Assembly (NCBI RefSeq): GCF_007692535.1
Contig: NZ_REBW01000252.1
Location: forward strand, 1-45,280
From: Thioalkalivibrio sp.
GTDB taxonomy: Bacteria > Pseudomonadota > Gammaproteobacteria > Ectothiorhodospirales > Ectothiorhodospiraceae
Length of the DNA: 45,280 bases
Direction of reading: 5' to 3'
A program made the position numbers and the translations under genes. The first letter of the stretch is position 1. Each line of letters begins with the position of its first letter. Shown piece after piece: positions 1-45,280 of this stretch. Under the pieces are notes generated by a model, which saw only the letters and a program-made list of their open reading frames with translations, searched no databases and was not told the origin of the DNA.

Positions 1-742
1 GCGGGTGTTCGTACACGTACAGCGACAGGAAGGCGACGATCGCGGCGATCGCGACCGGGAAGCTCAGCGTCGCGAGGATCCCGAACAGCAGCAGGCCCCG
101 GCGCCAGCGCAGGTACACCGCTGCGGCGGCCAGCGCGAGGCCGAGCGTGCCGTACAGCGCGATCATCGTCGGCAGCGCGGGGAGTCCGGCCATGTGCGCG
201 GCCACCGACTCGCTCCCCTGGCTGAACAGGCTGCCGCAGCAAGAGGTGATCACGTCGGGGTCCAGTTGCAGGAAAAAGGCGAGCTGGATGCCGGCGGTCA
301 GCGCGGCCAGCGGCACGATGAGCAGCACCAGCCCGTATTTCGCGCGGATCAGCGGGTAGTCGGGTGCGCGCTTGTCGATCCGGTGCATCAGCAGCCAGGC
401 GGCGGCGAGAAAGAACAGGCTGATGCGCAGCAGCAGCGCCGGCAGGCCCCAGGGGTTCGCGTTCAGCGTCCCCACCGCGCACATCGCACCGACGATCTGC
501 AGCGCCATGCGATCCACGGCGTGAACGAACAGCGGGAGCGCGAGCAGTTGCACGACGAACACGAGCCCGAGCGCGGCGGCGACCAGGTGGGTCCGCTTCT
601 CCAGGCGCAGCTGGCGTGCGTGGCCACTCGACGGGTCCCAGTGGCGCAGCACCTGCAGCGCGAACAGCCCCGCGGGGATCAGCAGCAGCAGACCGAGCAG
701 GTCGGCCATGAACAGCGCGAGAATCGGCGTCTGTACCATCAT
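1..742 (-). CDS. Multi-pass membrane protein of an ABC-transporter operon, C-terminus cut off
   Basis: I do not recognise this family. The frame opens with two ATGs (742 and 739) and stays open for 247 codons to the window edge, so the C-terminus is missing. The protein is very hydrophobic. Strong membrane segments lie near residues 7-25, 47-70, 95-115, 125-145, 175-200 and 208-235. A loop near residue 160 carries a vicinal cysteine pair (DVITSCCGSLFSQG), unusual enough to suggest metal or redox chemistry, which is inference. The start overlaps the stop of the ABC ATPase as ATGA (739-742), so it is probably translated with the transporter and could be an extra membrane subunit. Confidence 0.75.
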   Translation of the reverse strand, partial: MMVQTPILALFMADLLGLLLLIPAGLFALQVLRHWDPSSGHARQLRLEKRTHLVAAALGLVFVVQLLALPLFVHAVDRMALQIVGAMCAVGTLNANPWGLPALLLRISLFFLAAAWLLMHRIDKRAPDYPLIRAKYGLVLLIVPLAALTAGIQLAFFLQLDPDVITSCCGSLFSQGSESVAAHMAGLPALPTMIALYGTLGLALAAAAVYLRWRRGLLLFGILATLSFPVAIAAIVAFLSLYVYEHP

Positions 743-1449
743 CCCGCAGGCTCCGCCCGGGTCTCATGGTCGGCGACCACCCGCCCGTCGCGCAGCTCGA
801 CTACCCGGTCGACGACAGATGCCTCGCGCACCAGCGGGTCGTGGCTGCTGAGCAGCAGGGTGCGGCCTTCCGCACGAAGATCCGAGACGATGTCGAGGAA
901 AGCGAGCGAAAGCGCAGTGTCCAGGTTCGCGGTGGGTTCGTCGGCGATCAGTACGGAGGGGTCGTTGATCAATGCGCGGGCGATCGCGGTGCGTTGGGCC
1001 TCGCCGCCCGACAGGGATTCGACGAGCGCGCCGGCCCGGTGACCGATCCCCAGCCTTACCAGCAGTGCGGTGGCCCGGCGGGTCAGGGCACGGTGGGACG
1101 GGCCCAGCGGGTAGGCGGGCAGCATCACGTTGTCGAGGACCGTCAGGCCCCGGATCAGGTTGAAGCGCTGGAACACGAAGCCGAAGGTCTGACGGCGCAG
1201 CGCCGCGAGGAAGGGCTCCGGCAGGCCGGAGATGTCGCGGCCGTCCAGACGCACGCGGCCTTCGGTCGGTCGTGCGAGGCAACCGATCAGGGTCAGCAGC
1301 GTGGTCTTGCCCGAGCCGCTGGGCCCGGCCAGCACCGTTACGCCGCCGGCCGGCAGGGCCAGGTCGATCCCGTCGACCGCCCAAAAGACGTTGGGGTGAT
1401 CCTCCTGGAAGGCCTTGCGCACGCCCCACAGTTCGACCCGCGCGTTCAC
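739..1449 (-). CDS. ABC transporter ATP-binding protein, LolD/MacB type
   Basis: Cytoplasmic nucleotide-binding subunit of 236 aa, the usual size for the LolD/MacB/FtsE class that pairs with FtsX-fold permeases. Visible motifs are Walker A (GPSGSGKTTLL, near residue 42), Q-loop (FVFQRFN), signature (SLSGGEAQR), Walker B (VLIADEPTANLD) and the switch histidine (LLLSSHD). The start is GTG at 1449. It overlaps the permease stop as GTGA (1446-1449), and GAGGTG lies just upstream as a ribosome site. A longer in-frame extension exists but would run inside the permease gene and is unlikely. Such pumps usually do mechanical work on lipoproteins, peptides or lipids at the inner membrane; the substrate here is unknown. 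Confidence 0.9.
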   Translation of the reverse strand: MNARVELWGVRKAFQEDHPNVFWAVDGIDLALPAGGVTVLAGPSGSGKTTLLTLIGCLARPTEGRVRLDGRDISGLPEPFLAALRRQTFGFVFQRFNLIRGLTVLDNVMLPAYPLGPSHRALTRRATALLVRLGIGHRAGALVESLSGGEAQRTAIARALINDPSVLIADEPTANLDTALSLAFLDIVSDLRAEGRTLLLSSHDPLVREASVVDRVVELRDGRVVADHETRAEPAG

Positions 1450-2588
1450 CGCATCACCTCGTCGGGGTCGGTGACCGCGGCGCGCCACACCGGCACCAGG
1501 GTGGCGGCGAGATAGGGCAGTACGGTCAGGAAGAACAGCGCGAGCAGTTGCGTGGCGTCGATTGCGGGGGTCAGCCGGAAGTCGGGGTAGAGCACGGACC
1601 AGCCTTTCATCACCGGAGCCAGCAGCGGCGCGGACAGGCCGAAGACGTGCCAGTAGGCCGCAGCAGTGCCGAACAGGAACGCGAGCAGCGACAGTAATCC
1701 GCCCTCCCAGAGTTTCATCGCGAGCACGTCGCCGGTCTCCCAGCCGACGGCCTTCAGGATGCCGATTTCGCGGCGCTCGTCCGCCGACAGGCCCGAGGCC
1801 TTCTCCCACGCGAGGATCGCGAAGGCCAGCAGCGCGCCGGACAGCGGCAGCAGCACCAGTGCCGAGCGCCAGTCGAACACCGCATCGTAGGTGCGGAGCA
1901 TCTCCTCGCGCAGGATCGGTCGGCTGTCCGGCGCCGCCTCCAGCACCTTTTCGGCGACGGTCTGAATCTCGCGCGGATTTGGGATGCGCAGCGCCAGGTC
2001 GGTGTACTGCCCGGCGGGGACGCCGAACAGCGCACGGAAGTCGGGTTCCGCGACCAGGAACAGGTCGGCGCTCACCAGCCCGGAGTCCTGCGGCAGCACC
2101 GCCTGGATTTGGAAGGCCCGCAAGGCTCCGTCGTAGCCACGGAAGCTCAGCACGTCGCCGATTCCGGCGCCCCGGGCGCGTGCCAGTGCAGGGCCGATCA
2201 CCGCGGTCCCCGGGGCGATGTCATCCGCCGGTGGCACGAGCAGCGTGTAGTTGGCGCGTACCACCGGGTCGTAGTGATAGCCCCAAAGGCGGCCCTGTAC
2301 TCCCCGCACTCCCCGGATGCCGCGCAGCGTTTCGGCGTGGGTTTCCGGAACCAGGTCGTGCCGGCCGGCGACCATGCGCTGCACCACGATCTCCGGAGCC
2401 TCGGCCAGCAGCAGCCCGGCCTCGTGCTTCAGGGCGCCGGTGTAGAAGAGCACGGAGGCCAGCAGGAAGACCATGCCCCCATAGACCACCAGCAGCCCCA
2501 GGTTGCGGGCTCGACGCCGCCTCATCGCGGCGACGGTGAAGTCGAGCAGGTAGCGCTGACGCGCCAGGGCTGGCCGCCATTCAGTCAT
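1446..2588 (-). CDS. ABC transporter permease, FtsX/MacB fold
   Basis: Permease of 380 aa with the classic FtsX-like layout: one membrane segment near residues 28-50, a periplasmic domain of about 200 residues, then three membrane segments in the C-terminal third (near 240-260, 293-320 and 345-370). The cytoplasmic loop sequence ERREIGILKAVGWETGDVL is the typical coupling region of this family. It should form a dimer driven by the downstream ATPase. Its ATG overlaps the end of the upstream small gene by 8 bases and its stop overlaps the ATPase start by 4, so the operon looks translationally coupled. The cargo cannot be deduced from sequence alone. Confidence 0.88.
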   Translation of the reverse strand: MTEWRPALARQRYLLDFTVAAMRRRRARNLGLLVVYGGMVFLLASVLFYTGALKHEAGLLLAEAPEIVVQRMVAGRHDLVPETHAETLRGIRGVRGVQGRLWGYHYDPVVRANYTLLVPPADDIAPGTAVIGPALARARGAGIGDVLSFRGYDGALRAFQIQAVLPQDSGLVSADLFLVAEPDFRALFGVPAGQYTDLALRIPNPREIQTVAEKVLEAAPDSRPILREEMLRTYDAVFDWRSALVLLPLSGALLAFAILAWEKASGLSADERREIGILKAVGWETGDVLAMKLWEGGLLSLLAFLFGTAAAYWHVFGLSAPLLAPVMKGWSVLYPDFRLTPAIDATQLLALFFLTVLPYLAATLVPVWRAAVTDPDEVMR

Positions 2589-2958
2589 GCAGATGCCGCG
2601 GGGGCGGGACCAATGTTCCGGAAGGAAAGTGCTCGAGAGTCAGCGGGTGGTTCTGGAACGGCGTGTGCCGGTCGGACAGTTCCGGGTGTCGCGTGTAGCG
2701 CGCCTCGGTGAACAGCGCGAGCCCGGTCAGCCCCAGTTCCTGCGCCAGCTGGCGTGCCGGTTCGCTGCGCTGGTGGGCGCCTGCCCGGTCCAGGATCGGG
2801 TGCAGCAGTGAGCCGCCCAGCGCCAGCAGGCCGAGCAGCAGCAGGAATAGTGCGAGGTCTCCGGCGCGAAGCCGCGCTGTGGGTACCGCTTCGTCAGATG
2901 CCAACCGCTGGGGTCCCCTGAATCGAGTTCCCCCTGGGCACTGCATCCTTCGTGCCAT
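2581..2958 (-). CDS. Small membrane-anchored protein heading the ABC operon
   Basis: An unrecognised protein of up to 125 aa with one clear membrane segment (LALFLLLLGLLALGGSLL, near residues 34-52). A hydrophilic tail of about 70 residues, likely periplasmic, follows. The start is uncertain. ATG at 2958 and ATG at 2946 have poor ribosome sites, whereas an in-frame TTG at 2904 has AGGGGA about nine bases upstream and would give about 107 aa with the membrane segment near the N-terminus. It overlaps the permease start by 8 bases. Context suggests an accessory periplasmic subunit of the transporter, but no function is visible in the sequence. Confidence 0.6.
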   Translation of the reverse strand: MARRMQCPGGTRFRGPQRLASDEAVPTARLRAGDLALFLLLLGLLALGGSLLHPILDRAGAHQRSEPARQLAQELGLTGLALFTEARYTRHPELSDRHTPFQNHPLTLEHFPSGTLVPPPRHLHD

Positions 2959-3075
2959 GGGTCGCCACCCAGCCAGCGCGCCGCTGGCGGCGCGGAAGCA
3001 TGGAACGAGTCTGCGCGGTTTGGCCCAGAGTGCTGCAAATGCAGCGCAGCTGCGCGGGGGAGGCGGCCGGCCCTC
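2959..3075. other. tamB / ABC-operon spacer with stem-loop
   Basis: A spacer of 117 bases between tamB and the small ABC-operon gene, both on minus. It holds a perfect 7-bp stem with a 3-base loop (GCCAGCG / CGCTGGC, 2972-2988) and a GGCCGGCC palindrome (3065-3072) next to the tamB stop. No T-run follows either, so a classical Rho-independent terminator is not supported, and no convincing promoter was seen. Confidence 0.4.
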
Positions 3076-6000
3076 TCAGCGTTCGATGCGGTAGATGAGG
3101 TCGACGCCCTGCCCATCGGCGCCAGAGGTGGTTTCCACGCTCAGTGAGCGGGTCAGTTCGTAACGGAGCATGACCCTGGCGCTGCCGTCGAACAGGCCGA
3201 CGCTGTAACGAAGCAGCAAGCGCGGTGAGAGATACGTCCCAATCGTCAGGGCGGTCTGCTCCAGGCCGGCATCGGCGTCGATTTCAACATCCAGCCCGAG
3301 TTCGCTACCGAGGCGCTGCGTGATCAGCCCGGCCTGTTCGAGGCCCCACGCGGTCGCTGCGTTGGCCAGGAGGTTACCCTCGGCCTCGGAAGCGCCGGCA
3401 AGCGGACGCCCGGTGAGCAGGAAGGACAGCGCCTCGGTATCGTCCATGGGTGGCTCCGAGAAGATCTGGGACTGCAATTCATCGGGGGTACCGCCGATCT
3501 CGACTCCCACGACCACGTCGTGAGCGGGCACCCTGCGCACCGCCCGCAGGTCCAGCGCCGGAGTTTCCACCGGTCCCTGGAAGGTCACGATGCCGCGATC
3601 CAGCGTCAGGTCCTGGCCATAGGCCTGATAGCTGCCCTCCGGAATCTCCACGTCCCCGAAGATCTGCAGCGGCCGTCCTGGCAGGTCGACCAGGTCCAGG
3701 TCGCCGGTGAAGCGGGCCTCCAGATCGAAGCCATCGAAGCGTACGTCGTCGCCAAGGATGATGCGCACCCGGATGTCCATTGGCAGCGCCGGATCCGGAT
3801 CTGGCTCCTCACCGACGACCACCTCGTCACGCGAAACGGTGACGGAGCCCGGGGGCAGGTCCGGTGGACGGATCAGGGCGGAGGGCACCAGAATCTCTCC
3901 ACGCACCGTCAGCCGCTCGGGACGAAAGTTCACGCTCAGGTCCGGACTGATCCGGGCCCTGATGTCGGGGCGATCCACGGCCAGAAACCGCTCACCGCGG
4001 ATACGGATCTCGGCCTGTGGACGCTGGTCTGCGAACAGCAGTTCCCCCTCGAGCTGCAGCGATTCGCCGCCCGAGCGCAGTTCGCCGCTGAGGCGCATCT
4101 CCTCGGCGGACACCACTTCGGCCAGCAGCAGCGGCACCTCCAGTGCCAGGCCTGCCACGGGAATCTTCACACCAGCCTCCTCGAGCCGGATGCTGCCTTC
4201 GAGCAACGGCGCGTTCAGCAGGCCACCGAGAACCAGGTCGGCCCGCAGGCGTCCGTGCACGTCCTGGATCTCCGGCGAGAACGCGCTGACCCATTCGAGA
4301 CTCTCCAGGCCCGCCCGGATCTCGCCATCGACACGGTAGCTGTCGCCCTCAGGGCGCACACGGGCCGAGGCGCTTGCTTCACCTTCGTCGAGGAAGGACA
4401 GGCCTGCGTCGGCCTCCAGGGAACGGTCATCGACCTGGACGGTCAGCCGTAGGTCGCGATAGGGGATGCTCTGCGGAGTCCCATCGGCCAGCTCGAACAG
4501 GAACTGGCCGGCAGCCGGCGGGACGGTCATCTCTGCGCGCAGTCGGCCGGCTGGGTCCAGGGAGGCCCGAAGGCGTGCGTTGAGTTCGCCTTCGATCCCG
4601 GTATCCGGCGGCAGTATCGGCGCCAGCCACGAGAGGTCCAGAGCATCGAGGGACGCCTGGCCCTGGCTGCCCGCTGCCGGGTCCCAGTTGCCGCTGAGGC
4701 AGAGACTCGCCTGCTCCCGGTCCAGACAGAGGTCGCCGAGATTGGCCCGGTCGGGGCTGGCACTGACTGCGACCGGTTGGCGCAGGGACCAGTCGCCGGC
4801 CATCGGCTGTTCGAGGTCCAGGCGCTCGAGTCTCCCGGTCCAGCGTGTCTGGTCCAGTGCGTAGCCCCCCGATGCTTCCAGGCGCAGGCGGCCCAGGTCG
4901 GCGGCATCCACGGCGAGTGTCAGCCGGTGCGCAGAGGCTCTCCCCTCCACGCCAGCGCGGATTTCGTTGATGTGCTGCGGGCCGGCCCGGATACCCGACA
5001 GCCTCAGCGCCAGTTCGGCGGGGGCCTCCGGATCGAGGCCTGCGTCGAGTTCGAGGCTCAGGTCATCCAGTCCGAGGTCCTCGTAGCGCAGCCCGGCTCC
5101 CTGGCCGCGTGCAGTGATCCGGGGACTCGCCATCGTGCCGCCGAGATTCGCGTCGAGCCGGATCCGTCCCGCGAGCGCGGGCAGGATGCGATCGAGTTCC
5201 GGCGCATCCAGGGTCAGGTCCAGGTCCAGTACGTCGTCGACTCTGCCGCTGGCGTTGAGCCGGTTGGCGCCCATGCTGAGATCGAGCCGGTCGACCTGGA
5301 TCCGGTGGCCGGCGATCGCGACGCCTGCGACACCCTCCACTGGCTGGCCGCGCAGTACTCCGCGCAGCTCGCGCAGGTCCACCTCGGCACGCAGTTCTTC
5401 CCCGGGCGGCAGCGCGCCCCGGCTGCCCAGTTCCAGCGCCAGATTCCCTGCGAGGTCCGGCAGGAATACTCCCGGATCGATCCCCTGACCGGACAGGTCG
5501 AGTTCCCATTCGATCCCTGCACCGTAAGCGACCTGCCCGGTTGCCGAGAGCCGGCCATCGCCGGGAAGGAAGACATCGAGGCTCCGGATATCGGCCTGCA
5601 CCTCCGTGAGCCCCAGTCCGGCGCGTGCCGAGACTTCCTGACCGTCGACCCTGGCCGCGAGCTCGGAGAGGTCGACATCCGCGGCGAGGGTTCCGGTTTC
5701 CAGACCAAATCGGCCTACTGCGCCGAGCCGAAGCCGGTCCAGCGCGACCTGCCTGTCCGGGACCAGGAAACCGAAGTCCATCGCGTCGGCGGCGAGGGTC
5801 AGCCGGAAGGGAATCTCCGCGCCCAGGTCGGCCTCGCCGTCGAGCTGGATCGTACCCCGAGGTCCCAGACGGACCAGCATGTCGTCGATACGCACGGACC
5901 CGTCCTGTACCCGTGCCCGGCCGGAGCCCTCCAGTTCCTGTTGCTCCACGCGACCGCGCAGCTCCCGGATTTCGACTGCAGCAGTCATCGCGAGGAGCAG

Positions 6001-7197
6001 GTCCTCCAGGCCCGTCTCCTCCGTTTGCGGCAGGGAGCCGGTGCTGATCACCTGCAGCGTGTCGATGGCGGCGTCGAGTTCGAGTCCCAGCGCCAGGGTC
6101 GAGAACTCCCGGATCCCGGCCTGCAGATCCCAGGTCAGGGCGTCGTCCATGCCCACCCGCCCCTGGAGGTCGACCTGGCCGGCCTCGCTGCTCAGGCGCA
6201 ACTCGCTGATGTCCGCATGCTTCATCGAGCCGCTGAATTGCCCCGCCAGAGTGGCCTCGGGCAGTCCGGTCAGCTGCGCCGCCGTTGCGATCCGCCCCGT
6301 CCAGTCCTCCAGCGTGCCCTGCAGATGCAGTTCGCCCGCGCCGATCTCGGCGAGGGTCTCCGGATCAAGTCGGTAGCGGAAGGCCGCCCAGCGATTGTCG
6401 AGGCTGATCTGCGGGGTGCTGAACAGCGCCTGCGCAACCAGCCGGGTGTCCATTTCCACGCCGGCCTGCAGGCGATGCCGGAGCTGCAGCTGTCCCTGCA
6501 GTTCCCCTTCCACCGTCAGCTCGCCCTCGGCATGGGTTGTCTCCAGGCCCTGCGCGGCTCCCTCGGGTAGCGCGAACCGCCAGCGCCCATCCAGCCGTAG
6601 CGGATAGGCGCCGGCCGGCTGCAGTTCGACATCCAGCCATGCCTCGGCCTCGGGTATCGCGAATTCCAGGTCGGCCACGCGCACGTGCTCCGGTCCGGCC
6701 TCCAGCCGCAGAGCGAGGCGATCCAGCTGGAACAGCGTTGCGCCTGCCTGCCGCAGGTGCAGGTCCTTCAGGCTGAAACGCTCGAGCACCACCCGGAGCG
6801 GAAGCGTGATCGCGTCGGGAAGTTCCAGCGCTGGGGTGGGCTCTGGTGGCCGCGGGTCGGGCGCAGGCAGGTCGACTGTCACGCCCGCGAGCGCCAGGTT
6901 GCGGATTTTCAGCGTGAGCTTCAGCAGGGACGCGGCGTCGACGTGAATCTGCATTTCGTCCAGCTGTACGTGGGTTTCGTCGATACCCAGTTGCAGACCG
7001 GTCAGCGACAGCCCCCGAAACAGGGTTCCGTCCACCTGTTCGACCTGAAGCGCCACCGGGGCGTGCCGTTCGGCCTGGGCAACCAGCCAGCGGGTACCGT
7101 CTTCGGTGACGATCAGCGCGACGGCACCGGCCAGCGCCAGCAGGACCAGGATCAGGATCCCGCCCAGGATGCCCAGCAGGACTCGGATCAGGCGCAT
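3076..7197 (-). CDS. tamB: Translocation and assembly module subunit TamB
   Basis: Very large AsmA-like/DUF490 protein (1373 aa) spanning the periplasm. Members of this family work with TamA in outer-membrane protein assembly and in carrying phospholipid to the outer membrane. An N-terminal membrane anchor (near residues 8-32) is followed by more than 1200 residues of repetitive beta-strand sequence with alternating LxLxG patterns, as expected for the hydrophobic-groove fold. The conserved C-terminal TamB domain contains SFLLTGRPLAGASEAEGN and ends DLIYRIER. The ATG at 7197 overlaps the tamA stop as TGATG; a GTG one codon earlier (7200) is an alternative. The direct tamA-tamB order supports the call. 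Confidence 0.95.
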   Translation of the reverse strand: MRLIRVLLGILGGILILVLLALAGAVALIVTEDGTRWLVAQAERHAPVALQVEQVDGTLFRGLSLTGLQLGIDETHVQLDEMQIHVDAASLLKLTLKIRNLALAGVTVDLPAPDPRPPEPTPALELPDAITLPLRVVLERFSLKDLHLRQAGATLFQLDRLALRLEAGPEHVRVADLEFAIPEAEAWLDVELQPAGAYPLRLDGRWRFALPEGAAQGLETTHAEGELTVEGELQGQLQLRHRLQAGVEMDTRLVAQALFSTPQISLDNRWAAFRYRLDPETLAEIGAGELHLQGTLEDWTGRIATAAQLTGLPEATLAGQFSGSMKHADISELRLSSEAGQVDLQGRVGMDDALTWDLQAGIREFSTLALGLELDAAIDTLQVISTGSLPQTEETGLEDLLLAMTAAVEIRELRGRVEQQELEGSGRARVQDGSVRIDDMLVRLGPRGTIQLDGEADLGAEIPFRLTLAADAMDFGFLVPDRQVALDRLRLGAVGRFGLETGTLAADVDLSELAARVDGQEVSARAGLGLTEVQADIRSLDVFLPGDGRLSATGQVAYGAGIEWELDLSGQGIDPGVFLPDLAGNLALELGSRGALPPGEELRAEVDLRELRGVLRGQPVEGVAGVAIAGHRIQVDRLDLSMGANRLNASGRVDDVLDLDLTLDAPELDRILPALAGRIRLDANLGGTMASPRITARGQGAGLRYEDLGLDDLSLELDAGLDPEAPAELALRLSGIRAGPQHINEIRAGVEGRASAHRLTLAVDAADLGRLRLEASGGYALDQTRWTGRLERLDLEQPMAGDWSLRQPVAVSASPDRANLGDLCLDREQASLCLSGNWDPAAGSQGQASLDALDLSWLAPILPPDTGIEGELNARLRASLDPAGRLRAEMTVPPAAGQFLFELADGTPQSIPYRDLRLTVQVDDRSLEADAGLSFLDEGEASASARVRPEGDSYRVDGEIRAGLESLEWVSAFSPEIQDVHGRLRADLVLGGLLNAPLLEGSIRLEEAGVKIPVAGLALEVPLLLAEVVSAEEMRLSGELRSGGESLQLEGELLFADQRPQAEIRIRGERFLAVDRPDIRARISPDLSVNFRPERLTVRGEILVPSALIRPPDLPPGSVTVSRDEVVVGEEPDPDPALPMDIRVRIILGDDVRFDGFDLEARFTGDLDLVDLPGRPLQIFGDVEIPEGSYQAYGQDLTLDRGIVTFQGPVETPALDLRAVRRVPAHDVVVGVEIGGTPDELQSQIFSEPPMDDTEALSFLLTGRPLAGASEAEGNLLANAATAWGLEQAGLITQRLGSELGLDVEIDADAGLEQTALTIGTYLSPRLLLRYSVGLFDGSARVMLRYELTRSLSVETTSGADGQGVDLIYRIER

Positions 7198-8975
7198 CAC
7201 AGGTCGGGGCCCATCGTGAAGTGAATCCGGAAACTGTCCTTGGAGTCCGGAGCGTGGGCGAGATCCAGGCGAATGGGGCCTACCGGCGACCGCCAGCGGA
7301 TGCCGACACCGCCACTGCCCTTCAGATCGTAGTCGTCGAAGTCGTTGAAGGCGTTGCCGGCGTCGAGAAAGACCGCGGCACCCCAGTTTCCCTGGCCGAT
7401 CGGGTGATCGTATTCGACACTGCCCACCAGCAGGTGTCTGCCGCCGATGACGTTGCCTTCGTCGTCAAGCGGACCCAGCTGCTGGAATCCGAACCCACGG
7501 ACGCTGATGTCGCCACCGGCGAAGAAGCGCAGCGAACTGGGCAGTTCCTCCACGCTTGCGTTGCCGGTGAGGCCGGCTTCACCGCGCAGGATCAACCTCC
7601 CTGTGCCGAGCCCGGTGATGAACTTTGCGTTGGCCCGCGTCTGCACGAAGGTGAAACTGGAACCCAGCTCTTCCGCTGCGCCCTGACCCAGCAGGTCGAG
7701 GCGATACCCGTTACGCGGATAGAGCAGGTCGTCGGACTCGGTGCGGGTGATCCGATAGGACGGAATCAGCAACCTCGAGATGTCGCTCACCTCGCCGACG
7801 GTGAAGTCTTCGTACTCATAGCGGAGGCCCTGCGTGGTCGTCCAGCCCGAGGGATGTCGCTGAACCCGGCTGGCGCCGATCTGGAAGCGGTCCGACTGGC
7901 TGGTCCCGGTGTCCTCCGTGCGGTAGGAGGTGAAAAGGCTGAGCGTGTCGCTCAGGGGGTCGGCCAGCGGAATGTCGTAGTTGAAACCGATTCCAGAGCG
8001 CTTGTCCGAGAGCTCGAGTTCCGTGTTGTAGCGGTGTCCGCGCCGGTTTGCATAGCGGCGGTCGATGCCCAGGCCGAGTCGCGGCCCCATGTCGGTGGAG
8101 TAACCGAGTCGAGCCTCGTAGGCGGTGCGCTTCCGCGGCTCGATCTCGGCGAGGATGGGTATCTCACCATCGACCACTTCGTCGATACGAGGCCGCACGC
8201 GAACCGCCTGGAAGTAGCCGCTGTCCCTCAGGTTGCGCTGCAACCGGATCAGCTGTCCCGACGTGTAGGGGTCGCCGCGCTCGAACGGGATCAGTCGTGC
8301 GACGAAGTCCTCTCTGAGGATGTCCTGCTCGAGTGTCACCGCGCCGAAGCGGAAGCGGCGGCCGCTGTCCATGTGCAGGGTGATCCGTGCCTCGTTCGCG
8401 CCTGGATCAACCAGCAGCTGGCTCTTGGTGAGTTCGGCCTCGAAGTAGCCGCGGTCGGTCGCGACTCGGACCAGGCGGGTGCGCAGGCCGTCGTAGACGT
8501 CGTGGCGAAGGGGATCGCCGACGGCGATCCCCGGGTCCGAGATCACCGCGACAAGGGCAGGATCGTCGGCGCCTTCTCCCGTCACCTGCACGTCGACCTC
8601 GGCGATACGGGCAACCGGTCCCGGATCAACGGTCACGTCGAGGTTCCAGCAGGTCTCGGTGCGCACGATCTCGACGCCGACCTCGGGCTGGTAATGGCCC
8701 AGCGCGCGCAGGGCCTGATGCACACGGTCGTTGGTGGTGCGCAGGATGTTGCGTTCACGGAATGCGGGAAGTTCGCAGACGTACCGTGTCATCGGTACGA
8801 AGGCGCGGATATTCTGCCGCTGCTCGGAGGTTCCGCCCTGGATCTGGAGTTTCGGGGCTTCGTCTGCATGGGCGGGGAGCAGCAGGAGCGGCGCAACCAG
8901 CGCCGCCCAGAGCAGGAGGGCGGAGCGGTTTCCCGGTAATCGCCTAGCCTGCCGATGGTGGTCGAGACGCGTCAT
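7197..8975 (-). CDS. tamA: Translocation and assembly module outer-membrane protein TamA
   Basis: Omp85-family outer-membrane barrel of 592 aa from the chosen start. A signal peptide (cleavage near PAHA-DEA, residue 38) precedes three POTRA-type repeats (about residues 45-270) and a 16-strand barrel. The C-terminal region contains the family motif GVGIRWRSPVGPIRLDLA. ATG 8975 was chosen because it places the signal peptide at the N-terminus; a further 40 codons upstream are open but give no plausible leader. It overlaps tamB by one base and the two products form the TAM complex. A weak TATACT box lies about 165 bases upstream. Confidence 0.95.
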   Translation of the reverse strand: MTRLDHHRQARRLPGNRSALLLWAALVAPLLLLPAHADEAPKLQIQGGTSEQRQNIRAFVPMTRYVCELPAFRERNILRTTNDRVHQALRALGHYQPEVGVEIVRTETCWNLDVTVDPGPVARIAEVDVQVTGEGADDPALVAVISDPGIAVGDPLRHDVYDGLRTRLVRVATDRGYFEAELTKSQLLVDPGANEARITLHMDSGRRFRFGAVTLEQDILREDFVARLIPFERGDPYTSGQLIRLQRNLRDSGYFQAVRVRPRIDEVVDGEIPILAEIEPRKRTAYEARLGYSTDMGPRLGLGIDRRYANRRGHRYNTELELSDKRSGIGFNYDIPLADPLSDTLSLFTSYRTEDTGTSQSDRFQIGASRVQRHPSGWTTTQGLRYEYEDFTVGEVSDISRLLIPSYRITRTESDDLLYPRNGYRLDLLGQGAAEELGSSFTFVQTRANAKFITGLGTGRLILRGEAGLTGNASVEELPSSLRFFAGGDISVRGFGFQQLGPLDDEGNVIGGRHLLVGSVEYDHPIGQGNWGAAVFLDAGNAFNDFDDYDLKGSGGVGIRWRSPVGPIRLDLAHAPDSKDSFRIHFTMGPDL

Positions 8976-9139
8976 TGCAACCCATGGTATTGAGTGTAGA
9001 GGCCGCGAGTTCCAGGCCGGTGGTTCGTTGGGCTCGTCCGCGGGGGGCGGGGACCGGGCGTGCGTCCGTCCGTGGCCCCGGTTCTTCGGGTTCACGTGCT
9101 GGCAGCGGGTCGGTCGGGATTCGCTGTCGGCTGATGCCC

Positions 9140-9145
9140 AGTATA
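9140..9145 (-). promoter_or_regulatory. Possible -10 element upstream of tamA
   Basis: On the minus strand the sequence reads TATACT within GGTTATACTGGG, in the 216-base gap between the protease gene and tamA. The matching -35 region (around TGCCGC) is poor. This is the best promoter-like site in the gap, but support is weak. Confidence 0.3.
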
Positions 9146-9191
9146 ACCGGACCGAAAAATGCGGCAGAGAGTTCGCGCAGCCGCGGTTGAT

Positions 9192-9698
9192 TCATCCTTG
9201 ACCGACGGTCCGAACCCGGGGTCCGGCCCCGGGGCTCCTGGCGACCGCGGGGCGGTCGTTCACGAAGGCTCGGGCCGGATCGACCAGCCAATTGCCGTCG
9301 ATCAGGGACTGGCGCCCCAGCAGCATGCCGAAACGCATCGGTCCGCGGTCCGCCAGGGTGATCTCGATCTCCTGCCGCACCTGCCCGAGAATCATCGGAG
9401 TCAAGATCACGTAACGGCGCTCGAGCTGGCCGTTGGAGCTGCGGATCTGGCGCTGGTCGCTGACGGCGGCTGAGCAGGCGATGGAGGTGCGCACGTCACC
9501 ATGCAGTGGGTAGAGGCGAAAACGCACATGCGGACGACCTGCCTGGGTGAATGTCTCGAGATCCAGGGCGTGCAGCGCGGAAGTGCGGGCGCCCGTGTCG
9601 ATCTTGCACTGGAGGCGCCTGATCCCCAGTTCGGGCAGCGCGAGCCACTCGCGCCACCCGACGATGCGTTGGCCGCCTTGGGAATGCGTTGCCTGCAT
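9192..9698 (-). CDS. Retropepsin-like aspartic/zinc protease-family protein (RimK-associated type)
   Basis: Protein of 168 aa of the family annotated as ATP-dependent zinc protease or putative retropepsin (PF05618), often found beside rimK. The motif KIDTGARTSALHA (near residue 30) holds the Asp-Thr-Gly of retropepsin-like folds, and GMLLGRQSLIDG is the second conserved block. No signal peptide or membrane segment is visible, so it is probably cytoplasmic. ATG 9698 is preferred over GTG 9725, which would overlap fbpC. It starts 7 bases after the fbpC stop on the same strand, so it may be transcribed with the iron-transport genes. No rimK is present in the window and the substrate is unknown. 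Confidence 0.85.
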   Translation of the reverse strand: MQATHSQGGQRIVGWREWLALPELGIRRLQCKIDTGARTSALHALDLETFTQAGRPHVRFRLYPLHGDVRTSIACSAAVSDQRQIRSSNGQLERRYVILTPMILGQVRQEIEITLADRGPMRFGMLLGRQSLIDGNWLVDPARAFVNDRPAVARSPGAGPRVRTVGQG

Positions 9699-9705
9699 GA
9701 CGGGG

Positions 9706-10803
9706 TCAGCGCGGTGAGGCGCCACTGTCGCCCCGGGGGAAGACCACGAGGTGAGAGAAGTTCAGGCGCAGTCGCACGTGATCCGAAATGATGAAGTTGT
9801 CGTGACTCGGCGCCACGCAGAGGATCTCGGTGTCGTCCGGCAGCCTGAGCGCGTAGAGGAAATCGGCGCCGCGAAAAGCCTTGGCGGTGACCTCGGCCTG
9901 GATCTCACCATTGGCGAGATCCAGTTCCACGTCGTCCGGCCGCACCAGGACGTCCACCGGGGTGCCGGGGACGAAGCGGCTGGAGAGCGGCCCGCGGATC
10001 TTGCCCAGTGCGGTTTCGACACAGTCGTCCTCGCAAACCCGCCCGGGGATGATCGTGCCCTCGCCCACGAAGTCGGCGACGAAGCGGTCTGCGGGCTTGT
10101 GGTACAGGTGGTATGCCGTATCCCACTGGCACAGCCGGCCGTTGTTCAGTACGGCGATGCAGTCGGCAAAGGCGAACGCCTCGTTCTGGTCGTGTGTGAC
10201 CAGCATGCCGGTCGTGCCCTCGGCGCGGAGAATCGCACGGACCTCGCGGGCCAGGTCCGTGCGCAGTTCCACGTCCATGCTGGAAAAGGGCTCGTCCAGC
10301 AGCAGGAGTTGCGGCTTCGGCGACAGGGCCCGGGCCAGCGCGATGCGCTGTTGCTGGCCGCCGGAGAGCGCATGCGGGTAGGCTCGTTCGTAACCGGAGA
10401 GCCCGATCAGGCGCAGGAGTTCTTTGACCCGCCGGTCCCGGTCGCCGCGGTTCCAGCGGCGGATCCCGAAGGCGATATTGCCGGCCACGTCCAGGTGCGG
10501 AAACAGCGCGAAATCCTGGAACACCATGCCCACGTTGCGCTTCTCCGGTGCCAGCGTGTAGCCGGGCCGGCTGACGGTCTCGTCGTTCAGGCGGATCTCG
10601 CCACGCATCACGCCCTCGAAGCCCGCGATCGCCCGCAGCAGGGTGGTCTTGCCGCAGCCGGAGGGTCCCAGGAGGCAGCCGATCTGACCCCGCGGGAGAT
10701 CCAGCGAGATCGCGTGCACCACGCGCTGGCCCGAGTAGCCGACGTCGACGTCGTCCAGGACCACCTCCGCAGCGTGAACAGGTTCCGTCTTCTTGATCGT
10801 CAT
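9706..10803 (-). CDS. fbpC: Ferric iron ABC transporter, ATP-binding protein
   Basis: ATPase of 365 aa with an N-terminal nucleotide-binding domain and a C-terminal TOBE-like domain (about residues 285-355), as in FbpC/FutC and related importers. Visible motifs are Walker A (LLGPSGCGKTTLLRAI), Q-loop (MVFQDFALFPH), signature (ALSGGQQQR), Walker B (LLLLDEPFSSMD) and the switch His (LVTHDQNEA). It powers import of ferric iron delivered by the periplasmic FbpA. Its ATG overlaps the permease stop as ATGA (10800-10803), so fbpB and fbpC should be co-translated. Other anion or polyamine importers have similar ATPases; the neighbouring binding protein supports iron. Confidence 0.88.
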   Translation of the reverse strand: MTIKKTEPVHAAEVVLDDVDVGYSGQRVVHAISLDLPRGQIGCLLGPSGCGKTTLLRAIAGFEGVMRGEIRLNDETVSRPGYTLAPEKRNVGMVFQDFALFPHLDVAGNIAFGIRRWNRGDRDRRVKELLRLIGLSGYERAYPHALSGGQQQRIALARALSPKPQLLLLDEPFSSMDVELRTDLAREVRAILRAEGTTGMLVTHDQNEAFAFADCIAVLNNGRLCQWDTAYHLYHKPADRFVADFVGEGTIIPGRVCEDDCVETALGKIRGPLSSRFVPGTPVDVLVRPDDVELDLANGEIQAEVTAKAFRGADFLYALRLPDDTEILCVAPSHDNFIISDHVRLRLNFSHLVVFPRGDSGASPR

Positions 10804-12563
10804 GCTGTCTGTGTGCCGGCCGGTACGGCCAGGGGTTCGTTTTGCCGGGCTTCGCCGCGGTTTTGCATCCGTTGCCGCTGGCCCGGACGGGAGCGCTCAA
10901 TCGTCAGACTGAGGAGGATAACCGGAAGCAGCCCGACCAGCACGATGGCGAGCGCCGCACTGGAGGATTCGGCGAGACGTTCGTCTCCAGCCAGTTCGAA
11001 GGCACGCACGGCCAGAGTGTTGAAATCAAAGGGGCGCAGGATCAGGGTGGCCGGAAGTTCCTTGAGCACGTCGACGAAGACCAGCAGCAGCGCGGTCAGC
11101 AATGTTCCGCGCATGATCGGCAGGTGGACCCGGGTCAGTGTACCCAGCGGGCGCATGCCCAGGGAGCGGGCGGCATCGTCCATGCTCGGCTTGATCTTGC
11201 CCAGCCCGGCCTCCACCGTCTGCAGGGATACAGCAAGGAAGCGCACCGCATAGGCGAACAGCAGCGCAGCCAGCGTTCCCGACAGCAGGAGCCCGGTGGA
11301 GATCCCGAACTGGGCGCGCATGAAGGCGTCCAGGGTGTTGTCGAACCATGCGAACGGCAACATCACCCCGATCGCGATCACGGTCCCCGGTACGGCGTAG
11401 CCCAGCCCGGCAACGCGTACCGCCAGTCCGGTGATGAAGCCACCCTGCATGCGCCGCGCGTAGGCAAGGATCAGCGCGAGCGCCACCGCGATGACCGCGG
11501 CCAGGGCTGCGAGGTAGAAGGTGTTGAAGACCAGCTGGGCGAAGGCCGGGTTGACCCAGTGGCTGGTGGTCTGCGCGGCCCAGATCGACAGCTGCACCGC
11601 CGGGATCAGGAAGCCGAACAGGATCGGCAGCAGACAGGCGGCCACGGCCGCGGTGGCCTTCCAGCCGCGGAGCTGGTACCGGGGCAGGTTCGAGTAGCGC
11701 GAACTGGTGTGATGAAAGCGCGCGCGCACGCGCGACCAGCGTTCGAGCAGGATCAGCACGAAGACGAAGCTCAGCAGCACGGCGGCCAGCTGGGCCGCCG
11801 CAGCGGGATCGGCCAGGCCGTACCAGGTCCGGAAGATACCAGTGGTAAAGGTCGCGATGCCGAAATAGGCCACCGTGCCGTAATCGGCCAGCACCTCCAT
11901 CAGCGCCAGGGTGAGTCCCGCGATCACCGCGGGGCGCGCCAGCGGCAGGGCCACGCGGAAGAAGCCCGCGTAAGGACCGCTGCCCAGCGTGCGCGAGACC
12001 TCGAGCACGCAGACCGACTGCTCGAGGAATGCCGCGCGCGTGAGGAGATACACGTAGGGGTAAAGGACCAGGGTCAGCATCAGCATCGCCCCGGTGAGCG
12101 AGCGGATCTCCGGGAACCAGTACTGGCCAAAGCCGAGTCCCGTCAGGTCGCGGATCAGCACCTGCACCGGCCCGGTGAAGTCGAGCATGCCGGTGTAGGT
12201 ATAGGCGATGATATAGGCGGGCATCGCCAGTGGCAGCATCAGTGCCCACTGGAAGATCCTTCGACCCGGGAACTCGCAGACACTGACCAGCCATGCCACC
12301 GGCACGCCGATCACCAGCACGCCCACCCCGACCCCGAACAGCAACAGCAGGGAATTGGTGACGTACTCCCCGAGCATGGTTTCGCGCAGGTGCTGCCAGA
12401 CATCGCCCGTCGGCAGGAAGACATGCCCGAAGATCACCAGCACCGGAAGGGCCAGTATCAGGGCCACGGTGACCGAGGTGATCTGCCAGAGGTTCGGGCG
12501 CGATACCGGGCGCCGCCGGGTTGGCCGAGCGGGTTGCGGCAGCGTGGGGGGAGGGGTACTCAT
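10800..12563 (-). CDS. fbpB: Ferric iron ABC transporter, fused permease
   Basis: Inner-membrane permease of 587 aa in which two binding-protein-dependent permease domains are fused, each with about six membrane segments (about residues 30-290 and 330-570). This is the usual FbpB/FutB/SfuB arrangement. The EAA-type cytoplasmic loops are seen around SRTLGSGPYAGFFRVALPLA and DDAARSLGMRPLGTLTRVHL. The ATG at 12563 has no visible Shine-Dalgarno sequence, because a Fur-like operator occupies 12569-12592 directly upstream. Translation may therefore begin on a short or leaderless transcript. The gene overlaps fbpC by four bases. Confidence 0.9.
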   Translation of the reverse strand: MSTPPPTLPQPARPTRRRPVSRPNLWQITSVTVALILALPVLVIFGHVFLPTGDVWQHLRETMLGEYVTNSLLLLFGVGVGVLVIGVPVAWLVSVCEFPGRRIFQWALMLPLAMPAYIIAYTYTGMLDFTGPVQVLIRDLTGLGFGQYWFPEIRSLTGAMLMLTLVLYPYVYLLTRAAFLEQSVCVLEVSRTLGSGPYAGFFRVALPLARPAVIAGLTLALMEVLADYGTVAYFGIATFTTGIFRTWYGLADPAAAAQLAAVLLSFVFVLILLERWSRVRARFHHTSSRYSNLPRYQLRGWKATAAVAACLLPILFGFLIPAVQLSIWAAQTTSHWVNPAFAQLVFNTFYLAALAAVIAVALALILAYARRMQGGFITGLAVRVAGLGYAVPGTVIAIGVMLPFAWFDNTLDAFMRAQFGISTGLLLSGTLAALLFAYAVRFLAVSLQTVEAGLGKIKPSMDDAARSLGMRPLGTLTRVHLPIMRGTLLTALLLVFVDVLKELPATLILRPFDFNTLAVRAFELAGDERLAESSSAALAIVLVGLLPVILLSLTIERSRPGQRQRMQNRGEARQNEPLAVPAGTQTA

Positions 12564-12568
12564 GGCCG

Positions 12569-12592
12569 CGAATAGTAAACGTTCTTATTACG
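12569..12592. promoter_or_regulatory. Fur-like operator in front of fbpB
   Basis: An AT-rich imperfect inverted repeat in otherwise GC-rich DNA; its core reads AATAGTAAACGTTCTTATT (12571-12589). It matches the 19-base Fur consensus at about 10 positions by eye. It also matches the site in front of fbpA: both fit CGAATAnnAAnnGTTCTTnTT. It ends only a few bases before the fbpB start codon. Iron-dependent repression by Fur is an inference from the gene function and the paired sites. Confidence 0.55.
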
Positions 12593-12600
12593 AATGACAT

Positions 12601-12658
12601 CCCGGCCCCGTAACGGGCCGGGCGGAGTCTGGCAGGCTGCTGGCCCCGGGCTCCGCCC
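12601..12658. repeat. Two GC-rich stem-loops upstream of fbpB
   Basis: First hairpin: CCCGGCCC / GGGCCGGG with a six-base loop (12601-12622). Second: GGGCGGAG (12620-12627) pairs with CTCCGCCC (12651-12658), with smaller inner complementarity. They lie downstream of fbpA and upstream of the fbpB operator. No T-run follows; they may slow or end readthrough from fbpA. Confidence 0.45.
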
Positions 12659-12693
12659 CGCTAACTGTCACGGCCGGCGATCACCCGTGGCGA

Positions 12694-12788
12694 TGAAAAG
12701 GGCGCCACGGAAACCACGGACATCACGGAAAGGAGTTTGAATGCCCTTCATTTCCGTGATGTCCGTGTTTTCCGTGGCTGCATTTTCA
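12694..12788. repeat. Long near-perfect inverted repeat between fbpA and fbpB
   Basis: The arms 12704-12731 and 12751-12778 are complementary at 27 of 28 positions. Partial pairing extends outward to TGAAAA (12694-12699) and its complement (12783-12788). A small inner TGAA/TTCA stem lies in the loop. Each arm is built from repeats of CACGGAAA/CACGGACA. It begins 19 bases after the fbpA stop. It could be a MITE- or REP-like mobile repeat that now ends or stabilises the fbpA message. No coding capacity is visible. Confidence 0.8.
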
Positions 12789-12807
12789 CGTTAACTGCGA
12801 CCTGGCC

Positions 12808-13839
12808 TCAGCGCCACCGGGCACGATCCATGATGCGCACGGCTTCGGCGTTGTGCTCGCCCAGCAGGGACAGGTTCAGGGTGTCCATCTTGAAGTCCCC
12901 GAAGCCCTGCAGCACCTCGCTTGCGGGTACGTCGGGCCGCACCGGGTATTCCTGGTTGGCCTCCGCGTACCACCGCTGCGCCTCTTCGCTGGTCAGGAAT
13001 TCGATCAGGCGAACGGCGTTTTCACGATTGGGCGCGTGTGTGGTCACGCCGGCACCGCTGATGTTGACGTGCGTGCCACGATCCTCCTGATTGGGAAAGA
13101 AAACACCCAGTTGTTCCGCGGCCTCGCGCTGGGTCGCGTCATCGCCGGCGAGCATTGCCCCGAGGTAGTAGGTGTTGGCGATCGCGATGTCGCAGACGCC
13201 TGCGGCGGCAGCGCGGATCTGGTCACGGTCACCACCCTGCGGCGGCCGCGCCAGGTTGGCCACCAGGCCCTCCACCCACTGGCTCGCCGCTTCGGAGCCC
13301 TCGCTGGCGATCATCGCCGAGACCATCGACTGGTTGTAGACGTTCGACGAAGAACGGATGCAGATGCGCCCGCGCCACTTGGGATCGGTCAACGCTTCAT
13401 AGGTGGATAACTCGGAGGGATCGACCTTGTCCTTGTGGTACATGATCGGCCGGGCGCGCAGCGACAGTCCGTACCATTGACCGTCCTCGTCGCGGAAGCT
13501 CTCGGGCACGCGCTGATCGAGCACGTCGGATTCGATGGCGGACAGGACCCCTGCCTTCTTGGCCTGGTGCAGGTTGCCGGCATCGACGGTGATCAGGACG
13601 TCGGCGGGGGAGTTGCGGCCTTCGAGCCGCAGTCGCTGCAGCAGTTCGTCCGCGCGGCCGGTCAGCAGATTGACGCTGATCCCCGTATCGCGGGTGAAAT
13701 CGTCGAGCAGGGGCTTGATCAGGTTCTCCTGACGCGCGGAGTACAGGTTGACCTCGTCATCAGCGTGGACCGCCGCGGGAAGGCCGAGTGCGGCCCCGAC
13801 GGCCGCGATTGCGAAGACTTTCAAGCTGTGACGAAACAT
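12808..13839 (-). CDS. fbpA: Ferric iron ABC transporter, periplasmic binding protein
   Basis: Periplasmic iron-binding protein of 343 aa. The signal peptide (cleavage near AVHA-DDE, residue 26) leads into VNLYSARQ, the normal beginning of the mature FbpA/FutA family. The paired tyrosines that bind ferric iron are present in IANTYYLGAML, and SSSNVYNQSMVSAMI is also typical. The ATG at 13839 has a good AGGAG eight bases upstream; a long in-frame extension further upstream runs antisense to glnE and is not coding. fbpB and fbpC lie downstream after a 244-base spacer with hairpins, so FbpA may be made in excess of the membrane subunits. Confidence 0.92.
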   Translation of the reverse strand: MFRHSLKVFAIAAVGAALGLPAAVHADDEVNLYSARQENLIKPLLDDFTRDTGISVNLLTGRADELLQRLRLEGRNSPADVLITVDAGNLHQAKKAGVLSAIESDVLDQRVPESFRDEDGQWYGLSLRARPIMYHKDKVDPSELSTYEALTDPKWRGRICIRSSSNVYNQSMVSAMIASEGSEAASQWVEGLVANLARPPQGGDRDQIRAAAAGVCDIAIANTYYLGAMLAGDDATQREAAEQLGVFFPNQEDRGTHVNISGAGVTTHAPNRENAVRLIEFLTSEEAQRWYAEANQEYPVRPDVPASEVLQGFGDFKMDTLNLSLLGEHNAEAVRIMDRARWR

Positions 13840-13874
13840 GGAACGCGCTCCTGAATGAGGTTGGTTAGCAGATG

Positions 13875-13899
13875 GCGAACAAGAACTATTGTTATTCGC
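13875..13899. promoter_or_regulatory. Fur-like operator in front of fbpA
   Basis: An imperfect palindrome bounded by GCGAA and TTCGC. On the minus strand its core is AATAACAATAGTTCTTGTT, which matches the Fur consensus at about 11 of 19 positions. It shares CGAATAnnAAnnGTTCTTnTT with the site before fbpB. It lies 36-60 bases upstream of the fbpA start, where an operator overlapping the promoter is expected. glnE diverges 94 bases away on the other side. Confidence 0.6.
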
Positions 13900-13992
13900 T
13901 TTGATTCCGCAGTCAAGACCCTGAGGCGTCTGCCGATGGTTGCCATGCGGTCTTTGTTCACCCTTGCCGAGCCGGGCTGGTAGTCTTGCGCC

Positions 13993-16929
13993 ATGGATGC
14001 GACGCAGCCGATGGCCATCGATTCCCTTCCCGCTGCGGTTCGGGACCGCGCGCGTGAACTGCAGGATGATTTTCTCGGGCTGCTGTCCGATCCGCCGGAG
14101 ACGATGCCCGGCGCCGGCATGGTCTTTCTGTGCAGCGATTACGTCACGCAGATTGCAGGGCGTCATCCCGAATACGTGCTCGATGCCCTGGACGCCGAGG
14201 GGATGATGCCGGTCCGCTCCGACGAGGAGATCCGCGCATGGCTGGCCGAGCGCCTGCGTGAACTGTCCGACGAAGTACAACTCAAGGCCTGCCTGCGCGA
14301 ACTGCGCCACCGCGAACTGATCCGTATCGCCTGGCGCGACCTCCTGGGGCAGGCCGGCCTCGATGAGGTGATGCACGATCTCACCCGCCTTGCGGATACC
14401 CTGGTGCAGGGTGCCATGGAATGGCTGGAGGAGCGGTTGCAGCAGCGTTACGGCATTCCCCGCGACGACGAGGGTCAGGCGCAGCGCCTGGTCGTACTCG
14501 GCATGGGCAAGCTGGGTGGCGAGGAACTCAACTTCTCTTCGGACATCGATCTGATCTTCGCCTACTGGCGCCCGGGCAGCACCGATGGCAGCCGCAGCAT
14601 CGAAAACCAGGAGTTCTTTCAGCGCCTCGGCCGGGCCCTGATCGCCGCACTGGCCGACTCGACCCCGGAGGGTTTCTGTTACAGGGTCGACATGCGGCTG
14701 CGGCCCTTCGGCAGTTCCGGGCCGCTGGTGATGCACTTCGATGCCATGGAGGACTATTACCAGGCCCATGGCCGCGAGTGGGAGCGCTATGCCCTGATCA
14801 AGGCCCGGGTGATCGCCGGAGAGCCGGCGGCTGGCGCGCGCCTGATGGAAAAGCTGCAGCCCTTCATCTACCGCCGGTACCTGGATTACGGGGCCTTCGC
14901 GAACCTGCGCGAGTTGAAGCGCAAGATCAACGAGGAATCGGTGCGCCGCGAGCGTTTCGAAGACGTCAAGCACGGCGAGGGCGGTATTCGCGAGGTCGAA
15001 TTCGTCGGTCAGGTGTTCCAGCTGATCCGCGGCGGCCGCGACCGCGATCTGCAGCGCCGCGACCTGCTCGGTGTGCTGGCCCTGCTCGCGGAGCGGCAAC
15101 TCCTGCCGAAGCACGCGGTGGAACAGCTCGTGCATGCCTACCGCTTCCTGCGCCGGGTGGAGAACCGTCTGCAGATGCAGAACGACCAGCAGACGCACCG
15201 CCTGCCGTCGCAGGCCTTTGACAGGACCCGGCTCGCGCTGGCCATGGGCTATGCGGACGAAGCCAGCTTCGAGACGGCGCTGGTAAAGGAGCAGCGGCGG
15301 GTGCACGCGCAGTTCGAGCAGGTATTCTCGGCGCCCCAGCGCGACGATGCGGCAGGCGAGGACGACATGCCCGGGGGGGAGCGTCAACGCCTGCTCGGTC
15401 GGCTCTGGTCCCAGCACCTTGGCAAGGAGGAGGCGTTGTCACTGCTGGAGCAGATGGGGTTCTCGGACCCGGCGGCTGCGTACGAGGGGATTCGGGCGTT
15501 GCGCAAAGGTCCGGTGACGCGTTCCCTGTCCGAGACGGGCCGCCAGCGGCTGAATCGCCTGATGCCTCTGCTCCTCGGCGCCCTGGCGGAGCTGGACGAT
15601 CCCGATGCCGTGCTGCCGCGCGCCCTGCAGCTGGTGAAGACCATCGCGCGCCGCTCCGTTTACCTTTCCCTGCTGGTCGAGAACCCGCTGGCCCTGTCGC
15701 AACTGGTGAAGCTCTGCGAGGCCAGCTCCTGGATCAGTGACCAGCTGACCCGTTATCCATTGCTGCTGGACGAACTGCTGGACCCCCGGGCGCTCTATGC
15801 CCCGCCGGGTCACGACGGCCTGAAGGAGGAACTGGAACACGAGCTCGCGCAGTTTCCCCTGGAGGACCAGGAACAGGTGCTGGACCGTCTGCGCCAGTAC
15901 AAGCAGGTCCAGACGCTGCGTGTCGCGGCCGCCGACATCATGGGTCACCTTCCGTTGATGCGCGTCTCCGACCACCTGACCTGGCTTGCCGAGGTCCTGC
16001 TCGAGAAGGTGCTGGAGTTGTCCTGGAACCTGATGGTGGAGCGCCATGGCGAGCCCTGGTGCGGCTCCGGATCCAGGCGCAGGCTCGCCCGCTTCGCGAT
16101 CATCGGCTACGGCAAGCTCGGCGGCCTGGAACTGGGCTATGGCTCGGATCTGGACGTGGTCTTCCTCCACGACAGCGAGGTAGAGCCTGCGCGAACGACC
16201 GGCCCCCGCGTCATCGAAAACTCCGAGTTCTTCGGTCGCGTGGCCCAACGCGTGGTGCATCTGCTGGGCGCATTCACTCCCGCCGGGCGTCTGTATGAGG
16301 TGGATACGCGTCTGCGCCCGAGCGGTGCCTCGGGATTGCTGGTGACCAGCCTTGAGGCCTTCGCCCGCTATCAGGATAGCTCTGCCTGGACCTGGGAGCA
16401 TCAGGCGCTGGTGCGTGCGCGTCACGTCGCCGGCGATCCGGAACTGGGGGAACGGTTTGCCGAGGTGCGCGAGCGCGTCCTCGCCCGGCCGCGCGACCGG
16501 GATGCCCTGCGCGCCGAGGTGGTGGAGATGCGCGGCAGGATGCTTGCGGAGCACGCTTCGCGGGATCCGGATGTCTTCGACCTGAAGCGTGACCGGGGTG
16601 GTATCACTGACATCGAGTTCATGGTTCAATACTGGGTTTTGGCTAATGCCCATGATCATCCGGAGTTGTGCGCCTGGCCCGACAAGGTGCGGACGCTGGA
16701 GGTCCTCGGGCAGGTGGGTGTGATCACGCCTGAACTCGGTACGGCCCTGGCCGACGCCTATCGGGACATGCGCAACCGGATCCACCGCCTGACCCTGGGC
16801 GGCGCGGGTACCCGGTTGGGCAACCCGCCGAAGGATCTGCGGGAGCTGCGGGCGCAGGTGATGACCACCTGGGACGATCTGTTCGGGGATGTCGCGATCG
16901 CTGCGGCGGAGCCGGGGAATGCTGACTGA
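13993..16929 (+). CDS. glnE: Bifunctional glutamine synthetase adenylyltransferase/deadenylylase
   Basis: Enzyme of 978 aa that adds AMP to, and removes it from, glutamine synthetase in response to PII and glutamine, tuning ammonia assimilation. The two nucleotidyltransferase halves are both intact. The N-terminal one has GKLGGEELNFSSDIDLIFAY (near residue 170) and the C-terminal one has YGKLGGLELGYGSDLDVVFL (near residue 703), each with the metal-binding S-D-x-D. The length is normal for the family. ATG 13993 fits, and an internal ATG (residue 7) is an alternative since no strong ribosome site is seen. ilvE starts 13 bases downstream, a pairing known from other gammaproteobacteria. Confidence 0.96.
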   Translation: MDATQPMAIDSLPAAVRDRARELQDDFLGLLSDPPETMPGAGMVFLCSDYVTQIAGRHPEYVLDALDAEGMMPVRSDEEIRAWLAERLRELSDEVQLKACLRELRHRELIRIAWRDLLGQAGLDEVMHDLTRLADTLVQGAMEWLEERLQQRYGIPRDDEGQAQRLVVLGMGKLGGEELNFSSDIDLIFAYWRPGSTDGSRSIENQEFFQRLGRALIAALADSTPEGFCYRVDMRLRPFGSSGPLVMHFDAMEDYYQAHGREWERYALIKARVIAGEPAAGARLMEKLQPFIYRRYLDYGAFANLRELKRKINEESVRRERFEDVKHGEGGIREVEFVGQVFQLIRGGRDRDLQRRDLLGVLALLAERQLLPKHAVEQLVHAYRFLRRVENRLQMQNDQQTHRLPSQAFDRTRLALAMGYADEASFETALVKEQRRVHAQFEQVFSAPQRDDAAGEDDMPGGERQRLLGRLWSQHLGKEEALSLLEQMGFSDPAAAYEGIRALRKGPVTRSLSETGRQRLNRLMPLLLGALAELDDPDAVLPRALQLVKTIARRSVYLSLLVENPLALSQLVKLCEASSWISDQLTRYPLLLDELLDPRALYAPPGHDGLKEELEHELAQFPLEDQEQVLDRLRQYKQVQTLRVAAADIMGHLPLMRVSDHLTWLAEVLLEKVLELSWNLMVERHGEPWCGSGSRRRLARFAIIGYGKLGGLELGYGSDLDVVFLHDSEVEPARTTGPRVIENSEFFGRVAQRVVHLLGAFTPAGRLYEVDTRLRPSGASGLLVTSLEAFARYQDSSAWTWEHQALVRARHVAGDPELGERFAEVRERVLARPRDRDALRAEVVEMRGRMLAEHASRDPDVFDLKRDRGGITDIEFMVQYWVLANAHDHPELCAWPDKVRTLEVLGQVGVITPELGTALADAYRDMRNRIHRLTLGGAGTRLGNPPKDLRELRAQVMTTWDDLFGDVAIAAAEPGNAD

Positions 16930-16942
16930 GGAGAGACCGACG

Positions 16943-17863
16943 ATGTCGATGGCGGATCGCGATGGAGTGATCTGGATGGACGGCAAGATGGTGCCCTGGC
17001 GTGACGCCCGGACGCACGTGCTGACGCATACGCTGCACTACGGCATGGGCGTGTTCGAGGGCGTGCGCGCCTATGAGGCCGAGGGCGGTACCGCGATCTT
17101 CCGGCTCGAGGATCACACCCGGCGGCTGTTCAATTCGGCGCGCATCCTGGGCATGAAGATACCCTACGGCGCCGGGGAAATCAGCGCTGCGCAGCTCGCC
17201 GCGGTGCGCGAAAACGGCCTTGAGACGGCCTACATCCGGCCGATGTGCTTCTATGGCGCCGAAGGCATGGGCCTGCGTGCCGACAACCTCGAGGTTCACG
17301 TGATCGTTGCGGCCTGGACCTGGGGCAGTTATCTCGGTGAGGAGAACATGACCCGCGGGATCCGCGTCCGCACTTCATCCTACAACCGTCACCACGTCAA
17401 CGTGACCATGTGCAAGGCCAAGGCCAACGGCAACTACATGAACTCGATGCTGGCCCTGCAGGAGGCGATCTCCTGCGGTTACGACGAGGCGATGCTGCTG
17501 GACACCGAGGGCTATGTGGCCGAGGGCAGCGGTGAAAACATCTTCCTGGTGCACGACGGTGCGCTGTATACCCCGGATCTGACTTCGGCACTGGATGGCA
17601 TCACCCGCCGCACTATCCTGAGTCTGGCCGATGAGGAGGGTCTGAAAGTGATCGAGAAGCGCATCACCCGCGACGAGGTCTATATCGCGGACGAGGCTTT
17701 CTTCACCGGGACCGCCGCCGAGGTCACCCCGATCCGCGAAGTCGACAACCGCCCGATCGGCGAGGGAGTCCGCGGACCGATCACGCAGCGCCTGCAGTCA
17801 CTGTATTTCGACGTGGTCAAGGGCCGTCATCCGAAGCACAGGGGCTGGCTCACCTACGTGTGA
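16943..17863 (+). CDS. ilvE: Branched-chain amino acid aminotransferase
   Basis: Class IV PLP-dependent transaminase of 306 aa. It catalyses the last step of valine, leucine and isoleucine synthesis and the first step of their breakdown. Visible family blocks are HYGMGVFEGVRAY, the catalytic lysine region MCKAKANGNYMNS (near residue 160), EGSGENIFLV and GTAAEVTPI. ATG 16943 is chosen for the GAGGAGAG ribosome site that overlaps the end of glnE. A longer frame begins inside glnE and has no better signal. It is probably co-transcribed with glnE and the small zinc-finger gene. Confidence 0.95.
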   Translation: MSMADRDGVIWMDGKMVPWRDARTHVLTHTLHYGMGVFEGVRAYEAEGGTAIFRLEDHTRRLFNSARILGMKIPYGAGEISAAQLAAVRENGLETAYIRPMCFYGAEGMGLRADNLEVHVIVAAWTWGSYLGEENMTRGIRVRTSSYNRHHVNVTMCKAKANGNYMNSMLALQEAISCGYDEAMLLDTEGYVAEGSGENIFLVHDGALYTPDLTSALDGITRRTILSLADEEGLKVIEKRITRDEVYIADEAFFTGTAAEVTPIREVDNRPIGEGVRGPITQRLQSLYFDVVKGRHPKHRGWLTYV

Positions 17864-17889
17864 TGGCCCGTCCAACCCGGGAGAACAAC

Positions 17890-18108
17890 ATGCCGAATCC
17901 ACGCACCGCCGAACAGCAGGATCGCTTCACGCCGGCCAATGCCGAGACCGCGGTCACCGTGCGCCGCAGCCAATTGCCGCTGAACTGTCCGACCCCGCAT
18001 ACCGCCCTGTGGGCTTCGCACCCGCGGGTCTACCTTCCCATCGACGAGGCCCCCGACGGACGGATTCGCTGCCCCTACTGCGGCACTGTCTACACCCTGG
18101 AGAGCTAG
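17890..18108 (+). CDS. Small zinc-finger protein, CHCC/NDUFS6-like
   Basis: A 72-residue protein with a C-terminal Cys-His-Cys-Cys zinc site (CPTPHTALWASHP then CPYCGTVYTL). This matches the zf-CHCC family (PF10276), related to the NDUFS6 subunit of mitochondrial complex I. The bacterial role is not well defined. ATG 17890 is selected because GGGAG stands seven bases upstream; earlier starts overlap the ilvE stop. A homologue directly after ilvE is common in gammaproteobacteria. Confidence 0.88.
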   Translation: MPNPRTAEQQDRFTPANAETAVTVRRSQLPLNCPTPHTALWASHPRVYLPIDEAPDGRIRCPYCGTVYTLES

Positions 18109-18185
18109 CCCCCCAGGGTCCTATCCCTACCCAGTGACCATCCTCGATCTCCGCACCTGAAGCGAACATCGTTCTCGGGAAGAGG

Positions 18186-18229
18186 TGTGACAACTGGACT
18201 ACGCTTTTGTGACAACTGGACTATGCTTC
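18186..18229. repeat. 22-bp tandem direct repeat upstream of the response regulator
   Basis: Two head-to-tail 22-base units (18186-18207 and 18208-18229), identical at 20 of 22 positions, both containing TGTGACAACTGGACTA. The 22-base period is two helical turns, so a protein dimer could bind both units on one face of the DNA. It lies 64 bases upstream of the regulator start in a 184-base spacer. A target for that OmpR-type regulator is plausible but inferred. Confidence 0.7.
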
Positions 18230-18292
18230 CGGCACGGGATCGACGGGGCACCGCGCCAACCGGCGCATCGACATCGAAGGATCAGCGGTAAG

Positions 18293-18985
18293 ATGGGATT
18301 TCCAGCGAAGATTGTCGTGGTTGAGGACGATGCACGCATGGCGCGGGCCATCGAGCGCCACCTGAGGCGCGACGGTCACGATGTCACCACGGTGGCGAAT
18401 GGCGCGGCTTTGCGGAAGCTGTACCGGCAGGAGGCTGTGGATCTGGTGCTCCTCGATCTCAACCTGGGGTCCGAGGACGGCATGGATCTGGCCCGGGAGC
18501 TGCTGAATACGACGACGGCGGTGGTCATCATCGTGTCCGGCCGCCACGACGTGCGGGACCGCATCATGGGCCTGGATGCCGGCGCCGACGACTACGTGAC
18601 GAAGCCATTCGCGCCCGACGAGTTGCGGGCCCGCGTGCGCGCGGCACTCCGCCGTCACACCCTGTTCATGCCCGACCAGCCCTTGGTCCGGGCTGGCCCT
18701 TACTCTCTCGACAGCGTCAGTCTGACCCTGTCGCGCGACGGGAGCGGCCTGCGGGTGAGGTTCACCGAGACGCAGGTCAGGATCCTGAGGCTGCTGATGC
18801 AACACCATGGACAGGCGCTGAGTCGCGACAGCCTGGTGAGCCGCAGGGTCAACGGGACGGAGGATCGCAGCGTGGATGTCCACGTGGCGAATATCCGGCG
18901 GAGACTCCGGAATGCGGGAGTGGATGAACTGGTCATCGGGCCGGTGCGTGGCCTGGGTTACCGCCTTGGACTAGTATGCGATTGA
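18293..18985 (+). CDS. OmpR/PhoB-family response regulator
   Basis: DNA-binding response regulator of 230 aa. The receiver domain (residues 1-120) has the acidic pair VEDD, the phospho-acceptor Asp55 (LLDLNLG), a conserved Ser (IIVSGRH) and Lys (VTKPF). A winged-helix domain (about residues 130-228) ends with the trans_reg_C signature RSVDVHVANIRRRLR. ATG 18293 follows AAGGATCAGCGGTAAG; the frame upstream is open but not protein-like. The gene heads a cassette with a REC-EAL protein and a hybrid histidine kinase on the same strand, so the kinase is the likely partner. A tandem repeat just upstream may be its own binding site. Confidence 0.93.
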   Translation: MGFPAKIVVVEDDARMARAIERHLRRDGHDVTTVANGAALRKLYRQEAVDLVLLDLNLGSEDGMDLARELLNTTTAVVIIVSGRHDVRDRIMGLDAGADDYVTKPFAPDELRARVRAALRRHTLFMPDQPLVRAGPYSLDSVSLTLSRDGSGLRVRFTETQVRILRLLMQHHGQALSRDSLVSRRVNGTEDRSVDVHVANIRRRLRNAGVDELVIGPVRGLGYRLGLVCD

Positions 18986-19099
18986 GCGGGGCTTACTGCC
19001 ACGGGGCATCGCACGGTTGTCTGCAGCGGTGCTGCCCTCTCGCCGAGCGCCTTCCCGACACGTCACCCTGGCCGTGTTGTCCATGAAGCGGGAGTGAGC

Positions 19100-20290
19100 A
19101 TGCGCTTGATCTGTCTCGATGACGATCCACGGGTGGAGGCGGTCCTCGGTCGCTTCCTCCGGCGCTTGCAGCACGATGTCAGTTTTTACCGATCGATCAC
19201 ACCCTTCAAAACTGCGTTGCTGGACGATCCTCCGGATGCCGTGCTGCTCGATCTCGGTCTCGGTCGGGAGAGCGGCATCGATGTGATCCACTGGCTGGCG
19301 CGTGCGGGCATCGAGGTCCCCATCCTGCTTCTGTCCGGCCATGGCGACAATGTGCTCGACACCGTGCGCAGGATTGCCACTGCCAGCGGCGTCCAGGTAC
19401 TCGGCGCCGTCCCGAAGGCCCGTTTGGTGACGGAGTTGCCCGTGATCCTTGCGCGGGACGTGAAACCTGCCCCTGCGGCCAAACCGGATCTCGGCAACCG
19501 CACGATGCTGAGTCCCGGAGAGCTGGCGGGATTCATCCGGGCAGGCCGGGTCGAGCCCTATTTCCAGCCCATCGTCTTCCCTGGGGATGGCAGCTTGCGT
19601 GGAGTCGAGGTACTCGCACGTCTGCGCCTTCCTGACGGCACGGTGCTCGGCGCGGACGACTTCATCGCCCTGGCGGAGTCGTCCGGCCTGCTGTATGCCG
19701 TCACCGAGGCGCTGTTCGGCCGGCTGATCGCGACGCGCGGAACCCTGGCCACGCTTGGCCTGACCTTCGTGTCGGTGAACCTGTCACAGGAGACGCTGCG
19801 GGATCCGCGCATCCTGGGGCTGGTGAGGCGACTGGTGGCCGGGCTCGCAGCGACCTGCGCGATCGAGATCGAGGTAACCGAGACGAGCATGAGTGCCGAT
19901 CCGCAGACCATGCGTACCGCCGCGGCACAGATTCATCTGCTCGGCGTGTCTCTCGCCATCGATGACTTCGGCGTCGGCTATTCGTCGATTCGGGCGTTGG
20001 CTGAACTGCCGTTCGATACCCTGAAGATCGACCTGTCCTTCGTTGCCGAAATGCTCGATTCGGGAAAGGCGCTGCGCGTCTTTCACGCCATCGTCGCCTT
20101 TGGTCGCAGTCTCGGGCTGCAGGTGATCGCCGAGGGTGTGGAGACCGAAGAGCAGCGGCAGCGCATCGCATCCCAGGTCGATCTGGTCCAGGGGCATCTG
20201 TTCGGGGAGCCGATGACGGCGGACGCCCTGTTGCGCAAGTTCGCTGGACACGCGGCACCCGCTCCCTGTCATTCCCGCGTATGCCCATGA
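19100..20290 (+). CDS. REC-EAL protein, probable cyclic-di-GMP phosphodiesterase
   Basis: A 396-residue fusion of an N-terminal receiver (Asp51 in LLDLGLG) to an EAL domain (about residues 145-390). The signature reads EVL instead of EAL, but the catalytic glutamate (170), the DDFGVGYSS loop, LKID lysine, AEGVET and QGHLFG are all present. Hydrolysis of c-di-GMP under phosphorylation control is therefore likely. The receiver lacks the usual KP motif and has PKA instead. ATG 19100 follows GGGAG by five bases. The last residues (CHSRVCP) come from a REP-like sequence that also supplies the stop. The gene lies between the response regulator and the hybrid kinase. Confidence 0.92.
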   Translation: MRLICLDDDPRVEAVLGRFLRRLQHDVSFYRSITPFKTALLDDPPDAVLLDLGLGRESGIDVIHWLARAGIEVPILLLSGHGDNVLDTVRRIATASGVQVLGAVPKARLVTELPVILARDVKPAPAAKPDLGNRTMLSPGELAGFIRAGRVEPYFQPIVFPGDGSLRGVEVLARLRLPDGTVLGADDFIALAESSGLLYAVTEALFGRLIATRGTLATLGLTFVSVNLSQETLRDPRILGLVRRLVAGLAATCAIEIEVTETSMSADPQTMRTAAAQIHLLGVSLAIDDFGVGYSSIRALAELPFDTLKIDLSFVAEMLDSGKALRVFHAIVAFGRSLGLQVIAEGVETEEQRQRIASQVDLVQGHLFGEPMTADALLRKFAGHAAPAPCHSRVCP

Positions 20291-20305
20291 AACATCGGCA
20301 CTAGC

Positions 20306-22537
20306 ATGTTGACGCCATTTTCCCGCCTGGGCGCGGTGGCGAGCGGCCTGCTGTCCAGGGTCATCCCCGCAGGGGCTGGGCGCCCTGCCCGTATGGCCCC
20401 CACGATGGGGGGTGGCAACGCCGGCGGCGACGGCAAAGCGCAGGACGAGGTGGACATCTACCAGACCCTGGAGCGCCTTGCCAGCAGTGAAGCTGCGCTG
20501 AAGGAGGCGCAGGCGATTGCGCATCTGGGCAGCTGGGCGCTCGATTATCGCAGCGGCGAACTGACCTGGAGCGACGAGGCCTATCGCCTGCTCGGGTTCC
20601 AGCCAGGGGCTGTGGTGCCGTCGCTCAGGCTCTTCCTGTCGGCCGTGCACGCGGAGGATCGCGCCCTGGTCGAGGCGGCCCTGGAGGCCGCCCCGAAACG
20701 TGCCGATGGCGCTTATTCGGTCGAGCACCGGGTCCAGGGGCCCGACGGCATCCTGCGTGTGGTCCGGGAGAAGGGTCGCGTCCGGTTCGGTGATGACGGC
20801 GAAGCCCTGGGCATATCCGGCACCGCGTTGGACATCACGGAACAGAGGCACACCGAGTCCGACCTCCTGCAGCGCGAGCGGCTCGAGCGGGGACTGCTGG
20901 AACTCTCGGCGGTTTTCCTGCAGCGCTCCGAACTCGGCATGGATCACCTGATCGATCAGGCCCTGGAACGCATGGGGCAACTGACGGGTACCGACAGGAC
21001 TTATCTCTTCACGGTGGATACCGAGCGCAGGACCTTCAGCAATACCCACGAGTGGACAGCTCCCGGCATCACGCCGGTCATCGACATGCTGCAGAACATC
21101 CCCTGGGATGTCGCCCCGAATTCGCTGAGACTGCTCGCCTCGGGGTCGCCCGTGGCGATTCCACAGGTGTCGGCACTTGGGGATGACTGGGTAGAGAAGT
21201 CCTTCCTCGAGTTCCAGGGGATTTGTTCGCTGCTGCTCCTGCCGGTGATGCAGGGCGAGAACCTCACTGGTTTCGTGGGGTTCGACGCCGTGGAGAGCGT
21301 GCGGGAATGGTCCTCCGCGGAGATCCGCTTTCTTCAGGTTTTCGCGAGCCTGATGGTCAGCGTGATCGAGCGCGAGCAGGCCTATGCCGACATGGTCGCC
21401 GCGCGGGAGCGCGAGACGATCGGCCATCTGGCCAGCGGGGTGGCCCATGATTTCAATAATCTCCTGGGTGTGATCGACGCAAATTTCTTCTATCTCCGGG
21501 AGACGCTGGTGCATTCGGGAGCGGATTCCGAGATCGCCCAGATACTCGAGGAGACCCACAGTGCGCTGGGGCAGGCGAAGGTCGTCACCTCCGGCATGTT
21601 GTCGCTGAGCCGTGCCGGGAGCTTTGCCACCGAAAGGGTCTTGCTGGCAGCTGCGATCGAGGATCTGGCGCGTATCCTGCGACAGGTGCTGCCACCCGAG
21701 ATTCGTCTCGTTCTGGCGCTCGAACCCGATCTGGCCGTGTTGAGCAACAACGCATTTCTCCAGGCAGCGTTGCTCAACCTGGCGCTGAATGCGCGCGATG
21801 CGATGCCTGAGGGTGGCCAGTTGACCATCGAGACCGTCGGTGTGTCGCACTCCGGTGGAGGAACACTGACCGTGGGAAATCGGGGACCGGGACGATATGC
21901 GCGGGTGCGTGTCACCGATACGGGCTGCGGTATGGGGCCTGAGACGCTCGACCGTCTGTTCGAGCCCTTGTTCTCGACGAAGGCGCAACAGCGCGGGCAC
22001 GGTCTGGGCTTGTTCATGGTGCACGAGTTCGTGCTGCGCTCAGGTGCCCTGCTGGAAGTGGATTCGCGAGTCGATGAAGGCTCGGAGTTTCGGCTCTTTC
22101 TGCCCTCTTGGCCGAGTGGCCGCGCGGACTTCGAGGAACGCGTCGGAAGCGATCTGTTCGTTGCCCCGGTCTGTCTCCGGGTGCTCGTCGTGGACGATGA
22201 TCTCCGAAGCAGGGATTCGGTGGCGCGGTTGCTCGAGATGGACGGGATGCGCGTGGAAACGGCCGAGGACGGTGAGGCCTGCCTGGAAGTGCTCCGCCAG
22301 GATCCGGGTTTCGACCTGGTGCTGTCCGATGTCTCGATGCCCCGCCTTGACGGAGTGGGCCTCTGTGGTGCACTGCTCGAGGCATACCCGGCGCTGCCGG
22401 TGATCCTGATGACCGGCCAGGCACCATCGGTCTTCCCTCAGGGAGAGATTCCGGGCGCGCCGACGGTTCTGCGCAAGCCTCTGGATCTGCAGATTCTGCG
22501 TAGGGCCATCGCCAGCCTGGATCTTCGTCGGCAATGA
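20306..22537 (+). CDS. Soluble hybrid histidine kinase (PAS-GAF-HisKA-HATPase-REC)
   Basis: Up to 743 aa with no membrane segment, so it senses a cytoplasmic signal. Domains in order are PAS (about 70-185), GAF (about 200-355), a HisKA helix with His381 (GVAHDFNNLL), an HATPase with the N-box NLALNARDAMPEGG and G-box HGLGLFMVHEF, and a receiver with Asp675 (VLSDVSMP). The start is uncertain. ATG 20306 is listed, but its first 30 codons resemble intergenic REP-like DNA. ATG 20393 or GTG 20450, which has AGGA four bases upstream, are reasonable alternatives. It begins 15 bases after the REC-EAL stop and probably phosphorylates both upstream receivers. Confidence 0.9.
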   Translation: MLTPFSRLGAVASGLLSRVIPAGAGRPARMAPTMGGGNAGGDGKAQDEVDIYQTLERLASSEAALKEAQAIAHLGSWALDYRSGELTWSDEAYRLLGFQPGAVVPSLRLFLSAVHAEDRALVEAALEAAPKRADGAYSVEHRVQGPDGILRVVREKGRVRFGDDGEALGISGTALDITEQRHTESDLLQRERLERGLLELSAVFLQRSELGMDHLIDQALERMGQLTGTDRTYLFTVDTERRTFSNTHEWTAPGITPVIDMLQNIPWDVAPNSLRLLASGSPVAIPQVSALGDDWVEKSFLEFQGICSLLLLPVMQGENLTGFVGFDAVESVREWSSAEIRFLQVFASLMVSVIEREQAYADMVAARERETIGHLASGVAHDFNNLLGVIDANFFYLRETLVHSGADSEIAQILEETHSALGQAKVVTSGMLSLSRAGSFATERVLLAAAIEDLARILRQVLPPEIRLVLALEPDLAVLSNNAFLQAALLNLALNARDAMPEGGQLTIETVGVSHSGGGTLTVGNRGPGRYARVRVTDTGCGMGPETLDRLFEPLFSTKAQQRGHGLGLFMVHEFVLRSGALLEVDSRVDEGSEFRLFLPSWPSGRADFEERVGSDLFVAPVCLRVLVVDDDLRSRDSVARLLEMDGMRVETAEDGEACLEVLRQDPGFDLVLSDVSMPRLDGVGLCGALLEAYPALPVILMTGQAPSVFPQGEIPGAPTVLRKPLDLQILRRAIASLDLRRQ

Positions 22538-22619
22538 CGGGCGGCCAACGAGACATAAGGTTGGGCCACCGGGCATCACTCCCCAGCCGGGTGTGCTCGC
22601 CGCGTACCCGGTGCCCCGC
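22538..22619. other. Convergent spacer
   Basis: 82 bases between the hybrid kinase and the convergent outer-membrane protein gene. CACCGGG and CCCGGTG copies could form a GC-rich stem, but no T-run follows and no clear terminator was identified. Confidence 0.3.
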
Positions 22620-23618
22620 TCAGAACCGCATCTCGATGCCCAGTCCCGCTGCCCAGCTGCTTTCGCGTTCCGGGTCGTCGTCATCCCTGCGCCAGAAATG
22701 CCCCAGGATCACCTCGCCAAGCATCCAGTCCCGGTAGATCGGTTGGCTCCAGATACCCCGCACACCGTACTCGCGCGTGGGCACGGGGGCGTCGGTCTCG
22801 CCTCTTGCGAGTACCTCAAGGGACAGTTCGCGCTGCTTGTCAAAGGCCTGAAACAGGCCCAGGCTGGTCGACCAGCCAGCACCGTCCGTCTCGGTGCTGA
22901 TCGTCGCCGAGTTGCGCCACCGAAAGGCGGTCCGCGGCGTCAGGGCTTGGGCATAATCGAATGCCGAAGTGGTGCCGAGCCCTTGATCGACCGCGAGGAA
23001 GAGCGTCTGCCGGAACTCGAGATTGGCGTCATCGGTCAGCCACCAGATCTTCCGGTAACGGGCCTGCGCAAACAACTTGTAGCCACCGCGCACCCCCAGG
23101 CGAAGGTCCAGGTTATCGCGCAGGAAATAGCCGATCCCGGCAAATAAGGTCTGGTCGTCACTGCGGCTTTCCGGGAGCAGTGACTGGCTGCGTGCAAACG
23201 CACTGGATTCATCCCTGACCAGTTCCTCCTCGTTGTCCCGTCCGATGAAGAGATAGGCCGTTTCACTCACGTTGGGCATCTGCACGCGCAGCCGGTACCG
23301 CACGTCGTTGCTGAAGCCGTCGTCTTCGCGGTACAGGCCGCGTACCCGTAGCGATCCGGAGACACGGCCGTCCTCCTCGAAGGGTATTTCGCCGAACCAG
23401 CTGTCGACGTTTTCGACCAGCCAGTAGGAGGCGCCATAAAGACCCGCACGGGCTGCGGTCAGCACTTTGATCTCGTCGGGTTCTTCGACTGCCTCGTCCG
23501 CGCCGGGCGCCTCGAGCGTGTCGGTCCCGGCGCTCGTGTCGGTATCGGTATCGGTGTCGGCCAGCGCCTGGGTCGCCAGCAGACACATTCCCATTGCCAG
23601 CACCAAAGCTAACCGCAT
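22620..23618 (-). CDS. Outer-membrane beta-barrel protein of unknown function
   Basis: Protein of 332 aa with a signal peptide (MRLALVLAMGMCLLATQALA, cleaved near residue 20). An acidic linker rich in Asp-Thr repeats follows (DTDTDTDTSAGTD). The remaining 270 residues alternate polar and hydrophobic positions with many aromatics, as in porin-like barrels, and end in MRF, a terminal Phe typical of BamA clients. The family is not recognised. ATG 23618 is chosen because it begins the signal peptide, though the ribosome site is weak. The gene converges on the hybrid kinase, and a link to that pathway is only suggested by position. Confidence 0.78.
   Translation of the reverse strand: MRLALVLAMGMCLLATQALADTDTDTDTSAGTDTLEAPGADEAVEEPDEIKVLTAARAGLYGASYWLVENVDSWFGEIPFEEDGRVSGSLRVRGLYREDDGFSNDVRYRLRVQMPNVSETAYLFIGRDNEEELVRDESSAFARSQSLLPESRSDDQTLFAGIGYFLRDNLDLRLGVRGGYKLFAQARYRKIWWLTDDANLEFRQTLFLAVDQGLGTTSAFDYAQALTPRTAFRWRNSATISTETDGAGWSTSLGLFQAFDKQRELSLEVLARGETDAPVPTREYGVRGIWSQPIYRDWMLGEVILGHFWRRDDDDPERESSWAAGLGIEMRF
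23537..23560. repeat. Hexanucleotide repeat encoding Asp-Thr
   Basis: Four tandem copies of a TCGGTA-like hexamer lie within the outer-membrane protein gene. On the coding strand they give Asp-Thr units just after the signal peptide. Copy number could vary by slippage without shifting frame. Confidence 0.6.
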
Positions 23619-23742
23619 GCGCTGTCCCGGACGCCGACTGGACTGCCACGGAGGGTCCGCTGGAAACAGGGGTCGACGTTGGCCATGCAGTGCCTGGCCC
23701 AAGCCGGAAACGAACCAGGGTGTTCCAGGCATGCGCGGCTGT

Positions 23743-24684
23743 TCACCCCCCGTTGATCTCGTGCTGGTAGGGGTCCGGCAGTCCCTGGCGACGCTTGAAC
23801 CGGCGGTGGCTCCAGAAATACTGTTCAGGCGCCTCGAGCACCGCCTTTTCGATCACCTGATTGATCCGCGCCGTGTCCGCGACAGGATCCTGGGTGGGAA
23901 AGTCGGACAGCGGTGGGTGGATGGTCAGCCTGTACCTGCCATCGGCCTGCCGGCAGCCAAAGAACGGCAGCACGGGGGCGCGGCTGATCCTGGCAATGCG
24001 GTGGGTGGCGGTCTGGGTCGAGGCGGGAATACCGAAGAACGGGACCAGCGCGGTGTGGCGCCCGCTCTTGCCCTGGTCTGGGGCATACCAGACCGCCGTA
24101 TTGCGCTTCAACGCCCGTAACAGCCCCTTGATGTCGTTGCGGTCGATCGCGCCCTCGGTGTGGTGTTCCCGGTTGCGCTTGAACAGGTAGTCGACCACGG
24201 GGTTTTCGTTTGGCCGGTACATGGCTGCAAAGGGGCGGTGCAGGGTCAGGATGCGCGCGCAGAACTCCAGGGTCGTGAAATGGGCGCTGACCAGCAGCAC
24301 CCCGCGGCCCTTCTCCAGCGCCTGATCCAGGTGCTCCAGCCCTTCGATGCTGTAGATGCCTTCGAACTTCGCGCTCGGGCACCACCATCCGCAGGCAGTC
24401 TCGAGAACACCGATGCCGGCGGCTTCGAAGTGGCCGCGCAGCAAAGCCTCGCGCTCGCCTTCGCTCCGGTCGGGGAAGCACAGGCGCAGATTCACCCGGG
24501 TGACATGACGGCGTGACCTGCCCAGGCGCTGGAATGTTCGGCCGATGGAGCGGCCGATGCCGCGCTGCGTCTGCAGCGGCAGTCGGGTCGCAAGCCAGGC
24601 GAGCCCGGCTATGATCCAGAACGGCCAGGTGGCGGGTCCGAATGGCGCTTTGAGCGTGGGTTGTCTCTGTTTGTTCTGGGTCAC
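23743..24684 (-). CDS. lpxL: Lipid A acyltransferase, LpxL/LpxM family
   Basis: Inner-membrane acyltransferase of 313 aa that adds a secondary acyl chain to the Kdo-lipid A precursor. One N-terminal membrane segment (near residues 15-32) precedes the catalytic His motif SAHFTTLEF, a match to the family's HX4(D/E), and YRPNENP and APDQGKSG blocks. GTG 24684 gives the family's usual length. A GTG four codons earlier is also possible, while the longer frame overlaps waaA and is unlikely. It follows waaA on the same strand after 59 bases, placing two consecutive endotoxin steps together. LpxL rather than LpxM or LpxP is a best guess. Confidence 0.85.
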   Translation of the reverse strand: MTQNKQRQPTLKAPFGPATWPFWIIAGLAWLATRLPLQTQRGIGRSIGRTFQRLGRSRRHVTRVNLRLCFPDRSEGEREALLRGHFEAAGIGVLETACGWWCPSAKFEGIYSIEGLEHLDQALEKGRGVLLVSAHFTTLEFCARILTLHRPFAAMYRPNENPVVDYLFKRNREHHTEGAIDRNDIKGLLRALKRNTAVWYAPDQGKSGRHTALVPFFGIPASTQTATHRIARISRAPVLPFFGCRQADGRYRLTIHPPLSDFPTQDPVADTARINQVIEKAVLEAPEQYFWSHRRFKRRQGLPDPYQHEINGG

Positions 24685-24743
24685 GCCCGGGGGCACTCCG
24701 GAGGAAATTGTTCTGCGATAGTGTACAGGCTCCGATGCCCGGT

Positions 24744-26051
24744 TCACCGGCCCGAGGGTCCGGGGGGCGGCAGCAGCGGGCGGAGCAGATCCAGGGTGCG
24801 TGCGGTTGCCCCACGGTTCGCGCTGAGCGTCCGCTGTGCCTGCTGAATCATCGCTGCGCCGTGCTCGGGTATCCGGAGCAGGCCTTCCAGGGCGTCCCGG
24901 AGGCCTTCCGCGTCCGCGACCTGGACGATGGCCCGATCCGCCACGAGCTGCCGCACCATGTCGGCGAAGTTGCGGGTATCCGGCCCGACGATCACCGGGC
25001 ATCCGGCAGCGATGGGCTCGAGAGGGTTCTGGCCGCCATGGTTGACCAGGCTGCCGCCGACGAAGGCGGCATCGGCCAGCGCATAGAGCGCGGCGAGTTC
25101 ACCCAGGGTGTCGAGAACGATCACGTCGTCGTCGCTGCCCGCTGCGGGCAATCGCGAGCGCAGGAGAGCCGAAAATCCGGCGTCCTCGGCCTGCCCCCGG
25201 ATCTCCTGGGCGCGGCTGGGATGCCGGGGCGCGAGCAGCAACTGGATGCGGGTTTCCGGGTGTGCGTCACGCAGCCGGCGGTGGACGTCCAGCAGTTGCC
25301 GTTCCTCCCCGGGGTGGGTGGAGCCGGCGACCCAGAGCCATTCGGCAGCGAAGTGCGTTCGGGCAAGGTCGGTTTGCTTGTGGACGGAAGGCAGGTCGAA
25401 CTTGAGGTTTCCGGCGACTTCCACCCGCCGTGCCCCCAGGCTGCGAAAGAGCCCGGCATCCTCGGGTCCCTGTGCCGCCACCCATTCCAGCCCGGCCAGA
25501 AGGGGGCCATACAGCGCCCGCAGGCGGCGGTACGTGCCGCGCCGGCTCGGACTCAGCCGGGCGTTCACCAGCACGGTGGGGACCCCCGCACGATGGGTGT
25601 GCCAGAGCAGGTTGGGCCACAGTTCGGTCTCGATCAGGATCAGCAGCCCGGGCTGCTGATGCCGGATCACGCGGCGCAGCAGCGGCGGCGAATCCAGAGG
25701 CAGGTAGCGCACCGTCACCGGCAGGCCGGAGGCCTGCATGCGCTCGCCCTCGGCCCGCCCGGCCGGGGTCAGCGTCGTGAGCTGGATCCGCAGCTTCGGG
25801 TGCTCGCGGCACAGGGCGTTCACCAGGATGCCTGCGACGCGCATTTCGCCCAGCGATGCCGCGTGGACCCAGAGGTCCGGGCCGGGTTCGGGATCGGGGC
25901 CCGCGCCCAGCCGCTCACCCAGGTGCCGGCGGTAGCCCGACTCGCGGCGCGAGCGCCAGAGGAAGTGCAGCAGCGCCACCGGGATCAGTGCGTGGATCAA
26001 CAGGTTGTAGGCCAGACGGGCCAACCGGAATGACCAGCTAGCGGAATTCAA
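24744..26051 (-). CDS. waaA: 3-deoxy-D-manno-octulosonic acid transferase
   Basis: Kdo transferase of about 435 aa that attaches Kdo to lipid IVA at the inner membrane. It has an N-terminal anchor (near residues 10-32), the glycosyltransferase-N domain with HAASLGEMRVA and LIETELWPNLLW, and a C-terminal GT-B half with VAGSTHPGEE and GGSLVNHGGQNPLEP. All are hallmark WaaA blocks. No ATG fits the expected N-terminus. TTG 26051 is listed, and TTG 26024 would match the usual family start more closely. A small frame overlaps the first codons. lpxL follows on the same strand and kdkA diverges upstream. Confidence 0.92.
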   Translation of the reverse strand: MNSASWSFRLARLAYNLLIHALIPVALLHFLWRSRRESGYRRHLGERLGAGPDPEPGPDLWVHAASLGEMRVAGILVNALCREHPKLRIQLTTLTPAGRAEGERMQASGLPVTVRYLPLDSPPLLRRVIRHQQPGLLILIETELWPNLLWHTHRAGVPTVLVNARLSPSRRGTYRRLRALYGPLLAGLEWVAAQGPEDAGLFRSLGARRVEVAGNLKFDLPSVHKQTDLARTHFAAEWLWVAGSTHPGEERQLLDVHRRLRDAHPETRIQLLLAPRHPSRAQEIRGQAEDAGFSALLRSRLPAAGSDDDVIVLDTLGELAALYALADAAFVGGSLVNHGGQNPLEPIAAGCPVIVGPDTRNFADMVRQLVADRAIVQVADAEGLRDALEGLLRIPEHGAAMIQQAQRTLSANRGATARTLDLLRPLLPPPGPSGR

Positions 26052-26106
26052 GGGTTACGCCCACCGAGTCCTCGACCGGCCATTCCTCCAGGAGATCCCG
26101 GGTCAT
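26038..26106 (-). CDS. Possible 22-residue peptide overlapping the waaA start
   Basis: A short frame from ATG 26106 begins MTRDLLEEWPVED and ends EFR before a TAG at 26040-26038. It overlaps the start of waaA by 14 bases in another frame. It is acidic and protein-like for its size, but ATG 26106 has no ribosome site. A second ATG at 26081, directly after GGAGGA, opens an 11-codon frame whose TGA overlaps the waaA TTG. Either could be a leader that couples translation to waaA, or the first could be a gene remnant. Unidentified. Confidence 0.25.
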   Translation of the reverse strand: MTRDLLEEWPVEDSVGVTLEFR

Positions 26107-26223
26107 GTTTTCGCCATCAAAAACCAAAACACAAGCTTACCAATATTCTCCCGAATCCGGGTGATGTGCTCTTGCCGTTGCCCGATTTGTTCCCGAATCG
26201 ATACTCCGCATCAGGGCGTTCTG

Positions 26224-26229
26224 TATACT
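26224..26229 (+). promoter_or_regulatory. Possible -10 element in the waaA/kdkA gap
   Basis: TATACT preceded by TTCTG and followed by an AT-rich TTTGATC stretch. No good -35 is spaced at 17 bases. It points towards kdkA and the small frame at 26294. Confidence 0.3.
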
Positions 26230-26293
26230 TTGATCAGGCTCGGCACGGGTCTTCGCGTCGTTGTTCAGCGTTGACGGAGTGGGGGTCGCGACG

Positions 26294-26434
26294 ATGCTTG
26301 GCGCTCAAGCGGTCACCGCAACGGCGATCGAGCGCTTCGCCCCTGAGGGACCGACGCCGGTGGCCCCGCTCCAACGTACCGAAACGTTCGAGGGCGGTGC
26401 GCCCGCGAACCGCGAGATGGAAATTGGGGTTTGA
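26294..26434 (+). CDS. Possible 46-residue protein upstream of kdkA
   Basis: A frame from ATG 26294, after a purine-rich GGAGTGGGGG, runs to TGA at 26434. Its product begins MLGAQAVTATAIERFAPEG and is balanced in composition. The frame is open without ATG back to 26234. The stop overlaps the ATG of a second, 23-codon frame (26434-26505) as TGATG. No homologue is recognised. It may be a small gene, a remnant, or chance. Confidence 0.25.
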   Translation: MLGAQAVTATAIERFAPEGPTPVAPLQRTETFEGGAPANREMEIGV

Positions 26435-26569
26435 TGGAGCATCGTCATCATGGGCGGCTGTGGCCGGGAACACGGCCGGCCAGAAGCAGTTTCGGGCTGC
26501 CGTGATTCCGGCATACTGAGCGAATACGGATCACCGTGGAAGCGTTGTTCCCGAGGGCTTGAGACGACG

Positions 26570-27331
26570 ATGGAATTCGAGGTTCAGCTATCGGACCCTT
26601 TCTTTACGATCCACGATGCCGCACTCGCGGAGGCTCCCGAGGCGTGGATGTTTGACCCGCAAGCCCTTCATCAGCGGGGTCTTGCTATCGGCCACGGAGA
26701 CGATGGTCGGGGTCGGGTCCTGTTCTTCGATCCCCCGATGCCAGGATCGAGTGGACAGTGGGTGCTTCGGCATTATTTCCGAGGCGGGGCAGTCGCTCGG
26801 ATCCTTGGTGACCGATACCTCTGGACGGGATTGAGCCGGAGCCGGCCGTGGCGTGAGTTCCTGCTCACCGCCCGAATGCGGGACGAGGGCTTGCCGGTGC
26901 CAAGGCCGGTCGCGGCCCGGCTGTCCCGTGCCGGGCTGTATTATCGGGCCGACCTCGTGACGCAGCGCGTTCCAGATGCATGTTCATTCGATGCCCGTCT
27001 CCGCCAAGGCTCGCTTACCAGCCGTCACTGGCACGGCGTTGGAGCTTGTGTCCGTCGCTTCCACGACGCGGGCTACTGTCACGCCGATCTGAACAGCCGC
27101 AATATCCTGATTGATGCCTGCGACCGCATCTGGCTCCTGGATTGGGATCGGGGGCGCTGGCGGCCGCAGGGTTCCTGGCGTGAGGAAAACCTGGCCCGGC
27201 TCAAGAGGGATCTCGAGAAGCACGTCCGGCAGCATGACGGTTGGTTTTTCTCGGCGTCGGATTTCGCGAAGCTGCTTGCCGGTTACCATGATCCCTCAGC
27301 GGCACCAACGAGCGATAGCAATCGCAGTTGA
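26570..27331 (+). CDS. kdkA: 3-deoxy-D-manno-octulosonic acid (Kdo) kinase
   Basis: Protein of 253 aa of the KdkA/WaaP lipopolysaccharide-kinase family, which phosphorylates Kdo on lipid A at the cytoplasmic side. The catalytic loop is GYCHADLNSRNILI (Asp near residue 174), followed by the metal-binding LLDWDRGRW. WVLRHYFRGG with YLWTGLSRSRPWREF is the conserved N-lobe pattern. ATG 26570 was chosen as the first plausible start; upstream codons in frame are not protein-like. It diverges from waaA, fitting a core in which one Kdo carries phosphate, as in Haemophilus and Vibrio. That structure is inference. Confidence 0.88.
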   Translation: MEFEVQLSDPFFTIHDAALAEAPEAWMFDPQALHQRGLAIGHGDDGRGRVLFFDPPMPGSSGQWVLRHYFRGGAVARILGDRYLWTGLSRSRPWREFLLTARMRDEGLPVPRPVAARLSRAGLYYRADLVTQRVPDACSFDARLRQGSLTSRHWHGVGACVRRFHDAGYCHADLNSRNILIDACDRIWLLDWDRGRWRPQGSWREENLARLKRDLEKHVRQHDGWFFSASDFAKLLAGYHDPSAAPTSDSNRS

Positions 27332-27491
27332 TTCCAGGCTCATGCCATTTTTTGCCCAAGCGCTTGCCATTGGGCCCGGCGGGACCGATCCGGCTATCTT
27401 TGTGGCAGGGTGGGTATGCCATCGGTGCCGGCATTTCATCAGCCCATCGTGAAGGCCGCCCGGATCGACCGGTGCGTCAGGCGGGAAGCCG

Positions 27492-28019
27492 CTACGCTGA
27501 TCCGTTGGGCTCACGCCATTCCATTCGATCGTCGAACTCCAGTTTGCCACCGCATTCCGCGCAGGCATATCGGTAACCCCGTTGTGTGATGAGGTGATGT
27601 CGTCTCGGACCCAGTCGGTGGGACTGGCATTTACATTGATAAACATAAATACGGCTCCGTCGGCCGGTCAGCGGAGTTCGGTGGGTGACGGCAGGCGGAA
27701 ACCCCAGTTCTGCCATGACAGCACGCCATTGTGGCCCGTGCGGCCGCACAGATCTAAGCCCGAGCCGCCGGTAAACGATCGAGTGCGCGACTTCATGGGC
27801 CACGGTCGCGGGAAAGTGGGCGTGCCAGTCCTGGATGAAGGCATTGGGGTTGAAACGGAGCATCTCAACCCCATCCTTTAAACGCCATTGTCCGGCGGCG
27901 CGGCCGCGCAGGTCGAGCGTTATCTGCGGTGCCGGCAAGGCAGACATCTGCAAATAAAACGCATGGGCAGCCTCCCGTATCGCCCGATCTTGGAACTCGT
28001 TCAGGATGGCGAGTGTCAT
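27492..28019 (-). CDS. sprT: SprT-like zinc metalloprotease-family protein
   Basis: A 175-residue protein of the SprT family. The zinc motif HEVAHSIVYRRLG (near residue 78) gives HExxH, and the third ligand is likely the His in RPHGPQWR. A C-terminal zinc ribbon is visible as YQCKCQSH followed by YACAECGGKL. The eukaryotic relative SPRTN cuts DNA-protein crosslinks; the bacterial role is unsettled. ATG 28019 gives the usual family length. A TTG 13 codons earlier lies in the AT-rich promoter zone and is less likely. It diverges from the coiled-coil/winged-helix gene. Confidence 0.88.
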   Translation of the reverse strand: MTLAILNEFQDRAIREAAHAFYLQMSALPAPQITLDLRGRAAGQWRLKDGVEMLRFNPNAFIQDWHAHFPATVAHEVAHSIVYRRLGLRSVRPHGPQWRAVMAELGFPPAVTHRTPLTGRRSRIYVYQCKCQSHRLGPRRHHLITQRGYRYACAECGGKLEFDDRMEWREPNGSA

Positions 28020-28042
28020 GGGCCTGTCATGTGGTCGATTTC

Positions 28043-28071
28043 TTGTATCTTTTTTCAATTTTTATTAAATT
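28043..28071 (+). promoter_or_regulatory. Candidate sigma-70 promoter for the coiled-coil/winged-helix gene
   Basis: TTGTAT (28043-28048) and TAAATT (28066-28071) are separated by 17 bases in a strongly AT-rich island between two divergent genes. The spacing is ideal and the hexamers are partial matches. The start codon lies 64 bases downstream of the -10. Confidence 0.5.
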
Positions 28072-28134
28072 ATGAGGAATAAGCAATAGTTGTCCGAAGT
28101 CTATATGCTGGCAAACAACAAACGAGGAATCCTG

Positions 28135-28578
28135 ATGAGTGCCGAGAAGAAAAAGTTCGATGATTTGAGTGCCGAGGAATTATACGCGTTGGCCCGTGAG
28201 CGTGAGCAACAGGAGGAGGAGCGCAGGGAACAGGAAATCAAGGAGAAACGTGTTGCACTGAAGGCCGAGCGTAAGCAGATGCTGGCGCGTCATCGGAAGG
28301 AGCTGGCGGAACTGGATCGCCGGATCCGTGACATGGGTGGCTCCGTACCGAAGGCGCGCGCGGGCGGCGCCCGTCGTCGTGGTGGAACCGGGGAGGGAAC
28401 GATCAGCCAGCGACTTTGCGAAATCGTCGCCACCCAGCCGGAAATGACGGTCAGCGAGATCCGCGACCAGGCGGAAAGCGCGGGGATCGATACCAAGAAC
28501 ATCAGCCAGACACTCGCCTACCTGAAGCGCCAGGGCCGCCTGGCTTCACCGCGCCGCGGCGTGTACACCAGCGCCTGA
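28135..28578 (+). CDS. Coiled-coil and winged-helix protein, probable DNA-binding
   Basis: 147 aa. The N-terminal half (about residues 10-65) is a highly charged coiled coil rich in Glu, Arg and Lys. A basic linker (ARAGGARRRGGTGEG) follows, then a compact C-terminal domain (about 88-147) with winged-helix-like sequence, including TVSEIRDQAESAGIDTKNIS and the wing-like LASPRRGVYT. An oligomerising coiled coil, a flexible basic linker and a DNA-binding tail recall the architecture of nucleoid proteins, though not the sequence of H-NS or MvaT. ATG 28135 has GAGGA six bases upstream; an in-frame start further left is worse. Function not established. Confidence 0.8.
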   Translation: MSAEKKKFDDLSAEELYALAREREQQEEERREQEIKEKRVALKAERKQMLARHRKELAELDRRIRDMGGSVPKARAGGARRRGGTGEGTISQRLCEIVATQPEMTVSEIRDQAESAGIDTKNISQTLAYLKRQGRLASPRRGVYTSA

Positions 28579-28664
28579 GCAACGGCAACGCCCCAGGGTC
28601 ACGGCACGGCTGGAGGCGCGGGATCGGCTGGGGCATCCAGTGTCCGTGTCGTCAGAGGACTTCG

Positions 28665-29849
28665 TCACGAGGCGAGGTTTCGGTCCTCGGCGGCACCGGA
28701 CAGTTCCACCATCCCAAGGTGGGTGCCATCGCAGCGCAAAGCGCAATCCCCCAGCAGCCAACGCCGGAGTTCCGCGCCTGCGACCTGCTCACGCCAGCCG
28801 CGGGCCAGGGCTGCATCCTCCTCCCCCCGCATCAGTGCCACGACGTCCTTGCGACTGGCGACCGCCTCCGGGGTGATCTGCTGTTGCCGCGCAAGTTCCC
28901 GCAACAGACCCATGCCGACGTCGACGATCACCTCTTCCGCCTCCGCCAGCGGCCTTCTTTTGGAGAGTACCGGCCAGGTTTCCCGGGGAGCCTCTGAGCC
29001 CTTCTGCACAGCCTGAAGGATCTGGCGGGCCTGGGTTTCGCCGATCCCCTTGGGCAGGCCACGCAACTCCCGCAGGGCCTGCACTTCGGTGGGGCGCGTC
29101 CGGGCAATCAATAGCAGCGCGTCGTCGCTGATGATCCAGCGACGCGGCCGGTCGAGGTCACGCGCCTGACTCTCCCGCCAGGACGCGAGCTCGCGCAGTA
29201 CCGCCAGTTCCCGGGGCTTCAGGCGCTTGTGCCCGCTGACGCGGCGCCAGGCGCCCTCGAAGTCCGCCTGGTAGAGTTCGGGGCGGGCCAGTGCCTCCAT
29301 CTCGGGCTGCAGCCAGGTCAGGCGGCCGAGCGTGTCGAGTTCGCGTTGCAGGGAAAGGAAGAGCTGGACCAGGTAGCGTACGTCGTCGCGGGCGTAACTC
29401 AACTGCTCCGATTTCAGAGGACGTTGCGACCAGTCGGTGCGTGACTGCGTCTTGTCGAGTTCGTGTTGCAACACCGCCTGAACGAGATTGGCGTAACCGA
29501 CCTGTTCTCCGTGGCCGAGCAGGCTGGCGGCAACCTGGGTATCGAAGATCGGACCGGGCACCTTGCCTGTTACCAGATAGAGCACCTCGAGATCCTGACT
29601 GGCGGCGTGGAAGACCTTCAGGACCGCCGGGTCATGCAACAAAGCCTTCAGCGGACCGAGCTCCCTGAATGCCAACGGATCGATACAGGCAATGTGATCG
29701 GGGGTTGCCAGCTGGATCAGGCACAGTTGTGGAAAGTAGGTCTTTTCCCGCATGAACTCGGTATCCACCGCGACCCATGGGCTGCCGGCGATGGCGTCGA
29801 GCAGTACGCGCAGATCGGCTTCGGTGTCGACCAGTCCATGATCATGCAT
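28665..29849 (-). CDS. rnd: Ribonuclease D
   Basis: 3'-5' exoribonuclease of 394 aa that trims tRNA and other small-RNA 3' ends. The DEDD catalytic residues are in VAVDTEFMREKTYFPQLCLI, FHAASQDLEVLY and SYARDDVRYL. An HRDC domain follows (about residues 210-290), and the C-terminus is as long as in E. coli RNase D. ATG 29849 overlaps the end of the DUF1244 gene by 8 bases; ATG 29879 is an alternative inside that gene. It lies last in the mreBCD-DUF1244-rnd series. Confidence 0.94.
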   Translation of the reverse strand: MHDHGLVDTEADLRVLLDAIAGSPWVAVDTEFMREKTYFPQLCLIQLATPDHIACIDPLAFRELGPLKALLHDPAVLKVFHAASQDLEVLYLVTGKVPGPIFDTQVAASLLGHGEQVGYANLVQAVLQHELDKTQSRTDWSQRPLKSEQLSYARDDVRYLVQLFLSLQRELDTLGRLTWLQPEMEALARPELYQADFEGAWRRVSGHKRLKPRELAVLRELASWRESQARDLDRPRRWIISDDALLLIARTRPTEVQALRELRGLPKGIGETQARQILQAVQKGSEAPRETWPVLSKRRPLAEAEEVIVDVGMGLLRELARQQQITPEAVASRKDVVALMRGEEDAALARGWREQVAGAELRRWLLGDCALRCDGTHLGMVELSGAAEDRNLAS

Positions 29850-30153
29850 CGGACGATCCGGTTCCCTTTCCGGAGGCATTGAAGGCCGCCACCTGTTCCG
29901 GACTTGCCTCCTTCTGGTACTGGCGCTTCCACTCCGGGTACGGCATGCCGTAGACAATCTCGCGGGCCTGGTTCAGATCGAGTTCCGTCCCCTGGTTCGC
30001 GGCAGCTGTGACATACCATTTTGCGAGACAATTGCGGCAGAAGCCGGCGAGATTCATGAGGTCGATGTTCTGTACGTCCTTCCGCTCGTCCAGATGTTGC
30101 AAGAGACGCCGGAATACTTCGGCTTCGATTTCGGTTCGGTTCTTGTCTTGCAT
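29842..30153 (-). CDS. DUF1244-family protein
   Basis: A 103-residue protein of the DUF1244 family (PF06844) of unknown function. It has the conserved core MNLAGFCRNCLAKWYVTAA with a CxxC pair, then AREIVYGMPYPEWKRQYQ. It is cytoplasmic and mostly helical. ATG 30153 gives the normal family size, and two earlier ATGs would add a basic stretch not seen in relatives. It overlaps rnd by 8 bases, and mreD lies 124 bases upstream across a strong stem-loop. Confidence 0.85.
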   Translation of the reverse strand: MQDKNRTEIEAEVFRRLLQHLDERKDVQNIDLMNLAGFCRNCLAKWYVTAAANQGTELDLNQAREIVYGMPYPEWKRQYQKEASPEQVAAFNASGKGTGSSDA

Positions 30154-30190
30154 GGCAACAGGTCTTCCCATTCTTTTGGTTTGTCGGGTC

Positions 30191-30217
30191 GGAGGCATCG
30201 CGCCTGGGCCGATGCCT
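30191..30217. repeat. Stem-loop between mreD and the DUF1244 gene
   Basis: GAGGCATCG (30191-30199) pairs perfectly with CGATGCCTC (30209-30217), with further GCC/GGC pairing in the loop. A second, weaker TCGCC/GGCGA stem lies at 30229-30242. No T-run follows on either strand. It probably attenuates or protects the mre transcript end. Confidence 0.55.
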
Positions 30218-30277
30218 CTGCGGATGGCGTCGCCCGTCGGCGATCCCGTCGGGCGTTCCGGAAGTTGTAGCAGCGTG

Positions 30278-30769
30278 TCAGGTCAGGTGCAAAAGCCAGC
30301 GCCTGCGGGCATCACGCAGGATGTGATAGACGACGGGCCACAGGAGCGCACTGGTCAGGATCGGGAGCCAGTAGAGGTTGCTGCCCGGAGGGAACCCGAT
30401 GGCTCCCTGGATCCAGATGTTGAGGAAACGTGTGAGTCCGACCAGAAAGGCCACGACCACGGCCTGTTGCCACAGGGGGTACACGCGCAAGCGCGGGTAG
30501 ATCTGGAGCACGATGAACATCGCCGCCGCCAACGCGAGTGCGTTCTGGCCCAGCAGTTGGTGCTGCAGCACGTCGAGGAACAGGCCTGCGAGAAAGGCCA
30601 CGAGGATGCCGACCCGCCGCGGGAAGGCCATGCCCCAGTAGACCAGCACCAGCAGTACCCACTCGGGGCGGGCGGTCGCGATGGCGCCGGGAAGCGGAAC
30701 GATGGTCAGGGCGAACGCGGCCAGCAGCGACAGCAGCACCGGGACGGGTATCACCATCCCCGGGTTCAC
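30278..30769 (-). CDS. mreD: Rod shape-determining protein MreD
   Basis: Small inner-membrane protein of 163 aa with about five membrane segments, part of the elongasome that guides lateral wall synthesis. The segment FLAGLFLDVLQHQLLGQNAL is the characteristic MreD stretch. GTG 30769 overlaps the mreC stop as GTGA; ATG 30757, with GGGAG 11 bases upstream, is an alternative. Its place after mreB and mreC confirms the call. Confidence 0.93.
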   Translation of the reverse strand: MNPGMVIPVPVLLSLLAAFALTIVPLPGAIATARPEWVLLVLVYWGMAFPRRVGILVAFLAGLFLDVLQHQLLGQNALALAAAMFIVLQIYPRLRVYPLWQQAVVVAFLVGLTRFLNIWIQGAIGFPPGSNLYWLPILTSALLWPVVYHILRDARRRWLLHLT

Positions 30770-31635
30770 TCCCGCCCATCCGGCTGTTCCTCCGCCCCTG
30801 GCTGCGGCGCGGGGGCATCGGTCCACAGCAGCAATGCCTCGCGCGAGCGGTCCAGGGCCGCCAGGGGTTCCGCCGCGATGACCAGGAACGGCTGACCCGG
30901 CAGGTGCTCGACCGAGACGATGCGTGCGACCGGGTAATCGGAGGGGAAGCGTCCGCCGAGGCCGGAGGTCAGCAGCAGATCGCCTTCCTCGATGTCCTCC
31001 TGTGGCGGCACGTGGCGCAGGTTCAGGCGCCGCGGGTTGCCGGAACCCACCGCCAGCGCGCGCAGGCCGGTGCGGGCCACGATCACGGGGAGGGCGTGTC
31101 CAGGATCCGAGATCAGCAGCGCGGTCGAGCTGGTCCAGTTCGGGGTCAGGATCTGGCCGATGACGCCGTCGGCGTTGATCAGGGGCTGACCCGCGTAAAC
31201 GCCGTCGAGTCGGCCCTTGTTGATCACGATCTGCTGGCGGAACGGGTCCAGATCCACCGCGAGGAGCTTGGCGATCTCCACCCTCTCCGTGGCCTGCGCC
31301 GAGGTATGCAGTAGCGCCCGCAACCGGTCGTTCTCCGCCTGCAGGGCATCGAAGCGCAGCTGCCGCGCGCGCAGCTCCATCAGGTCCGAGCGCAGCAGGC
31401 GATTTTCGAGCACGAGCTGTTCGTGGCGGGAGAAGGAGTCGAGAATCCGGCTGCCGACGCGGATCGGCGCGTCGACGGCCAACTGCAGCGGGTACGCGAC
31501 CGTGGCCAGGACGCTGCGCAGGGTCTGCAACTGGTAGAAGCGGTGGTCGAGTGCCATCAGGGCCAGGGCGATCAGAACCACGGCAAGCAGGCGTAGGATC
31601 GGCGACGCCCCGAGGCTGAACAGCGGCTTTTCGAT
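30766..31635 (-). CDS. mreC: Rod shape-determining protein MreC, with apparent AUC start
   Basis: Bitopic inner-membrane protein of 289 aa with a membrane segment (about residues 14-32), a coiled coil (about 60-105) and two periplasmic beta domains with LLAVDLDPFRQQIVINKG and ADGVIGQ. It links MreB to the wall synthases. The start is unusual. From the mreB stop to the membrane segment the frame has no ATG, GTG or TTG. The family's EKPLF-type N-terminus is preceded by ATC at 31635, six bases after a perfect GGAGGA (31647-31642). A CTG at 31623 is the only other near candidate. It overlaps mreD by four bases. Confidence 0.9.
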   Translation of the reverse strand: MEKPLFSLGASPILRLLAVVLIALALMALDHRFYQLQTLRSVLATVAYPLQLAVDAPIRVGSRILDSFSRHEQLVLENRLLRSDLMELRARQLRFDALQAENDRLRALLHTSAQATERVEIAKLLAVDLDPFRQQIVINKGRLDGVYAGQPLINADGVIGQILTPNWTSSTALLISDPGHALPVIVARTGLRALAVGSGNPRRLNLRHVPPQEDIEEGDLLLTSGLGGRFPSDYPVARIVSVEHLPGQPFLVIAAEPLAALDRSREALLLWTDAPAPQPGAEEQPDGRE

Positions 31636-31660
31636 GACAAGTCCTCCGGCAGGCGGGAGA

Positions 31661-36989
<5,329 letters not shown>

Positions 36990-37033
36990 TCCTCTCCCCG
37001 CGGATGCGGGCCAGGACCTGCTGCAGCGCGAAA

Positions 37034-37813
37034 TCAGGTGCTGGGGGCGCGCCCCGGCTTGCCGCAGAACGGGCAACCGGGGTCGCGGGTCAGCCTCAGG
37101 GTGCGGAAGCTCATCGTGAGACCATCGACCAGCAGCAGACGGCCGGCCAGCGTAGGCAATCCGATCAGCAGTTTCAGGGCCTCGGTGGCCTGCAGGCTGC
37201 CGATCACGCCAGGGAGGCTCGCGAGGACCCCCGATTCGCTGCAGGTCTCGCCGAGCTCCTCGCCGTCTCCGTACAGGCAGTGGTAGCAGGCCGCCCCGGG
37301 ATCCCGGAAGTCGAAGGTCGTCAGCTGTCCCTCGAAGCGGATCACCGCACCGGATACCAGCGGGGTTCCCGCCGCCAGTGCGGCGTGGTTGATCAACGCA
37401 CGGCTGGCGAAGTTGTCGGTGCCGTCCAGGACCACGTCGGCCCCGGCGAAGAGTTCCCGCAGCGCGGCGTGGTCCAGCCTGAGGGCGATCCTGTCCACTC
37501 GGCAGCCCGGGTTCAGCGCGAGCAGGCTGTCGGCGGCGGAATCGACCTTCAGGCGGCCGATGTCGGCCTGGCCGTGCAGGATCTGGCGCTGCAGGTTGCT
37601 CAGGTCCACGTGGTCGAAATCCACCAGGCTCAGGCGGCCGACCCCGGCCGCCGCGAGGTAGGCGGCGATCGGGGAGCCCAGGCCCCCGAGCCCCATCACC
37701 ACGGCATGCGCCCGGGTCAGGCGGTCCTGACCCTCGGCGCCGATTCCGGGCAGCAGGATCTGGCGGCTGTAGCGCAGCAGCAGGAGGTCTTCGCTCTCGG
37801 ATTCGTCCTTCAT
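37034..37813 (-). CDS. moeB: MoeB/ThiF-family adenylyltransferase
   Basis: E1-like enzyme of 259 aa that adenylates the C-terminal Gly-Gly of a small sulfur carrier (MoaD or ThiS type). The nucleotide-binding GLGGLGSPIAAYLAAAGVG and the NLQRQILH and DGTDNFASR blocks are typical. Four zinc cysteines are present (CYHC and CPFC). A Cys stands in the catalytic region GETCSESGVLASLPG. No rhodanese domain is fused. ATG 37813 fits the family start RYSRQILLPGIG. No partner carrier gene is in the window, so MoeB versus ThiF is not settled. The cysteine-rich unknown gene lies 40 bases upstream. Confidence 0.88.
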   Translation of the reverse strand: MKDESESEDLLLLRYSRQILLPGIGAEGQDRLTRAHAVVMGLGGLGSPIAAYLAAAGVGRLSLVDFDHVDLSNLQRQILHGQADIGRLKVDSAADSLLALNPGCRVDRIALRLDHAALRELFAGADVVLDGTDNFASRALINHAALAAGTPLVSGAVIRFEGQLTTFDFRDPGAACYHCLYGDGEELGETCSESGVLASLPGVIGSLQATEALKLLIGLPTLAGRLLLVDGLTMSFRTLRLTRDPGCPFCGKPGRAPST

Positions 37814-37853
37814 CGCGGCCTTGCCGGCCGGCGATGGGCGCCGGGCACGGGAT

Positions 37854-38294
37854 TCACCAGTAGGCGCGCCAGTGCGAGGGCCGTTGGTCACGGCAGCCGT
37901 GTTCGCCCTTCTGGTAGTGCCGCACGAAGATGCGCCGGGCGCACTGCCCGAAGCAGTTTGGGTTGATCTTCATGTTCGCCCGGCGGGTATCCTCGCAATA
38001 GCCGTAGTAGGCTCGGCGCAGTCGCGTGAAGACGCTGTTGTCGAGGTGGAAGCCCAGTTCCTCCAGCGCCGACTCGATCTCGGCGAAGGTCACGTCGCGC
38101 AGATCGTAGCGAACGAGGACCCGATTGGGCCCGGTCACGGACACCTCCAAGACCAGCGGGGAATCCGCCAGCAGCAGGGCGGCACCGGGAGCCTGGTCGG
38201 CTTCCGAATGGGGGCCCTGAAAGACCAGTTCCCGGGCGCAAACGGTCGTGTCCATGACTACATGGTAGTTGCCCCTGCGTGATTTGCCCAGCAT
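37854..38294 (-). CDS. Unidentified cysteine-rich protein next to moeB
   Basis: Up to 146 aa; family not recognised. The middle (about residues 45-95) has a beta-alpha-beta pattern like a ferredoxin-like or heavy-metal-associated fold (LVLEVSVTGPNRVLVRYD, then an amphipathic helix) but lacks a CxxC there. The C-terminal 50 residues hold four cysteines (YCEDTRR, NPNCFGQCARR, HGCRDQ) plus several His and aromatics, ending HWRAYW. This could be a metal site, which is inference. ATG 38294 has AGGGTG just upstream, while ATG 38255 is an internal alternative. It lies between prmC and moeB on the same strand. Confidence 0.7.
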   Translation of the reverse strand: MLGKSRRGNYHVVMDTTVCARELVFQGPHSEADQAPGAALLLADSPLVLEVSVTGPNRVLVRYDLRDVTFAEIESALEELGFHLDNSVFTRLRRAYYGYCEDTRRANMKINPNCFGQCARRIFVRHYQKGEHGCRDQRPSHWRAYW

Positions 38295-38370
38295 GCCGCA
38301 CCCTAAAGCGGGGCGCGTTATGGCGCTAACGTGAAAGTCACGGTCACCCCCGCCCCTGCGCGCCCGCTTA

Positions 38371-38451
38371 TGGAGTGCGGGAGCTTGCTCCCGCTATTCG
38401 GTGTCGGGGATGACACAGCTCCCCAAAGCGGCGGCAAGCCGCCGCACTCCA
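38371..38451. repeat. REPIN-like inverted pair of palindromic repeats
   Basis: Outer arms TGGAGTGCGG (38371-38380) and CCGCACTCCA (38442-38451) are exact complements. Each arm carries its own hairpin: GCGGGAGCTTGCTCCCGC (38377-38394) and GCGGCGGCAAGCCGCCGC (38428-38445). Read in opposite directions the two halves are variants of one REP unit. This is the structure of REP doublets mobilised by RAYT transposases. It lies in the 206-base gap between prmC and the cysteine-rich gene. Confidence 0.8.
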
Positions 38452-38500
38452 CAGGCGCTCCGCTTTCATCTTTCGTGGTGGCGCGTCCGGGACATGATAG

Positions 38501-39322
38501 TTATCCGGGGCAGTTGCCCTCGGTGACCCGTTCGTGCCCGGCTGGATCGCGGTGACTGGCCACTTTCAGGTAGCCGTGCTGCGTCAGCAACGTGCGTACT
38601 GCGCACCCTTGGTCGTAACCGTGCTCCAGCAACAGCCACCCGCCCGGGTACAGGCGCGCGCGGGCTTGTCCCGCGATGGTTGCCAGGTCGGCCAGCCCGC
38701 CATCCCCGGCAACCAGTGCGGTACGTGGCTCGAAGCGCAGATCGCCGTGTTGCAGATGCGGGTCGGAGGGATCGACATAGGGCGGGTTGCTGACGATGAT
38801 GTCGAACAGCGGGCGCGGGGCGACGGCCTCCAGCCAGCGTCCCCGAAACCAGTGGACGGACAGATCCAGTCGCCTCGCGTTGTCCGCGGCGACCGCGAGT
38901 GCGTCGGCACTGGCATCGCTGCCCCAGGCCTCGAGTTGGGGCCGCTCTGTCACCAGGGCCAGGATGATCGCGCCGGAACCCGTGCCCAGGTCTATTGCCC
39001 GCGCGCGCTGGGCCGGCAGCCGCTCCAGGGCGCGCTCGACCAGGAGCTCGGTCTCCGGCCGGGGGATCAGGCAGCGCTCGTCCACCCGCAGCGGCAGGGA
39101 CCAGAACTCACGTTGGCCCAGGAGGTAGGCGATCGGTCTGCCGGCAGCGCGCTGCGCGACCAGGTTCCGGATCGCCGCGGCCTGCTCGACCGACAGCGCG
39201 CGATCGCCATGCGCGATCACGCTGGCGCTGTCCATGCACAGCAGGTGCCCGACCAGCAGCCGGGCCTCCAGTCCGGCCGATTCGATGCCGGCCAGCGCCA
39301 GGCGCTGGCGCGCCTCGGTCAT
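38501..39322 (-). CDS. prmC: Peptide chain release factor N5-glutamine methyltransferase
   Basis: SAM-dependent enzyme of 273 aa that methylates the Gln of the GGQ motif in release factors. The SAM-binding AIDLGTGSGAIILAL (near residue 108) and the catalytic IIVSNPPYVDP are clear; YLLGQREFW is the N-terminal family block. ATG 39322 is chosen, 22 bases after the prfA stop. A longer frame from 39388 overlaps prfA and is less likely. Its substrate gene prfA lies directly upstream, the usual hemA-prfA-prmC order. Confidence 0.94.
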   Translation of the reverse strand: MTEARQRLALAGIESAGLEARLLVGHLLCMDSASVIAHGDRALSVEQAAAIRNLVAQRAAGRPIAYLLGQREFWSLPLRVDERCLIPRPETELLVERALERLPAQRARAIDLGTGSGAIILALVTERPQLEAWGSDASADALAVAADNARRLDLSVHWFRGRWLEAVAPRPLFDIIVSNPPYVDPSDPHLQHGDLRFEPRTALVAGDGGLADLATIAGQARARLYPGGWLLLEHGYDQGCAVRTLLTQHGYLKVASHRDPAGHERVTEGNCPG

Positions 39323-39344
39323 TTGCCCGGCAATACTCGTCGGT

Positions 39345-40430
39345 TCAGTCTTCGGCAAGGGCTGCGAGCTGCTCGGCCTGGTGCTCATGGGTCAGCGGAT
39401 CGATCAGGGAATCGAGGTCCCCCGCCATCACGTCGTCCAGCTTGTAAAGGGTCAGGTTGATCCGGTGGTCGGTCACCCGGCCCTGGGGGAAGTTGTAGGT
39501 GCGGATGCGCTCCGAGCGGTCCCCGCTGCCGACGAGGCTCTTGCGCGCGGCGCTTTGCGCGGCGGCCTGGCGGCTGCGTTCGGCCTCGTAGAGGCGCGAG
39601 GCAAGGAGATTCATCGCGCGGGCCTTGTTCTTGTGCTGGGAGCGTTCGTCCTGGCATTCGACCACCATGCCGGACGGAAGGTGGGTCAGGCGCACCGCCG
39701 AGTCGGTGCGGTTGACGTGCTGGCCACCGGCACCGCTGGCGCGGTAGGTGTCAATGCGCAGGTCGGCGGGGTTGATCTCCGGCATCTCCACCGCATCGAG
39801 TTCCGGCAGGATCGCGACCGTGGCTGCAGACGTGTGGATGCGTCCCTGGGATTCGGTTTCGGGCACCCGCTGCACCCGGTGCGCCCCGGACTCGAACTTC
39901 AGCCGGGAGTATACGCCGCGGCCGATCACCCGGACGATGACCTCGCGGTAACCGCCGTGCTCGCCCTCGGTCGCGCTCAGGATCTCCAGTTGCCAGTTGC
40001 GCTGCTCGGCGTAGCGGCTGTACATGCGCAGCAGGTCGCCGGCAAAGATGGCGGCCTCGTCGCCGCCAGTCCCGGCGCGGATCTCCAGGAAGGTGTTGGC
40101 CTCGTCGTGCGGGTCCTGGGGTACCAGGTGCGCCTGCAGTTCCTGCTCCAGCCTCTCGCCCTGGTGCCGCAGGCGCTCGATCTCGTCCTCCGCCATCGCG
40201 CGGAGGTCGGGCTCGGGATCGGACAGCATCGCGCGGGCCTCGTCGAGTTCCTGCTGGCTGTCCAGCCACGCCCTCCAGGCGCCGGCCAGCGGTTCGAGCT
40301 GGCTGTACTCGACCGAGAGCCGCCGGAAACGATCGGGATCGGCGGCGATCTCGGGTGCGGCGAGCAGGCCGGCGATCTCGGCGTGGCGTTCGGACAGGCC
40401 CTCCAGCTTCCGGCGAAACGACTCCTTCAC
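39345..40430 (-). CDS. prfA: Peptide chain release factor 1
   Basis: Release factor of 361 aa recognising UAA and UAG. The peptidyl-hydrolysis motif [18 protein letters not shown] holds GGQ (near residue 235). The normal anticodon-mimic region [12 protein letters not shown] precedes it. Start GTG 40430 overlaps the hemA stop as GTGA, suggesting translational coupling. PrmC, encoded next, should modify the GGQ glutamine. Confidence 0.96.
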
Positions 40431-41710
40431 GAATCGTCCCGGGAATCCCCGTCGTGACCTTCCGGGAGCAGGAAAAGCCTGTGCGCGGCGCGGAACAGAT
40501 CGACATCACCGTCGTGAGCGGCGGCGTTCAGTGTCTTGCACGGGGCGTGCATCAGCTTGTTGGTGAGGATGTGCGCGAGATGATGCATCACTTCCTCGGG
40601 TGTCCGCCCCGCGCGCAGCTGGGCCTCGGCCCGAGCCAGTGCCTCCTGCTGGATATTCATGGCCTGGTCGCGAAGCTGGCGGATGCTCACCACGGAGTCG
40701 CGGGCGCGCAGCCAGCGCATGAACTCGTCGGCGCGCGTTGCGATGATCTGTTCTGCCTGTTCCGCCGCGGCCTGGCGCGAGGCCATGTTCTCGTTGATGA
40801 CCTCGTGCAGGTCGTCGACGGTGTACAGGTACACGTCCTCGAGTTCCGCCACTTCCGGCTCGATGTCCCGGGGTACCGCGATGTCCACCATGAACATCGG
40901 CCGGTGACGGCGCTTGCGAATGGCCCGTTCCACGGCGCCCTTGCCCAGGATGGGCAGCGGCGCGGCGGTGGAGCTGATCACGATGTCCGCGCGGTGGAGG
41001 TATTCCGGCATGGAACTGAGGGCGATGGGTTCTGCGTGGAAGCGGTCGCCCAGGGTGTGCGCCCGTTCCACGGTGCGGTTGGCGACGATGACATGACCGA
41101 CGCCGTGGCCCACGAGGTGACGCAGCGCCAGTTCGATGGTCTCACCGGCGCCGATGACCAGCGCGGTCAGGGGCTTCAGATCGCCGAAGATCTGCCGCGC
41201 GAGCGAGACGGCCGCGAAGGCGACGGAAACGGCGCTGGCGCCGATCGCGGTCGACGTGCGGACGTCCTTCGCCGTGGCAAAGGCATGCTGAAACAGGCGC
41301 TCCAGCGACAATCCCAGAGTGCCGGCGGCATGGGCATGCTGGTAGGCGCTCTTCATCTGCCCGAGGATCTGCGGCTCGCCGAGCACCATGGAATCGAGAC
41401 CGCAGGCGACACGCAAGGTGTGCAGCACCGCCTCGTTGTCGTGATGCCGGTACAGGTACGCCTCGAGTTCGTTGCGCCGGATTCCGTGGAATCCGCCCAG
41501 CCAGTCGAGCACGCGGTCCTCGCCGTCGCGGCTCTGCTCCCGGAAGTAGATCTCCGTTCGGTTGCAGGTGGAGAGGATCGCGGCCTCGGGAATCTTCACG
41601 CCACTGTGCAGCGAATCCAGCGCCTCTCCCAGCTGCACCTCGTTGACAGCCAGCCGCTCCCGCACCTGTACCGGGGCTGTCTTGTGGTTGATTCCGAGAG
41701 TGAAGAGCAT
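40427..41710 (-). CDS. hemA: Glutamyl-tRNA reductase
   Basis: First enzyme of the C5 tetrapyrrole pathway (427 aa), reducing Glu-tRNA to glutamate-1-semialdehyde with NADPH. The catalytic Cys is in [12 protein letters not shown] (near residue 50). GVNHKTAP appears here as [13 protein letters not shown], and the NADPH-binding segment [15 protein letters not shown] is intact. A long C-terminal helix mediates dimerisation. ATG 41710 is clear. It heads the hemA-prfA-prmC operon and diverges from the TPR lipoprotein gene, the usual arrangement with lolB nearby. Confidence 0.96.
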
Positions 41711-41864
41711 CGTGGCCGGCTGTGTTTGTCTTTAAAATCGGATTTGGTAGCAGGCTAGTGTACTGCCTGGCGCCATCCGATACAGTGGGGGCGCAAAATT
41801 GTCGTTGGAACCCACTGCGCTGATCACCCGTCCAACCCCCGATACCATGTGGAAGCCATTATTC

Positions 41865-43580
41865 ATGCCGCGAGTACTCGCCGTCGCCTTGCCCGCGCTG
41901 ATCCTCGCAGGCTGCGCCCAGACTCACCTCAACGCGTCGGGCACGGAGTATATCGAGGTTCCGCCGATTCTCTCGATACCCGGACCCACCGCTGCCGACG
42001 ATCCGGAAGCCGTTGTGCTGTTCAGTCTGCTGGCTGCCGAAATGGCGGCCCAGTCCGGCGATTATGCGCAGGCGAGCCGATATTACCTCGAAGCGGCCCG
42101 CTTGAGCGACGATGTGAAGGTCGCCGAGCGGGCGACGCGTCTGGCCCTGTTCGCGCGCAATCATCCGCGCGCGCTCGACGCGGCGGAACGTTGGCTGGTG
42201 CTGGCGCCGGGGAGCCTGGAGGCGATGCAGCTCACGGCGGTGCTGATGGTCGGCGAGGGGCGGGAGCGTGACGCCGCCGCATTGCTGCAACGGATCGTGG
42301 AGCAACTCGGCAGCGAAGAGGGTTATGGTGTCGTGCTGTCGCTGCTGGTGCAGTCCGAGGATCGCGACGCCGCATTGCGGACGCTCGCGATGCTGGTCGA
42401 TGCCGATTCGGACGAGCCCACCGCCTGGCAGGCCCATGCCGAGCTTGCGCTGCGTTCCGACGAACTCCACCAGGCGCGCGTCGTCGCGCAGGCCGGCGTG
42501 GACCGCTTTCCGGAGGCCGTCCAGCTGCGGATGATCCTTGCGCGCGCACTCACCGAACTCGAGGATCCCGACGCAGCCATCGCGACGCTCGCCGCTGCGA
42601 TCGAGGCGCATCCCGAGCGGCGCGACCTGCGGCTCGCCTATGCCCGTGCCCTCGTCGACACCGAGGACTTCGAGCGCGTCCGGCCCGAATTCGATCGTCT
42701 GCTTGCCCTGGCACCGGATGATGCCGACCTGCTTCTCACCATCGCGCTGCTCAGCCTGGAAGCGGGCCGGTTCAGCCTTGCCGAGGACTATCTGGAGCGC
42801 CTGCTGGCCAGCGGTCGCCGCACCCACGATGCAAACTACTATCTCGGCCGCCTGCATGAGCAGGCGGGGGATCTGGAGGCCGCGCGACGGTTCTATCGGG
42901 CAGTGGAAGAGGGCCAGCACGCCGATGACGCCGATCTGAGGCTGGCACGCCTGGCTGCCGATCTCGACGGGCTGGAGGCGTCCCGTGAGCTGTTCGCCCG
43001 CCTGCAGGACGACCCCGACGGGGGTATCGCGCTGCGCGCTTACCTCGGGGAGGCCAGTCTCCTGCGCGAACGGGGTGAGCTCGATGCGGCACTGGAGCGC
43101 CTGGCCCGTGGCCTGATCCAGTTCCCGCGCTCCGAGCAGCTGCTCTACCTGCGCGGCCTGGTCCACGAACGCGCCGGAGACATTCCGGCGGCGGAGGCGG
43201 ACTTCCGGGCGATCCTCGAAATGGACCCGGAGAACGTGTCGGCCCTCAATGCCCTCGGTTACACCCTGGCCGACCGCACCGACCGCTACGAGGAGGCCTA
43301 TGACCTGATCCTGCGCGCCTACGAGCAGCGTCCGGACGACGCCGCGATCGTCGACAGCTATGGCTGGGTGCTGTATCGACTGGGGCGTCTGGACGAGGCA
43401 GTGGTTCAGCTCGAGAGGGCGTACGAGCTGATGCCGGATGGCGAGATCGCAAGCAATCTTGCGGTCGTGCTCTGGGAACTGGGGCGCCGCGAGGAGTCCC
43501 GGGCCATCATCGACGAGGCCCTGCAGCAGGATCCTGATCACGATCGGTTGCTGCGCGTGAAGCGCGAGCTGGAGCATTGA
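41865..43580 (+). CDS. TPR-repeat lipoprotein
   Basis: About 571 aa. A lipoprotein signal peptide ends in the lipobox LILAGC, then a string of tetratricopeptide-like repeats fills nearly the whole protein; the last ones (ALNALGYTLADR and VDSYGWVLYRLGRLDEAVVQL) are the clearest. It should be anchored to a membrane facing the periplasm and act as a scaffold. TPR proteins of this kind upstream of lolB are common in gammaproteobacteria, but the function is unclear. ATG 41865 has GGAAG nine bases upstream; ATG 41847 is also possible. It diverges from hemA. Confidence 0.88.
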   Translation: MPRVLAVALPALILAGCAQTHLNASGTEYIEVPPILSIPGPTAADDPEAVVLFSLLAAEMAAQSGDYAQASRYYLEAARLSDDVKVAERATRLALFARNHPRALDAAERWLVLAPGSLEAMQLTAVLMVGEGRERDAAALLQRIVEQLGSEEGYGVVLSLLVQSEDRDAALRTLAMLVDADSDEPTAWQAHAELALRSDELHQARVVAQAGVDRFPEAVQLRMILARALTELEDPDAAIATLAAAIEAHPERRDLRLAYARALVDTEDFERVRPEFDRLLALAPDDADLLLTIALLSLEAGRFSLAEDYLERLLASGRRTHDANYYLGRLHEQAGDLEAARRFYRAVEEGQHADDADLRLARLAADLDGLEASRELFARLQDDPDGGIALRAYLGEASLLRERGELDAALERLARGLIQFPRSEQLLYLRGLVHERAGDIPAAEADFRAILEMDPENVSALNALGYTLADRTDRYEEAYDLILRAYEQRPDDAAIVDSYGWVLYRLGRLDEAVVQLERAYELMPDGEIASNLAVVLWELGRREESRAIIDEALQQDPDHDRLLRVKRELEH

Positions 43581-43620
43581 GTCCCGTGAGGCCTTTGCGG
43601 ACCGTCACCAGGGTCCCTCG

Positions 43621-44271
43621 GTGAACCGTGGGCACGCGCGGCGAGCCGGAACCAGGGCGCGCACATGGTTGCTGCTGACGCTGCTTCTGGCCGGACTGGC
43701 TGGCTGCGCGGTATTGCCGCCGGTGCCCGAGGACCAGCTGGACGCGCGGGCGGCGTTCCTGGAGCGGGCAACTGAATTGGAAGCCGTCAGTCACTGGCGC
43801 TTCGTGGGGCGCCTGACCCTCGAACTGCCGACCGAGAGCTGGTCCGGCCAACTCAACTGGCGCACCGAGGGGCTGCGGCAGGTGATCGACCTGTCGGGTC
43901 CGATGGGCCGCGGCGGCGGCCGGCTCGTGCTTGGGGGATACCAGGCGGTGCTCATCACCCGGGAAGGGGATCGGTACGAGGCGGCCGATGCGGACGAGCT
44001 GATGGCGCTGGTCACGGGTCGCGGAATCCCCGTCAGCGGTCTGGACTACTGGGTCCGGGGCATGCCCCGACCTGGTGTCGGTTTCGATCTGCGCGCCGAT
44101 GCGGACGGGCAGCCGCGAAGGCTCATCCAGGATGGCTGGGAGATCGTGTACGGCGCCTTCGAGGAGGCGGAACCGGTGGCGATGCCGATGTCCGTCGAGC
44201 TTCACCGCGAGGACATGCGCCTTCGGCTCATCATCCAGCGTTGGCAACTCACGCAGGTCGAAGCCTCGTGA
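43621..44271 (+). CDS. lolB: Outer-membrane lipoprotein receptor LolB
   Basis: Lipoprotein of 216 aa that receives lipoproteins from LolA and inserts them into the outer membrane. The lipobox LAGLAGC puts the lipidated Cys near residue 29. The mature domain shows the LolB pattern WRFVGRLTLELPTESWSGQLNW and GLDYWVRGMPRPG. The start is GTG 43621, with AGGG upstream. It ends within the ispE start (GTGA overlap) and follows the TPR gene by 40 bases. Confidence 0.93.
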   Translation: MNRGHARRAGTRARTWLLLTLLLAGLAGCAVLPPVPEDQLDARAAFLERATELEAVSHWRFVGRLTLELPTESWSGQLNWRTEGLRQVIDLSGPMGRGGGRLVLGGYQAVLITREGDRYEAADADELMALVTGRGIPVSGLDYWVRGMPRPGVGFDLRADADGQPRRLIQDGWEIVYGAFEEAEPVAMPMSVELHREDMRLRLIIQRWQLTQVEAS

Positions 44272-45161
44272 CCGGCGGGTTCGATACGGTCTTTCCGGCG
44301 CCGGCGAAGATCAACCGCTTTCTGCACATCACCGGACGAAGGGCGGACGGCTACCACGAGTTGCAGACGGTCTTCCAGTTCCTGGGACTTCAGGACGATC
44401 TACGGTTTGCGCCGCTGCCACCAGGCCGTTTCGAGATGCACGCGCACGCCGAGGGGGCGCTGGCAGGGGATGACAATCTCTGTGTGCAGGCAGCCCGAAT
44501 GCTGTCCGGGTTCACCGGTCGCGGATTCGGGGTCAGGATCGGGTTGACCAAGCGGATTCCGGTCGGGGGTGGCCTGGGCGGCGGCAGTTCGGATGCGGCC
44601 ACCACGCTGGTGGCGCTCAATCATCTCTTTGACCTCGGCCTTTCCCCTGACGAGCTTGCGCAGCAGGGGCTGCGTCTGGGCGCGGACGTCCCGGTGTTCG
44701 TGCGTGGCCGTGCCGCATGGGCCGAAGGCGTGGGTGAAAGGCTCGTTCCCGTCGAGCCGGATACCCCCTGGACGTTGCTGATTGACCCGGGGGTGTCGGT
44801 CTCCACCGCGACGATGTTCCGCTCCGATGAATTGACAAGGGACTGCCCCCCCGAGAGAATCGCGGCTTCAGGGTACGAGTCGCGGCATAACGTGTTCGAG
44901 CCGCTGGTGCGGCGGGACCATCCGTCGGTGGACGCCGCGCTGGCCTGGCTGGCGTCTTCCGGCGCCGCGGCGCGGCTCAGCGGCACGGGAGGCTGCGTGT
45001 TCGGGCTGTTTCCGAACGAGGCTGCGGCGCGCGCGGCGCAGGCCGTGCAGCCCGAGCCCTGGCGCAGTTGGGTGCTGCGTCTGGCGAACCGGTCGCCGCT
45101 GTGCGACTGGCACACGAAGTCCGGCATCGAGGCCGGCGCAGGGGAAGTCAGCGAGAAGTAA
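44268..45161 (+). CDS. ispE: 4-diphosphocytidyl-2-C-methyl-D-erythritol kinase
   Basis: GHMP kinase of 297 aa in the non-mevalonate isoprenoid pathway. PAPAKINRFLHITGRRADGYHE is near the N-terminus and the ATP-binding glycine loop IPVGGGLGGGSSDAATTL is intact; the C-terminal block ARLSGTGGCVFGLF completes the family pattern. Start GTG 44268 overlaps the lolB stop by four bases. tRNA-Gln follows eight bases after the stop. Confidence 0.95.
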   Translation: MTGGFDTVFPAPAKINRFLHITGRRADGYHELQTVFQFLGLQDDLRFAPLPPGRFEMHAHAEGALAGDDNLCVQAARMLSGFTGRGFGVRIGLTKRIPVGGGLGGGSSDAATTLVALNHLFDLGLSPDELAQQGLRLGADVPVFVRGRAAWAEGVGERLVPVEPDTPWTLLIDPGVSVSTATMFRSDELTRDCPPERIAASGYESRHNVFEPLVRRDHPSVDAALAWLASSGAAARLSGTGGCVFGLFPNEAAARAAQAVQPEPWRSWVLRLANRSPLCDWHTKSGIEAGAGEVSEK

Positions 45162-45169
45162 CGATTCAT

Positions 45170-45244
45170 TGGGCCGTCGCCAAGCGGTAAGGCACCGGGT
45201 TTTGATCCCGGCATTCGCAGGTTCGAATCCTGCCGGCCCAGCCA
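45170..45244 (+). tRNA. tRNA-Gln (anticodon UUG)
   Basis: A complete cloverleaf of 75 bases with CCA encoded. The acceptor stem pairs TGGGCCG with CGGCCCA, followed by GCCA. The anticodon stem CCGGG/CCCGG encloses TTTTGAT with anticodon TTG. The T-loop GTTCGAATC is canonical, and the sequence is close to E. coli tRNA-Gln. It lies directly after ispE, a common gammaproteobacterial order in which prs often follows. Co-transcription with lolB-ispE is possible. Confidence 0.97.
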
Positions 45245-45267
45245 TACGAAGTCGTGATGCTGGGGTA

Positions 45268-45273
45268 TTGACG
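45268..45273 (+). promoter_or_regulatory. Possible -35 element after tRNA-Gln
   Basis: TTGACG, five of six bases matching the sigma-70 -35 consensus, lies eight bases from the window edge. The expected -10 would fall outside the window, so this is only a hint that a downstream gene has its own promoter. Confidence 0.25.
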
Positions 45274-45280
45274 GAGCGTC

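Follow-up and report, generated by a model that had tools for sequence, protein, structure and literature searches.

AUC, AUU and AUA as probable initiation codons of the morphogene mreC across Gammaproteobacteria

IF3 destabilizes start complexes on AUC, AUU and AUA codons (AUH, collectively), a property that infC exploits for feedback. To our knowledge, very few bacterial genes start with AUU, AUC or AUA, and most of the reported cases that we know of are limited to one species or genus, infC being the widely shared one. The infC gene of E. coli and other bacteria and the mreC gene described here are alike in their conserved AUH start, in their good Shine-Dalgarno (SD) sequence and in being essential. 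They differ in their products. As infC makes IF3 itself, its AUU closes a feedback loop, whereas MreC is not known to take part in translation, and any effect of IF3 on mreC would therefore be one-way. The genome from which our mreC derives carries an infC (locus L309, contig C266) with an ATT AGC start and an SD, conserved in the genus; infC starts were read by reading frame, which could be done at 8 loci from the genus or the class. The pcnB gene of E. coli resembles mreC in being a non-translational gene, and its expression is limited by its AUU start (Binns and Masters 2002, cited in PMC1780047). It has been described from E. coli, a species whose own mreC starts with ATG and lacks the AUH trait, whereas that trait of mreC is seen in approximately 70 families. 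The sigR gene of Streptomyces shares with mreC a conserved non-canonical start, accompanied in sigR by an extended SD, and misannotation in genomes. It differs in its codon (GTC), in the gene concerned and in the phylum. Output from the GTC start of sigR goes up in IF3 fidelity mutants and down with extra IF3 (PMC5472188); repression by IF3 is demonstrated for sigR, whereas for mreC we infer it. The ccpN (AUA) and cvfC1 (AUU) genes of Staphylococcus likewise have conserved AUH starts with strong SDs, and the starts of ccpN/cvfC1 give about 10% of the AUG output in reporters (PMC13009471). These two are confined to Staphylococci, whereas mreC is an essential morphogene in which the trait extends across a whole class.

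The kind of feature is thus already known from infC, pcnB, sigR and ccpN; the case of mreC is unusually widespread, essential and outside the translation apparatus. Our literature search, which covered open-access papers only, found no earlier report of a non-canonical mreC start. With AUH in about 70 families, mreC would rank among the broadest cases.

The window analyzed is a stretch of 45,280 nucleotides from Thioalkalivibrio sp. (NZ_REBW01000252.1), which is contig C196 of a 3.1-Mb draft genome in 277 contigs. All of the features given here lie on its minus strand. The mreB gene (31661..32707; open reading frame and translation) starts with ATG and lies upstream in the operon. Its TAG stop (31661–31663) is separated by 25 nt from an ATC triplet (31633–31635) that aligns with Met1 of E. 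coli MreC. Counted from this AUC, mreC (30766..31635) has 289 codons and a stop, and its identity is given by its translation and by two profiles, TIGR00219 (179.8 bits for the MreC frame of the window, cut-off 92.75) and PF04085 (122.5 bits, cut-off 28). The downstream gene (30278..30769) is mreD by its open reading frame and operon position, the family having been assigned without a profile; it starts either at a GTG that overlaps the mreC stop (GTGA) or at an ATG at 30755–30757. A sequence-only reading of this DNA had proposed that mreC starts at AUC, on two grounds. The frame was said to hold no canonical start from the mreB stop to the membrane segment, and GGAGGA to stand six bases ahead of ATC, with E-K-P-L-F following. 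The window bears out both. From the mreB stop to the first MreC membrane segment, no ATG, GTG or TTG is in frame. GGAGGA (31642..31647) is placed 6 nt (CTTGTC) before the AUC, and the codons after it are GAA AAG CCG CTG TTC (E K P L F). The first canonical codon downstream is a GTG at 31579–31581, codon 19, within the membrane helix. The nearest in-frame canonical codons upstream are GTG, TTG and GTG (31723..31734), which are 30, 32 and 33 codons before the AUC and inside mreB. On comparison of this region with its relatives, the AUC at 31633–31635 is almost certainly the genuine start codon of mreC.

We surveyed the starts of mreC across Gammaproteobacteria with an 11-row MreC alignment as the query. 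The search covered 370 Gammaproteobacteria genomes, the family, and three sets of 30 genomes (lower-scoring families); short stretches or whole genes of the matching loci were examined, 257 mreC loci in total. An N-terminus of the type [start]-K-P-L/I-F, which in E. coli is MKPIF, was present in 205 of the 257. The codon at the position of E. coli Met1 in these motif loci was ATC in 110, ATT in 37, ATA in 19 and ATG in 20, with GTG in 2, TTG in 2 and other codons in the remaining 15. An AUH start is thus present in 70 families (166 of the 205 loci). The motif itself occurs in 105 families, 68 of them with AUH only and 21 with NTG only. The start-calling rule accepts ATN or NTG at two codon positions, and because of this it is biased towards finding a start. 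The upstream stops and the position of the SD are independent of the rule, and they agree with its calls. In 140 loci from 61 families, an in-frame stop lies upstream with no ATG, GTG or TTG between it and the AUH codon. With CTG excluded as well, 121 loci from 56 families have no upstream start, and in 29 loci (17 families) the upstream stop is within 3 codons of the AUH. The earlier proposal concerned one gene; on sequence comparison, the AUH start of mreC is class-wide. Where AUH is replaced, the replacement is mostly ATG at the same position. The three AUH codons interchange freely, and the mreC tree requires at least 15 changes between AUH and NTG, a repeated exchange. As to the choice of isoleucine codon, ATA is at codon 1 in 11 of 70 cases, compared to 76 of 558 inside the gene. 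Four loci outside the strict motif (L231, L262, L289 and L374) are also without any canonical start ahead of residue 12, and each has an AUH codon behind an SD. Separately, one genome (L206/L394) carries GTT at the position of the mreC start (GGAGG TTCGCC GTT AAA CTG CTG TTC), which may be another non-canonical start akin to the GTC/GTT of sigR.

The sequence-only reading had itself raised a duller account, a base-calling or assembly error in which the real codon is ATG, and the draft state of the genome speaks for it. We consider that this account can practically be dismissed. The check that had been suggested, conservation of ATC in close relatives, was run: 28 of the 29 same-genus loci have ATC and one has ATA. 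These loci come from separate assemblies, among them the single-contig (closed) genomes G010 and G012 and isolates such as ALJ3 and ALJ21, and AUH recurs in the 70 families of the survey. A start further upstream, at the GTG, TTG or GTG inside mreB, would make the isoleucine an internal residue. The frame is indeed open to that point in the window and in its closest relatives, yet the reading is very improbable. In 23 of the 29 same-genus loci an in-frame stop intervenes, with no ATG, GTG or TTG after it, and the codons inside mreB are for this reason not conserved as starts. Codons 2–17 evolve as coding sequence in these loci (pN 0.10, pS 0.35). In contrast, the 12 in-frame codons upstream of the AUC are not coding-like (pN 0.41, pS 0.46, stops in 16 of 29) and show no purifying selection. 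The GGAGG, which is invariant in 29 of 29 loci, is spaced for the AUC, and 61 families are without any upstream canonical start. The upstream stops, together with selection on codons 2–17 and its absence upstream, place the beginning of translation at the AUC or the adjoining codon. The adjoining codon, GTC at 31636–31638, was considered as a start, as sigR uses GTC, and was rejected: the codon just before the AUC is free to vary within the genus, where it is GTC, CTC, GCC, ACC, ACT or GTT. An out-of-frame TTG at 31638–31640 in combination with a frameshift was rejected also, as there is no NTG there in most of the genus.

Initiation from the downstream GTG (codon 19) is extremely improbable, even if this is the first canonical codon of the frame and a start of this type is annotated in a Pseudomonas aeruginosa record (CP123788.1) and used in published MreC numbering. 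Such a start would cut away KPLF-GPS, a conserved segment under purifying selection, and would leave some 12 hydrophobic residues to span the membrane. Across the 70 families, the first downstream canonical codon has its median at codon 17, within the membrane helix; its position varies, and a good SD precedes it in only 3 of the 70. One may also accept the AUC as the start and deny it a function, with AUH having drifted in and being tolerated thanks to a strong SD. The free interchange of AUC, AUU and AUA and the repeated exchange of AUH with NTG on the tree speak for this account, and it deserves some weight, but we judge it unlikely. One base change suffices to restore AUG, GUG or UUG, yet 68 of the 105 motif families have AUH only. 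An excess of MreC, moreover, is harmful in E. coli. We return to the reading in which the AUC is the start and has a function in setting MreC output.

The SD of mreC differs with the type of start codon. With one AUH locus taken per family, SD 4-mers cluster 9–14 nt 5′ of the AUH; the rest of the 60 nt is nearly devoid of them. A match of at least 4 bases to the SD is present in 56 of the 70 families, compared to 14–30 in windows shifted upstream. The median energy of the SD duplex is −7.4 kcal/mol for AUH starts and −3.0 kcal/mol for NTG starts (70 vs 24 family representatives; Mann-Whitney p about 1e-8, uncorrected for ancestry). A phylogenetically paired test of SD against start type gave no significance, with only 5 usable pairs on well-supported branches. 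In a larger set, the SD of NTG-start mreC was no stronger than in its own shifted windows. Lineages with an AUG start, E. coli included, are mostly without an SD at mreC; E. coli K-12 has an ATG start and an SD of −3.0. The pattern fits a scheme in which codon and SD would jointly hold MreC initiation in range. It also fits a simpler view, by which AUH codons may simply not function without a strong SD.

These observations lead us to the following mechanism. Initiator fMet-tRNA would read the AUC at 31633–31635, in keeping with a trait that the comparison shows to be conserved in gammaproteobacterial mreC, namely a first codon AUC, AUU or AUA preceded at 5–9 nt by a strong SD. The weak codon–anticodon pairing would reduce initiation of MreC relative to that of mreB on the same mRNA, while the strong SD would keep initiation sufficient for an essential protein. 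That the AUC throttles MreC in this manner we infer to be likely. As IF3 rejects start complexes on AUH, precedents suggest that a rise in IF3 should depress the synthesis of MreC, in the manner of infC. A tie of MreC dosage to IF3 had been suggested by the sequence-only reading, and it is plausible on the precedents of infC and sigR. In vitro, raised IF3 lowered the fMet products on AUU/CAU (PMC10158994), and in S. aureus reporters the AUU and AUA starts gave approximately 10% of the AUG output (PMC13009471). By analogy with these systems, the level of IF3 may matter physiologically for MreC, although we lean slightly against it. The selective reason is probably the dosage of MreC. In E. coli, extra MreC alters the shape of the cell and extra MreD relieves the shape defect (PMC7793260). 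Estimates for E. coli, where the start is AUG, put MreC at approximately double the level of PBP2 or MreD (PMC8137920). With MreC estimated above MreD and PBP2 in this organism, MreC may be "low" only in comparison with MreB. The explanation as a whole, an AUC start with throttled initiation balanced by a strong SD, probable proofreading by IF3 and a dosage motive, we consider highly probable. The AUH start of mreC would link the fidelity of initiation to the dosage of MreC and to cell shape in a directly testable way.

A broader proposal is offered tentatively, and with some doubt. The mreC gene might belong, throughout the class, to the few genes policed by IF3. Gammaproteobacteria might curb MreC by AUH, which would tie the elongation of the cell wall to the state of translation initiation, and the lineages reverted to AUG (Enterobacterales, Pasteurellaceae, Alteromonadaceae, Aeromonas) might curb it by loss of the SD or by a terminator-like hairpin before mreC. 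Hairpins of this kind, followed by a T-rich run, were seen directly before the mreC ATG in Alteromonadaceae and Aeromonas (L054, L056, L057, L063, L064, L069, L100 and L406). Judged from its sequence, such a hairpin would lower transcription of mreC after mreB. Terminator-like hairpins precede mreC in 0 of 78 AUH and 7 of 39 NTG representatives; the latter count drops to 2 of 25 with Alteromonadaceae counted once, which makes the contrast only a lead.

The mreC gene would be misannotated wherever gene finders permit only NTG, and one P. aeruginosa record documents this. In CP123788.1 (L404), the mreB–mreC junction reads TAG GAG CGG ATC ATC AAA CCG CTA TTC. The in-frame TAG rules out any canonical start ahead of the KPLF segment in P. 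aeruginosa, and the TAGGAG is spaced for the second ATC. Initiation at the AUH in Pseudomonas and Thioalkalivibrio would give proteins that include the segment MIKPLFSKGPSLGVR or MEKPLFSLGASPILR. The annotated start of mreC in the record is a GTG 16 codons after the ATC, inside the membrane helix (region 216–267). Numbering of P. aeruginosa MreC from this GTG yields Glu188 and Arg190, and the first 14 residues are then VLAVLSVSLMVVDA. A structural paper on P. aeruginosa MreC names Glu188 and Arg190 and describes the first 14 amino acids as cytoplasmic residues and membrane segment (PMC8137920). The match in both residues and in the 14-residue segment indicates that the published numbering takes the GTG of the truncated frame as residue 1; the AUC start seems to have gone unrecognized there. 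CP123788.1 itself is a 1131-base record that was filed as a plasmid. It contains only the end of mreB and a part of mreC, and is thus probably a chromosomal fragment.
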